Origin: Maribacter algarum (ex Zhang et al. 2020)
Lineage (GTDB): Bacteria > Bacteroidota > Bacteroidia > Flavobacteriales > Flavobacteriaceae
Assembly (NCBI RefSeq): GCF_005885635.1
Contig: NZ_VATY01000001.1
Coordinates: 1,054,001 to 1,118,000, forward strand
Length of the DNA stretch: 64,000 bases
Direction: 5' to 3'
Position numbers and translations under genes: made by a program. Below the pieces are notes generated by a model. The model did not search any database. It was not told the DNA's origin and saw nothing but the letters and a program-made list of their open reading frames with translations. Positions 1 through 64,000 of the stretch are shown piece by piece (within the stretch, counting starts at the first letter, position 1; each line of letters starts with the position of its first letter).

Positions 1-2964
1 GAAGTAGCCGTTGATGTGTACAAAATGATGGCTGCGAAAGTCAGCTTTCAAGATGTTATTAGCTCCATAGGGAATGGTAATATGACAATGTCTGCAGGAA
101 ATATTAAAACCAGTGAGCAACGCAGAACAATTCGAGTTTTAGGTGAGATTCAAGACCCACAGGAGCTTAATGAATTTGTGGTTAAGTCTGAGAATGGTGC
201 CGTATACCTGAAAGACATTGCAACGGTAACTTTTGATGAAGAAGACAAAACCACCTTTGCAAGAGAGTTTGGTGAAAGTGTCGTTATGCTTGATATAAAA
301 AAGCGTTCTGGAACAAATACAATTGCAGCCACACAGGAGATTAGAGCGCTTGTAAAGAAAGCTCAAGCAGAGTATTATCCTGCAGATTTAAATATTTCAA
401 TTGCCAACGATTCGTCTGATAGAACATTAAATCAAGTTGATGACTTGGTGAACAGCATAATCTTCGGAATCATTTTAGTAGTAACCGTTTTGATGTTTTT
501 CCTCGGATTTCGAAATGCCTTGTTTGTTGGGTTTGCAATTCCGATGTCAATGTTCATCTCTTTTTTCGTCTTAAATACTTTAGGACTGCTCATTGACAGC
601 CTTAGTTTCACCCTGAATACGATGGTATTATTCGGAATGATTATGGGTCTAGGTATGCTTGTGGATAATGGTATCGTGGTCGTCGAAAATGTCTATCGTT
701 TAATGAGTGAGGGAATATCAAGAACCGAGGCTGCTAAAAAAGGTATTGGAGAAATTGCAGTACCTATTATCATATCAACAGTGACTACTGTTGCCGCCTT
801 TGTCCCTCTCGGATTATGGCCTGGACTTTTCGGTCAGTTCATGATTTATTTCCCAGTTACACTGTCTGTTGTGTTAGGTTCATCGCTATTTGTGGCTCTA
901 TTTATGAATTCGATGCTTGTTTCCCAGTATATGGAAATTGGTGACAAAGAGATTAGTCGTAAAGGTCTCATTAGAACATCAGCTATCGTTGGGGGTCTTG
1001 GGTTACTAATACTTTTCGTTGGAGGGCCTGCTAGAGGATTGGGCACAGTCATGATTTTTACAGCGCTCATGCTATGGGCCTATAAATATGTTATCAAAGG
1101 ATTGGCCAACAGTTTTCAGAACAAGATAATGCCGCGTTTTGAAGATTGGTATGAACGTCGAATTAAACATGCATTACGCGGTGGAAATGTGTATTGGTAC
1201 TTTGGAGTCACTGTCGTACTACTATTGGTTACCTTTATGTTGTTTGGGATGTCGATAGGCTCAGGAAGAACCAAAATTGAGTTCTTTCCAGAGAACAGTC
1301 CGAATGAAGTATATGTGTATATTGAATATCCAGAAGGCACATCCATCGAGAAAACAAATACAATTACCAAGGCCATTGAAGATAGGGTTTACAAGGTTGT
1401 AGCCCGTGAGAAGTATAAAAGGGATGCCGATTACAATTACTTGGTAGAATCTGCAGTATCACAAGTTGGTGAAGGTGCTGGTAACCCACAAACGGATGGT
1501 GGCTCGTCTTCTGAAATGCCACATCGTGGAAAAGTAACCGTTTCAATGCGGGAATTTAAATACCGAAACGGATTAGATACCGAAGAACTCCGCGGAGCAA
1601 TTCAAAAAGACCTGACAGGTATCTATCCAGGAGTTTCCATTTCGGTTGAAAAACTCAATGAAGGTCCTCCAGCAGGATACCCTGTAAACATTGAAATACA
1701 AGGCAAAGACTATGATGAATTAATTGCAACGGCAGAAGATATTCGCAATTATTTGAATGGCAAGAATATTCCCTTTATTGAAGAATTGAAGATTAACGTA
1801 AACAAGAGCAAGCCCTCAATGCAAGTAGTAGTTGATAGACAAAAAGCGGGAGAGCTAGGTGTTGCTGTGGGGCAAGTTGGAAATCAGTTACGACGTTCAC
1901 TATTTGGCGAAAAAGCAGGTGTGTTCAAACAAGATGGTGAAGATTACGACATCAATGTTCGTTTTAATAGCGACTTGCGTTTTGATAAAAATGCACTCTT
2001 TAATCAAAACATCATTTTCAGAGACCAAGCTTCTGGGCAAATTAAAGAGATTCCAGTTTCTGCAGTAGCATCACAGAGAAATTCATCTGGCTTTAGCTCT
2101 ATTAAACATCGCAATGGTAATCGTGTTGTTACCGTCTACTCTGGACTTACCGCCGGTGGAAACCCTGCAGAAGTAGTAGGCAATGTCATCAAAGAAATGG
2201 AAAATTTCAAAGGCATACCTGACACCGTAAAAGTAGATTATACCGGCGAAATCGAAGAGCAAAACAAACAGTTAAACTTTTTGGTAGGTGCTTTTTTCGG
2301 AGGCCTAGCATTAATTATGCTCATATTGATTTTCCAATTCGGAGGGATTTCAAAACCCCTAATCATAATGATTGCCATCTTCTTGAGTTTCATAGGAGTT
2401 TTCGGTGGACTGATGATAACAGGCTGGTCTTTCGTTATTATGATGACGATGATGGGTATTATTTCCCTTGCGGGAATCGTGGTAAACAATGGTGTTGTTC
2501 TCTTGGATTATACCCAAATTCTCATCGACCGTAAAAAGGTAAAACTAGACCTTGATGATAAAGATTTATTATCTATGAAAGATGTTACCAAAGTAATAAC
2601 CAAAGCGGGGAAGGCGAGGTTACGACCAGTAATATTAACGGCCATTACAACTGTACTTGGGCTAATTCCTTTAGCCATAGGATTGAATATTGATTTCGCA
2701 TCATTGGTTACGGAGTTTAACCCTAAAATTTATTTTGGAGGTGATAATGTTGTTTTCTGGGGGCCATTGGCTTGGACGGTGATATTCGGACTTATCGTGG
2801 CTACTTTCTTGACCTTGATTATTGTACCCGTACTTTTTAATATAACTTATCGAATAAAAACAAAAGTTCGAAGGTGGAGAAAACCTGAAATGAATCTGGG
2901 AGAAGAACTCATAAAACCAAACGAGGAATATGAAGTTTTGCCCAAGACTGGCACTTCTGATTAG
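1..2964 (+). CDS. RND family efflux transporter permease, 5'-truncated
   Basis: Inner-membrane proton-driven efflux pump of the AcrB/MdtB type. The reading frame is open from base 1, so the annotated start at 16 (GTG) is only an internal codon; family members in this phylum run to about 1,150 residues, so roughly the first 150-200 are missing (TM1 and part of the porter domain). Visible are the TM2-TM6 bundle (about bases 450-1110), the second periplasmic porter/docking region and the TM8-TM12 bundle (about 2270-2850). The TM4 proton-relay motif reads VDNGIVVVEN: the first Asp (codon 664-666) is kept and the second is Asn, a variant also known in other RND branches. The C-terminal tail is polar. 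The substrate cannot be read. The membrane-fusion and outer-membrane partners would lie to the left of the window. Confidence 0.93.
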   Translation, partial: EVAVDVYKMMAAKVSFQDVISSIGNGNMTMSAGNIKTSEQRRTIRVLGEIQDPQELNEFVVKSENGAVYLKDIATVTFDEEDKTTFAREFGESVVMLDIKKRSGTNTIAATQEIRALVKKAQAEYYPADLNISIANDSSDRTLNQVDDLVNSIIFGIILVVTVLMFFLGFRNALFVGFAIPMSMFISFFVLNTLGLLIDSLSFTLNTMVLFGMIMGLGMLVDNGIVVVENVYRLMSEGISRTEAAKKGIGEIAVPIIISTVTTVAAFVPLGLWPGLFGQFMIYFPVTLSVVLGSSLFVALFMNSMLVSQYMEIGDKEISRKGLIRTSAIVGGLGLLILFVGGPARGLGTVMIFTALMLWAYKYVIKGLANSFQNKIMPRFEDWYERRIKHALRGGNVYWYFGVTVVLLLVTFMLFGMSIGSGRTKIEFFPENSPNEVYVYIEYPEGTSIEKTNTITKAIEDRVYKVVAREKYKRDADYNYLVESAVSQVGEGAGNPQTDGGSSSEMPHRGKVTVSMREFKYRNGLDTEELRGAIQKDLTGIYPGVSISVEKLNEGPPAGYPVNIEIQGKDYDELIATAEDIRNYLNGKNIPFIEELKINVNKSKPSMQVVVDRQKAGELGVAVGQVGNQLRRSLFGEKAGVFKQDGEDYDINVRFNSDLRFDKNALFNQNIIFRDQASGQIKEIPVSAVASQRNSSGFSSIKHRNGNRVVTVYSGLTAGGNPAEVVGNVIKEMENFKGIPDTVKVDYTGEIEEQNKQLNFLVGAFFGGLALIMLILIFQFGGISKPLIIMIAIFLSFIGVFGGLMITGWSFVIMMTMMGIISLAGIVVNNGVVLLDYTQILIDRKKVKLDLDDKDLLSMKDVTKVITKAGKARLRPVILTAITTVLGLIPLAIGLNIDFASLVTEFNPKIYFGGDNVVFWGPLAWTVIFGLIVATFLTLIIVPVLFNITYRIKTKVRRWRKPEMNLGEELIKPNEEYEVLPKTGTSD

Positions 2965-2972
2965 CAACTAAT

Positions 2973-2997
2973 AAGCTCAGACCTCTGGTTTGAGCTT
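2973..2997. terminator. Bidirectional terminator hairpin
   Basis: An 11-bp stem (2973-2983 with 2987-2997, one G-T pair, loop TCT) lies between the converging stop codons of the RND gene and the DUF4184 gene. T-rich sequence follows on the + side and A-rich sequence precedes it, so it can end transcripts from both sides. Confidence 0.7.
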
Positions 2998-3753
2998 TTA
3001 TTTTAAAAAATTACGAGTCAATTTCGTAACCTTATTTTCAGGTTTATTTAGGATAAACAAACTTGATGAAATAAGTAGTCCTAACAAAAACCCAGCACAT
3101 AGGAATACGATGCGATTTGTAAACGTCGAATAATCTGCAGCATCATATCTAAAAAAATACAAGGCAATGGTAGTCACAATGACTAGCAGCCAATAAACAC
3201 TAAATTCAATTTTAGTAGTTTGAGTCTTTACTGTAAATCGTTTCATCTTAGAAATGAAATGAATAATTGCCCAAGCCCCAAAAAGGCTAAAAGCATATTG
3301 TAGAATATGAAATAACGGTATTTGAAAGTAGGTGTACTTCATTAAGGGTAAAAGCTCAACAAAAAAACCATTTTTATGGGTAAAAGAATCCCACACCAGA
3401 TGACTAATATTACCAATCAAAATTGAAACAATAATCTTAAAATAGTTCAACTTCAAATACACAAGCCAATTAAAAGTCAAAAAAGGTGTAAATCGTGAGC
3501 GAAAAAAAGGCGGTAGATGTAAAATAAGTTGATTTCTTACAATCAAATGATAAAGTGTAATGGTTAAAATAGCAGTGGGAACATTCAACCAAAACATGGG
3601 CAAAATGGAGTGCCCATGAATGACTTCTGCTTCAAGACGTATAAAGAACTCGAAATCGGGTACCATGCTACCCATAATCAATCCTGAAACGGATAAAATG
3701 CGGGATTTTAATAGTGGGGTAATAATCGCTGGGTGGGAACCTGTAAATGGCAT
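2998..3753 (-). CDS. DUF4184 family membrane protein
   Basis: Integral membrane protein of unknown role. The start at 3753 is chosen because it gives the family's hallmark N-terminus MPFTGSHPA; an in-frame ATG at 3789 would add 12 residues of unlikely sequence. After it come the conserved GSMVPDFEFF segment and several hydrophobic helices (about six to seven), with histidines (HGHS, HLVWDSFTHK) resembling the metal-binding pattern of the related YdjM/DUF457-type membrane hydrolases. It is monocistronic, convergent with the RND gene and divergent from aspS. Family assignment is firm; biochemical function is unknown. Confidence 0.8.
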   Translation of the reverse strand: MPFTGSHPAIITPLLKSRILSVSGLIMGSMVPDFEFFIRLEAEVIHGHSILPMFWLNVPTAILTITLYHLIVRNQLILHLPPFFRSRFTPFLTFNWLVYLKLNYFKIIVSILIGNISHLVWDSFTHKNGFFVELLPLMKYTYFQIPLFHILQYAFSLFGAWAIIHFISKMKRFTVKTQTTKIEFSVYWLLVIVTTIALYFFRYDAADYSTFTNRIVFLCAGFLLGLLISSSLFILNKPENKVTKLTRNFLK

Positions 3754-4006
3754 TAATAGTAATTTTCTTGAATTCTTAAAACTTGTCAATTAAGAATTTG
3801 GAATTCATTTGACATCTATCCTTTACTAACGAGGCATTGCCTCTTTTATTCTATAATTTTTTCTTACTTTTTAATGACTCTAGCTCCTTAATTACCTAAA
3901 AGTTAAATATCATTTTAATTAACCGGTATCTTATCAAAACCAACTTTTATCTTGACTTCATTTTTAATTATTAAAGCAAACAAATAAAACCAAGATAAAT
4001 ACTTCT

Positions 4007-4014
4007 TAAATTTG
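4007..4014 (+). promoter_or_regulatory. Candidate -7 element for aspS
   Basis: TAAATTTG matches the Bacteroidetes TAnnTTTG -7 consensus and lies 23 bp before the aspS start. No convincing TTG -33 element is present at the usual spacing, so the call is tentative. Confidence 0.45.
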
Positions 4015-4037
4015 TCGCTTCAAAAAGAAATAAAATC

Positions 4038-5786
4038 ATGTACAGAAGCCATAATTGCGGAGAATTGCGCGAATCACATATCAATCAAAAAGTAACTTTA
4101 TCAGGCTGGGTACATAAAACCAGAGATAAAGGCTTTGTCGCATGGGTAGATTTACGTGATCGTTATGGTATTACACAACTGGTTTTTGATGAAGACCGTA
4201 CCTCTTCAAAACTATTGGAGCAAGCTAGAAGCTTGGGTCGTGAATTTGTAGTTCAAGTGAATGGTGAGGTGATTCAAAGAGCCTCAAAAAATCCAAACAT
4301 CCCGACAGGAAATATTGAAGTTTTGGTGGAAGAGGTTATTGTTTTGAATGAATCTAAAACACCTCCTTTTACCATTGAAGATGAAACTGATGGTGGTGAA
4401 GATATTCGTATGAAATATCGTTATTTAGACATCCGAAGAAATCCTGTAAAAGAGAATTTGATATTTAGGTCGAAAGTAGCTATTGAGGTTCGAAAGTATC
4501 TTTCGGAAGAAGGTTTTATCGAGGTGGAGACTCCTGTTTTAATAAAATCAACCCCAGAAGGAGCCCGTGATTTTGTAGTGCCAAGCCGTATGAACGAGGG
4601 TCAATTTTATGCGCTACCGCAATCGCCACAGACATTTAAGCAATTGCTTATGGTCGGTGGTTTGGACAAATATTTTCAGATTGTAAAATGTTTTAGAGAT
4701 GAAGATTTACGAGCTGACCGTCAGCCAGAATTCACGCAGATCGACTGTGAAATGGCATTTGTAGAGCAGGAAGATATTCTAAATGCTTTTGAAGGATTGA
4801 CGAAACATCTCTTGAAGGAAATCAAAGGAGTTGACATCGAGTCATTCCCAAGAATAACCTTTGACGAAGCCATGAAACGCTTCGGAAATGACAAACCAGA
4901 CATTCGCTTCGGAATGGAATTTGGCGAGTTAAACGAAGTAGCACAGCACAAAGATTTCAATGTTTTCAATTCCGCGGAATTGGTAGTTGGGATAGCTGTC
5001 CCAGGAGGGAATTCATACACCCGAAAAGAAATCGACAAACTTACTGACTGGGTAAAACGACCACAAGTCGGAGCCTTGGGAATGGTCTATTCAAGATGTA
5101 ATGATGATGGAAGCTTTAAATCATCTGTCGACAAATTTTATGACCAAGAAGACTTGGCCAAATGGGCAGACGTTACAGGCGCAAAAGCAGGAGATTTAAT
5201 CTGCGTACTTTCCGGAGACCAAAACAAAGTAAGAACGCAACTAAGTGCTTTGCGAATGGAATTGGCAGAACGTTTAGGTTTAAGAAACCCTGAGGAGTTC
5301 GCACCTCTATGGGTTATTGATTTTCCATTGCTGGAGTTGGATGAGGAGACAGGCCATTATCATGCCATGCACCATCCATTTACCTCTCCAAAACCTGGTC
5401 AACTTGAGCTTTTAGATTCTGACCCAGGAGCAGTGAGAGCAAATGCCTATGATTTAGTTTTAAACGGAAACGAAATCGGCGGAGGCTCAATTCGTATTCA
5501 CGATAAAGAAATTCAAAGTACCATGTTCAAGCACCTTGGTTTCACTCCCGAAGAAGCGAAAGCACAATTTGGTTTCTTGATGGATGCTTTTCAATATGGA
5601 GCACCACCTCATGGAGGGATTGCCTTTGGTTTAGATAGATTGGTTGCCATTCTGGGTGGACAAGAAACCATTCGCGATTTTATAGCCTTCCCAAAAAACA
5701 ATAGTGGGCGTGATGTAATGATTGATGCGCCAGCTCCAATAGACAAGGAGCAGTTGAAGGAATTGAATTTGAAACTGGACATCTAA
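4038..5786 (+). CDS. aspS: Aspartate--tRNA ligase
   Basis: Class II aminoacyl-tRNA synthetase that charges tRNA-Asp in the cytoplasm. It is 582 residues long, normal for the bacterial-type enzyme. Order of domains: N-terminal OB-fold anticodon-binding domain (about 15-110), catalytic core with motif 2 ([18 protein letters not shown], about 218-235), the bacterial GAD insertion (about 280-410), and motif 3 with GIAFGLDRL near 527. The ATG at 4038 is 23 bp behind a TAAATTTG promoter element and gives the standard [12 protein letters not shown] start. Apparently monocistronic. Discriminating versus non-discriminating specificity (Asp only, or Asp/Asn) cannot be decided from sequence by eye. Confidence 0.97.
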
Positions 5787-5850
5787 GTTCTACACATCCC
5801 ATAATCATCAATTCTTGGGTTTCCTAAGATTTTATTTTTAACTTCCCTAC

Positions 5851-6393
5851 ATGTCAAAAATAAAAATCTCCAAAATAGGAACAATTATTTTAGTTGGGAT
5901 TACAATTTGCCTAGTATTCGGATTTGAAATGCTACTTCCGAATTATCAAAATAGCTTTGATAGAATCCATAAAGGTCATATTGGTTACCTAGATTCGGCA
6001 AACCCTGATGTTTCTGAAAATTTTGAACGTTGTAGTGATAAGCTTCCCGTCGGTTTTTATCATAGTACAGCGCCATATATATACAAAGGTGGAAAGCCAG
6101 CCTTTAAAAGTTTCATTCAAAACAACTTCTCTGGGAAAGACTATGATGACGATGGTTATTTAAACTTCAGGTTCCTCATCAATTGTAAAGGTGATATAGG
6201 TGATTATGAAATCAATCCATTGAACACGGTGCTCGAAGTAACTACTTTGAATAAAGATTTGGTCAATGAACTCTCAAAGTTGACGCTAAGGAAAGAAAAC
6301 TGGAATTCTTTAAAAACAAGGGAAACACGTGACTTATACATGTATATCATTTATAAAATTGAAAATGGGGAAGTCGTTGAAATTTTACCTTAG
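5851..6393 (+). CDS. Membrane-anchored TonB-C-terminal-like protein
   Basis: 180 residues with one N-terminal transmembrane segment (about 9-28) and a periplasmic remainder. Residues about 105-180 follow the pattern of a TonB C-terminal domain: GYLNFRFLINCKGDIGDYEI, then a leucine-rich helix, a Trp, and a final strand ending IIYKIENGEV. There is no proline-rich spacer, so it is a short TonB-like protein rather than a canonical TonB. The 3' end overlaps the next gene by 29 bp, which suggests a two-gene operon with the TPR lipoprotein. Its function is unknown. The fold is my inference from pattern, not a database match. Confidence 0.7.
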   Translation: MSKIKISKIGTIILVGITICLVFGFEMLLPNYQNSFDRIHKGHIGYLDSANPDVSENFERCSDKLPVGFYHSTAPYIYKGGKPAFKSFIQNNFSGKDYDDDGYLNFRFLINCKGDIGDYEINPLNTVLEVTTLNKDLVNELSKLTLRKENWNSLKTRETRDLYMYIIYKIENGEVVEILP

Positions 6394-7192
6394 TATATTC
6401 GGTTTTATGTTGATTTTCTCATGTAAGGAAACAACAACGGTACATAAAGAAACCGATTATAGAGCAGAGGCAGAAAAAGTATATAAATCTGGAGAAAATA
6501 TGCTTCAAGGTTCTCCGGAGAGCATGAAAAGAATCGAAGAGGCAATTGCATTGGACACTACCTACGCAGAAGCCATTAGGGAGCTTTCCGTAGCCTACTT
6601 GAAGCGCGGAATGCCCCATAAATGGAAGCCTATTTTCGATAAAGCGGTTGAAAAAGATGCAGCAACTTGGCGACCATGGCGAGGCTATCTTTATTTATGG
6701 TTTTATCGTGACTATGAAAAAGCCATTGCTGATTTTAATGCTTCAGATACCCTAACCGATTACATCGATTACCCACAAGGCCATAGCGTGGATTTTTGGC
6801 GCGGAATCGCTTACTTAGGATTAAAAGATTATGAACATTCTATCGCTTATTGGGATAAACATATCGCTAAGGAAACCGAAGATAGCGGCGAAGATTGGGT
6901 TGAATTGGAAGCTTTTTTATATCGTGGAATTGCATATTACGAATCAGGAAATACCATAAAGGCCCTCGAAAATTTTGATAAAATTATTCACTACTTCAAA
7001 CAATCGGCTGATGCTAAATATTATAAAGCTTTGATTCTAAAAGATGACGACGTAGCAGAAGCAAAAGCTTTGATTAAAGATGCTATTATTGATTTCAATG
7101 CAGGGTTCTATAATAATAGGGATTATGTGGAAACACTTCGCCAACTATATTTGGAGGATTTAGAAGATTTGAGAAAAGTGCTTTTGGAATAA
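6365..7192 (+). CDS. TPR-repeat lipoprotein
   Basis: 275-residue predicted lipoprotein. The start at 6365 is chosen over 6329 because it gives a clean signal peptide ending in the lipobox IFSC (Cys20). The mature part is helical with tetratricopeptide-type pairs, for example AEKVYKSGENML, DTTYAEAIRELSVAYLKRGM, DYEKAIADFNASDT, ALENFDKIIHYF and AKYYKALILKDDD. TPR proteins are usually protein-protein scaffolds. It overlaps the upstream TonB-like gene and is probably cotranslated with it. Substrate or partner is unknown. Confidence 0.8.
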   Translation: MGKSLKFYLSIFGFMLIFSCKETTTVHKETDYRAEAEKVYKSGENMLQGSPESMKRIEEAIALDTTYAEAIRELSVAYLKRGMPHKWKPIFDKAVEKDAATWRPWRGYLYLWFYRDYEKAIADFNASDTLTDYIDYPQGHSVDFWRGIAYLGLKDYEHSIAYWDKHIAKETEDSGEDWVELEAFLYRGIAYYESGNTIKALENFDKIIHYFKQSADAKYYKALILKDDDVAEAKALIKDAIIDFNAGFYNNRDYVETLRQLYLEDLEDLRKVLLE

Positions 7193-7245
7193 GATAAATT
7201 CTGCTCTCTCGATTTTTACTACTTTTAAATACGCAAACATCCTAA

Positions 7246-9030
7246 ATGCCAACCCGAGTACAAAAACTCTTTACCAAATTCTTAAAGTGGCGGTATAAAA
7301 ACATCTCCAACAAAACTTTTACGCATATTTTAGCCGTTTGTGTTGGTCTCTTAGCTGGGCTTGCTTCCGTGACTCTAAAAAACCTTACTTATTTTATTCA
7401 ATCCTCGCTTGAAAGTGGTATCGTCTTTTCAAGTAATCAATTGTATTTCATACTCCCGATTATAGGTCTCGCTTTAGTGTTTCTCTATGTAAAGTTCGTG
7501 CACAAAGAAAAGCTAGAACATGCGGTTTCCTCCATCTTATTTGCATTAAGCAAAAAGAAGGGAATCATGGACTTAAAGAAAATCTATACACCACTAATCA
7601 CCGCCCCACTTACTGTTGGTTTTGGAGGGTCAGTTGGGCTACTCGGACCCGCTGTAAAATCAGGTTCCGCAATAAGTTCCAATTTAGGTCGTGTGCTTCA
7701 TTTGAATTCAAAAACGCGCTCTTTACTCATTGCCTGTGCATCTGCAGGAGCGGTAGCATCTATTTTTCAATCTCCTATTGCAGCCATCATTTTTGCGGTC
7801 GAGATTTTTAGTATTGACTTTACCATGCTTTCCGTAATGCCACTTTTGTTGGCCTCAGTATCTGGAGTGCTTACCTCCTACTTTTTTCTGGGGAATGAGG
7901 TTCTCTTTGATTTTAGACTTACAGATAGTTTTGAAGTAAAAGACACCCTATTCTATATTTTATTAGGGGTTGGAACGGCATTTGCATCCATCTATTTTAC
8001 CAAAATGTACTTTGGGATTCTTAAACTTTTTGAACCTTTGAAAAGTCCGAAATACAAACTCCTTGTTGGTGGACTTGCCATAGGAATCATGCTCTATTTC
8101 ATACCGCCTCTTTACGGTGAGGGTTTTAGTTTCATAAGTAATCTTTTAGATGGAAACCATCTTTCAGCACTAGGTTCTACCCCATTTGATGATTATATGA
8201 ATAATATTTGGGTCGTGATTGCCCTTCTCTTCGGAATCACTGTTTTTAAGGCAATTGCAATGACCACCACTTTTGCCGCTGGTGGAGCAGGAGGAATTTT
8301 CATTCCGACTATGGTAATGGGAAGTGCCTTAGGAAATGTTGTCGCCAAAGTCATTAACAATTTAGGATTAGGATTCGCAGTCTCCGAAAGTAATTTCACC
8401 TTAATCGGCATGGCAGGATTGATTGCGGGGGTACTTCATGCCCCTTTAACGGCAATCTTCTTGATAGCGGAAATCACAGGAGGTTATGAACTTTTTGTTC
8501 CCTTGATGATTACGGCGGCCATATCTTATCTCATCACAAAAAATGCCATCAAGCATAACATTTACACTCGCGAATTGGCAGAGCAGGGGGCTTTGTTAAC
8601 CCACGATAAAGACGAAAATGTTTTAACCGTAATGCAATTAGATGATGTAATAGAACAGAACTTCAAAACGGTATCACCTACCATGTTTTTAGGAGAAATG
8701 TTGCACGAAGCGGTATCACAATCTACGCGAAATTTATTTCCTGTTATAGATGAGAACGAGGCTTTGGTTGGCATTGTGTTACTAGATGATATTCGGGAGT
8801 TTATGTTTGAAACTACATTATATCGAACTACTACGGTTTCAACTTTCATGCATTCAGCACCTGAATATATTTTCCATGGAAAAGATAGTATGCAACAGGT
8901 CATGAAAAAATTTCAAGACAGCAATGCCTGGAACCTTCCAGTTATCAAAGATGGAAAGTACTATGGCTTCGTTTCAAAGTCCAAATTATTGACCGCCTAT
9001 CGTAGGGAATTGATTAATTTTACGCAATAA
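7246..9030 (+). CDS. CLC-family chloride channel with CBS domains
   Basis: 594 residues: a CLC membrane core (about 20-440) followed by two CBS domains (about 460-590). Family signatures are GGSVGLLGP (127-135), GIFIPTMVMGSALG, and LTAIFLIAEITGGYE. Two residues that define proton-coupled exchangers are absent. The gating glutamate of the G-x-E-G-P loop (E148 in E. coli ClcA) is Leu133, read directly as CTC. The internal proton glutamate (E203) corresponds to Ile187, next to a conserved Glu186. By established CLC mechanism this points to passive anion conduction rather than Cl-/H+ exchange. First gene of a probable three-gene operon with the next two small membrane proteins (gaps of 9 and 4 bp). 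Confidence 0.92.
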   Translation: MPTRVQKLFTKFLKWRYKNISNKTFTHILAVCVGLLAGLASVTLKNLTYFIQSSLESGIVFSSNQLYFILPIIGLALVFLYVKFVHKEKLEHAVSSILFALSKKKGIMDLKKIYTPLITAPLTVGFGGSVGLLGPAVKSGSAISSNLGRVLHLNSKTRSLLIACASAGAVASIFQSPIAAIIFAVEIFSIDFTMLSVMPLLLASVSGVLTSYFFLGNEVLFDFRLTDSFEVKDTLFYILLGVGTAFASIYFTKMYFGILKLFEPLKSPKYKLLVGGLAIGIMLYFIPPLYGEGFSFISNLLDGNHLSALGSTPFDDYMNNIWVVIALLFGITVFKAIAMTTTFAAGGAGGIFIPTMVMGSALGNVVAKVINNLGLGFAVSESNFTLIGMAGLIAGVLHAPLTAIFLIAEITGGYELFVPLMITAAISYLITKNAIKHNIYTRELAEQGALLTHDKDENVLTVMQLDDVIEQNFKTVSPTMFLGEMLHEAVSQSTRNLFPVIDENEALVGIVLLDDIREFMFETTLYRTTTVSTFMHSAPEYIFHGKDSMQQVMKKFQDSNAWNLPVIKDGKYYGFVSKSKLLTAYRRELINFTQ

Positions 9031-9039
9031 ATAGGTATT

Positions 9040-9462
9040 ATGGTTTTTGTTCTTGGAGCCACATTGGCTGTTATTTTTCTTTTTCTTTCCGCTATACATT
9101 TCTATTGGGCATTCGGTGGAAAATGGGGAATTGATGCTGCAATACCAACAAATGACGAAAGTATTCAAGCACTAAAACCGCCAATAATTGCCACTATAAT
9201 CGTTGGCATTGGACTTTTATTTTTTTCTTTGTTTTATATGATCCGAATTGAAGTCTTTACTGCTAAACTACCGAGTTGGCTGCCCTTATATGCCGGTTGG
9301 ATTTTACCTTCCATATTTTTACTTCGTGTAATTGGAGATTTTAAATATGTGGGGCTTCTTAAGAAGATAAAAATGACCAAATTTGCAAAATCAGATACGA
9401 AATACTTTATTCCCTTATGTGCTTTCCTGGCTTTAGCAGGGTTTATAGTCCAAATGTATTAG
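9040..9462 (+). CDS. DUF3995 domain membrane protein
   Basis: 140 residues with four predicted transmembrane helices. The N-terminal pattern, helix 1 ending in SAIHFYWAFGG followed by a short Trp/Gly-rich loop, is typical of DUF3995. No enzymatic motif is visible. It starts 9 bp after the CLC gene and ends 4 bp before the next, so it is presumably in the same transcript. Role unknown. Confidence 0.7.
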   Translation: MVFVLGATLAVIFLFLSAIHFYWAFGGKWGIDAAIPTNDESIQALKPPIIATIIVGIGLLFFSLFYMIRIEVFTAKLPSWLPLYAGWILPSIFLLRVIGDFKYVGLLKKIKMTKFAKSDTKYFIPLCAFLALAGFIVQMY

Positions 9463-9466
9463 TAAC

Positions 9467-9724
9467 ATGAAACTTAAGCATTTTATTACGCTGGTTGTTC
9501 TTGCCTCTTTTGGTGCAATCATTTATGGTTTCACTTTGGATGACTCCCAAGAAATGCTCGCAAATAAATATATTGGCTCCGGAACTGCAGGTCTCTTTCT
9601 AGTGGCTATGCCCCTCTTTCTATATAAGGAAAGTAAAAGCAGGGATTTCAAAGACTATATGTTGACGGATGAGAATGTTCGGAAAATGCAGGGGAAACCG
9701 CCTAGAAAATCAAAGGATTCTTAA
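9467..9724 (+). CDS. Small two-helix membrane protein
   Basis: 85 residues: two hydrophobic segments (about 6-24 and 38-54) joined by a short loop and followed by a charged tail (KESKSRDFKDYMLTDENVRKMQ). I do not recognise a family. It is the third gene of the CLC operon and stops 2 bp before the converging stop of tadA, with no terminator between them. Confidence 0.65.
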   Translation: MKLKHFITLVVLASFGAIIYGFTLDDSQEMLANKYIGSGTAGLFLVAMPLFLYKESKSRDFKDYMLTDENVRKMQGKPPRKSKDS

Positions 9725-9726
9725 TT

Positions 9727-10170
9727 TTAATTCCGTTTTTGGACGAAGAATCGCTTTAGTAAGTCAGAAGCTTCATTTTCCAAAACACCTCGTACAATCT
9801 TAGTTTTTGGATGAAGTCTTGTTCCCATTGCACCACAGCCACGTTGTGGGTCTTCCGCGGCGTATACTATTTTTGAGATTTGACTCCAGTATAAAGCACC
9901 AGCACACATTTGACAGGGTTCCAAAGTCACATAAAGGGTGCAATCTTTCAAGTATTTACCTCCTAAGAAATTCGCTGCAGCAGTAATCGCCTGCATTTCG
10001 GCATGTGCCGTTACATCATTCAATTGTTCAGTAAGGTTATGTGCTCGGGCTATAATTCGGTCCTGCACTACGATGACCGCGCCAATAGGCACTTCCCCTT
10101 TTTCAAAGGCAGCTTCCGCCTCTTGCAGGGCCCTTTTCATAAAGTAGGTGTCGTCGTAGGGTAAAACCAT
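9727..10170 (-). CDS. tadA: tRNA-specific adenosine deaminase
   Basis: Zinc-dependent deaminase that converts A34 of tRNA-Arg(ACG) to inosine. It is 147 residues long with the complete cytidine/deoxycytidylate-deaminase-type active site: His56-Ala-Glu58 (HAE) and Pro85-Cys86-x-x-Cys89. The substrate-facing VPIGAVIV segment near 27-34 is also typical. Closely related guanine deaminases share the fold, but length and motifs favour TadA. Monocistronic, separated from the upstream lipoprotein gene by a terminator hairpin. Confidence 0.93.
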   Translation of the reverse strand: MVLPYDDTYFMKRALQEAEAAFEKGEVPIGAVIVVQDRIIARAHNLTEQLNDVTAHAEMQAITAAANFLGGKYLKDCTLYVTLEPCQMCAGALYWSQISKIVYAAEDPQRGCGAMGTRLHPKTKIVRGVLENEASDLLKRFFVQKRN

Positions 10171-10215
10171 TTCGGAAAATTAATTTACAATAGTATGGAA
10201 TAATTGTTTTGGCAC

Positions 10216-10245
10216 AAAAAACCCTTTGATAAACAAAGGGTTTTT
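10216..10245 (-). terminator. Rho-independent terminator of the lipocalin-like lipoprotein gene
   Basis: Stem AAACCCTTTG/CAAAGGGTTT (left arm 10216-10228, right arm 10234-10245, loop ATAAA) lies 19 bp beyond the stop at 10264 on the minus strand and is followed there by a T run. Confidence 0.8.
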
Positions 10246-10263
10246 ATATTATTTTTTTGAAGA

Positions 10264-11361
10264 TTACTTTCGATAATATGAATTTTCTGAACTTTCTTCT
10301 CCTGGGCCTAGTCTTATAACATCATCAATGAGAAAAATCCCAATCTCCGCAAAAATTGCTCCCTCACCGGGTTGATAAGTTGATGTTTCTGTTTCACCAT
10401 TCACAGTATAAACATCCTTAGACATAATTAAAATCAATTCATTGGTATCTTCTACATATGCCCAATTACCGTTTGTTATTTCGGTACTTTCGACTTCATC
10501 GTAAAGGGCTTCGCAGGATTCTTTTGATTCGTTAAACCTTATTTCTTTGCTATAGTCGTCATTTGTGTATTCAAAAGTTCCATCAGCTTTGAAAGTAAAT
10601 GAAGAACTATTCGTCAAATAGCACCAATAATCCGCAGTAAAAGACCCCCCGTTGTTACAATTGAAAACTTCATCTCCACTGCAATCTTGCTCACCAACTA
10701 ACGTTGTAGTAGATTGCCCACCAAAAATATCAACTTCTTTGAATAGATTCCACTTTCCTTCTATTTTTGAACTACCTCCCCAACTTTCAACTGTAACGCA
10801 GACCTCTTGTGGGTTACTTATATTTCCTTCTACATCGTAAACACATATTTCATAACAGAATTTACCTGGCTCAATTGTTGAGTTAAAGTCGATATCAAAA
10901 ATAGCCTCATCTGTTTTAAGTCCTTTCAAACTTGCTGCGGGTTTTTTAAACCTTCTCCTCCGTAAAGATTTGTCATTCTTGTTTGAATTATTGCTCTCAA
11001 GTTTTACATCAAAATAAGCATCTGAAATATTTCCCTCTATTGATTTGAATTGAATATAGGCCCCAGTAACGTCTCCATCAGAACTAAAAGCTATATCAAA
11101 GCCTTCATTTAACAATGCAGATTTACTTGTATTCGAAAGGTCTAAAGAAATTGCTCCATTTGGAGTTGGGGGCGCACCTTCCATTTTTGTTGCCCCTTCA
11201 ATTAATACATTATCCGTTACATTTTCTATGTCCAAAGCTGTGCTCTCTAGTTCTTCAACTTCTTCATCAAAAATATCGGCTATAGTGTTTGCGGTTTCCT
11301 TGCCGCAAGATGTCGTAAGTATTAATCCTGCTATCAATGCAGTTCTTAAAATAGTTTTCAT
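10264..11361 (-). CDS. Lipoprotein with lipocalin-like C-terminal domain
   Basis: 365 residues from the start at 11361, chosen because it gives a signal peptide with lipobox LTTSC (Cys19); the longer frame to 11448 would bury this signal. The acidic linker after Cys19 leads to a beta-rich middle region of Ig-like appearance (about 75-200). A C-terminal domain follows that begins GKWNLFKEVDIF and contains FKADGTFEY and WAYVEDTNELIL, the pattern of the lipocalin-like domains common in Bacteroidetes lipoproteins. Several paired cysteines suggest disulfides in the periplasm or on the surface. No substrate can be named. Confidence 0.75.
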   Translation of the reverse strand: MKTILRTALIAGLILTTSCGKETANTIADIFDEEVEELESTALDIENVTDNVLIEGATKMEGAPPTPNGAISLDLSNTSKSALLNEGFDIAFSSDGDVTGAYIQFKSIEGNISDAYFDVKLESNNSNKNDKSLRRRRFKKPAASLKGLKTDEAIFDIDFNSTIEPGKFCYEICVYDVEGNISNPQEVCVTVESWGGSSKIEGKWNLFKEVDIFGGQSTTTLVGEQDCSGDEVFNCNNGGSFTADYWCYLTNSSSFTFKADGTFEYTNDDYSKEIRFNESKESCEALYDEVESTEITNGNWAYVEDTNELILIMSKDVYTVNGETETSTYQPGEGAIFAEIGIFLIDDVIRLGPGEESSENSYYRK

Positions 11362-11476
11362 GTTTATGTTATTGATTGGTTGATTGTTAGTAACGTTCAA
11401 AAGGAATTTACTAGTACAAAAGGAGCAAGGTTTGTTGTGAAGCCGCAATTAACAATCATCAAACAAGGAAAAGCCG

Positions 11477-11484
11477 TAGCTTTG
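11477..11484 (+). promoter_or_regulatory. Candidate -7 element for dxs
   Basis: TAGCTTTG matches TAnnTTTG and lies 20 bp before the GTG start of dxs. This supports that start, although no clear -33 element was seen. Confidence 0.45.
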
Positions 11485-11503
11485 TAGCTTCAATTTTTCA
11501 AAG

Positions 11504-13282
11504 GTGTCTCAACATATTCTTAATAAAATAGAATCTCCTAAGGACCTTCGCAAATTAAATGCCGGCGAACTATTGCTACTCGCCCAAGAACTTCGCGAAT
11601 TCATTATCGATATCGTAGCTACTAAAGAGGGGCATTTGGGAGCTAGTTTGGGGGTCGTTGAACTGACTATTGCTCTTCACTATATTTTTGATACTCCGAA
11701 TGATAAACTTATTTGGGATGTAGGCCATCAAGCCTACGGGCATAAAATCTTAACAGGTAGAAAAGAAATTTTTGAATCAAATCGGCAACTGGGCGGAATT
11801 AGCGGCTTCCCTAAAATGAGCGAAAGCGAATTCGATGATTTTGGAACTGGCCATAGCTCTACTTCCATTTCAGCTATTCTAGGGATGGCGATTGCATCTC
11901 AGTTAAAAGGAGATTCTAGCAAGCAACATATCGCGGTAATTGGGGATGCATCTATTGCCAGTGGAATGGCCTTTGAAGGTCTAAACCATATGGGTGTAAC
12001 CGATGCAAATGTATTGGTAATTCTAAATGATAACGCCATTGGAATCGACCCTAGCGTCGGTGCCCTAAAAAAGTACTTGACCAACGTAAAGAAAGGTACT
12101 GCTAAGGATGAGAATATTTTCGAATGTCTAAATTTTGATTATTCGGGACCTATTAATGGCCACGACTTAAATGCCCTATTAACCGAACTAAAACGACTAA
12201 AATCTATTTCAGGCCCAAAACTTTTACATGTAATTACTACCAAAGGGAAAGGTTTAAGACAGGCTGAAGAAAATCAGGTAACCTACCATGCCCCCGGCAA
12301 ATTCGATAAAAAAACTGGAGAATTACATAAAAAATCTCTCGGGCAGCAGCCCTCAAAATATCAAGATGTCTTTGGTCATACGATAGTAGAACTAGCTAAG
12401 CAGAACGAAAATATTGTGGGAATTACTCCGGCTATGCCTACAGGGAGCTCCCTAAAATATATGATGGAGGAAATTCCGGATCGTGCTTTCGATGTTGGTA
12501 TTGCTGAACAGCATGCCGTTACTATGGCAGCAGGAATGGCAGCGGAAGGCCTAGTACCTTTTTGCAACGTTTACTCCACTTTTTTACAACGGGCGTATGA
12601 TCAGGTAATTCATGATGTGGCCTTGCAAAACCTACCTGTAATTTTCTGTTTAGATCGCTCAGGACTGGTCGGACAAGATGGGGCAACACATCACGGTGTT
12701 TATGACATTGCGTATTTAAGATGTATTCCTAATCTTATTATTTTCGCACCCATGAATGAAATCGAGTTGCGGAATATCATGTTTACCGCACAACTTGGTT
12801 TAGAACATCCGATTGCAATACGATATCCTAGAGGTAGCGGTGTACTTCAAGAATGGAAAACTCCTTTTGAAAAAATTGAAATTGGCTCTTCCGAAGAATT
12901 AAAAAAAGGTACACGAATTGTTGTTTTGTCAGTCGGACATATCGGAAATATGATATCAGGATTACTTGAAGAAACAAATCATTTAGGAGAAATCGGACAT
13001 TACAATATGCGTTTTATCAAACCTTTGGATAAAAGACAATTGGATTCGATATTTACCAGCTATGAGCAAATCATAACCATAGAAGATGGATGTAAAACTG
13101 GTGGATTTGGCAGTGCTTTATTAGAATATGCCAATGAAAAACATTTTACGAATCCCATCCATATTCTAGGAATTGATGATGTGTTTATTGAACATGGTAC
13201 CGTAGAAGAATTGTATCAACTTGTTGGACTTGACCAAATATCTGTAAAGGCAAGACTAAAATCTATACTAGATGAACTTTGA
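11504..13282 (+). CDS. dxs: 1-deoxy-D-xylulose-5-phosphate synthase
   Basis: Thiamine-diphosphate enzyme that condenses pyruvate and glyceraldehyde 3-phosphate, the first step of the MEP isoprenoid pathway. It is 592 residues, slightly shorter than the E. coli enzyme, as usual in flavobacteria. Seen: ThDP/Mg motif GDAS (147-150) with NDN (175-177), the catalytic-Glu segment VGIAEQHAV, and the DRSGLVGQDGATHHG loop. The start is GTG at 11504; no nearby ATG would keep the conserved SPKDLRKLN N-terminus. The downstream DUF3078 gene begins 4 bp after the stop, indicating an operon. Confidence 0.96.
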   Translation: MSQHILNKIESPKDLRKLNAGELLLLAQELREFIIDIVATKEGHLGASLGVVELTIALHYIFDTPNDKLIWDVGHQAYGHKILTGRKEIFESNRQLGGISGFPKMSESEFDDFGTGHSSTSISAILGMAIASQLKGDSSKQHIAVIGDASIASGMAFEGLNHMGVTDANVLVILNDNAIGIDPSVGALKKYLTNVKKGTAKDENIFECLNFDYSGPINGHDLNALLTELKRLKSISGPKLLHVITTKGKGLRQAEENQVTYHAPGKFDKKTGELHKKSLGQQPSKYQDVFGHTIVELAKQNENIVGITPAMPTGSSLKYMMEEIPDRAFDVGIAEQHAVTMAAGMAAEGLVPFCNVYSTFLQRAYDQVIHDVALQNLPVIFCLDRSGLVGQDGATHHGVYDIAYLRCIPNLIIFAPMNEIELRNIMFTAQLGLEHPIAIRYPRGSGVLQEWKTPFEKIEIGSSEELKKGTRIVVLSVGHIGNMISGLLEETNHLGEIGHYNMRFIKPLDKRQLDSIFTSYEQIITIEDGCKTGGFGSALLEYANEKHFTNPIHILGIDDVFIEHGTVEELYQLVGLDQISVKARLKSILDEL

Positions 13283-13286
13283 AATA

Positions 13287-14411
13287 ATGAAACCCCAAAA
13301 CTTTTTTTTCATACTCTTTCTAGCTGTTCAATTGGGCTATTCCCAAGATAGCATTCCTAATCCTTTGATGCCAGATTCTACCATCGTTGCTCCAATATTG
13401 CGCGATAGCATGCGAATAGATACCATTGTAATTAGAAGAACACAACCAAGGGTCAAACAAACAGCGGAGCCGGTTAACATTATGAATACGACCATTTCAT
13501 TCAAAAAAACCAAACCTCTATCTGAGATTCAAAAGAAATTTGAGGTGCCAACATTCTGGCAAAGTGTAAACCTAATTGGTCTCAATTTTAGTCAAGCTGC
13601 TTTCATCAATTGGAATGCCGGGGGTAATAACTCCATCGCAGCCCAGGCAAATGCCCGTTTTGAACGAAACTATAAGTTCAGGTATTTTCAGTGGAACAAC
13701 ATTTTGGAAACTCGCTACGGCATTAATCTTCAGGAAGGTCAAAAAATAAGAAAAACCGATGATGCTATTCGAATAAGTTCTACAGTCGGGTATCGCCGGG
13801 ATACGATTAGTAATTGGTACTATTCGGTGAAGGCAAATTTCAATACCCAATACACTGATGGTTTTAAATATCCTGATCGAGAAACTCCTATTTCTAGGGT
13901 TATGAGTCCGGGTTATTTTTTCTTGGGTGCAGGTACCTCGTACATATCAAAAGGACAGAAATTAAACATTTACATCTCGCCAATTACTCAAAAAGCCACC
14001 TTCGTTTTAGATCAAGAGTTGGCGGATAAAGGAGCATTTGGAGTAGAAAAAGCAGTACTAGACCCTGATGGTAATATCGTCGAACGTGGTAAAAACCTTT
14101 TTCTCGAAGTGGGCTTTTTAATCACCAATGATTGGGAAACCCAGCTTATGGAGAACATCGCCCTAAAACATCGGCTAAACCTCTATACGGACTATATCAG
14201 AAGTTTTGGGAACATCGATATAGATTGGGAACTCAATGTAAACCTAAAAGTCAATAAGTATATCGTCACCAATTTAGGCACACATATTATTTATGACGAT
14301 GATATTTTATTCGATGCGTTGAAAAACGAGGCAGGAGAAGTTATTAATGAAGGGCGTCCTAAATTACAGTTCAAACAGCTCTTAGGGGTTGGAGTGGCAT
14401 ATAACTTTTAA
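13287..14411 (+). CDS. DUF3078 domain secreted/outer-membrane protein
   Basis: 374 residues with a cleavable signal peptide (MKPQNFFFILFLAVQLGYSQ). The body is beta-rich with the DUF3078 signature NWNAGGNNSIAAQA followed by WNNILETRYG and the alternating aromatic/polar strands of an outer-membrane barrel. The start at 13287 is preferred over 13272 because it places the signal peptide at the N-terminus and avoids overlap with dxs. It is cotranscribed with dxs by spacing. Its 3' end overlaps the dgt stop by 4 bp, tail to tail. Molecular role unknown. Confidence 0.85.
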   Translation: MKPQNFFFILFLAVQLGYSQDSIPNPLMPDSTIVAPILRDSMRIDTIVIRRTQPRVKQTAEPVNIMNTTISFKKTKPLSEIQKKFEVPTFWQSVNLIGLNFSQAAFINWNAGGNNSIAAQANARFERNYKFRYFQWNNILETRYGINLQEGQKIRKTDDAIRISSTVGYRRDTISNWYYSVKANFNTQYTDGFKYPDRETPISRVMSPGYFFLGAGTSYISKGQKLNIYISPITQKATFVLDQELADKGAFGVEKAVLDPDGNIVERGKNLFLEVGFLITNDWETQLMENIALKHRLNLYTDYIRSFGNIDIDWELNVNLKVNKYIVTNLGTHIIYDDDILFDALKNEAGEVINEGRPKLQFKQLLGVGVAYNF

Positions 14412-15751
14412 AGTTGTTTCCCCATAATTTTATTATGAATATGCACCGCGGCACTATCAGAAAGACTAGCCACATAGCAACAGGAATTCAATAAAATCTG
14501 ATAAATAGAAATATCAGTCCGTCTATAAAACTCTGGAAGTGTGCTAAGCATTAAACCATCATAGTTTGAAGCCTGCCCTTCTTTCTCTCGCACTAAGGCC
14601 GTGATATATACGTCCAAGATATCGGAAATGATTTTATAGCCCGCTATCTCCTTTTCAATGACTTCTTGCGATTCATATATCTTTTCTACACTCAAAGAAA
14701 TGATATCGGTAATCTGCGCTTCATACTTACTTTTATCCATTAAGGAAACAGCGAAGGTACCATCCAAAATCGCCTCCTCGTTCTTGATAAAGACATCGAT
14801 AGCATCTTGAATTAATGTATTTATAGCCAATGCGCGTAAGTAGCTTAACCGGTCTTCTTTATATTTTAAGGAATTATACTTATTGGTATTTATACTGTCT
14901 TTTACCAGTTTGATTAAATATTCCAAGGCATAATCTTCGGAAATCAATCCAAGATTAATTCCATCCTCGAAATCAATAATGGTGTAACAAATATCGTCAG
15001 CTGCTTCTACCAAATAGGTCAACGGATGCCTTGAAAAGCTTATATCTTTTCCTGAACGTGTTTGTAACAGTCCAAGTTCATCAGCTACTTCTTTGAAACT
15101 CTCTTTTTCCGATTGAAAGAAACCAAACTTCTTATCCGCGATATGCTTGGTCGGTTTTTTAGGGAGCGATTCCTTCGGGTACTTCATAAAAGCACCCAAG
15201 GTCGCGTAACTCAATCGCAATCCGCCTTCAACTCCTTCCCGAGTTTCCGTTAGCAATTTAAATCCGTTGGCATTTCCTTCGAAATCAATAATATCTTGCC
15301 ATTCTTTATCCGTCAATTGCTCCTCGTACTTCTGACCAGCTCCTGTTGCAAAATACTCTCCTATGGCCTTTTCACCACTATGGCCAAATGGCGGATTTCC
15401 GATATCATGCGCCAATGCCGCAGCAGCAACACTAGCTCCGAAATCATTAAAACGATAGCCGTGCATTTCCTGCAAATGTGGATGTTTCTCAAGTAACATT
15501 TTACCAGCGATTCGACCTAAACTCCTGCCGACAACCGATACTTCTAAACTATGCGTCAGACGTGTATGAACAAAATCGGTTTTGGAGAGGGGAATCACCT
15601 GAGTCTTGTCCTGTAGACTTCGAAAAGCCGAGGAAAAAATGATACGATCGTAGTCCACTTCAAACCCTAATCGGATTTCATCTTGTTCTTTTCGGAGTCT
15701 TTTATGTGTGTCGCCAAAGCGTTTTAAAGAGAGAAGTTGTTCCCAGTTCAT
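14408..15751 (-). CDS. dgt: Deoxyguanosinetriphosphate triphosphohydrolase-like protein
   Basis: HD-domain dNTPase that splits dNTPs into nucleoside and triphosphate. It is 447 residues. Metal-binding residues of the HD superfamily are visible: TRLTHSLE (His67) and AHDIGNPPFGHSG (His115-Asp116), with a later Asp in VEAADDICY. Length and the N-terminal RIIFSSAFRSLQDKTQV segment fit the dgt type used in Bacteroidetes. It is divergent from the TonB-receptor gene, and the shared intergenic region carries the 11-bp-periodic array described separately. Confidence 0.92.
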   Translation of the reverse strand: MNWEQLLSLKRFGDTHKRLRKEQDEIRLGFEVDYDRIIFSSAFRSLQDKTQVIPLSKTDFVHTRLTHSLEVSVVGRSLGRIAGKMLLEKHPHLQEMHGYRFNDFGASVAAAALAHDIGNPPFGHSGEKAIGEYFATGAGQKYEEQLTDKEWQDIIDFEGNANGFKLLTETREGVEGGLRLSYATLGAFMKYPKESLPKKPTKHIADKKFGFFQSEKESFKEVADELGLLQTRSGKDISFSRHPLTYLVEAADDICYTIIDFEDGINLGLISEDYALEYLIKLVKDSINTNKYNSLKYKEDRLSYLRALAINTLIQDAIDVFIKNEEAILDGTFAVSLMDKSKYEAQITDIISLSVEKIYESQEVIEKEIAGYKIISDILDVYITALVREKEGQASNYDGLMLSTLPEFYRRTDISIYQILLNSCCYVASLSDSAAVHIHNKIMGKQL

Positions 15752-15824
15752 GGTTTTGTTTTAATAGCCCGCAAGATACCAAAATTTGCCAGTACCCATA
15801 AACATTAGGCGCACCAAGAACTCC

Positions 15825-15914
15825 TTAACATTTAGGTAATATAGTAACGTTTAGATAACCCTTTTACAATACACTTTTAACATATGGGTAACCCGACTTT
15901 TACAAGTGTATAGT
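15825..15914 (+). promoter_or_regulatory. Pho-box-like array and -10-like element before the TonB receptor
   Basis: Seven-base units occur with 11-bp start-to-start spacing: TTAACAT (15825) and GTAATAT (15836); then, shifted by 8, GTAACGT (15844), ATAACCC (15855), a weak ACAATAC (15866), TTAACAT (15877), GTAACCC (15888) and TTTACAA (15899). A TATAGT hexamer follows at 15909-15914. The 7+4 geometry is that of a PhoB box. The identity of the binding regulator is inference. Confidence 0.6.
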
Positions 15915-15956
15915 TTTTTTGCAGCGGTATTTAAAATCAAACATAGTAAAACAAAA

Positions 15957-18740
15957 ATGAGAAAACTTTTAATTGGCTTGCTGTTGCTCGCCACTGCTCA
16001 AATTACTGCACAAGAAACAGGAAGTATTGTGGGAAAGCTAACGGACACAGATTTTAATAATGACCCATTAGCTTTTGCAAATATTCTTATCGAAGGCACA
16101 ACTAAAGGAACTACCTCGGATTTTGACGGTCTTTACGAAATCGCAAATTTAGACCCAGGAACTTACACCGTTGTTTACAGTTTCTTGGGCTATGAAACCA
16201 TTACTAAAGCCGATGTTGTTGTCGAAGCTGGCAAATCTACTACGGTTGATGTCGGTCTATCTGCGGCCGCAGGTGTGGAACTCGAAGAGTTTGTAGGCAC
16301 AGGCACAACAAAAAAAGAATCTGAAGCTGCCTTGTTGTTAGATCAAAAAAATGCCACAATTGTAAAGGAAAGTATTGGCGCGCAAGAATTGTCATTCAAA
16401 GGAATTAGTGACGCAGCAGCTGCTGTGAACAAAATTTCTGGGGTGTCAAAACAAGAAGGTGGAGGTAATGTTTATGTTCGTGGTCTTGGTGACAGGTATT
16501 TAAATACGACGTATAATGGTCTTCCAGTACCATCAAATAATATCGAAAAGAAGAATATCGATTTGAACTTGTTTTCCTCTGACGTCATTCAAAACGTTGG
16601 GGTGAGTAAAACTCATGCAGCCAATTTCTATGGAGATTTTGCTGCTGGTAATGTTGACATAACCGCTAAAGAACATACAGGTGACTTCTTTCTTGATGTA
16701 GATCTTGGAACTACTGTAAACACAAATGCTGTCGGAACTGATTTTGTAAAAAGTGAAGGCACGGGTTATTTTGGATTCTACAATAGATATAGAAACAATC
16801 CGTATGCAGTATTGCTGTCTCATGGAGTTGATGCTATTTCCTCTGAAGGAAATACAGGTGTTTCAGGAAGCTTTGCTAGCGGAAAGTCTTGGAATATAGG
16901 TGATGCCTCACGATTAAGTGTGTTTGCAACCGCCTCATTCGGAAACTCTTTCGAATTCCGTGAAGGTCCTGCAGTAGATTATACAACCGTTGAAAAGAAA
17001 CGTTTTCCAAACTCAGAACAATACGAATATGGAAGAAATACAACGGCTATGGCGAACATTGTTTATCGTATCAATGATAAACACAAGGTAAAATACAACT
17101 CACTTTTCATAAATGACGCTACAGATGAGGTTTCCTATTTTGGAACCAAGGGCTTAGGTAGCAATCGTGATGCGATTCTAGATACAGACCGTGGTTTCTA
17201 CCAATCTAACGTACAATTCAGTCAGGACATGATTTTTGTAAATCAACTTCTTGGAACTAGTACCCTGAGCGAAAAATTAAAATTGGACTGGGGAGTTGGT
17301 TACAACAATGTTCTAGCACGCCAACCAGATCGTAAACGTATCTCTGTTGAACGTTATGACCTTGAACTGGATAATGACGAATCTACTAACGGTTTTTTCT
17401 TCAGTAACATAGCTTATGATAACCAACGCTATTTTCAAGATATCGAGGATAGTGAGCTGAATGCTCGTATCAACCTCTCTTATGATATATCGGAAAAATT
17501 GAAATTCAACTTCGGTTATAACGGTCGTTCGAAACAAAGAACATTCGAAAATATCCGTTACGGATATGATTTCATACAGCCCAATACTCCCGTTGGAGAC
17601 GTAAGGAATTTAGATGGTGTTTTTACTCAAGAAAACTTAGGTACGGTTTTCAATACAGTAGTATTCAATGGCCTTGACCCGCAAAACGGATTAGGTAACA
17701 CAAACTTACCGGGCAGATTCGAAAATACATATGAAGGAAATTTAAATGTACATGCTTTTTACACCGATGCTGTTTACAAAATCAGTGATAAGCTATCATT
17801 TGTACCGGGTATACGTTTAGAGAAGTTTAATCAAGATATCACCTATGATGTGATTAATTTACCTGCTACTGATCCAGGGGCAAGAGACGCTAGCGAATTT
17901 TTCATCCTTCCAAGTTTAAATGTGAAATACGCCTTGAACGAAGATCAAAACCTTCGATTCTCATTTAGTAGTACGGTTTCAAATCCGGAATTTAAAGAAG
18001 TTGCACCATTTGTTTATGAAGATGTCACACAACGTATCGGAGGTAACCCTAATCTATTGAACGACCCAGCGTTTTCTAGAATATATAACGTTGATATAAA
18101 GTACGAGTGGTTTATGAAACCAAGCGAACTTTTATCGGTTGCAGCTTTTGCTAAAGCGATTAACGACCCTGTTAACTTGGTAGTAGCCAACGATGCTACA
18201 GGAACACAACGTTTCTTTAGAACAGGAGATCAAGCACAAGTACTCGGTTTTGAATTTGAGGTGCGCAAAGCCTTGATTACTGATGCTGATGAGCAAAGTG
18301 TTTTATCAACAGGTATCAACGCAACATATACATATACCAAACAAGATTTGAAAGGGAGCAATGGTGTTTTCTCAACAACATTTGACAGAGAATCGGACCA
18401 ATTGCAAGGGGCCTCACCTTTATTATTAAATGCAGATTTAAGCTATCGCCCAACCTTCGGCTCGTATAAGCCTGTTGCCAACTTGGTCTTCTCTTATTTC
18501 TCTGACCGTATAGATGCGTTGGGTTCGGGTCAACTCGGAAATATTATAGAAAAAGCAGTTCCCACCCTTGATTTTGTATGGAAAAACAACATTAATGAAA
18601 AGATGGAGCTTAACGCAAGTTTCAAAAATCTTCTAAACCCAACTATAGAGAGAGTACGGGAAGTTGAAGGAGGAGACGTTACGCTCTCAAGTTTCAAAAG
18701 AGGACTCAATATCGGGTTTCAATTCAAATATAAATTCTAA
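15957..18740 (+). CDS. TonB-dependent outer-membrane receptor
   Basis: 927 residues from the ATG at 15957, which gives the signal peptide MRKLLIGLLLLATAQITAQ; the frame is open upstream to 15906 but that part has no signal character. Domains: carboxypeptidase-D-regulatory-like domain (about 22-105), TonB plug (about 120-240, with GGGNVYVRGLGDRY), then the 22-strand barrel ending in an aromatic residue (FQFKYKF). No SusD partner follows; instead a beta-helix lipoprotein lies 27 bp downstream. That receptor/lipoprotein pairing, the promoter array shared with the PiT transporter gene and the neighbouring genes suggest uptake of phosphate or a phosphorus compound, which is inference. Confidence 0.93.
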   Translation: MRKLLIGLLLLATAQITAQETGSIVGKLTDTDFNNDPLAFANILIEGTTKGTTSDFDGLYEIANLDPGTYTVVYSFLGYETITKADVVVEAGKSTTVDVGLSAAAGVELEEFVGTGTTKKESEAALLLDQKNATIVKESIGAQELSFKGISDAAAAVNKISGVSKQEGGGNVYVRGLGDRYLNTTYNGLPVPSNNIEKKNIDLNLFSSDVIQNVGVSKTHAANFYGDFAAGNVDITAKEHTGDFFLDVDLGTTVNTNAVGTDFVKSEGTGYFGFYNRYRNNPYAVLLSHGVDAISSEGNTGVSGSFASGKSWNIGDASRLSVFATASFGNSFEFREGPAVDYTTVEKKRFPNSEQYEYGRNTTAMANIVYRINDKHKVKYNSLFINDATDEVSYFGTKGLGSNRDAILDTDRGFYQSNVQFSQDMIFVNQLLGTSTLSEKLKLDWGVGYNNVLARQPDRKRISVERYDLELDNDESTNGFFFSNIAYDNQRYFQDIEDSELNARINLSYDISEKLKFNFGYNGRSKQRTFENIRYGYDFIQPNTPVGDVRNLDGVFTQENLGTVFNTVVFNGLDPQNGLGNTNLPGRFENTYEGNLNVHAFYTDAVYKISDKLSFVPGIRLEKFNQDITYDVINLPATDPGARDASEFFILPSLNVKYALNEDQNLRFSFSSTVSNPEFKEVAPFVYEDVTQRIGGNPNLLNDPAFSRIYNVDIKYEWFMKPSELLSVAAFAKAINDPVNLVVANDATGTQRFFRTGDQAQVLGFEFEVRKALITDADEQSVLSTGINATYTYTKQDLKGSNGVFSTTFDRESDQLQGASPLLLNADLSYRPTFGSYKPVANLVFSYFSDRIDALGSGQLGNIIEKAVPTLDFVWKNNINEKMELNASFKNLLNPTIERVREVEGGDVTLSSFKRGLNIGFQFKYKF

Positions 18741-18767
18741 TAATCACAAATAATAAATTACTACTCC

Positions 18768-19949
18768 ATGAAAACAAGCAAGTTTCTTTTAGGTTTTTTT
18801 ACATTAACAATTCTATTGGTTGGTTGTGCTGCTGATGATACAGCAGATGTTATTATTAATCAAGAAGGTGGAAACCCTACAAATCCGACAACTCCAGATA
18901 GTAATGAAATTGGAGGAACCCTTTCTGAAGACCTAACCTTAACCACGGGAACGGAATATAAATTGACCAGTGCATTAATCGTCCCTGAAGGATTTACACT
19001 AAATATCGAACCAGGTGCTGTAATACGAGCTACTACAGGTGCTGATGTCTATGTTGCGGTAATGCAAGGTGGAAAAATCATGGCAGAGGGTACATCAACA
19101 AACCCTATCGTTTTTACTTCTGATTCAGCAACACCAAACCCTGGAGACTGGGGCGGTCTTATCGTTTTAGGGAAAGCGCCTATCAATTCTGTTACCGGTG
19201 GTGATGCGACATCTACCTCTGAAATTGGTGGTTTACCTTATGGCGGAAGCGCAGCAGATGATAATTCAGGAATTCTCAAATATTTACGTATCGAATACTC
19301 CGGTGGTGCAGCAGACGCATCTTCAGAGAACAATGGATTTTCTTTCTATGGTGTCGGTAATGGAACAACTATCGAATACATACAAGCATTTGAAGGAAAA
19401 GATGATGGCGTTGAGTTTTTTGGAGGAACTGTAAACGCATCATTTGTATCTGTTATTGGTGCTCAGGATGATTCTATCGACTGGACAGAAGGTTTCACAG
19501 GAACCTTAACTAATGTATATGTTGAACACAGACAAGCACACGATAAAGGAATTGAAGGTGATGGTTTCAACACTGATATAGGAAACAATTCAGACCCATT
19601 ATTCTGGTCTGCTCCTACTATCAACAATATTACCATTAACGGAAATGGTTCTTCTAATGAGAATGAAGCTATCCGACTAAGAGCAGGAACTAGAGCACTT
19701 TTTACCAATGTATTGCTATCAGGTTTTGCCGAAGGTTTTGATTTAGATAGTGATGGTGCCGACAGTCCGACAGGTCAGGGCGTTCTTGATGGTGATACAG
19801 GTGTTACTAACATATCTTTTGACGATGTTACAGTAAACCTTAAAAATGATACTGGCGATACCTTTGGAGAAGCTGAATTCTTCACAGGAATCGGAAATGG
19901 AACTGGAGCTGATTACAGTTCTTGGAACGGTGGATGGACGCGTAACTAA
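18768..19949 (+). CDS. Beta-helix-like lipoprotein, partner of the TonB receptor
   Basis: 393 residues with signal peptide and lipobox LVGC (Cys20). After a Thr/Asn-rich linker, short repeating strand-turn units (GAVIRATTGADVYVAV, GGKIMAEGTSTNPIVF, GDWGGLIVLGKAPI, ILKYLRIEYSGGA, TIEYIQAFEGKDDGVEFFGG) suggest a right-handed parallel beta-helix. It starts 27 bp after the receptor gene and is followed by a strong terminator, so the two form an operon. The family often accompanies SusD-less receptors in marine flavobacteria. A surface capture role is plausible but unproven. Some databases label relatives 'multidrug transporter', which the sequence does not support. Confidence 0.8.
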   Translation: MKTSKFLLGFFTLTILLVGCAADDTADVIINQEGGNPTNPTTPDSNEIGGTLSEDLTLTTGTEYKLTSALIVPEGFTLNIEPGAVIRATTGADVYVAVMQGGKIMAEGTSTNPIVFTSDSATPNPGDWGGLIVLGKAPINSVTGGDATSTSEIGGLPYGGSAADDNSGILKYLRIEYSGGAADASSENNGFSFYGVGNGTTIEYIQAFEGKDDGVEFFGGTVNASFVSVIGAQDDSIDWTEGFTGTLTNVYVEHRQAHDKGIEGDGFNTDIGNNSDPLFWSAPTINNITINGNGSSNENEAIRLRAGTRALFTNVLLSGFAEGFDLDSDGADSPTGQGVLDGDTGVTNISFDDVTVNLKNDTGDTFGEAEFFTGIGNGTGADYSSWNGGWTRN

Positions 19950-20006
19950 GGATATGAATTATGTTTGATTGGGCTATAGGATACTAGAGCTTAATTAAAT
20001 ACCACT

Positions 20007-20039
20007 GAAAGCCCCGCATTGCTGAGGGGCTTTCTTTTT
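20007..20039 (+). terminator. Rho-independent terminator of the receptor-lipoprotein operon
   Basis: A perfect 9-bp stem GAAAGCCCC/GGGGCTTTC (20007-20015 with 20026-20034, 10-nt loop) is followed by TTTTT. It ends the receptor-lipoprotein operon just before the next promoter array. Confidence 0.88.
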
Positions 20040-20051
20040 GATGTTGATTTG

Positions 20052-20102
20052 TTAACTATTTTGTTACGCATAATTAATCTGCACTTAACCCAAACTTTAC
20101 AT
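20052..20102 (+). promoter_or_regulatory. Pho-box-like array, five units in register
   Basis: Units TTAACTA (20052), GTTACGC (20063), TTAATCT (20074), TTAACCC (20085) and TTTACAT (20096) are exactly 11 bp apart. A TATTTT element follows at 20112-20117 and the gene start at 20139. Same unit and period as before the TonB receptor and PiT genes. Confidence 0.6.
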
Positions 20103-20138
20103 TCCCAACGTTATTTTGTAATAATGATAAATCGAAAC

Positions 20139-20513
20139 ATGAAAAACTTCTTTGCATTTTGCTTTTTCTTATTCACAGCAGCAGCCTTTTCTCAAAATCA
20201 AGGGGCAATTCGCGGTACCGTTGCTGACAAAGCAATGAATAACGAACCAATGCTTTTTGCAAATGTTCAATTGAAAGGAGCTGATACCAGTTTCCAGACC
20301 AATTTTCATGGTAATTTTGAAATTTCTGAGCTTAATCCAGGCATACATACTTTGGTAGTGAGTTATGCAGGTTATGAAACCCAAGAAATAGAAGTCGTAG
20401 TCAAAAGCAATGAAATCACAGAGGTGTATTCCGAGGTATCACCCATGCAGATTAATTTTGATGATGTTGAAGGAATGGATGCGGTATTAAAAGAAGATAC
20501 ACTGAGAAAATAA
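20139..20513 (+). CDS. Stand-alone carboxypeptidase-D-regulatory-like domain protein
   Basis: 124 residues: signal peptide (MKNFFAFCFFLFTAAAFSQ) and a single carboxypeptidase regulatory-like domain, QGAIRGTVADKAMNNEPMLF through HTLVVSYAGYETQEIEV, then a short acidic tail. The domain closely parallels residues 22-105 of the TonB receptor at 15957, but plug and barrel are absent and the frame ends at a normal stop, so it looks like a deliberate short protein rather than a receptor remnant. ATG 20139 is chosen over 20124 since it begins the signal peptide. It lies between a Pho-box-like array and a bidirectional terminator. Function unknown. Confidence 0.75.
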   Translation: MKNFFAFCFFLFTAAAFSQNQGAIRGTVADKAMNNEPMLFANVQLKGADTSFQTNFHGNFEISELNPGIHTLVVSYAGYETQEIEVVVKSNEITEVYSEVSPMQINFDDVEGMDAVLKEDTLRK

Positions 20514-20532
20514 TTTTCAACCCTATAAAGTA

Positions 20533-20567
20533 AAAAAGCGGTCAACTTGTACAAGTTGACCGCTTTT
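20533..20567. terminator. Bidirectional terminator
   Basis: A near-perfect palindrome, with arms AAAAGCGGTCAACTTG and CAAGTTGACCGCTTTT around 20550, sits between the convergent stops at 20513 and 20586. Long GC-containing stem plus A/T runs on both flanks. Confidence 0.88.
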
Positions 20568-20585
20568 CTATAGAATAAAATACGT

Positions 20586-20945
20586 TTAGTTTCTACTAAC
20601 GATCCCTTCAGTATTTTTAGTTTCATTTACAGCTGCAATAGCATTATTACTATACTCGACCTCTTTCAATATATCATTGGCCCAAAACAACCACTTTCCG
20701 GTTTTTACACCACTGGTATATGAACCTACTGAGATAGTTTCACCCTTTTCGTTAAAACTCATCCACTCACCGTGAAGTTGTTTTTCTAGGTTGAACGTAC
20801 CTTTCTGACTGACTTCTCCATTGGCATGGAAATATGTAGCTTCAATTAGATTCGTTTCTTTATTTAGTTTCATCTCCGGCTTTGTTTGTGCAAAAGAAGC
20901 TGCGGATACAAATAGTATAACAAGGAGTAAGAGGGTCTTTTTCAT
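20586..20945 (-). CDS. Secreted YwqK/MORN-variant repeat protein
   Basis: 119 residues with a signal peptide (MKKTLLLLVILFVSAASFAQ). The mature part has MORN-variant repeats of the YwqK 'antitoxin' type: ATYFHANGEVSQKGTF, GEWMSFNEKGETISVGSY and GKWLFWANDILKEVEY. Despite the automatic family name, no toxin gene is near and the signal peptide argues for a periplasmic or surface role. It is transcribed away from the PiT gene, with a TACATTTG promoter element 24 bp upstream and a Pho-box-like array next to it. Function unknown. Confidence 0.75.
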   Translation of the reverse strand: MKKTLLLLVILFVSAASFAQTKPEMKLNKETNLIEATYFHANGEVSQKGTFNLEKQLHGEWMSFNEKGETISVGSYTSGVKTGKWLFWANDILKEVEYSNNAIAAVNETKNTEGIVSRN

Positions 20946-20968
20946 GATATTTAAATTCTATTATGATA

Positions 20969-20976
20969 CAAATGTA
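20969..20976 (-). promoter_or_regulatory. Candidate -7 element for the YwqK-like gene
   Basis: On the minus strand this reads TACATTTG (TAnnTTTG consensus), 24 bp before the start at 20945. The Pho-box-like array begins 9 bp further upstream. Confidence 0.5.
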
Positions 20977-20984
20977 CTAAAAAA

Positions 20985-21024
20985 TTTACGTTAAATGAAC
21001 TTTTGCTTAACATTAAATTTACAT
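20985..21024 (+). promoter_or_regulatory. Pho-box-like array A between the YwqK-like and PiT genes
   Basis: Four units in exact 11-bp register: TTTACGT (20985), TGAACTT (20996), TTAACAT (21007) and TTTACAT (21018). Two of the three 4-nt spacers are TAAA. Oriented by unit direction it faces the PiT gene, but it also abuts the leftward promoter of the YwqK-like gene. The rest of the 305-bp intergenic region 20946-21250 holds this array, a weak hairpin at 21128-21150 and array B. Confidence 0.6.
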
Positions 21025-21169
21025 TGATAACGTTTCAAATATGCTTTTCGTATAAAACGCTTTAAAAAAATAGCCGTAATAGCTAATATTTCAAGGGGAT
21101 TTTCCAAATTTAGAGTCCGTGAATTCTAAAAAGCGATTTCTCAGCTTTTTTACGCCTTGAATCAATTTC

Positions 21170-21204
21170 ATAACATTAAATTAACGTATAAACTGAATTA
21201 TAGT
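21170..21204 (+). promoter_or_regulatory. Pho-box-like box B and -10-like element of the PiT gene
   Basis: ATAACAT (21170) and TTAACGT (21181) are separated by TAAA, with a TATAGT hexamer at 21199-21204, 11 bp after the box. The same box-then-TATAGT order occurs before the TonB receptor. The PiT start is 46 bp downstream. Confidence 0.6.
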
Positions 21205-21250
21205 AGCACTTTTGTGATTGACCAATTTCTGACCAATTATTACAGATTTA

Positions 21251-23497
21251 GTGGGAGAGAACATTTACCTTTTTATGATTATCGCGCTAGCCGTGCTAGC
21301 CATTACCGACTTGGTAGTAGGGGTTAGTAATGATGCTGTTAATTTTTTGAATTCGGCTATTGGTTCTAAGGCCATTTCCTTCAAAACAATTATGATTGTC
21401 GCAAGTGTAGGAATTGCTTTTGGAGCAATGTCCTCCAGCGGTATGATGGAGGTAGCTAGAAAGGGTATTTTCAATCCCTCCGAATTCGTCTTCGCCGAAA
21501 TCATGATCATCTTTATGGCGGTAATGATTACCGATATTTTGCTCCTTGACTTTTTCAATACTCTGGGAATGCCAACCTCTACAACCGTTTCCATTGTTTT
21601 CGAACTCTTAGGTGCCGCAGTGGCTATTTCATTGGTAAAGATTTCCAGTTCTGGAGGTGGATTTTCCGAATTATCAAACTACATCAATACTGAGAAGGCG
21701 ACCGAAATTATACTAGGCATATTACTTTCGGTAGTTGTTGCCTTTACTATAGGTGCCCTTATCCAATTTGTTTCAAGAATTCTTATTTCTTTTAAATTCA
21801 ATGAAAGACCTAAATGGGTCGGCGCTTTGTTCGGTGGTTTTGCTATCACATCAATCATCTATTTTATCATTGTAAAAGGTTTAAAAAGTGCTTCAATTTT
21901 TAGTCCTGAAATATTGGGTTATATCGGTGAAAATCCAGAGATTTTTCTTTTGGGGAATTTCGTTATCTGGACATTATTTTCGTGGCTGGTAAGCAGTTTT
22001 TTCAAAATAAACATATACACGCTAATCATTGTTTTAGGAACCTTCGCTTTAGCCATGGCCTTTGCAGGAAATGATTTGGTCAATTTTATAGGTGTTCCGT
22101 TAGCTGCATTGGAATGGTTTAATTCTTGGTCGGCCTCCGGTGTTGAAGCTGCCAATTATACCATGGAGAATCAACCGGTTCGCACTCCTACTCTACTTCT
22201 ATTGGCTTCGGGAGTTATTATGGTAATAACGCTTTGGTTTTCTTCGAAAGCAAAGAATGTGGTCAAAACCAGTGTGGATCTTTCCCGTCAAGATGAAGGT
22301 GATGAGCGTTTTCAACCGAACTTTCTATCGAGACAGATTGTCAAATTGACCATTCAAGCTTCAGAGAACCTCGGGGAAATCCTTCCAAAATCGCTTGTGG
22401 CTAAAATTGATTCCTGCTTTGAAAAACCGTATACCTATATTCCTAAAAGCAGAGTACAAGACCTTCCGGCTTTCGACTTGGTTAGGGCAGCTGTTAACCT
22501 TATGGTAGCTAGCGTACTTATTTCAATTGCAACCTCAATGAAACTTCCACTATCGACCACATATGTAACCTTTATGGTCGCGATGGGTACTTCTTTGGCT
22601 GATCGTGCTTGGGGCCCTGAAAGTGCAGTTTATCGCGTTGCTGGGGTGCTTAATGTTATCGGCGGATGGTTCTTTACCGCAATTAGCGCCTTTACTGCCG
22701 CCGCAATCATTGCATATATCATACATTTAGGTGGTATTTGGGCTATCGGGGTGCTATTGGTCATTGCCTTTTTATTGATTGGTAGAAACTACCTCTCACA
22801 TAACAAGAAAATGAAGGAAACGAAATTAGAAGAGAAGCTTCAAAAATCAGAGAGTAATTCCATTATTGAGCTTATAGAAGAAAGTTCCTCTAACGTTTCT
22901 TTGACTATCAATAGAGCGAATAAGATATATACGCAAGCGATTGACGGACTTTCCAAACACGATATTGACCGACTTAAAAAGAGTAAAAAGGGAATTGCCA
23001 AATTGAACAACGAAGTAGAAGACCTCCGTGGCAATATTTTCTATTTCATCAAGAATTTAGATGATTCCAGTGTTGGTGCAAGTAACTTTTATATAACGGC
23101 TTTAAGCTATTTGCAGGATATGACCCAATCTTTGGAATACATTTCAAAGGCCAGCTACAAGCATGTAAACAACAATCACAAAAAGTTACGTTTCAATCAA
23201 ATCAAGGACCTAAAGGAAACCGACTTGTTTATCGATGAATTGTTCACCGAAATAAAAACAATTTTCGATACCAAAGCCTATGACCAGCTTACGGAAATCA
23301 TTATAAATAAGGATCAGTTATTACATACTTTAGATCAAAAAATAACGAAGCAGATTGAACGGACAAGAGCTGATGAATCGAGTCCGAAAAATACAGCACT
23401 TTACTTCAGTCTTTTATTGGAAACCAAAGATTTGTTGAAAGCCACCATGAGTCTACTTGAAACTTATGATGGGCACGTCAATGCCGGTAGCATATAA
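21251..23497 (+). CDS. pit: Inorganic phosphate transporter, PiT family, with PhoU-like tail
   Basis: 748 residues. The membrane part (about 1-520) carries the two inverted PiT signature repeats, GVSNDAVNFLNSAIGS (near 24-39) and AGNDLVNFIGVPLAA (near 272-286), which bind phosphate and the coupling cation. The soluble C-terminal third (about 535-740) is helical and charged, like the PhoU-type regulatory domain fused to PiT proteins in Bacteroidetes. The start is GTG at 21251, giving the conserved ENIYLFMIIALAVLAITDL N-terminus. The promoter carries a Pho-box-like element. The next gene starts 11 bp after the stop, implying an operon. No pstSCAB or phoB is in the window. Confidence 0.93.
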   Translation: MGENIYLFMIIALAVLAITDLVVGVSNDAVNFLNSAIGSKAISFKTIMIVASVGIAFGAMSSSGMMEVARKGIFNPSEFVFAEIMIIFMAVMITDILLLDFFNTLGMPTSTTVSIVFELLGAAVAISLVKISSSGGGFSELSNYINTEKATEIILGILLSVVVAFTIGALIQFVSRILISFKFNERPKWVGALFGGFAITSIIYFIIVKGLKSASIFSPEILGYIGENPEIFLLGNFVIWTLFSWLVSSFFKINIYTLIIVLGTFALAMAFAGNDLVNFIGVPLAALEWFNSWSASGVEAANYTMENQPVRTPTLLLLASGVIMVITLWFSSKAKNVVKTSVDLSRQDEGDERFQPNFLSRQIVKLTIQASENLGEILPKSLVAKIDSCFEKPYTYIPKSRVQDLPAFDLVRAAVNLMVASVLISIATSMKLPLSTTYVTFMVAMGTSLADRAWGPESAVYRVAGVLNVIGGWFFTAISAFTAAAIIAYIIHLGGIWAIGVLLVIAFLLIGRNYLSHNKKMKETKLEEKLQKSESNSIIELIEESSSNVSLTINRANKIYTQAIDGLSKHDIDRLKKSKKGIAKLNNEVEDLRGNIFYFIKNLDDSSVGASNFYITALSYLQDMTQSLEYISKASYKHVNNNHKKLRFNQIKDLKETDLFIDELFTEIKTIFDTKAYDQLTEIIINKDQLLHTLDQKITKQIERTRADESSPKNTALYFSLLLETKDLLKATMSLLETYDGHVNAGSI

Positions 23498-23507
23498 ACA
23501 ACCTGTC

Positions 23508-24233
23508 ATGAAAAAATTAATTATTGCTATTGCTGGTATTCTAAGTATTAGTTCATCATTGAGCGCCCAACTTCTTTCAGGCGAAGAACTCCTTGACAAA
23601 GCTATTTCATATCACGACCCAAATAATTCTTGGTCTTCTTTTAAAGGGAACTTTGGTGTTACTATGAGTACTCCTGACGGAAAAGAGCGTATTAGTGATA
23701 TCGTATTAAATCTCTCTGGAGAGTATTTTCAACTCATCTCTGAAAAAGATGGTGTTGTCTTAAAACAAGTCTTGGAAAAAGGAGAATGTAAATTAATGCT
23801 GAACGGAAATGCTACGGTTTCTGAAGAAGATAAAAAGAAGCATAGGCTGACGTGCGAGCGGGCAAATATGTATAAAAACTACTATACCTATCTCTATGGA
23901 TTACCCATGAAATTAAAAGACCCAGGAACCATTATAGACCCTAAAACCCAAAAGAAAACGTTCAAGGGCAAGGAATATATGGTTTTAAAAGTCACTTATG
24001 AAGAAGAGGTTGGGGGTGATATTTGGTATTTTTATTTTGACCCAAAAACCTATGCCATGGAAGTATATCAATTCTTTCGCGACGAATCCAAACCGGACGG
24101 AGAATATATTCTTCTCACTGGGGAAGAAGAAGTCTCAGGAATCAAAATGCCAAAAATCCGAGCATGGTATTACAACAAAGATGACAAATACTTGGGCACC
24201 GATGTTTTGACAAAAAGCACGTATCTGGAATAA
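23508..24233 (+). CDS. DUF6503-like secreted protein
   Basis: 241 residues with signal peptide (MKKLIIAIAGILSISSSLSAQ). The mature protein starts SGEELLDKAISYHDPNNSW and continues as alternating strands (FKGNFGVTMSTPDGKERISD, WYFYFDPKTYAMEVYQFF, KIRAWYYNKDDKYLGTD), resembling the LolA-like half-barrel fold of DUF6503 proteins. ATG 23508 is preferred over 23457, which would overlap the PiT gene and hide the signal. It sits directly behind the PiT gene, so it is probably phosphate-regulated. Family recognition is moderate; function unknown. Confidence 0.75.
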   Translation: MKKLIIAIAGILSISSSLSAQLLSGEELLDKAISYHDPNNSWSSFKGNFGVTMSTPDGKERISDIVLNLSGEYFQLISEKDGVVLKQVLEKGECKLMLNGNATVSEEDKKKHRLTCERANMYKNYYTYLYGLPMKLKDPGTIIDPKTQKKTFKGKEYMVLKVTYEEEVGGDIWYFYFDPKTYAMEVYQFFRDESKPDGEYILLTGEEEVSGIKMPKIRAWYYNKDDKYLGTDVLTKSTYLE

Positions 24234-24391
24234 TAATTCCTCGATATTGTCAGTGAAGGTTGCGGTTTTTCTCACAAGAAAAATTTCAGTTACCGAAAAT
24301 TTGATAGCGTTCAACGAAAATCTGGTTTTTCGACTTTTTCCTGAACTAATACTGGACTTATAAGGTTATATTGTTTAACTTTTAAGTGATA

Positions 24392-24814
24392 ATGGGCACA
24401 ACGACAAAAATAAATAGAAAGGTATTATCTACCCTAGAAACCAAAATCGGAAAGTTTGAGTATTACTCAAATATGGTTGTTGGAGAGGTGAAAGAGGGAG
24501 TTCACGTAACTTTTGAGACCGCCGTAGAACCCTTGCAGGAAGGCGCCCAGATATTCGGGTATGCTGAAAACTTTGTTTACATATCACACCGACTTCATTC
24601 CTATTCAATAGATCCTACAGGCTACTATGAGGCTGCAAGTATGTTTCCTAATTTTAAGGCCCTGGCCATTGTCGCCACTAATAGACGCAGACGTATGCTT
24701 GCCAACTTAGAACGTCTTTTTATGAAACGTCCCATTCATGTATTTGACAACCTAGAGTCGGCCTTTGAATGGGCTGAAACGTTTTTAGAGAATCAACCCA
24801 AAAATCCTTTTTAA
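24392..24814 (+). CDS. SpoIIAA/STAS-like small protein
   Basis: 140 residues, cytoplasmic, no signal. The start is ATG 24392; a GTG two codons upstream is possible. The alpha/beta pattern (FEYYSNMVVGEVKEGVHVTF, FVYISHRLHSYSIDP, FKALAIVATNRRRRMLANL, HVFDNLESAFEWAETFL) resembles SpoIIAA-like proteins, whose last helix follows an F-x-x-x-x-x-A-x-x-W motif. No catalytic residues are evident. The 3' end overlaps the next, convergent gene by 4 bp. The fold assignment is my inference. Confidence 0.65.
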   Translation: MGTTTKINRKVLSTLETKIGKFEYYSNMVVGEVKEGVHVTFETAVEPLQEGAQIFGYAENFVYISHRLHSYSIDPTGYYEAASMFPNFKALAIVATNRRRRMLANLERLFMKRPIHVFDNLESAFEWAETFLENQPKNPF

Positions 24815-26268
24815 GTTACCAATTCTATAGTAGTATGGTATAGATTCTTTTCTTCCATTTTAGCCTTTAACCAGGCATAAAAGCTCATTACAAAAATGTC
24901 TTCTTGTTCTTTACCTATCCATTCAAATGAATTTTCTACTTCATTCTTGAACACGCGACTGGTTACTTGGTTCGGATTCTCATAATATCTGCTAATCAAC
25001 TTTACGAATGCTAAAACGCGTTCTTCTCCCTTGTTTTGGAGCAATTTTGAGAACTTACGTTTGAACTGCTGTAGACGCACGAGAACAAGGTCTAACTTAT
25101 CCAACTCCGTTAGTAATAAAATCTCGATAAGATTCTTTTTTACTACCCAAACCCATCCCATTTTTTTCTCATACCAAGTATCCGTATGACTCAGATTTTT
25201 AATGATTTGATAAGACCCCGAAAACTCATCTTGCTGAAATAAACACATTGCAATGAGGAGTTTTAAATCCAGAGAATCGCTTTTAAAATCTTTTAATATA
25301 GAAAGTGCTTTTACATGTTCTCCAGTGTAATTGTAGTTCAAAGCTTTAAGAGTAACTAACTTCTCCTCGAAACGTTTATAGTAGGTATTGTTTTCTTTTC
25401 GCATCTCTTGCTCCATTTCCTTGGTAAAACGCATTGAAGCTTCAAACTTTTTATTTCTGAACTGAGTTATCGCCAGTAAATTCAGAATACTTAAATGATA
25501 AAAGCGATGTTTGTTTTTAAGACTGCTTTTCTTATCCACAATATCGTAAAGTTCTAGCATAAAAGGAGAAATCGCATAAAAATCACTTTGTGCTTTTGCC
25601 GCTGTTGCAGTCAACTCCATTAACTGGAATAGTGATTTATAAGTAAGGGCTTCATTAACTTCTATATGGAATTCAGAAAAGGTGTTTTGAATAATATCCG
25701 ATACTGAACTATGCTCGGTATTCTTCAATCTTGATTTGATAACCGCGTAGGCTCTGTTCAAATGAAATTCTTGTCGAAATAACATCATATTATTTTCAGA
25801 AGTTTCGATGATTTCCTTTAGCACCCAATTCGTATTCAAATGTGCATATTGAATCTTAGTATGGTAAATTTCATTAAGGATTGAATATAAGTCCAGGGGA
25901 ATGGCCATCCGCTCCGCATTTTCCAAAGTTTTAAACGCAAGCTTGTTCAGCTTCTTTTCAAAGAAGATACGACTCGCTAAAAGCAGTTTCAAGATTTCAA
26001 GTTCTTCAGATGTCTCACCCGCAAAGCTCTTGCTGGCAACAAAATCAATCAAATTATCCTGAAGCCTTTTGCATAGTGCATGAAAGGCATTGCGAGAAGG
26101 CTTACCATACAGTTGTATGTCTAAATCCTTTGTCTTTCCCGAGTCGATAAGTTTAAAAAGCTTTTCATTTTTGGTATCTGTCCGGCGGTTCCTTCGTCGC
26201 AATTGAAGAACGAATTCTTGCTTCTCATCGGTAGTAAGTGTATTTAATATAGCAATTATTCCATACAT
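24811..26268 (-). CDS. Helical repeat protein of unknown function
   Basis: 485 residues, no signal peptide or membrane segment. The N-terminus (TTDEKQEFVLQLRRRNRRTD, then YGKPSRNAFHALCKRLQDNL) matches a recurrent N-terminal module of flavobacterial TPR-like proteins, in which a short basic helix bundle precedes long alpha-alpha repeats. The remainder is helical, with repeats such as LLIAMCLFQQDEFSGSYQII. I cannot assign a function. Monocistronic, divergent from the yiaA-like gene. Confidence 0.75.
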   Translation of the reverse strand: MYGIIAILNTLTTDEKQEFVLQLRRRNRRTDTKNEKLFKLIDSGKTKDLDIQLYGKPSRNAFHALCKRLQDNLIDFVASKSFAGETSEELEILKLLLASRIFFEKKLNKLAFKTLENAERMAIPLDLYSILNEIYHTKIQYAHLNTNWVLKEIIETSENNMMLFRQEFHLNRAYAVIKSRLKNTEHSSVSDIIQNTFSEFHIEVNEALTYKSLFQLMELTATAAKAQSDFYAISPFMLELYDIVDKKSSLKNKHRFYHLSILNLLAITQFRNKKFEASMRFTKEMEQEMRKENNTYYKRFEEKLVTLKALNYNYTGEHVKALSILKDFKSDSLDLKLLIAMCLFQQDEFSGSYQIIKNLSHTDTWYEKKMGWVWVVKKNLIEILLLTELDKLDLVLVRLQQFKRKFSKLLQNKGEERVLAFVKLISRYYENPNQVTSRVFKNEVENSFEWIGKEQEDIFVMSFYAWLKAKMEEKNLYHTTIELVT

Positions 26269-26428
26269 TAAAACATAAGTAAATTTTATTATTATATCAA
26301 TAAATATAGGAAATATATGATTTAATTATATTATTTAATCGTAAGTTTTTTGGGAATATTGTATTTCATATCTAGGCATTCTCCCCCATCTTTGCCCTAA
26401 ATAATCGAAATTTCTAAATCAAATTAAA

Positions 26429-26884
26429 ATGGAAAATTCAACATTTAATGAAAAAAAGGAAATCAAGAAAATTGAAGAGTTTACAGGAAGGCCAACTTCC
26501 GCGTTTGTATCCGCCTCATGGATGGCGGTGCTTATAGGAATGGTATCTTATTGTATTGGTCTTTGGAATGCGCACATGCAACTGAATGAAAAAGGCTACT
26601 ACTTTACTATTCTACTTTTCGGACTTTTCTCGGTAGTATCCGTCCAAAAAAGTGTTCGTGACCGTCAAGAGGGAATTCAAGTTTCCGATATGTATTATGG
26701 TATTAGTTGGTTCACAACACTTACTTCTGTCACGCTTCTAGTGATTGGATTATGGAATGCCGATTTAGACCTTAGTGAAAAAGGATTCTATGGCATGTCA
26801 TTTACCTTGAGTCTTTTTGCGGCAGTTGCTGTACAAAAAAATACACGTGATATTCAATATTTGGATAGCGTTGAAGAGAAATAA
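26429..26884 (+). CDS. yiaA: YiaA/YiaB family inner-membrane protein
   Basis: 151 residues with two copies of the YiaAB two-helix domain: [20 protein letters not shown] with a loop [20 protein letters not shown], then a second copy [20 protein letters not shown] with [20 protein letters not shown]. Each copy ends in a basic QKxxRD-type motif. Function is not established. Monocistronic, followed by a hairpin terminator. Confidence 0.88.
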
Positions 26885-26894
26885 TTTAGCTACT

Positions 26895-26929
26895 ACAAGC
26901 CTGTTTGATTCACCAGACAGGCTTGTATT
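26895..26929 (+). terminator. Terminator of the yiaA-like gene
   Basis: A 10-bp stem ACAAGCCTGT/ACAGGCTTGT (26895-26904 with 26917-26926) begins 11 bp after the stop. The U tail is short (ATTT), so it may be weak. Confidence 0.65.
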
Positions 26930-26996
26930 TAATCCTACAGAACTGTTAAAATGCAATTCCGAAATTCTTAATACGTTATTCTAAAAATACCATTAA

Positions 26997-28301
26997 ATGA
27001 ATTCAAAACTTGAAAGGCAGCTTGCCGAGCTTTTGGAAGCTGATATCATCAATTCGGAAACCGCTCAAAAGATTACGGCTTTCTATCATACAAAAGATGA
27101 AAGCAAACCGAATCGCCTCTTTACCATTTTTGGTGTTTTAGGGGCATTGTTAAGCGGTTTGGGCATCATTCTTATCATCGCCCACAACTGGGATGATATG
27201 CCTCGAAACATAAAAACCTCTTTTGCTTTTTTACCGCTTCTGATTGGTCAAATCGCGTGTGGGTTTAGTTTAATCAAAAAGAAAAGCACAACCTGGATTG
27301 AGTCTTCGGCTACCTTCTTAATTTTAGCTGTTGGTGCGACCATATCATTGGTCAGTCAGATATATAATATTCCAGGTGATTTGAGTGATTTCCTGTTGGT
27401 ATGGACAGTAATCACAGCACCATTGATATATTTGATGAGATCAAACTTGGCTGTAATTATCCATCTAGTACTTGCCACTTGGTACGCTTGTTATTCCGGA
27501 TACTCATTTAGTAGCATTGGTCATACCCCTTGGCTGTATTTAGTTTTATTTGCTTGGGTCATTCCCTATTATATGATGCTACAAAGACAAAAGGCAGAAA
27601 CCAATATTACAGGAATAATAAATTGGCTTCTACCACTAAGTCTGGTCATTGTACTTGGCACTTTTACAAATGGTGACACATTACTACTTTTAATGTACAT
27701 AGGGCTCTTCGGATTGTTTTATAACCTTGGTCAACTATCAATATTCAAAAATCAAAAACTAAGAAGAAATGGTTTTACCATTATTGGTTCATTAGGTACC
27801 ATATTTCTTTTAACCATTCTCACCTTTGAATGGTTCTGGAAAGATGCAATCAAAGAAACCTACCACGGAAGCGATGTGTTGATTACCATTATCCTATTTA
27901 TTGCAGGTATTGCCACTTTGGCCTATTTACATTTGAAAAAACAGGTGCAAGGTTTCAATCTATTTCAATACGCCTTTATGATTATAGGTTTGCTATACCT
28001 GACTAGAGGTATAGGTTCCGTTTACGGCATTGTCGCAACGAATCTTTTGGTTGCTGCCTTAGGTATTTTCGCAGTTCGTATTGGAATTAACAAGTCCAGT
28101 TACGGAATATTAAATTATGGCTTACTAATTATTACAGCATTAATTATTTGTAGGTTCTTCGATACAAATCTCGATTTTATCTTTCGGGGAATCCTATTTA
28201 TAGCCGTTGGCGCCGGTTTCTTTTTCGCCAATTACCTTTTGATAAAAAAGCAGCGTAAAGCCGCTCTTAATTCAACTTCAAATACTCAAACCCATGAATA
28301 A
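26997..28301 (+). CDS. DUF2157 domain membrane protein
   Basis: 434 residues: an N-terminal soluble helix pair (KLERQLAELLEADIINSETA), then about twelve transmembrane segments. The first, SGLGIILIIAHNWDDMPRNI, carries the AHNWD motif typical of DUF2157. It overlaps the next gene by 8 bp. DUF2157 and GDYXXLXY proteins are repeatedly paired in bacterial genomes, which supports both calls. Function unknown. Confidence 0.88.
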   Translation: MNSKLERQLAELLEADIINSETAQKITAFYHTKDESKPNRLFTIFGVLGALLSGLGIILIIAHNWDDMPRNIKTSFAFLPLLIGQIACGFSLIKKKSTTWIESSATFLILAVGATISLVSQIYNIPGDLSDFLLVWTVITAPLIYLMRSNLAVIIHLVLATWYACYSGYSFSSIGHTPWLYLVLFAWVIPYYMMLQRQKAETNITGIINWLLPLSLVIVLGTFTNGDTLLLLMYIGLFGLFYNLGQLSIFKNQKLRRNGFTIIGSLGTIFLLTILTFEWFWKDAIKETYHGSDVLITIILFIAGIATLAYLHLKKQVQGFNLFQYAFMIIGLLYLTRGIGSVYGIVATNLLVAALGIFAVRIGINKSSYGILNYGLLIITALIICRFFDTNLDFIFRGILFIAVGAGFFFANYLLIKKQRKAALNSTSNTQTHE

Positions 28302-28863
28302 ATCTATATACATCACTCTGCTGTTTCTTCTGTTTGCTGTCCAATTATTCGTTCCTGCCCAAATGATATACCAACAAGAGGATACCCTTCACACAGGAAC
28401 AGCTTACAAGTTTAAAACACAACCCATCGACCCCTCAGACCCTTTTCGAGGCAAATTCATTGTTTTAAACTATGAGATGGATTCTTTTGCGACAGATGAA
28501 GAAGGTTGGGACGATTTCAGCGGCAACGTTTTTGTGTACTTGAAAACCGATGCAGCGGGTTTTGCGGCAGTAAAACACGTAAGCAAAACTTTGATGGATA
28601 CTTCAGACGATTATGTCATTGCCGAAAGCAGATACAACCGCAATAACAGGGTGAATTTTGACTTACCCTTTGATCGCTTTTATATGAATGAAAACAAAGC
28701 ATATGATGCTGAAATTTCAGTTCGGGAAGCACAAGTCGACACAACAAAAATCTGCTATGGTTTGGTATTTGTAAAAGACGGCACTGCAGTTTTGGACAAT
28801 GTTTTTATTGACGACACTCCAATTCAAGAATTTGTTGAGGAGTATCAAGAGGGTATTCAATAG
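28294..28863 (+). CDS. GDYXXLXY domain protein
   Basis: 189 residues with one N-terminal membrane anchor/signal (about 4-22). The family signature appears as RGKFIVLNYEMD (pattern G-x-[YF]-x-x-L-x-Y), preceded by the usual PIDPSDPF. It probably sits on the periplasmic face of the membrane with its DUF2157 partner, whose gene it overlaps. Function unknown. Confidence 0.85.
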   Translation: MNKSIYITLLFLLFAVQLFVPAQMIYQQEDTLHTGTAYKFKTQPIDPSDPFRGKFIVLNYEMDSFATDEEGWDDFSGNVFVYLKTDAAGFAAVKHVSKTLMDTSDDYVIAESRYNRNNRVNFDLPFDRFYMNENKAYDAEISVREAQVDTTKICYGLVFVKDGTAVLDNVFIDDTPIQEFVEEYQEGIQ

Positions 28864-28918
28864 ACAATCGATATTATCGGTCAAATGACGTACTTTCCAG
28901 CAAGTTATTTGACTCATC

Positions 28919-30082
28919 ATGAGAAAATCATTTTTGTTAGCTGTCTTCGGTTTTTTTTGCATCATATTGAATGCTCAAACTGTAAAAAATCCTTCATTTA
29001 ATGACCTTTCACAAGACTCTACAAATACATCAATTCCTTTTTATTCAGGACTTCAAGATTATTTCTCTTTTCGAATTCCATCACTAATCAAATCGAATAA
29101 CGCTTTGATTGCATTTGCTGAGGGGCGGAAGAATTCTACTAGTGATTTTGGTGATATCGATTTGGTATATCGACGCTCTTTTGACAATGGAAAGACTTGG
29201 GAACCCTTGAATTTATTATACGACCAAGATACACTGGCCGTTCAAAATCCCGTTCCTATTTTTGTCGCTTCAGAGAATAGGGTCGTGCTGCTTTTCAATA
29301 CAACTTCCTTGAGTGAATATGATGTATTGAACAAAGATTACGGACCTGAAGAAGAACGAAAAGCTTACGTAACATCTTCTACAGATAATGGTGAAACCTG
29401 GGAAACTCCCAAGGAAATCACCAGACAGGTAAAACGAAAACATTGGCGTTGGCATGCTTTGGGCCCAGTTCATGGTGTTGAATTAAAATATGGTTCCCAT
29501 AAGGGTCGATTGATTGCCCCAGTGGCGATAAGCATTGGAAAAGGAAATAAGGTCTACACAATGGCACTCGTTTACTCAGATGACAAGGGTGAATCTTGGA
29601 ATATTGGGGCGGTCGACAAAAATCTAAAGGATGAAGTCTTGGCCAATGAAACTACTATTATTGAATTAACAGACGGTCGAATCTATGTCAACACACGTGA
29701 CCAAAATGGAGGTTCCTTAGAAAAGAATCGTGGGGAGACCTACAGTTCTGATGGTGGACTCAGCTTTTCAGATGCCGTTGTAGAATCCGATAGATTTCCA
29801 AGTCCAGTTGTACAATCAGCCTTGCTTCGATGGAGTTCTGAAAAAGAAGCTAGTAAAAACGTGCTGCTCTTTTCAACTCCTTCTCATAGAGATAAAAGAC
29901 TTGATTTAATCGTAATGGCAAGTTATGATGAATCGGAAACTTGGCAATCGCTCTTCAAAATCCATGATGGCTCATCTGCCTATTCAGATATGGTAAAACT
30001 TAATGAAAATACTTTGGGAGTAATCTACGAAACGGATGACTATAAGAAGATTCGATTTCGATGGGTAACTATGGATGAATAA
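28919..30082 (+). CDS. Exo-alpha-sialidase (GH33-type BNR propeller)
   Basis: 387 residues with a signal peptide (MRKSFLLAVFGFFCIILNAQ). It cleaves terminal sialic acids from glycoconjugates. Seen: the sialidase FRIP motif with Arg52, at least four Asp boxes of S-x-D-x-G-x-T-W type (SFDNGKTW, STDNGETW, YSDDKGESW, YSSDGGLSF), a second arginine in YVNTRDQNGG, the acidic NETTIIEL segment, and a C-terminal Tyr in SSAYSDMVKL as candidate nucleophile. No sialic-acid catabolic (nan) genes or outer-membrane transport genes are nearby, so it acts as an isolated scavenging or host/phytoplankton-glycan enzyme. The exact linkage is unknown. Confidence 0.87.
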   Translation: MRKSFLLAVFGFFCIILNAQTVKNPSFNDLSQDSTNTSIPFYSGLQDYFSFRIPSLIKSNNALIAFAEGRKNSTSDFGDIDLVYRRSFDNGKTWEPLNLLYDQDTLAVQNPVPIFVASENRVVLLFNTTSLSEYDVLNKDYGPEEERKAYVTSSTDNGETWETPKEITRQVKRKHWRWHALGPVHGVELKYGSHKGRLIAPVAISIGKGNKVYTMALVYSDDKGESWNIGAVDKNLKDEVLANETTIIELTDGRIYVNTRDQNGGSLEKNRGETYSSDGGLSFSDAVVESDRFPSPVVQSALLRWSSEKEASKNVLLFSTPSHRDKRLDLIVMASYDESETWQSLFKIHDGSSAYSDMVKLNENTLGVIYETDDYKKIRFRWVTMDE

Positions 30083-30084
30083 TT

Positions 30085-30669
30085 CTACCGATAAAAATTC
30101 ATCTCATCCATATAGTTCCAAACTGCATCCGGAAGCATGGTTCTGATGTTTTTACCAGCAGCATGGTTCTTTCGGATAAAGGTTGACGAAACCTCCATAA
30201 TTGGCGCATTCACTTGATGTATCTTCGGATGTTCTTTGAATTGATGTGCGACTTTTCCTTCTGAAATTCGTGGATACACATAGAGGTCGTAATTCTCCAA
30301 AATAGCCTCGAAATTCTTCCACTTATGGAAACCTTTTAAATTATCCTCACCCATAATAAGGCAAAAATGATATTCTTTGCCATACTGCTCATCCAAATGT
30401 ACCAGGGTATTAATAGTATAGTTCGGTTGAGGCAAATCAAATTCTATTTTACTGGGTTTTAACTTTGGAAAGTCCTTCGTTGCCTCAAATACCATTTGAT
30501 AACGGTGATGATTATCTAACAAGGTTTTCTTCGTCTTAAACGGACTTTGGGGTGTGACGACGAACCAAACCTCATCCAAATCGGAAAACTCGACCATATG
30601 ATTGGCAATGACCATGTGACCAATGTGAATGGGATTAAATGTTCCGAAGTAAAGACCTATTTTTTTCAT
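30085..30669 (-). CDS. nadD: Nicotinate-nucleotide adenylyltransferase
   Basis: 194 residues. It transfers AMP from ATP to nicotinate mononucleotide in NAD synthesis. The nucleotidyltransferase motif GTFNPIHIGH (about 8-17) and the C-terminal SSTFIRK motif are intact. The start at 30669 (MKKIGLYFG) is preferred over 30690, which would add seven residues and run through a palindrome. Last gene of the yicC-gmk-nadD operon. Confidence 0.95.
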   Translation of the reverse strand: MKKIGLYFGTFNPIHIGHMVIANHMVEFSDLDEVWFVVTPQSPFKTKKTLLDNHHRYQMVFEATKDFPKLKPSKIEFDLPQPNYTINTLVHLDEQYGKEYHFCLIMGEDNLKGFHKWKNFEAILENYDLYVYPRISEGKVAHQFKEHPKIHQVNAPIMEVSSTFIRKNHAAGKNIRTMLPDAVWNYMDEMNFYR

Positions 30670-30688
30670 TAATAGGAAATTTATTTTC

Positions 30689-30708
30689 ATTCCCGCATAG
30701 GCGGGAAT
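30689..30708. repeat. Short palindrome between gmk and nadD
   Basis: ATTCCCGC and GCGGGAAT (8-bp arms, 4-nt spacer ATAG) immediately follow the gmk stop codon and precede nadD by 19 bp. GC-rich compared with its surroundings. It could be a mobile palindromic repeat or an mRNA hairpin inside the operon. No second copy was seen in the window. Confidence 0.6.
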
Positions 30709-31293
30709 CTACTCTGTTTGGTTAACTCCCACAAACTCAGCAACAAGTTCATGCGCTTCGTTCAAGGCGGTATCTAAATCGTAATTCTTTATGACTTTAT
30801 CGAATTGAGGAGCAGTTGCGAGCTCAACGGAAGCTTTGGCAATACGCATGTTTATCTTGTCATCACTTTCAGTGCTGCGCTTTTTCAATCGAATCTTTAA
30901 TTCATCAACACTTGGGGGTTTTACAAAAACTGCTAAGGTTTCTTTTGGAAACTTCTTCTTAATTCTAAGTCCACCTGCCACATCAATATCAAAAATAACA
31001 TTCTTGCCTTCCGCCCAAAGTCGTTCAACTTCACTTTTGAGGGTTCCGTAAAAATTATCACGATAGACTTCTTCCCATTCTAGAAAATCATCTTTCTTAA
31101 TATGTTGTTTGAATTCAGAAACGGTAATAAAATAGTAGTGTTCTCCTTCTTTTTCTTTACCTCTTCTTGGTCTAGATGTTGCTGAAACCGAGAAGGCCAA
31201 ATTCAATTCAGATTGCTTTAGAAGATGCCTAACAATAGTTGTTTTACCACTTCCTGAAGGAGCCGAAAAAATAATCAGTTTTCCACCTTTCAT
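30709..31293 (-). CDS. gmk: Guanylate kinase
   Basis: 194 residues. It phosphorylates GMP to GDP with ATP. The P-loop APSGSGKTT (about 10-18), the GMP-binding region with SATSRPRRGKEKEGEHYYF and the FDIDVAGG motif are all present. Its ATG shares one base with the stop of yicC (TAATG), indicating translational coupling. Confidence 0.97.
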   Translation of the reverse strand: MKGGKLIIFSAPSGSGKTTIVRHLLKQSELNLAFSVSATSRPRRGKEKEGEHYYFITVSEFKQHIKKDDFLEWEEVYRDNFYGTLKSEVERLWAEGKNVIFDIDVAGGLRIKKKFPKETLAVFVKPPSVDELKIRLKKRSTESDDKINMRIAKASVELATAPQFDKVIKNYDLDTALNEAHELVAEFVGVNQTE

Positions 31294-32150
31294 TAGAGTA
31301 CATTCAACATTTGTTCTTTAATCTTCTCTAGTTCGTCTTTCATTTGCACCACCAATTGTTGCATGGGGGCATAGTTCGCCTTTGAACCTATAGTATTGAT
31401 TTCCCGTCCGATTTCTTGGGATATAAAGCCTAACTTTTTACCATTAGAATCATCAGATTTTAAAGTTTTATCAAAGTAATCCAAATGATTTGCCAAACGA
31501 ACTTTCTCTTCAGTGATATCATACTTTTCTAAGTAATAAATCAGCTCTTGTTCGAAACGATTAGCATCTACATCAGCTTTGATATCCGCTACCGCTTTGT
31601 CTAAACGTTCACGTACATCTGCTTGTCTATCTGGATCCATTTCAATCACTTTGGCAAGCAATCCTTCTAGGTTTTTGATTCTATCTATAAAATCTTTCTC
31701 AAGTACATTTCCCTCTTCAGAACGAAAAATATTGATTTCAGAAAGGGCTTCTTTCAAAGCCAATTGAATCGCCTTGTACTCCTTTTCATCGATATCTTCT
31801 CGTTCGGTCTTCATCGCATCAGGCATCCGAAGAGCCATCTCAAGCAAACGTAAATCATCACCCTCGGCAATTGCACCCAATTGTTTCATATAAGTCGTGA
31901 CAACCTCTTCATTAATCTGCGCAGAAGTTTCTCCACCTGTAGTTTCTACATACAACCCAAAATCTACCTTACCTCGCACTAAGGAACTTGCAATTATTTT
32001 CCGAAGCTCCAATTCCTTTTCGCGATACGCTGAGGGCATCCGTGCATTTAAGTCTAAGTTCTTACTATTGAGAGATTTAAGTTCAACGGTGATTTTTTTA
32101 GACGGAAGTTGTATTACATGCTTCCCGAAACCGGTCATTGATTGAATCAT
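31293..32150 (-). CDS. yicC: YicC/YloC family endoribonuclease
   Basis: 285 residues, full length. The N-terminus MIQSMTGFGK and the C-terminus LGFISQEIGREINTIGSKA are the two conserved blocks of the family, which acts as a stress-related endoribonuclease in E. coli and B. subtilis. A helical linker region is in the middle (about 140-220). First gene of the yicC-gmk-nadD operon; this gene order is common in Bacteroidetes. Confidence 0.95.
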   Translation of the reverse strand: MIQSMTGFGKHVIQLPSKKITVELKSLNSKNLDLNARMPSAYREKELELRKIIASSLVRGKVDFGLYVETTGGETSAQINEEVVTTYMKQLGAIAEGDDLRLLEMALRMPDAMKTEREDIDEKEYKAIQLALKEALSEINIFRSEEGNVLEKDFIDRIKNLEGLLAKVIEMDPDRQADVRERLDKAVADIKADVDANRFEQELIYYLEKYDITEEKVRLANHLDYFDKTLKSDDSNGKKLGFISQEIGREINTIGSKANYAPMQQLVVQMKDELEKIKEQMLNVL

Positions 32151-32208
32151 AAAGTCATTTTAGATTTTGGCAAAGGTACTGGTTTTCATGAAAGCAAGAA
32201 TAGTCATG

Positions 32209-33027
32209 TTATAACTCCCGTACCCAAATATTGCGATAGCTCACGCGACTATTGTCACCATGATCTTGTAGCATTAAAGGACCTTTACCATGAGCAGGGT
32301 TTTTAGGCCAACCGATGTAAGGTGTAGTTCCTTTTATTTCTACATGGTCTTGAACTAAAACTCCATTATGAATAACTGTCAGAGTTCCAGACTTGATTTT
32401 ACCGCCCTCAGCATTAAATTCGGGTGAATGATAAATGATCTCATAAGTATTCCATTCTCCTGAAGGCACTGAAGCCATGGCCAAAGGAGTATGTTGTTTA
32501 TAAATTGAGGCTACCTGTCCGTTGACGTAAGTGTCATTATCGTTATTATCCAGAACCTGGACCTCATAAATTCCGTTAAGAAAAACTCCGCTATTCCCTC
32601 GGTTTTGTCCATCTCTCTGCACCTCAGCTGGTGAACTCCATTCGATATGCAATTGAACATCTCCAAATTCCTGCTTGGTTCTGATATTTCCTGTTTTATC
32701 AGCAACGGTCATACTTCCGTCTTTGTTGATATGCCATTTAGCAGCTGTGCTGTCTTGAACAGTCATCCAACCATCCAAAGAACTTCCATCAAAAAGAACA
32801 ATCGCATCACTCGGAACTTTTCCGTTGGTAGCTGGACCAACAACAGGTACTTTAGGTTCGTAGTACTCCGTTCCTTCTGGTTCAGTTGGTTCTGGTTTAG
32901 TGTACTCTTCATGAATTATAACCTCATCTTTAACCTCGGTAGAAGTCTCACCCACCTCTTCCTTTATCTTTTCTTGACATGAAAATAGAGCAATAGATAG
33001 AACTCCTAGGATATATAATTTTTTCAT
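32209..33027 (-). CDS. DUF1080 (3-keto-disaccharide hydrolase) lipoprotein
   Basis: 272 residues, lipoprotein signal with lipobox ALFSC (Cys17). After a Glu/Pro-rich linker comes a DUF1080 concanavalin-like jelly roll (about 80-272) with the family signatures IVLFDGSSLDGWM, SGVFLNGIYEVQVLDN, GEWNTYEI and IGWPKNPAHGKGPLMLQDHG. The family includes 3-keto-disaccharide hydrolases that cleave glycosides oxidised at C3. It lies 22 bp from a second DUF1080 lipoprotein gene and in the same run as a TIM-barrel isomerase gene, next to GMC dehydrogenase genes. Substrate and exact activity not shown by sequence. Confidence 0.88.
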   Translation of the reverse strand: MKKLYILGVLSIALFSCQEKIKEEVGETSTEVKDEVIIHEEYTKPEPTEPEGTEYYEPKVPVVGPATNGKVPSDAIVLFDGSSLDGWMTVQDSTAAKWHINKDGSMTVADKTGNIRTKQEFGDVQLHIEWSSPAEVQRDGQNRGNSGVFLNGIYEVQVLDNNDNDTYVNGQVASIYKQHTPLAMASVPSGEWNTYEIIYHSPEFNAEGGKIKSGTLTVIHNGVLVQDHVEIKGTTPYIGWPKNPAHGKGPLMLQDHGDNSRVSYRNIWVREL

Positions 33028-33049
33028 TGTTGAACTTATTTCAGGTTAC

Positions 33050-33799
33050 TTATAACTCTTTTATTTTGATGTTTCTATAGGCCACAACATCACCATGATC
33101 TTGCACTCCTATTTTGCCAGTTGTGTACTTGGCAAAATGTTCCCAATCGGCAAATTTTGATTTCGAAACCATTTCTCCCCATTCGGGATTATTTACCGGA
33201 AAATTCACAACTTCAACCTCATTGAGCACAACGATTCCCATGTTCGTTTTATGGTTAATGGTAATCTCACATAGATTCCATTCCCCAATGGCTTTGGTAA
33301 CATCTTCTGAAGGTGAGACCATATCATACAACGCTCCTGCTTGATGGCTCGTTCCATTTTTACCATCGGGGTGTTTATCGTTGTCAAGCACCTGAATCTC
33401 TGGTCCTGTTTCGTAAGGTTGCCCTAACTCTGGCAACTCCTTTACACCCCAAAAAATACCACTATTTCCAGCTTCCGCGATTCGCCACTCTATAGAAAGT
33501 ACAAAATCAGTATACTCGTTATCTGAAACCAAATTGTAGCTTTCACCATTTCTTTCTTTTGGGGGATAGAAAACCATAGCGCCATCTTCTATTTTCCATT
33601 GTTCCGAAACCCCTTCCTTTCTATATTCGTGCCAACCATCAAAGGTTTTACCATTAAAAAGAACCTTCCATTCATTTTGCGGAACTTCCATTTCAGTTTT
33701 GGCCATTGCATTAGAAGCTTTTTCCTCAACCCCTTTTGCTTTTTCTTTGCATCCGATGACTAGGCTAGTCAAAAGTGCTGTAAATAGAAGTTTTTTCAT
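33050..33799 (-). CDS. DUF1080 (3-keto-disaccharide hydrolase) lipoprotein
   Basis: 249 residues, lipobox VIGC (Cys17). The DUF1080 domain (about 40-249) has WKVLFNGKTFDGWHEY, SGIFWGVKELP, GPEIQVLDNDKHPDG, GEWNLCEI and IGVQDHGDVVAYRNI. It is a divergent paralogue of the gene beside it, differing in loops such as KHPDGKNGTSHQAGALYD, so the two probably act on different keto-glycosides. Predicted periplasmic and lipid-anchored. Operon with the preceding isomerase gene (23 bp). Confidence 0.9.
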   Translation of the reverse strand: MKKLLFTALLTSLVIGCKEKAKGVEEKASNAMAKTEMEVPQNEWKVLFNGKTFDGWHEYRKEGVSEQWKIEDGAMVFYPPKERNGESYNLVSDNEYTDFVLSIEWRIAEAGNSGIFWGVKELPELGQPYETGPEIQVLDNDKHPDGKNGTSHQAGALYDMVSPSEDVTKAIGEWNLCEITINHKTNMGIVVLNEVEVVNFPVNNPEWGEMVSKSKFADWEHFAKYTTGKIGVQDHGDVVAYRNIKIKEL

Positions 33800-33822
33800 T
33801 GGTGGTCTATATTTAGTTATTA

Positions 33823-34875
33823 CTATGTTCCTAGTATTTTTCTTAGCATGTCTTTATCCACATCCGCTCCAGCGAAATCATCAAAGGTCTTCTCTGTCGC
33901 TTCAATTATATGATCTTGGATGAAAATCGCCCCTTCGCGTGCTCCTTGCTCCGGACTTTTAATACAACACTCCCATTCCATTACCGCCCAAACATCACAT
34001 CCGTATTGTGTCAACTTTGAAAAAATGGTTTTGAAATCGATTTGACCGTCACCCAAGGAACGATAACGTCCTGCACGGTCTCCCCAATCATTATAGCCTC
34101 CAAAAGCACCTTTTTTCCCAGTTGGGTTGAATTCTGAATCTTTGACGTGGAATGATTTTATGAACTCATGGTAGTGGTCAATATATTCAATATAATCCAA
34201 CTGTTGTAAAACGAAATGACTTGGATCGTAAAGAATATTTACCCGTTTATGATTTCCTGTGGCTTCCAAAAATCGTTCGAAAGTATCGCCATCATGTAAA
34301 TCTTCACCTGGGTGAATTTCATAACAAACATCAACTCCCTCTTCATCAAAATGATTTAAAATTGGCATCCAACGTTTGGCCAATTCTTCGAAGCCCATTT
34401 CTACTAATCCCGCAGGTCTCTGTGGCCATGGATGCCAGGTATGCCAGAGCAAAGCACCTGAAAAAGTAGCATGAGCTGTGATACCCAATCTTCGACTGGC
34501 CGTAGCGGCTTTCTTGACAACATCCACTGCCCATTCCGTTCTTGCTTTCGGATTGTTCTTCACATTATCAGGAGCAAAATTATCGAACATTAAATCGTAT
34601 GCAGGGTGTACCGCCACCAATTGACCCTGAAGGTGCGTTGAAAGTTCCGTGATTTCCAGTCCGTACGAATTGACTTTCCCTTTCAGCTCATCACAATAGG
34701 TTTGGCTTTCAGCAGCCTTATCCAAATCGATAAGAAAGCTTTCCCAAGTGGGAATCTGAATGCCTTTATAACCTAAATCAGAAGCCCATTTACACATTCC
34801 ATCCAAGGTATTGAATGGAGCTTTGCTATCTACGAATTGTGCTAAAAATACTGCTGGTCCTTTTATTGTCTTCAT
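33823..34875 (-). CDS. Sugar phosphate isomerase/epimerase, TIM barrel, cytoplasmic
   Basis: 350 residues, no signal peptide. Xylose-isomerase-like TIM barrel with the expected metal ligands in order: Glu in VCYEIHPGE, Asp in LYDPSHF, His in SFHVKDSEF and Glu in VMEWEC. Many members isomerise or epimerise keto sugars. First gene of a leftward operon with two DUF1080 lipoproteins, divergent from the GMC genes, hence probably processing the keto sugar released by the cluster. The exact reaction cannot be named. Confidence 0.88.
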   Translation of the reverse strand: MKTIKGPAVFLAQFVDSKAPFNTLDGMCKWASDLGYKGIQIPTWESFLIDLDKAAESQTYCDELKGKVNSYGLEITELSTHLQGQLVAVHPAYDLMFDNFAPDNVKNNPKARTEWAVDVVKKAATASRRLGITAHATFSGALLWHTWHPWPQRPAGLVEMGFEELAKRWMPILNHFDEEGVDVCYEIHPGEDLHDGDTFERFLEATGNHKRVNILYDPSHFVLQQLDYIEYIDHYHEFIKSFHVKDSEFNPTGKKGAFGGYNDWGDRAGRYRSLGDGQIDFKTIFSKLTQYGCDVWAVMEWECCIKSPEQGAREGAIFIQDHIIEATEKTFDDFAGADVDKDMLRKILGT

Positions 34876-34923
34876 TTTATGTGTTACTAGAAGTTATTGA
34901 ATCTAAAAATTATGGGAATTTAA

Positions 34924-34986
34924 CCCTATATTTAGTGAGGAAATGTTCCCTGTACTTTCTTTCCAAGTGAAGTTATAAATATAGGG
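34924..34986. promoter_or_regulatory. Inverted repeat in the divergent GMC/isomerase promoter region
   Basis: CCCTATATTTA (34924-34934) and its exact complement TAAATATAGGG (34976-34986) are 41 bp apart in the 142-bp gap between divergent genes. Each arm points at one gene and contains TATATTTA, close to the TAnnTTTG -7 element. It may be two symmetrical promoters or an operator pair. Confidence 0.5.
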
Positions 34987-35017
34987 AATACCATCAGAAA
35001 ACCATAAGAAATCTAGA

Positions 35018-36721
35018 ATGAATCCAGAAGAACAATACGATGCCATTGTAGTCGGAACAGGTATAAGTGGCGGTTGGGCTGCTAAGGAACTATGTGAAAA
35101 CGGTTTAAAGACATTAGTGCTCGAAAGAGGGCCAATGGTAAAGCACATTGAAGATTATCCAACGATGCACGATGACCCATGGGATTATCCTTTAAAAGGA
35201 GAATTATCTGCTGAGGACAAGAAAAAGTACCATGTTCAATCACGGGTGAATTGGGCTCCCAAAGAAGACGTCAAACACTTTTTTGTCAATGACTTGGAAC
35301 ACCCTTATGTGGAGACCAAACGCTTTGACTGGATTCGTGGTTATCAAGTCGGAGGGCGTTCCTTAACCTGGGGTCGTCAAAGTTACCGATGGAGTGACAT
35401 AGATTTTTCAGCGAACAAAAAAGAGGGGGTGAGTATAGACTGGCCTGTTCGATATAAAGATATATCGCCATGGTATGATAAAGTTGAAGAATATATTGGG
35501 GTTAGTGGGGAAGCACTTGGTTTAGATGTATTACCTGATGGGAAGTTTCAACCGCCGATGGATTTAAACTGTGTTGAGGAAGATTTTAAAAAAGCTACAG
35601 CCGAAAAATTTGACGATGGACGTTTAATTACCATTGGTAGAACGGCTCATATTACTGACCCAAATTCCACTTTTGAAGGTCGCGGGGTTTGTCAAAATCG
35701 AAATCGCTGTTGGAGGGGCTGTCCTTTCGGAGGATATTTTAGCAGTAACTCTTCCACACTTCCTGCCGCTGAACGTACGGGAAATATGACACTAAGGGCC
35801 AATTCCATAGTACATGAAGTAATCTATGATGATAAAACTAAGAAAGCAACTGGAGTTCGGGTAATTGATACGGAAACCCATGAAAAACTAGAGTTTAAAG
35901 CCAAGGTAATATTCCTATGTGCATCAGCAATGGCGTCGGTAGGTATCTTGATGCAATCAAAATCAAAGCGATTCCCTAATGGGTTGGGTAATGATTCAGA
36001 CGCATTGGGTAGAGGAATTATGGATCATCACTATAAACTAGGCGCAAGGGCCAAAGTCGAGGGTCATTTAGATAAATACTACAAAGGACGTAGAGCTAAC
36101 GGTTTTTATATACCACGGTTTGTAAATCTTGATGAGAAAACAAAACGTGAAGGATACCTTCGTGGCTTCGGTTATCAAGGCACTGCAAGCCGGAATGATT
36201 GGTCAGCTTCAATTGCCGAAATGGGATATGGTAAAGATTTAAAAGAAGAGGTTCTAAAACCCGGTCACTGGGAAATCGGCGTTACCGGTTTTGGAGAGTT
36301 CTTGCCACATGATGACAACCGCGTTACTTTAAGTGCAACAGAAAAAGATAAATGGGGCTTACCACAGTTAGACTTCGATGTAGAGTTCAAAGAGAACGAG
36401 CTGAATATGAGAAAGGATATCAAAAAGGAAATTGTTGCGATGTTCAAAGCTGCCGGATTCAAAGATGTGGAACCTTATGAAGAACCTTCTGGACCAGGGT
36501 TAGGGATTCACGAGATGGGCGGGGCCCGAATGGGCCATAGTCCTAGAAATTCCATTGTAAATAAGCACAATCAGATTCATTCCGTCCCTAATGTTTATGT
36601 TACCGATGGTGCTTTTATGACCTCATCTAATTGTGTAAATCCGTCCTTGACGTATATGGCATTTACTGCTAGGGCTGCCAATCATGCTGCAAAGGAATTT
36701 AAGGCCGGTAAATTCGCCTAA
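35018..36721 (+). CDS. GMC oxidoreductase, flavoprotein dehydrogenase subunit (copy 1)
   Basis: 567 residues. FAD-binding GxGxxG at 13-18 (VVGTGISGGWAA); GMC C-terminal block with HEMGGARMG and NPSLTYMAFTARAA carrying the catalytic His and Asn region. Cys225, Cys231 and Cys235 in C-x5-C-x3-C (CQNRNRCWRGCPFG) match the spacing of the 3Fe-4S ligands in membrane FAD-glucose dehydrogenase alpha subunits. Such subunits oxidise sugars (C1 or C3) and pass electrons to a partner. There is no signal peptide. It is followed after 9 bp by a close paralogue. Confidence 0.9.
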   Translation: MNPEEQYDAIVVGTGISGGWAAKELCENGLKTLVLERGPMVKHIEDYPTMHDDPWDYPLKGELSAEDKKKYHVQSRVNWAPKEDVKHFFVNDLEHPYVETKRFDWIRGYQVGGRSLTWGRQSYRWSDIDFSANKKEGVSIDWPVRYKDISPWYDKVEEYIGVSGEALGLDVLPDGKFQPPMDLNCVEEDFKKATAEKFDDGRLITIGRTAHITDPNSTFEGRGVCQNRNRCWRGCPFGGYFSSNSSTLPAAERTGNMTLRANSIVHEVIYDDKTKKATGVRVIDTETHEKLEFKAKVIFLCASAMASVGILMQSKSKRFPNGLGNDSDALGRGIMDHHYKLGARAKVEGHLDKYYKGRRANGFYIPRFVNLDEKTKREGYLRGFGYQGTASRNDWSASIAEMGYGKDLKEEVLKPGHWEIGVTGFGEFLPHDDNRVTLSATEKDKWGLPQLDFDVEFKENELNMRKDIKKEIVAMFKAAGFKDVEPYEEPSGPGLGIHEMGGARMGHSPRNSIVNKHNQIHSVPNVYVTDGAFMTSSNCVNPSLTYMAFTARAANHAAKEFKAGKFA

Positions 36722-36730
36722 ACCATTTTC

Positions 36731-38428
36731 ATGGAAGATATTTTATACGACGCTATTGTAGTTGGCACAGGAATCAGTGGGGGCTGGGCCGCTAAAGAGC
36801 TATGTGAAAAGGGGCTTAAAACTCTGGTTTTGGAAAGAGGCCGCATGGTAAAACATATAGAAGATTATCCTACTATGAATAAGGATAATTGGGATTTTAA
36901 ACTTGGAGGTCAATTGTCGTCAAAAGAAAAAAAGAAATTTCATACTGAAAATCGAAAATGGGCTCCTGGTGAGGATAATGCCCATTTTTTCGTTAATGCG
37001 GTCGACCACCCATATGAAGAAACCAAATCCTTTGCCTGGATGCGCGGTTATCATGTAGGTGGGCGTTCGATTACTTGGGGAAGACAATCGTATCGTTTTA
37101 GCGAAATTGACTTCGAAGCTAACCGAAAAGATGGTCACGGTATTGACTGGCCCATTCGTTATAAGGATATTTCACCTTGGTATGATAAAGTTGAAAAATA
37201 CATTGGTGTAAACGGAGAAAAATTAGGCTTGAAACAACTTCCTGATGGAGAATTTTTACCGCCTATGCAGCTGAATTGTGTGGAGCAAGACCTTCAGAAA
37301 TCAATGAAAACAAAGTTCGATGACGGTCGTTTGTTGACTATAGGACGCAGCGCGAACTTAACCGGAGTAGTTGAAGATCAAGAAGGCAGAACACTTTGTC
37401 AATATCGGAATCGATGCAGTAGAGGTTGCCCTTTCGGAGGGTACTTTAGTAGTAATTCTTCTACTTTACCCGCCGCGGAAAGAACTGGAAATATGACCCT
37501 TCGACCAAATTCAATTGTTCATGAAATCATTTATGATGAAGCCTCTAAAAAAGCAACCGGCGTTCGTGTAATTGATACGGAAACCCATGAAAAATTGGAG
37601 TTCAAGACTAAATTTATTTTCCTTTGTGCTTCGGCAATGGCCTCTGTCGGTATTCTATTGAAATCAAAAAGCGAGCGTTTTCCTAATGGTTTAGGTAATG
37701 ATTCAGGAGCGCTTGGCAATGGTATTATGGATCATCATTTTCAGGCCGGAGCAAGTGCCGATGTACCAGGTTATTTAAATAAGTATTATAAGGGTAGAAG
37801 GCCCAACGGATACTATATTCCTAGATTCGTAAACCTTGACCAAAAAACGAAACGCAAAGACTATGTCAGAGGATTCGGTTACCAAGGTGGAGCAAGCAGG
37901 AGTGATTGGTCATCAGCAATTGCTGAAACCTCTTATGGGAAAAATTTAAAGGATGTAATCTTGAAACCAGGTACCTGGCGAATTGGAATGACCGCTTTTG
38001 GTGAAGTTTTACCTTACGATGAAAATAAAGTTCGATTGAGTAAAGACAAAAAAGACAAATGGGGGTTACCGTTGCTTGACTTTGATGTTGCCTACAAAGA
38101 TAACGAAATGAAGATGCGCAAAGATATGGTCAATGAGGCTATCGCCATATTTGAACGAGCGGGTTTTGAAAATGTGCATGGGTACGATACTCAAAATGGG
38201 CCGGGAAGCGCTATTCATGAAATGGGAGGCGCAAGAATGGGACACAGCCCGAAAAACTCAATTGTGAATAAGAACAATCAAGTGCATTCTGTACCCAATG
38301 TTTATGTAACTGATGGAGCTTTTATGACCTCATCTAGTTGTGTGAATCCGTCATTGACCTATATGGCATTTACAGCCAGAGCTGCAAACCATGCGGCAGA
38401 ACAATTTAAAACAGGGGAGTTCTCCTAA
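36731..38428 (+). CDS. GMC oxidoreductase, flavoprotein dehydrogenase subunit (copy 2)
   Basis: 565 residues, tandem paralogue of the gene 9 bp upstream; long blocks are shared (for example CPFGGYFSSNSSTLPAAE and NVYVTDGAFMTSS). FAD motif VVGTGISGGWAA near the N-terminus, cysteine motif Cys223, Cys229, Cys233, C-terminal HEMGGARMG and NPSLTYMAF. Differences concentrate around residues 60-100 and 330-400, the area expected to shape the substrate site. No signal peptide. Presumably in one transcript with copy 1 and perhaps the ASCH gene 57 bp on. Confidence 0.9.
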   Translation: MEDILYDAIVVGTGISGGWAAKELCEKGLKTLVLERGRMVKHIEDYPTMNKDNWDFKLGGQLSSKEKKKFHTENRKWAPGEDNAHFFVNAVDHPYEETKSFAWMRGYHVGGRSITWGRQSYRFSEIDFEANRKDGHGIDWPIRYKDISPWYDKVEKYIGVNGEKLGLKQLPDGEFLPPMQLNCVEQDLQKSMKTKFDDGRLLTIGRSANLTGVVEDQEGRTLCQYRNRCSRGCPFGGYFSSNSSTLPAAERTGNMTLRPNSIVHEIIYDEASKKATGVRVIDTETHEKLEFKTKFIFLCASAMASVGILLKSKSERFPNGLGNDSGALGNGIMDHHFQAGASADVPGYLNKYYKGRRPNGYYIPRFVNLDQKTKRKDYVRGFGYQGGASRSDWSSAIAETSYGKNLKDVILKPGTWRIGMTAFGEVLPYDENKVRLSKDKKDKWGLPLLDFDVAYKDNEMKMRKDMVNEAIAIFERAGFENVHGYDTQNGPGSAIHEMGGARMGHSPKNSIVNKNNQVHSVPNVYVTDGAFMTSSSCVNPSLTYMAFTARAANHAAEQFKTGEFS

Positions 38429-38485
38429 AAGCTTCTTATATTTAGAAACTAACAATATTAACTAACCGCCATACGTTAACATTTC

Positions 38486-38956
38486 ATGGACAACGCTTCA
38501 GCCAATAACATGTGGGGGGACTATCTAAAAAATCATCTTGAAGATGTCTTCCACGAACCCCCAAAAGTTTATCATTTTTGTGATAATGAAGAAGATGCGA
38601 ATACATGTGCCAAACTCGTAAAAGACGGTATTAAGAAAGCTACTTCGGATTCTTTACTAGGACTTCAGTATAGGAACGAAAGATTACCTAAAATTGGTGA
38701 CTTTCTTATTGTAACTGACTGGGAAGGCAAAGCACAATGCATTGTTGAAACAACCAAGGTAACACTCAAACCTTTCTTTAGTATTACCGAAGAATATGCA
38801 CGTCTTGAAGGCGAAGGAGATAAATCATTAGCTTATTGGAAAAAAGTACATTGGGATTATTACACAAGAGAGTTAGAACAATTCGAACGCGTTCCTCGGG
38901 AAAGTATGATTATCGTATGTCAAGAATTTGAAAAGGTTTTTGAACGGAAAAAATAA
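38486..38956 (+). CDS. ASCH domain protein
   Basis: 156 residues, cytoplasmic. It shows the ASCH pattern: KKATSDSLLGLQ, PKIGDFLIVTDWEGKAQCIV (the beta-barrel entry), then EEYARLEGEGDKSLAYWKK and the C-terminal MIIVCQEFEKVF. ASCH proteins resemble PUA domains and are expected to bind RNA or modified nucleotides; some are amidohydrolases. It has no evident link to sugar oxidation and may simply be a neighbour. It ends before a bidirectional terminator. Confidence 0.85.
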   Translation: MDNASANNMWGDYLKNHLEDVFHEPPKVYHFCDNEEDANTCAKLVKDGIKKATSDSLLGLQYRNERLPKIGDFLIVTDWEGKAQCIVETTKVTLKPFFSITEEYARLEGEGDKSLAYWKKVHWDYYTRELEQFERVPRESMIIVCQEFEKVFERKK

Positions 38957-38971
38957 AAATATCTTATAAAG

Positions 38972-38998
38972 AAAAAGCCGCTAAATAGCGGCCTTTTC
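38972..38998. terminator. Bidirectional terminator
   Basis: Stem GCCGCT/AGCGGC with A and T runs on either side (left arm 38972-38982, right arm 38988-38998, 5-nt loop), between the converging ASCH and Gfo/Idh/MocA stops. Confidence 0.8.
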
Positions 38999-39019
38999 TA
39001 TTCCATATTTTATTGAAAA

Positions 39020-40159
39020 TTACTTCATCATCCTAACCCAAGTGTTCTTTTTCTTATGTGATTCTACCGTGGCTTCGATAAAGTTCATTCCGCGAACTCC
39101 ATCTTCCATAGTTGGAAATTCACCATCGTTATACTTTTTACCACGAATGGCCTTCGCAGCTCCTAAATAAATATTAGCCATGGAATCAAAAATACCTTCT
39201 GGGTGACCCGCTGGAAGCTTAGTACCGTCTAAAGAAAGTTTAGAATTATATGCATGACCTGGTTTATAAACCTGAAGCGGTTCCGTATCACTCATTTTGT
39301 ATAAGAAGTTAGGCTTTTCCTGTTCCCATCTGAACGCTCCCTTAGAACCATAAATGGCAATAGCCAATCCGTTTTCCTCACCAGTTGCTACTTGACTGCC
39401 TCGAATAACGCCTTTCACGTGTTCATCCATACGGATTAAAACCGTTCCATCAACATCCATCTTATTATCCTTGTAGAGATAGTTGAAATCACACAATAGT
39501 GATTTAACTTTAAGCCCTGTGGTATATTCAACCATATTAAAAGCATGGACGCCGATATCGCCCATGCAAGAGCTGATTCCTGCTTTTTTCGGATCTAATC
39601 GCCAAACTGAATTTCTTTTTTTCTTGTCATGGATAATAGTGTTTATCCAACCTTGGTAGTATCTCGCATCCACTTTGTGAATCTTGCCAATAGCACCTTT
39701 TTTAATCATTTCACGCATTTGGCGTACCATAGGATAGCCGGTGTATGTATGCGTTAAGGCAAAGACCGTTCCTGCCTTTTTGTGTGCTTTCTGCAAAATT
39801 TTTGCTTCGGCCAAAGTAGTAGTCATTGGTTTTTCACAAATGACATGAAAACCGTTATCCAATAGCTTTTTTGCCATTGGAAAATGCAAAAAGTTCGGTG
39901 TCAGAACTGAGCAAACCTGAATACGTTCATTTTCAGGAAGCTTCATTTCCTCTTCTATGAGTGTATCAAAATCAGGATAGATTCGTTTTAAGGGAACATC
40001 TATTTCTCTTGCAAAAGCTTTGTTAGCCTTGAAATCTGGATTGAAACATCCTCCGACGATTTCATAGTTATCATTGATATGCGCTGCAACGCGATGTAAT
40101 ACTCCGATGAGGGAGTCTCCCCCTCCTCCTAATACTCCTAATCTTATTTTCTTTGGCAT
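39020..40159 (-). CDS. Gfo/Idh/MocA family oxidoreductase
   Basis: 379 residues, no signal, cytoplasmic. Rossmann N-terminus LGVLGGGGDSLIGVLHRVA, the family's EKP motif in HVICEKPMTTTLAEA and the second-domain GDIGVHAFNMVEY with the likely catalytic His. The GGGGDSxIG-type loop marks the subgroup found with sugar-catabolic genes. Members interconvert hydroxy and keto sugars with NAD(P). In this context it could reduce a 3-keto hexose after import. First-gene side of a leftward group with the MFS permease, DinB and exported TIM-barrel genes, although these lie upstream of it. Confidence 0.88.
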   Translation of the reverse strand: MPKKIRLGVLGGGGDSLIGVLHRVAAHINDNYEIVGGCFNPDFKANKAFAREIDVPLKRIYPDFDTLIEEEMKLPENERIQVCSVLTPNFLHFPMAKKLLDNGFHVICEKPMTTTLAEAKILQKAHKKAGTVFALTHTYTGYPMVRQMREMIKKGAIGKIHKVDARYYQGWINTIIHDKKKRNSVWRLDPKKAGISSCMGDIGVHAFNMVEYTTGLKVKSLLCDFNYLYKDNKMDVDGTVLIRMDEHVKGVIRGSQVATGEENGLAIAIYGSKGAFRWEQEKPNFLYKMSDTEPLQVYKPGHAYNSKLSLDGTKLPAGHPEGIFDSMANIYLGAAKAIRGKKYNDGEFPTMEDGVRGMNFIEATVESHKKKNTWVRMMK

Positions 40160-40215
40160 GGAATTGATGTATTAATGTTATGTTTTTCTTTAAGGATTAT
40201 GAATATATAAAATAT

Positions 40216-41442
40216 CTAAGATTCGTAAGCGATTTTTTCATTTTTGAACAAAAGGGCAAATAAAAGTAATACTACAGCAGCAAAACCTGCAGGATATAGC
40301 CAAATGGCTTCCCAATTATGAGTTCCTCCTGCAACAAGATAGGTATCTGTTATTTTTCCGGCAATCCAAAATCCTATTAACATGCCTATACCGTAAGTGG
40401 CTAATGTAATCAATCCTTGAGCTGCGCTTTTATAGGTGGAACCTGCCTTCGTATCGGTATAAATCTGTCCTGAGACGAAGAAAAAGTCATAGCAAATTCC
40501 GTGTAGTGCTATTCCTCCTAATAATAGAAATGTGAGTTCACCTGCATTACCATAAGCAAATAGAAGATAGCGGAGGCCCCATGCGAGCATAGCCACTAAA
40601 ATGGTATTCTTAAATCCAAACTTCTTGAAAAAGAAGGGGAGCAACAACATAAACAAAATCTCGGAGATTTGCCCAATAGTCATTTTACCTGCCGGATTGG
40701 TTACTCCGACTTCCCCTAAAAATTGTCCGGCGTGTTGAAAATAAAAGGCTAACGGAATGCAAATCAATACTGAAGCAAGAAAAAAGATTAAGAAGTTTCT
40801 ATCTTTTAAAAGTCCAAGTGCTTCCAAGCCAAGAATTTCAGATAAGGTTACTTTCTTCGACCTATAAACTCGAGGTGGTGTTTTTGGTAATGTAAAGCTA
40901 AAAACACCTAAGATTGAAGAGGATATTGCCGCCATTAAAAAGGTATTTCTCAGAATTCCATCCGACATTCCCGTTTGCGAATCCCATCCGAAAAAACTAA
41001 TCAGAAGTCCCGCAGCTATCCAACCTATTGTTCCGAATACACGGACAAATGAGAATTCTTTCGCTGGGTCTTTCATCTGATTAAAGGAGACTGAATTTAC
41101 CAAAGCCAAAGTAGACATATACATAATCATATATGCTAGTAGAAAAGGATAAAACACTGCAAAATCTGAGGTGGTATAGAGCAAATACATAAGTACTGCT
41201 CCGAGTAAATGCAGTACGCCTAAAATACGTTCTGCATTGAAATAACGATCGGCAATCAAACCTATGAAAAAGGGCGCTAAAATTGCCCCCCAAGATTGGG
41301 TCGAATATGCAAGTGATATTTCGGACCCGCTGCTACCCAATGTATTTGGAAGATAAATCCCCATGGTAACAAACCAACTTCCCCAGATAAAGAATTCTAA
41401 GAACATCATCACAGAAAGCTGTGCCCGAACTTTAGAATTCAT
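40216..41442 (-). CDS. MFS transporter, nucleoside:H+ symporter-like
   Basis: 408 residues with twelve predicted transmembrane helices. The N-terminus SVMMFLEFFIWGSWFVTMGI and the YSTQSWGAILAPFFIGLIAD segment are typical of the NupG-like nucleoside permease family. Such proteins occur in many Bacteroidetes sugar clusters with GMC and TIM-barrel genes, where the substrate is more likely a sugar than a nucleoside. Proposed here as the inner-membrane importer for the periplasmically made keto sugar (inference). Confidence 0.88.
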   Translation of the reverse strand: MNSKVRAQLSVMMFLEFFIWGSWFVTMGIYLPNTLGSSGSEISLAYSTQSWGAILAPFFIGLIADRYFNAERILGVLHLLGAVLMYLLYTTSDFAVFYPFLLAYMIMYMSTLALVNSVSFNQMKDPAKEFSFVRVFGTIGWIAAGLLISFFGWDSQTGMSDGILRNTFLMAAISSSILGVFSFTLPKTPPRVYRSKKVTLSEILGLEALGLLKDRNFLIFFLASVLICIPLAFYFQHAGQFLGEVGVTNPAGKMTIGQISEILFMLLLPFFFKKFGFKNTILVAMLAWGLRYLLFAYGNAGELTFLLLGGIALHGICYDFFFVSGQIYTDTKAGSTYKSAAQGLITLATYGIGMLIGFWIAGKITDTYLVAGGTHNWEAIWLYPAGFAAVVLLLFALLFKNEKIAYES

Positions 41443-41454
41443 ACTTTTTCCTGT

Positions 41455-41898
41455 TTATCGTTTGTAAAATACGTAGTCCAATTGAAGTGGTTCGAGTCCA
41501 TTTTGTCTAAAATCAGTAGCCATCTGACCTCGATGATGTGTTGAGTGATTGATAATATGAAATAGGATATCCTGCACTGTATTGGTAAACAATCTCCCCT
41601 CAGCGTTTTCGTAATCAATACGCTTTTCAAAATCATCGGCATTGGATGTAATTTCAAACGAACTTCTTTGGTTTTCGTAATGAATATCACCCCAATTCTT
41701 TATCTCGTGGATTTGAAATACATCATACTCTGCTTCTTTATCCATCAACTTGGCATTCCATCGGTGATGGGTATTAAGAATATGACTGAAAAGCCATATG
41801 CTCTTTTCAGGTATATCGTCTAAAGCGGAACAGGTCTCGATCAACTTTTTATTACAGTAAAAATTGTAATCGAACAATTGGTTGAAAAATACTTTCAC
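41455..41898 (-). CDS. DinB family protein
   Basis: 147 residues, four-helix-bundle DinB/YfiT type. The metal-site histidines appear as LNTHHRWNAKL in helix 2 and INHSTHHRGQMATDF in helix 3. Many members are thiol transferases with mycothiol or bacillithiol; others have unknown roles. It lies 12 bp from the MFS gene in the same direction, so it may be cotranscribed, but a functional link to the sugar cluster is not evident. Confidence 0.85.
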   Translation of the reverse strand: MKVFFNQLFDYNFYCNKKLIETCSALDDIPEKSIWLFSHILNTHHRWNAKLMDKEAEYDVFQIHEIKNWGDIHYENQRSSFEITSNADDFEKRIDYENAEGRLFTNTVQDILFHIINHSTHHRGQMATDFRQNGLEPLQLDYVFYKR

Positions 41899-41927
41899 GA
41901 ATTGAAATATATTTATTTGGTTGGGGA

Positions 41928-42920
41928 CTAATTAAGTTCCTTAGCGACTTTTAACATCAAATCTTTGGTTGCTTTGATTCCTGCTTCCTCACTTAGGATG
42001 CTTCCCTCGTATTCAACGCCGATGAAACCGGTATATCCAGCATCTTTTACCATTTGCATCATTTTTACATAATCGATTCCAATGGCGTTTCCTGCTTCAT
42101 CAAAATCATTTGATTTGGCACTTACCGCTTTGGCATGCGGCATCAATTCCGCAACACCTTTGTATTTATCATATTCTTCTTTACAACTCCAATCTTCATT
42201 TCTAGTGATACAGAAATTTCCGAAATCGGGTAAAGTTCCACAATTATCAAGATTGACTGCTTTCATAACTTCCGCATGCAATGCTCCATTTGACGATAGA
42301 CCTCCGTGATTTTCTACGAGTACATTGATATTTTTTGTTTTCGCGTAGGTACAGAGTTTGGTGAGTCCATCAACCGCACTTGGCTTCCACTCTTCAGGCA
42401 CCATACTCCCATTCAAATTCACACGAATTGCATGACAACCCATAGCGGCAGCTGCATCAACCCATTTCTTATGGTTTTCAACAGCTTCATTGCGTTCCGC
42501 TTCATCATTTACAGCTAAATTGCCTTGACGATCAATCATAATCAATACATTCTGCATACCATGCTTTTTAGCTTCAGCATTGGATTTTTTTACAAATGCA
42601 GCCATAACTTCATCAGAATATTGATTATTCTCCAAATCCGCCGGGTACAGCTGACTTACATATTCCAATCCTGTAAAACCCCAACTCTTTGCTTTTTCAG
42701 CAAAAGTATACGGGTCAACACTATCGTTGCGAATCATTTTATTAATTGACCATTGCGCGAGTGAAAGCTTGAAAAAGGGTTCATTAATTTCCTCAGCAAC
42801 ACTGACAGCTTCCTTATCCTCATTATTCGTTTTCTTGTCCTCTTTACAAGCATACATTCCTATGAGAACGCATACCATTAATACAGGTAAAATATTTCGG
42901 GTAAAGTTTCTTCTTTTCAT
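41928..42920 (-). CDS. Exported TIM-barrel isomerase/epimerase-like lipoprotein
   Basis: 330 residues. The N-terminus MKRRNFTRNILPVL has a twin-arginine-like RR, a hydrophobic stretch and a lipobox MYAC (Cys25), so a Tat- or Sec-exported lipoprotein. The mature part is a xylose-isomerase-like TIM barrel: FKLSLAQWSINKMIRND, INVLVENHGGLSS (Glu ligand), LPDFGNFCIT (Asp), KAVSAKSNDFD (where a His ligand would be expected, here Lys/Ser) and FIGVEYEGS (Glu). The missing His suggests altered metal binding or a different reaction. A TIM barrel outside the cytoplasm fits periplasmic keto-sugar processing. Confidence 0.82.
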   Translation of the reverse strand: MKRRNFTRNILPVLMVCVLIGMYACKEDKKTNNEDKEAVSVAEEINEPFFKLSLAQWSINKMIRNDSVDPYTFAEKAKSWGFTGLEYVSQLYPADLENNQYSDEVMAAFVKKSNAEAKKHGMQNVLIMIDRQGNLAVNDEAERNEAVENHKKWVDAAAAMGCHAIRVNLNGSMVPEEWKPSAVDGLTKLCTYAKTKNINVLVENHGGLSSNGALHAEVMKAVNLDNCGTLPDFGNFCITRNEDWSCKEEYDKYKGVAELMPHAKAVSAKSNDFDEAGNAIGIDYVKMMQMVKDAGYTGFIGVEYEGSILSEEAGIKATKDLMLKVAKELN

Positions 42921-43149
42921 TGGTCTTGATTTTATTTAGATTATAATCGGACTAAAGTTCTGTTATCTTCAATGTGAATAGTTAACTATCAGGGTATTAA
43001 CATTTTTCTTGCGGATTATGTATTTCATAGCATTGCGAATTGTACAACAAATTATCACAAAACACCCTGTTTTAGGCAACAAGAATAGTTTTTAAAAGTA
43101 GAAAATTAATTTTTAATTTAATAAATTTAGGGACTAAACAATTCAGTAC

Positions 43150-44868
43150 ATGAGTAAATTTTACTACAATGAAGAACAAGAGTCGTATGATGCGATTGTT
43201 GTAGGTACGGGTATCAGTGGAGGCTGGGCCGCGAAGGAACTATGCGAGAATGGTTTGAAGACCTTGGTTTTGGAGCGGGGACGCATGGTAAAACACCGCG
43301 ATGACTACGAAACGGCTAACATGGATCCTTGGGATTTCCCCAACGGAGGTCAGCCGACCCAAGAGATGGTTGCCAAACAAGAGAAACAAAATAGAACCGG
43401 ATATACAACCAATGCAGCAAGCCACATGTGGTTTGTTAATGACTTGGAACATCCATATAATGAAACAAAACGCTTCGACTGGATGCGTGGGTATCATGTT
43501 GGTGGCCGTTCGTTACAGTGGGGTCGTCATAGCTATCGCTGGAGTGATATTGATTTTAAAGCTAATGCAAATGATGGTCATGGCGTTGATTGGCCTGTTC
43601 GCTATAGGGACATTGCACCATGGTATGATAAAGTGGAATCTTACATTGGGGTAACTGGTGAGATGTTGGGATTACCTCAATTACCGGATGGCCAGTTTGA
43701 ACCGGCATTGGAGCTCAATTGCCTCGAACAACATGTTCGTGAAAAAGTTGCTGAGAATTTCGATGGTCGCGTAATGACTTCAGGACGCGTTGCGCATATC
43801 AATAGTGACAAGCAATTCGATGGAGACGGAAGAACCAGATGCCAATACAGAAACCGTTGCATAAGAGGTTGCCCTTTCGGCGCATATTTCAGTAGTCTGT
43901 CTTCTACCTTACCCGCTGCCGAGGCAACAGGGAATATGACCATGCGAGTGGATTCAATTGTACACGAAGTAATGTACGATCCAGATACGAAGAAAGCGAC
44001 CGGAGTAAAAGTAATCGACCGTCTCACTAAAGAGACCTTTGAGTTCAAAGCAAAGGTCGTTTTCCTATGTGCTTCAGCTGTTGCTTCAACCTCTATTTTG
44101 ATGCAATCAAAATCAGATCGTTTTCCGAATGGTATGGGCAATGATTCTGATCAACTGGGTAGAAATATTATGGACCATCATTTAGGTGTCGGTGCTTCAG
44201 GAAAATTTGATGGCTTTGGAGACAAGTACTACAGTGGTCGAAGACCTGGTGGAATCTATTTGCCTAGGTTTAGAAATCTTGGTGGTGAATCCAATAGAGC
44301 CGATTACAAACGTGGTTTTGGTTATCAAGGTGGTGCAGGAAGAGGAAATTGGGAGGAATCAGTTGCTGAGCTATCTCACGGCGCAGAACTTAAGGAAGCA
44401 ATTCTAAAACCTGGCGGATGGACTTTCGGCATGGGTGGTTTCGGAGAAGTATTACCTTATGAAGACAATCGATTCACGCTAGATTATGATAAATTAGACC
44501 AATGGGGATTACCTACTGTAACTTTCGATGCAGAATTCAAGGATAATGAATTGAACATGCGAAAGGACATGATGCAGTCTGCAGTTGATATGCTTACAGC
44601 AGCAGGCATGCGTGATGTAGAACCTTTTGACAGAGAAACTGCCTTAGGTTTAGGAATCCATGAAATGGGGACGGCCCGAATGGGACGAAACAGAAGAACT
44701 TCGGTACTTGACGGAAACAACGCTTTACATGATGTGCAAAATGTTTATGTAACCGATGGTTCCTTTATGACCTCAGCAAGCTGTGTAAACCCATCATTAA
44801 CCTACATGGCATTTACCGCCAGAGCTGCAAATCACGCAGCGCAAGAACTTAAAAAAGGAAACATATAA
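43150..44868 (+). CDS. GMC oxidoreductase, flavoprotein dehydrogenase subunit (copy 3)
   Basis: 572 residues, the most divergent of the three GMC paralogues. FAD motif VVGTGISGGWAAKEL; cysteines Cys231, Cys237, Cys241 in C-x5-C-x3-C (CQYRNRCIRGCPFG) spaced as 3Fe-4S ligands; C-terminal HEMGTARMG and NPSLTYMAF. It has an insertion near residues 60-90 relative to copies 1 and 2. Its stop overlaps the ATG of a subunit-3-like gene by one base (TAATG), so the two form a coupled enzyme pair. It has no signal peptide of its own; export would depend on the partner. Confidence 0.92.
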   Translation: MSKFYYNEEQESYDAIVVGTGISGGWAAKELCENGLKTLVLERGRMVKHRDDYETANMDPWDFPNGGQPTQEMVAKQEKQNRTGYTTNAASHMWFVNDLEHPYNETKRFDWMRGYHVGGRSLQWGRHSYRWSDIDFKANANDGHGVDWPVRYRDIAPWYDKVESYIGVTGEMLGLPQLPDGQFEPALELNCLEQHVREKVAENFDGRVMTSGRVAHINSDKQFDGDGRTRCQYRNRCIRGCPFGAYFSSLSSTLPAAEATGNMTMRVDSIVHEVMYDPDTKKATGVKVIDRLTKETFEFKAKVVFLCASAVASTSILMQSKSDRFPNGMGNDSDQLGRNIMDHHLGVGASGKFDGFGDKYYSGRRPGGIYLPRFRNLGGESNRADYKRGFGYQGGAGRGNWEESVAELSHGAELKEAILKPGGWTFGMGGFGEVLPYEDNRFTLDYDKLDQWGLPTVTFDAEFKDNELNMRKDMMQSAVDMLTAAGMRDVEPFDRETALGLGIHEMGTARMGRNRRTSVLDGNNALHDVQNVYVTDGSFMTSASCVNPSLTYMAFTARAANHAAQELKKGNI

Positions 44869-45515
44869 TGGATAGAAGAAAAGCACTCAAAAATATGGGG
44901 CTTGCTATGGGATACACCGTGGCAACTCCTACGCTTGTCAGCATTATGCAAAGCTGCAAAAGTGAAACTGTAATGGAATGGACACCAGATTTCTTCACTA
45001 AGGACCAAGGAACTGTTCTTACCAAATTGGTGGATATCATCCTTCCCAAAACAGATACCCCTTCGGCTTCTGAAGTCCAGGTGAACCTTTTTATTGACCG
45101 TTTTATCAACGAAGTGGTAGATGAAGAACAACAGGGGTTCATCAAAATGATTACAGGTCGTTTTATGGAAAAAGCCGTAAAAGACGCTGGCGAAGAAAAA
45201 GTTTCTGATGTTAGTGTAGAAGCTCTTGAAAAAACACTGGCCTCTGCTCTAAAAGTTTCCAAGGAAGACGAGTCTAAAAATGGGGAAGCTGTCCAAGCCT
45301 ATATGACGGCAATGGCTGAGGGCAAAAAAGCTGTACTTGATGATAATGTAGCTAGTCATGCATTTGCAAGTAACTTGAGAAATATGACCATAATGGGTTA
45401 CAAGACCTCTGAGTATATTGGAGAAAAGGTATTGAACTATTTACCTGTACCTGGCAAGTATGTTGCCTGTGGTGATGTTCAAGAGTTAAGTGGTGGAAAG
45501 GCTTGGTCACTTTAA
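44868..45515 (+). CDS. Gluconate 2-dehydrogenase subunit 3 family protein, Tat lipoprotein
   Basis: 215 residues. N-terminus MDRRKALKNMGLAMGY has the twin arginines and a hydrophobic stretch ending in lipobox IMQSC (Cys30): a Tat-type lipoprotein. The body TKDQGTVLTKLVDIILPKTD and SASEVQVNLFIDRF is the subunit-3 (gamma) family. Gamma subunits carry the flavoprotein partner across the membrane and support its maturation. Translationally coupled to GMC copy 3. No cytochrome c subunit is encoded nearby, so the electron acceptor is unknown. Confidence 0.9.
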   Translation: MDRRKALKNMGLAMGYTVATPTLVSIMQSCKSETVMEWTPDFFTKDQGTVLTKLVDIILPKTDTPSASEVQVNLFIDRFINEVVDEEQQGFIKMITGRFMEKAVKDAGEEKVSDVSVEALEKTLASALKVSKEDESKNGEAVQAYMTAMAEGKKAVLDDNVASHAFASNLRNMTIMGYKTSEYIGEKVLNYLPVPGKYVACGDVQELSGGKAWSL

Positions 45516-45525
45516 AACCTTTCGA

Positions 45526-46440
45526 ATGAAAAGAAGGAGCTTCATACAAAAAACAGCCCTAACCGGCGGAGCATTCTCCTTGGGTGGGGCTTTTTCATAT
45601 GCATCAAATGAGACACTACCTATGAAACATCAATTCAATTTGAAATACGCACCACATTTAGGTATGTTCAAACATCATGTAGGCGAGGACCCAATAGATC
45701 AGTTGAACTTTATGGCTGATCAGGGATTTACGGCCTTTGAAGATAACGGAATGATGAAACGAGATGTTGCGGTACAAGAAAAGATGGCGAAGACCATGCA
45801 GGATCGTGGTATTGAAATGGGTGTTTTCGTAGTTGATAAAGGCGGCAATATGGCCAATACCTTGGCCGCGGGCAAACAGGAATATATCGATATCTTTTTG
45901 GATGGATGTAAAAGAGCGGTCGAAGTAGCCAAACGTGTCAATGCCAAATGGATGACCGTTGTGCCTGGAGGGTTTGAAAGAAAGCTTCCAATTGGTGTTC
46001 AAGATGCAAATGTAATCGAGGCTCTAAAAAGAGGAGCAGAAATTTTTGAACCTCATGGTTTAATAATGGTGCTTGAACCGCTTTCTGATTCCCCAGATTT
46101 GTATTTGCAGAATTCAGACCAGACCTATATGATTTGCAAAGGTGTTGATAGTCCTTCATGCAAAATACTTTACGACATCTATCATTTACAAAAAACTGAA
46201 GGCCATCTAATTCATAATATGGGACTTACCTGGGATGAAATCGCCTACATTCAAATAGGTGACAACCCAGGAAGAAAAGAACCTACCACAGGTGAAATCA
46301 ATTATAAGAATGTCTTTAAATGGATTCATGAAAAAGGTTTTACAGGTATTCTAGGTATGGAGCATGGAAACTCCAAAGAAGGTAAAGAAGGTGAACAGGC
46401 GGTTATTGATGCCTATAAGCATGTTGATAATTTCATGTAA
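45526..46440 (+). CDS. Exported hydroxypyruvate-isomerase-like TIM-barrel protein
   Basis: 304 residues from ATG 45526, 10 bp after the previous stop; the frame upstream to 45490 overlaps that gene and lacks signal character. The N-terminus MKRRSFIQKTALTGGAFSLG has a twin-arginine motif (RRSFIQK) and an Ala/Gly-rich h-region, a Tat signal. The mature barrel has Hyi-family signatures: LEPLSDSPDLY (Glu ligand), LYDIYHLQ (Asp and His), YIQIGDNPGRKEPTTGEINY and LGMEHGNS (Glu). Third gene of the operon with GMC copy 3 and subunit 3. The reaction is unknown; probably an isomerase acting on a keto sugar in the periplasm. Confidence 0.88.
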   Translation: MKRRSFIQKTALTGGAFSLGGAFSYASNETLPMKHQFNLKYAPHLGMFKHHVGEDPIDQLNFMADQGFTAFEDNGMMKRDVAVQEKMAKTMQDRGIEMGVFVVDKGGNMANTLAAGKQEYIDIFLDGCKRAVEVAKRVNAKWMTVVPGGFERKLPIGVQDANVIEALKRGAEIFEPHGLIMVLEPLSDSPDLYLQNSDQTYMICKGVDSPSCKILYDIYHLQKTEGHLIHNMGLTWDEIAYIQIGDNPGRKEPTTGEINYKNVFKWIHEKGFTGILGMEHGNSKEGKEGEQAVIDAYKHVDNFM

Positions 46441-46460
46441 TCTTTCAAATAAGTTTTATG

Positions 46461-46498
46461 AAATAGAAAAGGCTTCCGTTTGGAAGCCTTTTCTATTT
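46461..46498. terminator. Strong bidirectional terminator
   Basis: A perfect 17-bp stem (46461-46477 with 46482-46498, loop GTTT) contains GGCTTCC/GGAAGCC and lies between the convergent isomerase and trpB2 stops. Confidence 0.9.
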
Positions 46499-46511
46499 AC
46501 TTCTTCTTTAC

Positions 46512-47876
46512 TTAATTAATCTCCGGAGTATTTAATCGCGCAATAGACGCATTGATTTCTTCTTGTGACAACTCGTGCTTTATTATATTTCCGGCGAAAT
46601 AATCATCATACGCTTTCATATCGAAGTTGCCGTGTCCACACAAATTGAAAAGTATGGTCTTTGAAACTCCTTCCTCTTTGCATTTATTAGCTTCTGCAAT
46701 CACTGTTGCAATACCATGTGTAGCTTCCGGCGCGGGAATAATACCTTCTGTTTTGGCAAATAACACCCCTGCCTCAAATACTTCTAGATTATCATGAGCA
46801 ACCGCTTCAATCAAATTATCTTTCAATAATTGACTAACAATAACTCCTGCTCCATGATACCGTAATCCTCCAGCGTGAATTGGTGCGGGAACGAAATCAT
46901 GACCCAAAGTGTACATCGGTAATAAAGGCGTCATTCCACCAGTATCACCAAAATCATATCGGAAAACTCCCCTAGTCAGTTTGGGGCATGAAGTAGGTTC
47001 ACTTGCAATACAGCGAATGCTTCTTCCTTCATCCATATTCAAACGCAAAAATGGAAATGCCAATCCAGCAAAATTAGAACCTCCACCAAAGGGAGCAATA
47101 ACAATATCAGGCATATCACCGGCCTTCTCCATTTGTTTTATGGCTTCTTGACCAATTACTGTCTGATGTAACTTTACGTGATTAAGAACGCTTCCTAGGG
47201 CATACTTGGTGTCTTCTCGCTGAGCTGCCATCTCTACAGCCTCTGAAATTGCAATTCCTAACGAACCCGGACTGTTCGGATCTCCTTCTAAAATTTTTCT
47301 ACCAGCTTCGGTCAAATTTGTTGGAGAAGCAAAAACGTTTGCTCCCCATGCATTCATCATTGACTTTCGATAAGGTTTATGATTATAGGAAAGCTTTACC
47401 ATATATACGTCACAATCGATTCCGAAATGTTGACACGCAAAACTTAATGCACTACCCCATTGACCAGCTCCAGTTTCTGTAGTTATCTTTTTTACACCTT
47501 CTTGTTTACTGTAATATGCTTGAGGAACCGCTGTATTGGGTTTATGTGACCCAGATGGACTAACGCCCTCATATTTGTAATATATTTTTGCTGGGGTATC
47601 CAAAGCTTTTTCCAGGCCATAAGCACGATATAAGGGGGTTGGCCTCCACAAAGAATATATATTTCGGACCTCATCAGGAATTGAAATCCATTTTTCAGTA
47701 CTAACCTCCTGTTCAATAAGTGCCATTGGAAACAAGGGAGCCAAAGCCTCTGGACCAATCGGCTCTAAAGTTCCAGGATGTAAAGGAGGAAGTGGTTTAT
47801 TTGGCATATCAGCCACAATATTATACCAGTTTTCAGGAATCTCTTTTTCTTCGAGGGTAAATTTTCTTTGTTTCAT
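46512..47876 (-). CDS. trpB2: TrpB-like pyridoxal-phosphate-dependent enzyme (TrpB2 type)
   Basis: 454 residues, longer than canonical TrpB because of the N-terminal extension and insertions typical of TrpB2. It makes tryptophan from indole and serine. The PLP lysine lies in PSGSHKPNTA and the phosphate-binding loop is GGGSNFAG. No trpA or other trp gene is adjacent, which is normal for TrpB2, thought to salvage indole independently. Monocistronic. Confidence 0.92.
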   Translation of the reverse strand: MKQRKFTLEEKEIPENWYNIVADMPNKPLPPLHPGTLEPIGPEALAPLFPMALIEQEVSTEKWISIPDEVRNIYSLWRPTPLYRAYGLEKALDTPAKIYYKYEGVSPSGSHKPNTAVPQAYYSKQEGVKKITTETGAGQWGSALSFACQHFGIDCDVYMVKLSYNHKPYRKSMMNAWGANVFASPTNLTEAGRKILEGDPNSPGSLGIAISEAVEMAAQREDTKYALGSVLNHVKLHQTVIGQEAIKQMEKAGDMPDIVIAPFGGGSNFAGLAFPFLRLNMDEGRSIRCIASEPTSCPKLTRGVFRYDFGDTGGMTPLLPMYTLGHDFVPAPIHAGGLRYHGAGVIVSQLLKDNLIEAVAHDNLEVFEAGVLFAKTEGIIPAPEATHGIATVIAEANKCKEEGVSKTILFNLCGHGNFDMKAYDDYFAGNIIKHELSQEEINASIARLNTPEIN

Positions 47877-48069
47877 AAGAGCGGTTTATTAGTATTTTTC
47901 TTAAATATAGCAAAAGCGGTTCAAAACAAAATATCGTTGAACGGTAATAAATACGGTAGTTCGTCGGATAAATTCATTCTAGAATGTAGTTCATCGAAAA
48001 AAATGACCCTTTTCGATATACTGCACAATGACGGTATAAGATAATGCTTTTCCGTACCGTTCTAAATAC

Positions 48070-48231
48070 ATGTCCCACTTATACGCAATATTAGCCTACT
48101 GTGTGTTGATGCTTCTTGCAAAGGTAGCTTACACGTATTTTACAAGTCCGAAAAAGGAAAAAGCTGTTCGACTCAATTGGAATTTAAATCTAGTTCATTT
48201 GAGACAGGCATTTATGAGTGTGTTTTTTTAA
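48070..48231 (+). CDS. Possible 53-residue membrane protein
   Basis: ATG 48070 to TAA 48231. It has one hydrophobic segment (YAILAYCVLMLLAKVAYTYF) followed by a basic KKEKA stretch and a polar tail. No homology recognised and no clear ribosome or promoter signal, so this could be chance. It resembles the small frame at 48406 in layout: hydrophobic helix first, then a charged end. Confidence 0.3.
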   Translation: MSHLYAILAYCVLMLLAKVAYTYFTSPKKEKAVRLNWNLNLVHLRQAFMSVFF

Positions 48232-48405
48232 CAAAACTTTGTCTAAATCACTCTCAAAATTTCTTTTTTAAGATTTTTTCATGCCCTAAACCGGTTGTTT
48301 AGCCTAGTGTTTGGGTTATTTAACGAATTATTAGGCATATATTTGTAATTTTCGTAATCTTTTTACGTTAAATTACCGTATATACTATATATTCGAATCA
48401 AAGGC

Positions 48406-48489
48406 ATGGACAAATACTATATCATATTACTTATTTACGTGGTTGCATACGCTTTTTCAAGAGTGGTGCGTCCTTACGTAGAAAAATAA
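48406..48489 (+). CDS. Possible 27-residue membrane peptide
   Basis: ATG 48406 to TAA 48489. It consists of a short polar start, one hydrophobic segment (YYIILLIYVVAYAF) and a basic tail ending RPYVEK. A hairpin followed by seven T's (48511-48546) lies 21 bp after the stop, as expected for a dedicated short transcript. Length too short for statistical support. Confidence 0.35.
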   Translation: MDKYYIILLIYVVAYAFSRVVRPYVEK

Positions 48490-48510
48490 GAAATTTATAG
48501 AATTCATATA

Positions 48511-48546
48511 AATGCACCTTAAACTTGTACGGTGTATTTTTTTGCT
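48511..48546 (+). terminator. Terminator behind the 27-residue frame
   Basis: Stem AATGCACC/GGTGTATT (48511-48518 with 48531-48538, one G-T pair) is followed by a T run on the + strand. It points to a rightward transcript from the gene-poor gap. Confidence 0.6.
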
Positions 48547-48579
48547 CTTTTTTTAAATTTTAAAAACTAACAATAATCA

Positions 48580-48609
48580 AAAAGCCCAACAGAAATCTGT
48601 TGGGCTTTT
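48580..48609. terminator. Terminator of nrdA, possibly bidirectional
   Basis: A 14-bp stem AAAAGCCCAACAGA/TCTGTTGGGCTTTT (48580-48593 with 48596-48609) lies 37 bp beyond the nrdA stop on the minus strand. Confidence 0.88.
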
Positions 48610-48645
48610 TTGGTTATAGAATGTTCTTTTTAGTTTCTAACCAAA

Positions 48646-51141
48646 CTAAGATCCGCACATTAAACAATCATCATCCGCTTGACCTTCTTTTGCTCGCGCA
48701 ATCATCTCTTTCATTTCTTGAGGAGTCATTGGTTGAATATCTGTTTCAGCTTGCGCCGCTGCTACTGGGGTGGTTTCCACCTGAATTGCACTCGCCGCTT
48801 CCGCTGAAGGTGCAGGTGTAGCTGCCAATACTTCCGCTTCAGCAGCAACACTTGTTGGAACTTCCTTTTTCTTGGTATTATCCAACGTAAATTTAATAGC
48901 GTCAACAGCTGCTTTGGTACGTAAGTAGTACATACCCGTTTTTAGACCACTCTTCCAAGCGTAGAAATGCATCGAAGTCAGTTTTGAGTAGTTTGCATTT
49001 TCCATGAACAAGTTCAATGACTGGCTTTGGTCAATGAAATAACCTCTGTGTCTAGACATGTCGATAATATCTTTCATGCTCAGCTCCCAAACTGTTTTGT
49101 AAAGCTCTCTAATATCTGCCGGAATAGTCTCGATATGTTGAATAGATCCATTAGCACGCATCAATTCCTGCTTCATATTCTCATTCCATAAGCCTAGCCC
49201 TACTAAGTCTTCTAAAAGGTGCTTATTCACCACAATAAATTCCCCAGAAAGTACACGTCTTGTATAGATGTTAGAGGTATATGGTTCAAAACATTCGTTG
49301 TTTCCAAGAATCTGAGAAGTTGAAGCGGTTGGCATTGGCGCAACTAATAATGAGTTACGAACTCCATTTTTCTTCACTTCCTTACGGAGTTTACCCCAAT
49401 CCCATCGCCCGGATAATTCCTCATCTTTAATGTTCCATAGATTATGTTGGAAATCACCTTTAGAAATTGGCGAACCTTTATATGAAGAATACGGACCTTC
49501 TTCTATAGCAGCTTCCATAGAAGCTGTAACTGCAGCGAAGTAAAGTGTTTCAAATATCTCCTGATTCAATTTCTTAGCCTCGTCACTAGTAAACGGTAAA
49601 CGCAACATGATAAAAGCATCAGCCAAACCTTGTACGCCTAAACCGATAGGTCTGTGACGCATGTTTGAATTCTCTGCTTCTATTACTGGGTAGTAATTTC
49701 TATCGATTACCTTATTCAGGTTTTTGGTAACACGTTTAGTCACCTTAAACAATTCTTTATGGTCAAATTCACCGTTCTTAATGAACATTGGTAAAGCAAT
49801 TGAAGCCAAATTACACACAGCGATTTCATCTGGAGAAGTATACTCCATAATCTCAGTACATAAATTCGAAGAACGGATTGTACCTAAATTTTTCTGATTA
49901 CTCTTACGGTTAGCTGCATCCTTATATAGCATGTAAGGTGTACCCGTCTCGATTTGAGATTCTAAAATTTTCTCCCAAAGTTCTCGCGCTTTTACAGTTT
50001 TACGTCCTTTACCCTCTGCTTCGTATCCTAAATATAACTTCTCGAACTCTTCACTGTGACTTGTAAAAAGCCCAGGACATTCATTAGGGCACATCAAAGT
50101 CCAGTCTTCATTAGCCTCTACTCTTTTCATGAATAAATCAGAAATCCACATGGCGTAAAATAAATCACGCGCACGCATTTCTTCTTTACCATGGTTCTTT
50201 TTCAAATCTAAGAACTCATAGATATCAGCGTGCCAAGGTTCCATATAAATCGCAAAGCTTCCCTTACGTTTTCCTCCACCTTGATCTACATATCTTGCCG
50301 TATCATTGAATACGCGAAGCATTGGAACTATTCCGTTAGAAGTTCCGTTTGTACCTGAAATGTATGAGCCAGTTGCACGAATGTTATGAATAGACAAACC
50401 AATACCACCTGCTGATTGTGAAATCTTTGCTGTGCTTTTTAGTGTATCGTAAATACCATCAATACTATCATCTTTCATTGCTAATAAAAAGCAAGAAGAC
50501 ATTTGCGGTTTTGGAGTACCTGAATTGAAAAGTGTCGGTGTTGCATGCGTAAAGTACTTCTTAGACATCAACTCATAGGTTTCTATTGCAGCGTCTAAGT
50601 CATCTAAATGAATACCGATAGAAACACGCATCAACATGTGTTGTGGGCGTTCAGCAATTTTCCCGTTTAATTTTAAAAGATAAGATCGTTCCAAGGTTTT
50701 AAAACCGAAATAATCGTAGCCAAAATCACGGTTATAAATAATAGTAGAATCAAGTTTCTCTGAATTCTTTTTGATAACCTCAAAAACCTCATCTGAAAGT
50801 AAGGGTGCTTTTTTACCGGTTCTTGGGTTTACATACAAGTACAAATCTTCCATTGTTTCAGAGAAAGACTTCTTGGTGTTCTTATGTAGGTTTGAAACAG
50901 AAATACGAGCTGCCAACTTTGCATAGTCAGGGTGCGTTGTGGTCATCGTTGCCGCAATTTCTGCTGCTAGATTATCTAATTCAGAAGTGGTAACTCCGTC
51001 ATATAAACCTTCGATAACGCGCATTGCGACTTTTAAGGGATCTACCAGTCCGTTAAGACCGTAGCATAGTTTTCGAACTCGAGCTGTAATTTTGTCGAAC
51101 ATTATCAGCTCTTTTCTTCCGTCTCTTTTTACTACATACAT
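48646..51141 (-). CDS. nrdA: Ribonucleoside-diphosphate reductase, alpha subunit (class Ia)
   Basis: 831 residues. It reduces ribonucleotides to deoxyribonucleotides with NrdB. An N-terminal ATP cone (about 1-95: [20 protein letters not shown]) provides allosteric activity control. The catalytic barrel includes [26 protein letters not shown] with VCNLAS, and the PMPTAST loop. The C-terminal redox pair is Cys826-x-x-Cys829. Before it is an unusual Ala/Pro/Glu-rich linker of about 50 residues (roughly 755-805). It is downstream of nrdB in the same direction, 147 bp apart, and ends with a strong terminator. Confidence 0.96.
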
Positions 51142-51186
51142 GTGGCTACTGTTGTTTTTTAATGGTTAATACTGTTGGTCATTAAA

Positions 51187-51214
51187 GCCTACAAGATTTT
51201 AAAATCCAGTAGGC
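51187..51214 (-). promoter_or_regulatory. Hairpin between nrdB and nrdA
   Basis: GCCTAC/GTAGGC (51187-51192 with 51209-51214) encloses the self-complementary GATTTT/AAAATC. It sits in the 147-bp leader of nrdA. It may be a processing or attenuation site that sets the NrdB:NrdA ratio; function is inferred. Confidence 0.45.
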
Positions 51215-51288
51215 AAAATATAGGTTTCTATTATATTTGTGGGCAAACTTACAAGACGGTTAAACCTCTTGAAGCTTAAGTAACTTAT

Positions 51289-52269
51289 CTAAAAATCTGC
51301 ATCAAAGCTAATCTTCTGAGCGTCTTCGTCTTTGTTCATTACACCAGCTTTCTGGTATTCAGCCACTCTTTTCTCAAAGAAGTTTGTTTTCCCTTGCAGG
51401 GAAATCATGTCCATAAAGTCAAACGGATTTGTTGCATTATACACCTTATCACATTCCAATTCAACCAAAAGTCTATCCGTTACAAACTCTAAATATTGCG
51501 TCATTAGTTTTGCATTCATTCCGATAAGGCTCGCAGGAAGAGATTCAGTAATAAACTCTCTTTCTATATTTAAAGCATCTACTATAATTGAAGTAATACG
51601 CTCTTTCGGCACTTTGTTTATTAGGTGCTTATTATGCAGGTGTACTGCATAATCACAGTGCATACCTTCATCTCTTGAAATCAATTCATTAGAAAAAGTC
51701 AAGCCAGGTAAAAGCCCTCTCTTCTTTAACCAAAAAATAGAACAGAATGCTCCGGAAAAGAAGATACCTTCTACAGCTGCAAAAGCAATTAAACGTTCTG
51801 CAAAACTTGGAGATTCAATCCAATTCAATGCCCAGTCAGCCTTCTTCTTGATTGCTGGAAAATTCTCTATCGCTTTAAAAAGAATATTTTTCTCTTTTTC
51901 ATCTTTAACATAGGTGTCAATCAAAAGAGAATAGGTTTCAGAATGGATATTCTCCATCATAATCTGAAATCCGTAGAAAAATTTCGCTTCAGCGTATTGA
52001 ACTTCACTAACAAAATTCTCAGCTAAGTTTTCATTTACAATACCATCGGAGGCTGCAAAGAATGCCAAAATATGTTTGATGAAATAGCGCTCATCATCGT
52101 TTAATTTATTGTTCCAATCATTTAGGTCTTCACTAAGGTCAATTTCTTCCGCTGTCCAAAAACAGGCCTCACATTTCTTGTACCAATCCCATAAATCATC
52201 ATGTTTTATAGGGAAAATAACAAATCGGTCTTCGTTTTCTGCCAAGATAGGCTCTATCGCTGTGGACAT
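51289..52269 (-). CDS. nrdB: Ribonucleoside-diphosphate reductase, beta subunit (class Ia)
   Basis: 326 residues. It houses the diiron-tyrosyl radical cofactor. Ligand motifs are ENIH (Glu106, His109) and EGMH in [10 protein letters not shown]. Tyr113 occupies the position of the E. coli radical Tyr122 (E-x-x-H-x-x-x-Y), so this is a radical-bearing class Ia subunit and not an R2c or R2lox type. Ends with the usual acidic C-terminus that docks NrdA ([11 protein letters not shown]). The promoter element is only 8 bp from the ATG, giving a very short leader. Confidence 0.96.
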
Positions 52270-52276
52270 ATTCTTA

Positions 52277-52284
52277 CAAATTTA
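52277..52284 (-). promoter_or_regulatory. Candidate -7 element for nrdB
   Basis: Reads TAAATTTG on the minus strand, 8 bp before the nrdB start at 52269. This implies an almost leaderless mRNA, or that translation starts slightly further in. Confidence 0.4.
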
Positions 52285-52461
52285 AAAAGTTAGTGTAGTG
52301 AACTGAAAATTACCCTCGTGATGGGCTTACAAAGATGGAAAATAAAGGGGTATAAAAAATGCGTGTTTCAAAGATTCCATTACAAAGTTTTTAACATCGT
52401 ATGTTGAAATCTAGGTTCGCTACTGATGTACGTTAGCCTTACCGAAGAAATGAATTTTACA

Positions 52462-52532
52462 TAAAATTTACATTGAAGTTGAACAAAAAAAATAAACCAA
52501 AAAGTATAGTTAAGAATATACTTTTTGGTTTG
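52462..52532 (-). repeat. 71-bp direct repeat with terminator, copy 1
   Basis: Identical to 54013-54083 except for one base (T at 52474, C at 54025). It contains a 15-bp stem (52494-52508 with 52517-52531, arm AAACCAAAAAGTATA) with 8-nt loop and T-rich end, 26 bp past the stop of the propeller lipoprotein gene. It acts as that gene's terminator. The remaining sequence of the 288-bp gap 52270-52557 shows no gene. Confidence 0.85.
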
Positions 52533-52557
52533 CAAAATGATTTAAGACAATTATTTA

Positions 52558-53877
52558 TTATAACTCAAACCTTAAACCCGAACTACACTTTTTCATGGTC
52601 CAAACATCTGTTTTTATACTTGTGTCTTCATCATCATACCAAACATAACCTCCAACAACAAAAACCTTATTATTAAAAACCACTGAGGAGGTTAACACCC
52701 TTCCTTTGAATGGCACCTCATTTTTGTTGGTCAAGTTCCATCGATTACCATCGGAGCTCCACCAGATATCGCCGTCTATACCCCAACCTGTTATCGCCCA
52801 AAGTTTATTGTCATAAACTACGGATGAATGCCACGCGGTCCTTCTAGTGCTAGAAAAATCGAGCCCTTCACGCCGCCAATTGATTCCGTCATTGCTACTC
52901 CATCGATATCTAGTTCCAATTCCTCCTATTTGCCATAACCTGCCATTAAAAACAGATAGGGTACTACCTTCCGAATAAGGCAGTCGAAATAATAGCCCAT
53001 GAGTCGTCCAATTGACCATATCCGTACTTCGCCACGCCTTCCCAACATTGCCAACAGAGGTACCTCTAATACTCCAAATCTTATCCTTAAAAATTACGAT
53101 TTTATAATCATCAGAAGAATAGGGAGGAGGAAAATTAGCTGAACGCGATACCAACCGCCACCCAGGCGCCCTAGTTTTTTGTTTAAGCTCACCGTATTCC
53201 CAAGCCCAATATATTTCGTAACCTCCCCAGTACCAGACAATTTTCCCATCTCCTGAGATACACCAAAGCTTATTTTTAAATGTCAACAGCTTCGCTTGGT
53301 CCGTACCTAAATCTTCCGGCAAATTGACCTTACTCCAAGCAGATCCATTAGTGCTTTGCCACCATTCCCTCTTATCAGCACCTGAGGTGTAAATTTTGGA
53401 ATCGAACACAAATATACCCCCACTAGCTCCTCCACTGCCCTTAGCAACACTAAATGGGGTTCTTTTAGTTAAGGCGGTTTTACTAAAGATCAAGGTGTTG
53501 AATTTAGTACACTCCTTATTAATTTTAGACACCATTTGTCCTCCTTTACCATCTTTGGCGACAACTTTCCAGCTGTATTCACCTATGCTATTTACAAGGC
53601 CATCCAATTCAAAAGAAGTGCCTGCAATGTTTTTTGCGACAACCTTCGAAATGCCATCTTCGTTTTCGGCAATAACATCATAGGTTAAGGGGTCGCCATC
53701 GGGATCAGTAGAGGCCTCCCACGTTAGCAAAGGCTTTTGACCATCTCCTTCATTGATGCCTAGCAATTCAAAAGTTATTGGTGCCTTATTTTCATTTGTT
53801 TCAATGGTGTCATCATTCTTGGAACATGACAACAAGACCAGAATCATAGTCGTGCCAATTAATCGATAGATTTTCAT
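52558..53877 (-). CDS. Propeller lipoprotein with FN3/cadherin-like N-terminal domain
   Basis: 439 residues from the start at 53877, giving lipobox LLSC (Cys18); the frame to 53910 adds an unsuitable charged N-terminus. Residues about 30-125 form an Ig/FN3-like domain (PLLTWEASTDPDGDPLTYDV). The rest has repeated W-S-x-D-G-x-x-W or similar units: WWQSTNGSAWSKV, AWRSTDMVNWTTHG, RWSSNDGINWRREG, WWSSDGNRWNLTN, spaced by K-L-W-x-[IV]-x-G, i.e. a kelch/BNR-like beta propeller. Surface ligand or glycan binding is plausible; no catalytic residues identified. Flanked by the 71-bp repeats, suggesting it was inserted as a gene-plus-terminator unit. Confidence 0.75.
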   Translation of the reverse strand: MKIYRLIGTTMILVLLSCSKNDDTIETNENKAPITFELLGINEGDGQKPLLTWEASTDPDGDPLTYDVIAENEDGISKVVAKNIAGTSFELDGLVNSIGEYSWKVVAKDGKGGQMVSKINKECTKFNTLIFSKTALTKRTPFSVAKGSGGASGGIFVFDSKIYTSGADKREWWQSTNGSAWSKVNLPEDLGTDQAKLLTFKNKLWCISGDGKIVWYWGGYEIYWAWEYGELKQKTRAPGWRLVSRSANFPPPYSSDDYKIVIFKDKIWSIRGTSVGNVGKAWRSTDMVNWTTHGLLFRLPYSEGSTLSVFNGRLWQIGGIGTRYRWSSNDGINWRREGLDFSSTRRTAWHSSVVYDNKLWAITGWGIDGDIWWSSDGNRWNLTNKNEVPFKGRVLTSSVVFNNKVFVVGGYVWYDDEDTSIKTDVWTMKKCSSGLRFEL

Positions 53878-54012
53878 ACTTTCATTTTTTAAGGTTTCCT
53901 TTTTATACAATTGGAAGAAAAGGGTTAACTCGAAAATGAAGTTTTAACACTTTAGAGAGGAAATGCAGGCAAATAATCCTTTCCGCCGTATTTTTATGGG
54001 CGTACTATTACC

Positions 54013-54083
54013 TAAAATTTACATCGAAGTTGAACAAAAAAAATAAACCAAAAAGTATAGTTAAGAATATACTTTTTGGTTTG
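54013..54083 (-). repeat. 71-bp direct repeat with terminator, copy 2
   Basis: Second copy (70 of 71 bases identical), 27 bp past the stop of the 909-residue surface protein gene; stem 54045-54059 with 54068-54082. It serves as that gene's terminator. Copies are 1,551 bp apart and in the same orientation. Confidence 0.85.
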
Positions 54084-54109
54084 GAAATAGCTCCCTGAAT
54101 AGATATGGC

Positions 54110-56839
54110 CTATGGCTTATAAATAACAAAGGAAAAACTATTATCATTTTGAATGCCGTCTATACCCTTAGTTGCAATTAGTAATGTCTCGGCTGATGAA
54201 TAAGCGTAGTTTATAAATCCAGGAAAAAGATTTCCTCTACTCAATACTACGGTATACCGCGAATCTATTCTCGCTCCAACAAATCTAATTTGGTAAATAC
54301 CTTCTCCCGTCCGAGACACTGTAAAGTTATCAGTTCCAGAACCTTTATCGCCACTAGTGGTTACAACGCCATACGCATAGGGTATCATATTTGCCGAACC
54401 TGTTCTAGCGCCATGTATCTCGCTCGAGGTTTTAATATCTCCATCAACTTCTAATTTAACGGTTGGATTTGTGGTGCCGATACCGACATCTCCATCAGCA
54501 TCTACAGTAAGTTTTGGGTTCGCTCCCGTGGTTAGGTGAACCTTTCCCGTGGTATTCAATACACCTGTACCAAAATCCATATCATTATCACCTGTCCAGA
54601 TGCCTGCGTATCCTTTATACCCCCCAGAATTGTTAAATGCGATATAGTTGTTACCTCCAGAAGAGATTAGATTGATTGACCTTTCCCTTTCAGTAGAAAC
54701 ATTCAAGGGGTAATTTGCTGAACTATTTATTCCAATACCAATGTTTCCAGAACCATAGTTAATTCCCTCCACATCTTCTGTCCATAACGAACTTCCACTA
54801 CCACTGGCGCCTATAACTAAATTACCATCAGCATCAGCCATTACATTTCGTTGGCCCGTACCCGCAAGTTCAGTAGAACGAATATCACCATCTACATGTA
54901 ACTTCACTGCTGGGTTTTCTATACCAATTCCTAACCTTCCTGAAAGATAATTTTTATCTTCTCCATCTGTGTAAATCCCATACTTATCACCAGCGCCAGC
55001 ATGTATTCTTGAAAAGAAGGCATACTTCGTTCCAGTTCCAGCACCGTTCATATCTGCTCTATAGGCATATGAGGTGGCGCCTGCGGCACTTTCTACACTT
55101 GACCTCATTCCAAAGGTAAGTTCATCATCATTACTTCTCGCACTCGATGAAATTCCCACTTTATAACCTGGGTTAAAAACAGAGGCCTGTATACCGTTTC
55201 TGATACCTGGCAGGGCATTTTGAACGAACAATCTTGCTGTGAGACTTGCTTGATGTCCAATTCCAACAACACCAGATCTCCTTGAAATGCCTTCTTCATC
55301 TTCTGACCAAAGTGAACTTCCGCCTCCAGCAGCACCAATGATTAAATTTCCATCGGCATCAGCCATAACATTCCGTTGACCAGAGCCACTTAGGTTACGA
55401 ATGCGAGCATCCCCGCCAATATCTAAAGTAGCAGTTGGAAATGCACCTATTCCAACATTACCTCCTTCTGAATTTAGCATCAAGTTAGATGGAATTCCGT
55501 TGGCCAAGGTTTGAATGGCTTTTCCTCCCATGACCATTTGAAAAGGGCCGCCCGTAATTTCATTATCCGTTATAGTAAAAAGTGCGTTTGTAAAACCTAT
55601 ATCTTCAGATACACCAGGCACACCGGCAATTTCAAAAAGTGTTTTAGGTATCTCTCCACCTGTGTTAATTCCCACTCTATTATTCGAGTATATGTGGGTA
55701 GCTTCTTCATTCCAAAGTGAACTTCCTCCTGCACCTCCAGTTTCATCGGTGCCAGCAACCCAGTTGCCGAGAGCGGCATCCCATTTGGCTACTTGACCAT
55801 CAGATGTTCCTATCAGTCCATCCACAATACCTTCATTACCTACCAAAAGGCCACGACGTCTAGTTACATCTATTTCATTTTCTGGATCCGCATCGGCATC
55901 TGTTCCTCCACTGGGTATTGTAACAGTTCCACCATCGGTTAAACTTAGTTCGTTCGTTCCTGGGTCAAAACTGATGGTCTGTATTTCGTTGGTTGGGTCT
56001 GCGTCCGCATCAGTGCCTCCACTTGGAATAATAACTGTATTTCCATCCGAAAGGCTCAATTCATTGGTGCCAGCATCGAAAGTAAGAGATTGCAGTTCAT
56101 TTTCTGGGTCGGCATCTGCATCGGTTCCGCCTGAAGGAATTGTGATTTCTCCCCCATCGGTAAGGCTGATTTTATTTGAAGCCGCATCAAAACTAATCGT
56201 CTGTATTTCATTAGTTGGATCTGCGTCCGCATCGGTGCCACCACTTGGAATAGTAACTGTATTTCCATCAGACAGACTCAATTCATTTGTACCAGCGTCG
56301 AAACTCAAGGTCTGAAATTCGTTGGATGGGTCTGCATCGGCATCAACACTTCCGCTGGTCACCAATTCATCAATGGCATCTTGAGTCGTCATAGCTGTTA
56401 GACCAGATGTTGAATTGTCATATGGCACTTCATCTGCCGAAGGATTGGTGATATTTCCTGCACTAATCGCATAAGGCACGGCCATCATTTCTGTGGTTCC
56501 GATTTCGTTTCCGTTCATTGAAACGGTTACAAAGGTTGCAGCGCTTCCCCAGGGAAGCGCATTGTAATCACCTTTTGCTGGACTACCGTTGCCAATTAAA
56601 AGACTGAAAACTCCATTCGCGTCTGTCATTACAGCATGACTTTCTTCATAAACAGAAGTTGCACTCGCATTTCCAAACTTCAAGGCGATGTCTATGGTCA
56701 TCGATTCTGAAGCCAACAATGCATTATCTACATTACGGGCCACGCCTTGGTAATTGATAAAGTTCTTTTGGGTTTCTTGGGCAATCATTATTCCTGAGAA
56801 TATGATTGCAAATAGTAAGACAATGTAATTTTTTTTCAT
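54110..56839 (-). CDS. Large repeat-containing surface protein
   Basis: 909 residues with signal peptide (MKKNYIVLLFAIIFSGIMIAQ). N-terminal region (about 22-150) with FINYQGVARNVDNALLASES, a module common in flavobacterial tail-fibre-like surface proteins. Residues about 170-328 hold 37-residue tandem repeats, each with DADADP-x-NE and a strand pair ending in DGxxVTIPSGGT. The following part repeats VGIG-type shaft motifs and GQRNVMADADGNL, as in trimeric fibres and S74-type tail proteins, and ends without a T9SS domain. Probably an adhesin or fibre. The upstream neighbour on the same strand is T9SS-sorted. Confidence 0.8.
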   Translation of the reverse strand: MKKNYIVLLFAIIFSGIMIAQETQKNFINYQGVARNVDNALLASESMTIDIALKFGNASATSVYEESHAVMTDANGVFSLLIGNGSPAKGDYNALPWGSAATFVTVSMNGNEIGTTEMMAVPYAISAGNITNPSADEVPYDNSTSGLTAMTTQDAIDELVTSGSVDADADPSNEFQTLSFDAGTNELSLSDGNTVTIPSGGTDADADPTNEIQTISFDAASNKISLTDGGEITIPSGGTDADADPENELQSLTFDAGTNELSLSDGNTVIIPSGGTDADADPTNEIQTISFDPGTNELSLTDGGTVTIPSGGTDADADPENEIDVTRRRGLLVGNEGIVDGLIGTSDGQVAKWDAALGNWVAGTDETGGAGGSSLWNEEATHIYSNNRVGINTGGEIPKTLFEIAGVPGVSEDIGFTNALFTITDNEITGGPFQMVMGGKAIQTLANGIPSNLMLNSEGGNVGIGAFPTATLDIGGDARIRNLSGSGQRNVMADADGNLIIGAAGGGSSLWSEDEEGISRRSGVVGIGHQASLTARLFVQNALPGIRNGIQASVFNPGYKVGISSSARSNDDELTFGMRSSVESAAGATSYAYRADMNGAGTGTKYAFFSRIHAGAGDKYGIYTDGEDKNYLSGRLGIGIENPAVKLHVDGDIRSTELAGTGQRNVMADADGNLVIGASGSGSSLWTEDVEGINYGSGNIGIGINSSANYPLNVSTERERSINLISSGGNNYIAFNNSGGYKGYAGIWTGDNDMDFGTGVLNTTGKVHLTTGANPKLTVDADGDVGIGTTNPTVKLEVDGDIKTSSEIHGARTGSANMIPYAYGVVTTSGDKGSGTDNFTVSRTGEGIYQIRFVGARIDSRYTVVLSRGNLFPGFINYAYSSAETLLIATKGIDGIQNDNSFSFVIYKP
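55883..56345 (-). repeat. 111-bp coding tandem repeats
   Basis: The proline codon of the DADADP motif recurs at 55883, 55994, 56105, 56216 and 56327, exactly 111 bp apart: four full periods and a fifth partial unit. Units alternate in sequence (TNE and ENE types), which suggests duplication of a two-unit block. Confidence 0.85.
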
Positions 56840-56862
56840 GATTTCTCGATTTCTTGGTTGTT

Positions 56863-57342
56863 CTATTTTTTAATTATTTTAAACAGTTTAGCCTCCTCAG
56901 TACCTTCAACAAATAGGCGTAGCACATACATACCTTTTGATAAATGACTCAAATCGATTTTATGTTCTATTTGAGAAGCATCCACTTTTTTCTTAAGGGT
57001 TCGCTTACCATCTACCGCAAAAAGGGTAATGGCATAAATAGGGTTGTTATTGGTAAAGATGTTCAGTTCATCAACCACAGGGTTTGGAAAGATTTTGACA
57101 CCCTCCAATTCCTTTTGTGCAGTAATGGGTTCTACCATCAATGACCCGGCCCAGAAGCCCTGGTCAATCGAACTTTCGCTCGCTATAAAACCAACCATAG
57201 GTTCGCCAATGGTATACCCGATGACAACTTCCGGCGCGGACATATTGCCTCCGGCACTTGCTATTACCGTCTTATTCGTTGATTGGGCGCAAAGATGTAT
57301 CGCACTAAAAATTAAAAAGTAAGTAAGTAGTAGTTTCATCAT
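56863..57342 (-). CDS. T9SS-sorted secreted protein
   Basis: 159 residues with signal peptide (MMKLLLTYFLIFSAIHLCAQ). A short middle region (ASAGGNMSAPEVVIGYTIGE) matches N-terminal stretches seen in other T9SS cargo. The last 75 residues are a type A sorting domain: VKIFPNPVVDELNIF, ITLFAVDGKRTL, IDLSHLSKGMYVLRL and a basic end LFKIIKK. The sorting domain directs export through the type IX system and attachment to the cell surface. It has almost no passenger, so it may be a small structural or adapter protein for the large surface protein encoded 23 bp downstream. Confidence 0.87.
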   Translation of the reverse strand: MMKLLLTYFLIFSAIHLCAQSTNKTVIASAGGNMSAPEVVIGYTIGEPMVGFIASESSIDQGFWAGSLMVEPITAQKELEGVKIFPNPVVDELNIFTNNNPIYAITLFAVDGKRTLKKKVDASQIEHKIDLSHLSKGMYVLRLFVEGTEEAKLFKIIKK

Positions 57343-57475
57343 ATAGCCTTTTGTTCTTCTTTTATGTCATTGTGAAGAAGAGGTTAACAATTCTTGTGCT
57401 TTTTTTCGAGCCATGATAGAATCATGCTGAAGAAATTGCTAACCGGGCTATATTACTAAAGGAAAGAAGTCTTTG

Positions 57476-57568
57476 TTAATTAGAAATGGCGGTTACCACC
57501 AATACTATGGCGATAATTAACATTCCTATTACGAGAATTTCCCCCGCCTCTATTCTAGTGGTTTTCAT
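57476..57568 (-). CDS. Possible 30-residue membrane protein
   Basis: ATG at 57568, TAA at 57476. A short charged start (MKTTRIEAGE) precedes one hydrophobic helix (ILVIGMLIIAIVLVVTAIS). It lies between two secreted-protein genes on the same strand. Composition is that of a genuine single-pass micro-protein, but no family is recognised. Confidence 0.35.
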   Translation of the reverse strand: MKTTRIEAGEILVIGMLIIAIVLVVTAISN

Positions 57569-57599
57569 AGTGTTTCTTTTTAGTTGTTCTAAAGTATTT

Positions 57600-58046
57600 C
57601 TAGGGCTTTTGCGTTTTTATGACCAGCTCCCCTTTTTTGTTGGCAATTACCTTTGCCTTGGTTTCACCCAGATTAAATTCATCGCCAGGGGAGATGTTTT
57701 CTGACTGAAAAAATTCTTCAATAGGCGAAAACTGTTTGTCTGTATAGATAACTACTGTTGTATTTTTACCGGGTACTATTGTGTTTTTATTTAGGTGATA
57801 ACTTCCTTTTAATAAGCCTAAGAAAAATTTATGGTGACCGTAGTTTTTCATTAATTGTTTTTCTTCTGTTTTTTGAAAATTTGCGAGTAAAACAATATGT
57901 TCCACTACATCTGACTTGTTATCAACCACCAATATTACCTTGGTTTCTTTTGTAATTCTTTCTTGGCCAAAGCATATTCCAGAGCATAATACGATAGCCG
58001 TAACCAACAAAATTTTCAATCGTAGATCAAGTAGCTGCATCATCAT
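57600..58046 (-). CDS. Small secreted protein of unknown function
   Basis: 148 residues with a signal peptide (LKILLVTAIVLCSGICFGQ after a short N-terminal stretch with three Met; which Met starts is open). The mature part is beta-rich and lysine-rich (ETKVILVVDNKSDVVEHIVL, GKNTTVVIYTDKQFSP, ETKAKVIANKKGELVIKT), possibly a small beta-sandwich. I recognise no family. It lies immediately downstream of the hybrid regulator gene in the same direction (about 100 bp). Confidence 0.65.
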   Translation of the reverse strand: MMMQLLDLRLKILLVTAIVLCSGICFGQERITKETKVILVVDNKSDVVEHIVLLANFQKTEEKQLMKNYGHHKFFLGLLKGSYHLNKNTIVPGKNTTVVIYTDKQFSPIEEFFQSENISPGDEFNLGETKAKVIANKKGELVIKTQKP

Positions 58047-58143
58047 TTTGATTTGTTCATCAAAACTATTTTAATGCATAATGAAGTAATAGTATATATG
58101 TAACAATAATTACAACTTATGTAACATTGTTGACCTACATAGC

Positions 58144-61100
58144 CTAATGAGAGGTTTTCAAATATTCGGAGGGTGTTTTTTTGTAGGTTTCTTTAAAACA
58201 TTTAATAAAATAGGAAGGAGTATTAAAGCCTACTGTATAGGCAACCTCGTTTATAGTGGCATCAGAAGTTTTTAGAATTTGTAGCGCTTGCTTTAAACGT
58301 TGCGAACGAATAAAGGCAGATGTAGAAAGCCCTGTAAAAGCCATTAGTTTTCGATGAAGTTGCATTCGGCTCATACCAATAGACTTACAAAAAGATTCGG
58401 CGCTGAAATCCGGATCTGATAGTTGCTTATCCAATACGTTTTGAACCCGATTGAAAAAAAGCTGATCGGTAGGGGTAAGAGCGATATCTTTTGCTTTGAT
58501 TATCATTTCTTGACTATAGCGATTTCTTAGCTTTTTACGAGTTGCAATAAGGTTCTCTACCCTTGTTTGGAGAACAGGAAGATTGAAAGGCTTGGTTATA
58601 AAATCATCTGCTCCAGATTTTAGTCCTTTCAGTTCTTGTTCTTCACCTATACCGGCCGTCAATAATATGATGGGGATATGGCTTGTGCGTTCATCTGTTT
58701 TTAAAGTATTACAGAGTTCAATACCATCACACACGGGCATACGCACATCTGTAATTATCAGGTCTGGAACCACTTCCAAGGCCTTTTCAATACCTTGCCG
58801 CCCATCTTCGGCTTCAAAAACCTGGTATTTCTTATTCCATACGGATTTTATAAACTGCCTTACTTCTTTATGGTCTTCAACTACCAAAAGAATGGGGAGT
58901 TCTTCCTGATTTGGGTTTTCTGAATTCTTAGGATTGCTATCTACACTATCCAAATTGTTTGTACCAATGGGTTTATACGGACTTGAAATAACTTCTATCT
59001 GATCTATTTCAGTAAATGCTTCTTTTTCAATAGGCAGACGCACTTGAAAAAGGATGCTGTTCTCTTTTTGCATCTGAACCGTAATTTCCCCTTGATACAA
59101 ATGCACCAGTTCTTTAACCAAAGAAAGCCCAACTCCTGCACCTTCGGAATACTCATCTTCTTGGTAAAAACGGGTAAATAGCTTTTCAACATCAACACTA
59201 GTTGAAGGAGATACCGTGTTTTTGATATTTAAGCGTAAATAATGGTCGTTTTTAGTTGCCTCTATTTGGCAATTACCTCCTTCAAGACCATGTTTAAAGG
59301 CATTCGAAAGAAGATTGGTTACTATTTTTTCAAGAGCATCTTCATCATACCAAGAATCATTAAAATCAGCAATGTTAACCTTATATGCTATATTTTTGAG
59401 TTTTGCCCTGTATTCAAAAGAACTGGTCAACATACCTAAAAACAAACCCAGATTACCTTTTGCGATTTTCAGTTTTAGTTTTCCTTTTTCAAGTTTTGCC
59501 AGATACAACAACTGATCTACCAACGATATCAATCTATTCGTATTTCGCTTAATCATAGAGAAGTTGGTGAAATCGTCCTCCGTTAAGGAGCCTTCACTCA
59601 ATTTCGCATCGACTGGTCCTGAAATTAAGGTGAGCGGTGTTCTGAATTCATGGGAAACATCAGTATATAATTTCGATTTAAAATCATTTAAGCGTTTTAA
59701 TCTTATAGCTTCCTCTTCCTGTAATTGCAGATTCAAACGCATTCGTAATCGCCATTTCAGATAACTGTAAAAACCATATATTGCTGCCAACAGCAAGAAT
59801 ATGTAAAGGACTTTCGCGAGCGAAGTAAGATACCAAGGGGCGTGTATTTGAAATTTATAATTCACAGGGATATTGTTCCAAACACCATCATAGTTGCTTG
59901 ATTTTACTTGAAAATCATAATCTCCTGGAGGTAATTGTGAATACCTTGCAAAATTCGTATTACCTGCATGCACCCATTCTTTTTCATAGTCTAGCAAGCG
60001 GTATTGATATTGATTTTTTTCTGGAAGTGAGAACTGTAAACTTGAAAAGGTAAAAGTCAGGGTATTTTCATTATGCTCTAAAGCTAGATTTTGAGTTAAA
60101 GGGCGCGATTCATTAAAAACCTCTAAATCAGTTATTGTTGTCTTCGGTAAAACATTGTTTTCTTGCAGTTCGTTTGGTTTGAAAAAGTAAAATCCTTCTA
60201 AACCCCCAAAATATAGATTGCCCGACTTATCTTTATGGTAGGCACCTGTATTGAATTCGGTGGCAAGTCCATCATAATTGGCATAGTTGATAATTTGTGG
60301 TTGAGCTTCAAGTGATGTGCCTGACTCAAATTTGGTGATACCTTTATTGGAACTTAACCATAAGTTTTGTTCCTCATCAGGAAGTATTCCGTAGATGACA
60401 TTGTTTGCAAGTCCGTCTTCAACGGTAAATGAATAGAATTTGTTCTGATTAATATCAAAAGCGTTCAAACCAGAGCCATTTGTACCAATCCACAGAATTC
60501 CGTTAGGGTCTTCGTATATGGATTTAATATTGTTACTAGCCAAAGAATTGTTCTCCTCAATAGAATGCTTATACCAAACAAAGGTCTCCGTGGTTGGATT
60601 AAAGGAGGCAATACCTTCCTCTTCTGTACCCAGCCAAAGTGTTCCATTTTTCCCAGCCGAAATGACTCGAATGTTGTTTCCCGGAGGGCCTTTTTCGCTT
60701 TCATTCCGTGTTTTGTATTTCTTTAGTTCTCCTTTGTCTTTATCAAATAATATAAGACCTTGTTCTCTTGTTGCCAGCCAAAATTGATTCTTCTCATCTT
60801 TAAAAATATCCCAAACTGTTTCGGCTGATAAAGGAATTTCTGAATTAGACGAATAATGCTTGAAACGTTCATTTTGATTTAAAATACTCAAGCCTTTTCC
60901 TTGACTTCCTATCCACAAATCATTATGCTGGTCTACAGCGAGGCTCATAATTCTATCTGACTTGATGGCATTCTTATCCAACTCATTCGATTTGAAGGCT
61001 TGCCAGCTATTCGTCTCGGGCTCGTAACGTGTGAGTCCCTTGCCAGAAGTTCCTACCCATACCGTTTCATTCTTATCAACCACAAGAGCGCGAACTACAT

Positions 61101-62184
61101 CTATATTAATGTTTTCCGGAGTTTGATAATTGGTGAGCGAATTAAATTTTTCTAGGTACTCATCGTAATAACTGACGCCAGCGCCGTCGGTACCAAACCA
61201 GAGCGTACCCGAATAATCTTCATAGATACAGAGTACATCGTCGTAATGAAGTGTAATTGGGTTGTTTTCCTCAACATTGAAATGAGTGATTTTTTTCAGC
61301 TTGAAATCTACCATGTAAACTCCTCTGCCATATGTGGCTATCCAAAGGCGATCTTTTTTATCAATGTGGAGGTCGGTTATGTTTAACTCCACTGGGAGAG
61401 GGTCGGTAAATTCCATTTGACTAATCCTTTGATAAGCCTCGTTACCTATTTCCTTAAAATAAAGTCCATCACCGAAGGTAGAAATCCATTCTATCCCATT
61501 TGAATCAAAAATGATATCGCTGAAATTTGCAACAATGGTATCTCCATAGATAGTTCTGGGGGTTTCTTTAAGGAGCTTGGATGTCTTATGATTGTAAACA
61601 ATAATTTCAGAATCTTTGGCAAGCACTAAATTCCCAAGCAGGTCTTGCGCCATACGGTATACAGCACCTTCGATATCATCTGCGGTAAGTATTTGCTGGG
61701 CTTCACTCTCATTTGGCTTCAATAAAAATAAGCCATTGCTGTATGTACCGAACCAAGTATTGAAGTTAGTATCTTGAAAAATTATGCTTACATCGGTAAT
61801 TCCAAGAAGGGGGTCAAAATTATTGGTTTCAGGGTTTAATTTTACGGCAATTTTATTCATTGGAATGGCCCAGACATCACCTTTTCTATCCGTATACACC
61901 TTACCCAAAAAACTATAATTTGGCCTCGTAATGTCCACGAAGGTAAAGGGAAGGATTTCGAACTTTCGACCATCATATTTATTGAGGCCGTCTTGGGTCG
62001 CTATCCAAAGATATCCCGTGCTATCTTGGGTAATGGATACTGTGCTATTTTGTGAAAGACCGTCTTTTACGGATAACTGTCGAAAAGTAATCTGTGATTG
62101 CGGATAAAGTAAGTATACCGAACAGATACAGACAAGAATACTTAAGCTTTTTCTTAGATTTACGATTTGCATTACTGATTTCAC
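58144..62184 (-). CDS. Hybrid two-component system sensor/regulator (HTCS)
   Basis: 1,346 residues, one-protein signalling chain. Signal/anchor near 10-30; two periplasmic seven-bladed propellers of reg_prop repeats (about 35-690; LWIATQDGLNKYDG, LWIGTNGSGLNAFD); Y_Y_Y domain (about 700-775); transmembrane helix (about 786-808); HisKA with phospho-acceptor His845 (DVSHEFRTPL); HATPase domain; receiver with Asp1146 (IITDVRMP) and Lys1198 (ITKPFN); AraC-type HTH (about 1244-1346). All signalling residues are intact. Start at 62184 or 62172. HTCS usually sense glycan fragments and control polysaccharide loci, but none adjoins. Likely targets are the surface genes downstream or distant genes. Confidence 0.95.
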   Translation of the reverse strand: MKSVMQIVNLRKSLSILVCICSVYLLYPQSQITFRQLSVKDGLSQNSTVSITQDSTGYLWIATQDGLNKYDGRKFEILPFTFVDITRPNYSFLGKVYTDRKGDVWAIPMNKIAVKLNPETNNFDPLLGITDVSIIFQDTNFNTWFGTYSNGLFLLKPNESEAQQILTADDIEGAVYRMAQDLLGNLVLAKDSEIIVYNHKTSKLLKETPRTIYGDTIVANFSDIIFDSNGIEWISTFGDGLYFKEIGNEAYQRISQMEFTDPLPVELNITDLHIDKKDRLWIATYGRGVYMVDFKLKKITHFNVEENNPITLHYDDVLCIYEDYSGTLWFGTDGAGVSYYDEYLEKFNSLTNYQTPENINIDVVRALVVDKNETVWVGTSGKGLTRYEPETNSWQAFKSNELDKNAIKSDRIMSLAVDQHNDLWIGSQGKGLSILNQNERFKHYSSNSEIPLSAETVWDIFKDEKNQFWLATREQGLILFDKDKGELKKYKTRNESEKGPPGNNIRVISAGKNGTLWLGTEEEGIASFNPTTETFVWYKHSIEENNSLASNNIKSIYEDPNGILWIGTNGSGLNAFDINQNKFYSFTVEDGLANNVIYGILPDEEQNLWLSSNKGITKFESGTSLEAQPQIINYANYDGLATEFNTGAYHKDKSGNLYFGGLEGFYFFKPNELQENNVLPKTTITDLEVFNESRPLTQNLALEHNENTLTFTFSSLQFSLPEKNQYQYRLLDYEKEWVHAGNTNFARYSQLPPGDYDFQVKSSNYDGVWNNIPVNYKFQIHAPWYLTSLAKVLYIFLLLAAIYGFYSYLKWRLRMRLNLQLQEEEAIRLKRLNDFKSKLYTDVSHEFRTPLTLISGPVDAKLSEGSLTEDDFTNFSMIKRNTNRLISLVDQLLYLAKLEKGKLKLKIAKGNLGLFLGMLTSSFEYRAKLKNIAYKVNIADFNDSWYDEDALEKIVTNLLSNAFKHGLEGGNCQIEATKNDHYLRLNIKNTVSPSTSVDVEKLFTRFYQEDEYSEGAGVGLSLVKELVHLYQGEITVQMQKENSILFQVRLPIEKEAFTEIDQIEVISSPYKPIGTNNLDSVDSNPKNSENPNQEELPILLVVEDHKEVRQFIKSVWNKKYQVFEAEDGRQGIEKALEVVPDLIITDVRMPVCDGIELCNTLKTDERTSHIPIILLTAGIGEEQELKGLKSGADDFITKPFNLPVLQTRVENLIATRKKLRNRYSQEMIIKAKDIALTPTDQLFFNRVQNVLDKQLSDPDFSAESFCKSIGMSRMQLHRKLMAFTGLSTSAFIRSQRLKQALQILKTSDATINEVAYTVGFNTPSYFIKCFKETYKKTPSEYLKTSH

Positions 62185-62258
62185 CTACTCAAGATAAGAT
62201 AATTCACGTAGATATTTGATTTGGAATACATAACCAAAGAGTTTTCCAGATAACAAAA

Positions 62259-62287
62259 CCCGAGAACATCATCCTGATGTTCTCGGG
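62259..62287 (-). terminator. Terminator of the methyltransferase gene
   Basis: A perfect 13-bp stem (62259-62271 with 62275-62287, loop TCC), CCCGAGAACATCA/TGATGTTCTCGGG, is followed on the minus strand by TTTTGTT. It separates the methyltransferase gene from the HTCS gene. Confidence 0.85.
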
Positions 62288-62359
62288 CAGCTAACACTAA
62301 CCATAATTGTAAGTGGATATTCGTCTGTGGTACCTTAACTGAAATGGGTGAAATGATTT

Positions 62360-63274
62360 TTATAAGCAATGTATGTGTAGATATAAAATTACGTTATCTG
62401 GCATGCGGCTTACATGTATTTCATGTTCTGCAAAACCCGCTTCTTTAGCTAGTTGTAGCAGTTGTGTTTCAGTACGATGAATGAGGTGCCAGTCCCCTAG
62501 AATTTCCATATAGTCTCGACTTGGATTGTGCGCCTCGTTGTAATTACCAACAACTATTTCACCTCCTTTTTTCAGACACCCCTTAAAACGTCTCAATAAC
62601 TTTACAAAAGCTCTATCATTTAGATAGTCGAATAAGCCCGCAGACCATATGAAGTCATATGATTCTTCAGTTTGGTATCTGAAAATATTCGAGTTTACAT
62701 ATTCAATGCGCTCTAAATGGGCTTTGTTCAATTCTTTTGAAAATGCAATGGCTTCATCATCGATTTCAACACAGGTCGTAAATATGTTTTCTTTTTCAGC
62801 ATTATAAAGTTCAACCAATTCCCTTCCTGAACCACTGATAATATTCAATACTTTTATGCTAGAGGCCAACTTCGCTTTTGCTTTTGCCAAGTGCTTAAAA
62901 TACTCTTTTCGATTACGCACTGCGTTAGGGGCCGCACTCTGCTGAACATATTCATCCCAAATTTTATATTTCGAATCTTCAGAAATATGGTTGGTGTAAA
63001 TCCGATCTAAAAAGAGATAATCTCCAGGATAACCATTGGGTTTTAAAAAGCCTCTTCCATGCAGTGTGTTCTCTAAAAATTCCTTTCCAAAACCCAAGCT
63101 GATTTTGGAAATTTCATCTTTAGATATTCTTCCTTTTCTGTACTCATAGGCAGTAATTGAAAGGAGTTCCTCTAATTGGAAAAAATTTGTGTGCGATAGT
63201 TCTTCGGTTGCTATGAATTCCCTTAACAACTCAAGCCCTATACTTTTGTAGGCATTATTTTGAAGTGCAATCAT
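62360..63274 (-). CDS. Class I SAM-dependent methyltransferase
   Basis: 304 residues. A helical N-terminal part (about 1-130) contains YVQQSAAPNAVRNRKEYFKH. The Rossmann methyltransferase core follows: motif I appears as VLNIISGSGRELVEL, then TTCVEIDDEAIAFSKE (acidic ribose-binding end), YVNSNIFRY, YDFIWSAGLFDYLND and CLKKGGEIVVGNYN. The AVRNR segment and the arrangement recall PhcB-like 3-hydroxy-fatty-acid methyltransferases, but this is from memory and unproven. The substrate is unknown. Upstream of, and same strand as, the HTCS gene, but separated by a terminator. Confidence 0.85.
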   Translation of the reverse strand: MIALQNNAYKSIGLELLREFIATEELSHTNFFQLEELLSITAYEYRKGRISKDEISKISLGFGKEFLENTLHGRGFLKPNGYPGDYLFLDRIYTNHISEDSKYKIWDEYVQQSAAPNAVRNRKEYFKHLAKAKAKLASSIKVLNIISGSGRELVELYNAEKENIFTTCVEIDDEAIAFSKELNKAHLERIEYVNSNIFRYQTEESYDFIWSAGLFDYLNDRAFVKLLRRFKGCLKKGGEIVVGNYNEAHNPSRDYMEILGDWHLIHRTETQLLQLAKEAGFAEHEIHVSRMPDNVILYLHIHCL

Positions 63275-63291
63275 AATATCCGATTTATTGT

Positions 63292-63516
63292 TTATTTCGA
63301 CTTCACTACAAAGATGTTCAGATAACCAAAATCAAGCGTACAGGCTCTGTTCAGTTCTCTTAACCATTTATTGGCGAAATACCCTAAAATCAATACCGCC
63401 TCTACTCCGATTAGTATAAAAGGGTTGATTCCTTTTACGATAGTTGAAAGAGGTTCTGCCACTAATAAGGTGGTGTTTAACAATAGTGCTGCGATAATAA
63501 TCATTGATGTTTTCAT
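63292..63516 (-). CDS. Small membrane or secreted protein
   Basis: 74 residues from ATG 63516: a signal-like hydrophobic stretch (MKTSMIIIAALLLNTTLLVA), a second transmembrane segment (PFILIGVEAVLILGYFANKW) and a short polar tail. A longer start at 63543 is less likely. No family recognised. It begins the leftward group with the methyltransferase gene, 17 bp apart. Confidence 0.55.
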   Translation of the reverse strand: MKTSMIIIAALLLNTTLLVAEPLSTIVKGINPFILIGVEAVLILGYFANKWLRELNRACTLDFGYLNIFVVKSK

Positions 63517-64000
63517 GGTTGTATATTTAATTATGTTATGCAAGTTATTTTTCTCTTAGCTCGATATGCTCATGGTTTTCCCTGAGTTTTTAAATTCAGG
63601 GTATTCCCTTAGAAACTCAAATACGTGTTTCATTTATATATGAATGTCATTTTGACCATAAAAGGTTAACATGATTATTTAAAATTCATATCAACGCGCT
63701 ATTTTCAATAAAGGGCTTATTTCTAAAAAGGGGAAGGGTACTACTCGTGTAAGGAAATTGTGGTCAATTTATGGTATAAAGATAAATGACACTTTCTCTC
63801 AACTTTGTGGAATTGTAAGATTGGAGAGGAATCTTGTATACATTGTCAATTATTAGGTTTTTATACAAAAGAAAGACAACGGTGATCCTGAACAATATCA
63901 GCTCTAGGCCATTAAAAAGAATGACCTAAAGAAGTTTTATATTTCTATAGTAGTTTTTCTAATTTCATTTTTTTTATGTAACCCCATAAATCTTCGGCTT
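63517..64000. other. Intergenic, no gene seen
   Basis: About 480 bp of AT-rich sequence to the window edge. It has only a weak inverted repeat CCCTGA/TCAGGG (63580-63601). No reading frame, RNA gene or repeat could be supported; it may be upstream sequence of a gene beyond the window. Confidence 0.5.

Follow-up and report, generated by a model that had tools for sequence, protein, structure and literature searches.

A conserved 11-bp direct-repeat array upstream of a TonB-dependent receptor operon in Maribacter algarum is a probable Pho box of the Bacteroidetes

Pho boxes are composed of at least two 11-nt units, each with seven conserved and four less conserved bases, and their consensus varies by species (PMC4415409). 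The box bound by PhoB in E. coli (unit CTGTCAT) consists of 11-nt direct repeats, sits just upstream of the -10 hexamer and keeps a fixed distance to it. Riemerella anatipestifer belongs to the Flavobacteria in the wide sense. DAP-seq of its OmpR-type regulator PhoP gave 583 peaks and the core TTTAACA in an ArcA-like motif, and one gel-shift target was the promoter of a TonB-dependent receptor (PMC9603813). The cyanobacterial Pho box of SphR is CTTAACCT, an 8 + 3 structure in at least three tandem copies (PMC1906773). Our literature search, with most subscription journals outside its reach, found no paper defining a Pho box in the Bacteroidetes. PhoB of B. fragilis binds the pstC promoter, and the accessible part of that report defines no box (PMC3547664). 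In F. johnsoniae, the PUSIV/phoBR cluster is formed by the genes of PhoR (Fjoh_0543), PhoB (Fjoh_0544), a receptor (Fjoh_0545) and the lipoprotein FII (Fjoh_0546). Under phosphate depletion, Fjoh_0545 and Fjoh_0546 are induced (log2 8.02 and 9.91, respectively), and OprP (Fjoh_0542) is not (log2 -1.3, P 0.25); the accessible part of the paper describes no promoter box for the cluster (PMC8115612).

The window, that is, the whole stretch of 64,000 nucleotides of Maribacter algarum analysed here, contains an array of similar geometry upstream of a TonB-dependent receptor gene. All eight seven-base units of the preliminary description are present in the sequence. The main array of six direct repeats (15844-15905, plus strand), the proposed PhoB operator with three dimer sites, contains GTAACGT (15844), ATAACCC (15855), ACAATAC (15866), TTAACAT (15877), GTAACCC (15888) and TTTACAA (15899), and both the unbroken 11-bp register of these units and the weakness of the one at 15866 are confirmed. 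The remaining two, TTAACAT at 15825 and GTAATAT at 15836 (15825-15842, plus strand), form an upstream pair, also 11 bp apart, which lies 8 bp ahead of the main array and out of phase with it. The preliminary description compared the 7+4 layout with that of the PhoB box; the 11-nt units, with at least two direct repeats of seven conserved and four variable bases, are indeed there, and relatives keep their register. It also held that the unit is unlike the proteobacterial CTGTCAT, and this is so: the core is TAAC or TTAC, and the E. coli-type unit is not found.

The sigma-A consensus of F. psychrophilum is TAnnTTTG at -12 to -5 (PMC9723704). The corresponding -7 element of the receptor promoter is TTTTTTTGC (15914-15922, plus strand), with TTTG at 15918-15921; relatives have GTTTCTTTGC, and the Bacteroidetes consensus is TAnnTTTG. 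The six TWAC cores lie 18, 29, 40, 51, 62 and 73 bp upstream of TTTG, which places the two most downstream units at about -38 to -21 of the start expected from the F. psychrophilum consensus. The hexamer TATAGT noted earlier does start at 15909; its TATA part, on the other hand, is not conserved in relatives, where GTTTCTTTGC is conserved instead. Judged from the alignment, TATAGT is not the conserved promoter element.

The array is not outstanding by plain lag identity at 11, 22 and 33 bp: it is outscored by 64 overlapping starts of the window, of which 20948 ranks first. Since lag-11 identity is unexceptional in an A+T-rich window, the case rests on the TWAC core and the register. Hence the lag-11 scan, which ranked the array merely among the better sites, was replaced by a TWAC register anchored at TTTG; chains of three adjacent TWAC were rejected as well, since all that they pick up of the array is its 3' half. 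The TTTG-anchored register with at least three of six units does not occur in 100 first-order-Markov windows of 64 kb. The array is real, and its TWAC register with the downstream TTTG is beyond chance.

For the periodic matrix proposed in the preliminary description, we used the best 80 of 578 confirmed relatives' loci obtained with the PiT transporter of the window as the query. Matches to the receptor and to the lipoprotein encoded next to it share the PiT locus in 39 of these 80, and a near-full-length receptor match including the start was present in 36. Together with the window this gave 37 promoters for the alignment; 30 of them could be placed in it and 24 reached the required score, the dropped ones being mostly from lipoprotein-first operons. 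The 24 TTTG-aligned receptor promoters, the window included, read TAAC/TAAC/TTAC/TAAT/TAAC/TTAC at -73 to -18, followed by GTTTCTTTGC, and the core C hardly varies in units 1, 2, 5 and 6. Scoring the loci with the resulting matrix gives 59 hits over 8 bits, among them copies of the two sites in the window; the reversed sequences give no hit. With a leave-out matrix of 21 promoters, constructed without the window, L009 and L010, the array scores 47.3 bits and a second promoter of the window 26.0 bits, the next best site in the window being at -28.2 bits and the best of 100 random windows at -11.3 bits.

For the receptor itself, 108 of the 120 family genomes (Flavobacteriaceae), the own one included, have a match at E <= 1e-40. 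From about 110 receptor matches of this family-wide draw we examined 70 loci, 30 with 1.5 kb flanks and 40 longer, including the own one; they overlap partly with the loci of the PiT query (e.g., L234 and L010, or L243 and L084, are the same place). At least three of six units are present in 65 of the 70 (64 of 69 if the own locus is set apart) and at least four in 58. The same arrangement recurs across dozens of related genera. Five of the 70 have no array, two of these lying beside phoB (L233, L252). In the 65 promoters, TWAC occurs at offsets 18, 29, 40, 51, 62 and 73 in 52, 63, 29, 18, 59 and 63 cases, respectively: counts are high for the two outer pairs (63 and 59; 63 and 52) and low for units 3 and 4 in the middle (18 and 29). 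As these promoters were selected on the register offsets, the independent evidence comes from the positions between the offsets, which are nearly empty, and from a peak at offset 92, that of the unit at 15825, filled in 20 of 65; offset 81 is filled in 2 of 65. The offset profile demonstrates a fixed position just upstream of the promoter hexamer, in place of the -35/-33 element.

In the window, the receptor (CarboxypepD-reg, Plug, beta-barrel; 15957-18740, plus strand) is followed by a lipoprotein gene (18768-19949, plus strand) with no Pfam or NCBIfam hit, whose product, by synteny and description, is probably of the FII type of F. johnsoniae. The array is flanked on its other side by a dGTPase-like minus-strand gene. 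The second promoter (20052-20118, plus strand) has TWAC at 20053, 20064, 20086 and 20097 in register with TTTG at 20115-20118 and precedes the gene of a small CarboxypepD-regulatory-like protein with an apparent signal peptide (20139-20513, plus strand). A two-unit site (21170-21214, plus strand; TAAC at 21171 and 21182, TTTG at 21211) lies upstream of the PiT-type phosphate transporter (PHO4; 21251-23497, plus strand). As two-unit sites are no commoner in the own genome than in reversed sequence, what speaks for the PiT site is its conservation: the -40 and -29 units are present in 74 of the 80 PiT promoters from the best 80 of 578 relatives' loci.

Two further features of this region may be mentioned. 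The C-terminal part of PiT, about 230 residues past the last membrane stretch, has no Pfam match and might, at a guess, be a regulatory domain resembling PhoU. Another element with 11-bp spacing, TTAACATTAAATTTACATTGA, lies at 20980-21035, between PiT and a 119-aa ORF on the minus strand, and points away from the 119-aa gene. Close copies are seen by eye in 11 of the 13 relatives L009-L021, and a similar one in 52424-52503. It is probably a motif different from the TWAC array.

Sites with at least three of six units number 75 in the best 80 of 578 relatives' loci (one in the reversed sequences) and 52 in the 40 longer family loci. These 127 sites in 120 loci, which partly overlap, with a few sites being secondary registers of one promoter, were assigned by tblastn to the receptor (61), the small CarboxypepD protein (32), the lipoprotein (20), a PF07396-type porin (9) and PiT (5), with no downstream gene left unclassified. 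PF07396 (phosphate-selective porin O and P) is matched by all seven porins scanned. Overall, a site is present at 82 of 1475 starts of ORFs of at least 150 aa in the same loci. Two of the five kinds, PiT and the porin, are phosphate-uptake genes.

The enrichment before phosphate-related and receptor genes anticipated in the preliminary description thus holds for the receptor, PiT, the PF07396-type porin and a few PstS loci, and fails for phosphatase genes, which mostly lack the box. No box is seen in the PF00245 loci (the gene is present in 9 of 30 genomes), and PhoX (10 of 30 genomes) has one at a single locus, L106, sites of two or more units being counted. Hence neither gene was retained as a regulon member. 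At L106 (900-1050), which comes from another family of the order, three in-register units stand just ahead of the PhoX reading frame.

Of 80 genomes of the class Bacteroidia, 51 have a match to PF12849 (PstS type), and 30 of the loci were examined. Five sites in these loci show three of the four downstream units ahead of a TTTG; the reversed sequences show none. The sites precede PstS (L282), a PF07396 porin (L287), PstS as judged by position (L292) and, in L271 and L285, 430-aa ORFs without a Pfam match; the remaining 25 loci have no TTTG-anchored site. Three-unit chains without the TTTG anchor were too weak a signal here (six, with three in reversed sequence) and were set aside. The proposal of a Bacteroidetes version of the Pho box is supported, the enrichment test not having overturned it.

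About 1.70 Mb, or 33%, of the 5.1 Mb own genome was scanned (the window, L005, L006, L138-L197 and L298-L317). The register with at least three units is found there at two sites, both at this locus, compared to one in the reversed sequences. Two-unit sites are not enriched: 41 vs 53 reversed in one part of the scan and 9 vs 18 in another. The pattern TAAC-N7-TWAC-N14-TTTG, with ten matches vs six in the backward control, is too weak to be used alone; among the ten, the two of this locus are the ones with at least three in-register units in the scanned part of the genome. Two TAAC units at PiT-like positions are also seen before a 239-aa ORF (L298:12820). PhoU, PstS (PF12849), PhoX, PF00245 and PF07396 have no match at E <= 0.001 in the genome, which is listed as 99.94% complete. 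Despite the lack of PstS and PhoU matches, PhoB- and PhoR-like proteins are present, and phosphate sensing in this genome may be independent of Pst and PhoU.

The own genome encodes four OmpR-type (Trans_reg_C) regulators. The one at L006, adjoined by a PhoR-like kinase, is the most PhoB-like, and its top two NCBIfam matches are PhoB models, both under the cut-offs (210.8 vs 296.2 and 207.5 vs 270 bits). On TIGR02154 the L005 regulator reaches the same level (212.1), but its best model is MtrA, and the best match of the L007 and L008 regulators is RprY. The C-terminal helix of L006 is RTIDVHIRKLREK, compared to RSMDVFISRLRK, RSMDVYIAKLRK and HTVNSHINRLRAK in the other three. In 21 of the 70 family loci, where the neighbour search covered PhoB, PhoR and the locus proteins only, phoB lies divergently beside the operon, at 165-381 bp from the leading gene, and its product is 74-90% identical to the PhoB of L006; 19 of the 21 have the array. 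The own phoBR is unlinked to the array. As no array is visible in the 1.1 kb upstream of the own phoB, its autoregulation through such a site was rejected.

The array agrees with a Pho box in every testable feature except the E. coli sequence. Just as the E. coli box sits upstream of the -10 element, the array sits upstream of the -7 element; it differs in the TWAC core instead of TGTCA, in having up to six contiguous units and in the TTTG anchor. The SphR box, as far as described, has nearly the same unit, with a TTAAC core and the 11-bp period; the phylum, target genes and promoter type are different, and the accessible part of its description contains no six-unit register. By gene order and description, the F. 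johnsoniae cluster resembles the family loci adjoined by phoB; there phoBR lies beside the receptor and lipoprotein genes, whereas in the window phoBR is elsewhere and PiT is beside the operon.

Given the register, its conservation, the kinds of genes, the divergent phoB and the induction in F. johnsoniae, the array is most probably a Pho box to which PhoB binds under phosphate starvation, activating the operon (probability about 0.87). For M. algarum itself we infer PhoB as the binder, activation as the effect and phosphate as the signal. In the proposed mechanism, phosphate starvation would yield phosphorylated PhoB, most likely that of L006, encoded elsewhere, which would bind the 11-bp units head to tail, with two to three dimers covering the array. 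The last two units, at about -38 to -21, may stand in for the -33 element; PhoB would in this way recruit sigma-A polymerase to the -7 box with its TTTG and switch on the receptor, the lipoprotein, the small CarboxypepD protein and PiT.

The most serious competitor, though an unlikely one, is that the array is the operator of another OmpR-family regulator, of the RprY type or MtrA-like, with a similar core, in which case PhoB would not be the main regulator of the locus. There are four Trans_reg_C regulators to choose from, L005 equals L006 on one PhoB model, and the core TTTAACA in the ArcA-like motif of R. anatipestifer PhoP is shared with the array (PMC9603813), the accessible part of that description containing no 11-bp array. 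However, the regulator found divergently beside the operon in relatives is of the L006 type, the targets are phosphate genes, and the C-terminal helix of L006 is unlike those of the other three regulators.

It is still less probable that the site belongs to a regulator of another kind or is a promoter-proximal DNA-shape element independent of phosphate. A+T-rich repeats in helical phase can serve as UP-like or bending elements, but the core C is almost constant in four units; a generic element would precede many genes, whereas here five kinds of genes are involved, and there are just two sites in one third of the genome. Chance repetition in an A+T-rich intergenic stretch, consistent as it is with the ordinary lag-11 identity, has a negligible probability and is refuted by the register kept in 65 of 70 loci and by its absence from the simulated windows.

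Returning to the Pho box, a broader version is possible, although we hold it only tentatively and consider it rather less likely than its opposite: an operator common to the Bacteroidia, with up to three contiguous PhoB dimer sites and a phase-shifted fourth, locked to the -7 box. In organisms like this one, for which neither PstS nor PhoU is seen, it would drive an uptake route made of PiT, the TonB-dependent receptor and the lipoprotein, so that PhoR would have to read phosphate without the Pst-PhoU complex.

The phosphate-starvation responses of the Bacteroidetes have so far been mapped by omics. With a box of fixed geometry, sequence could be used to read out the PhoB regulon of a major phylum of sea and soil. 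The box also links the low-phosphate receptor and the lipoprotein of the FII type with PiT, and it prompts one to ask by what means PhoR perceives phosphate where neither Pst nor PhoU is found.
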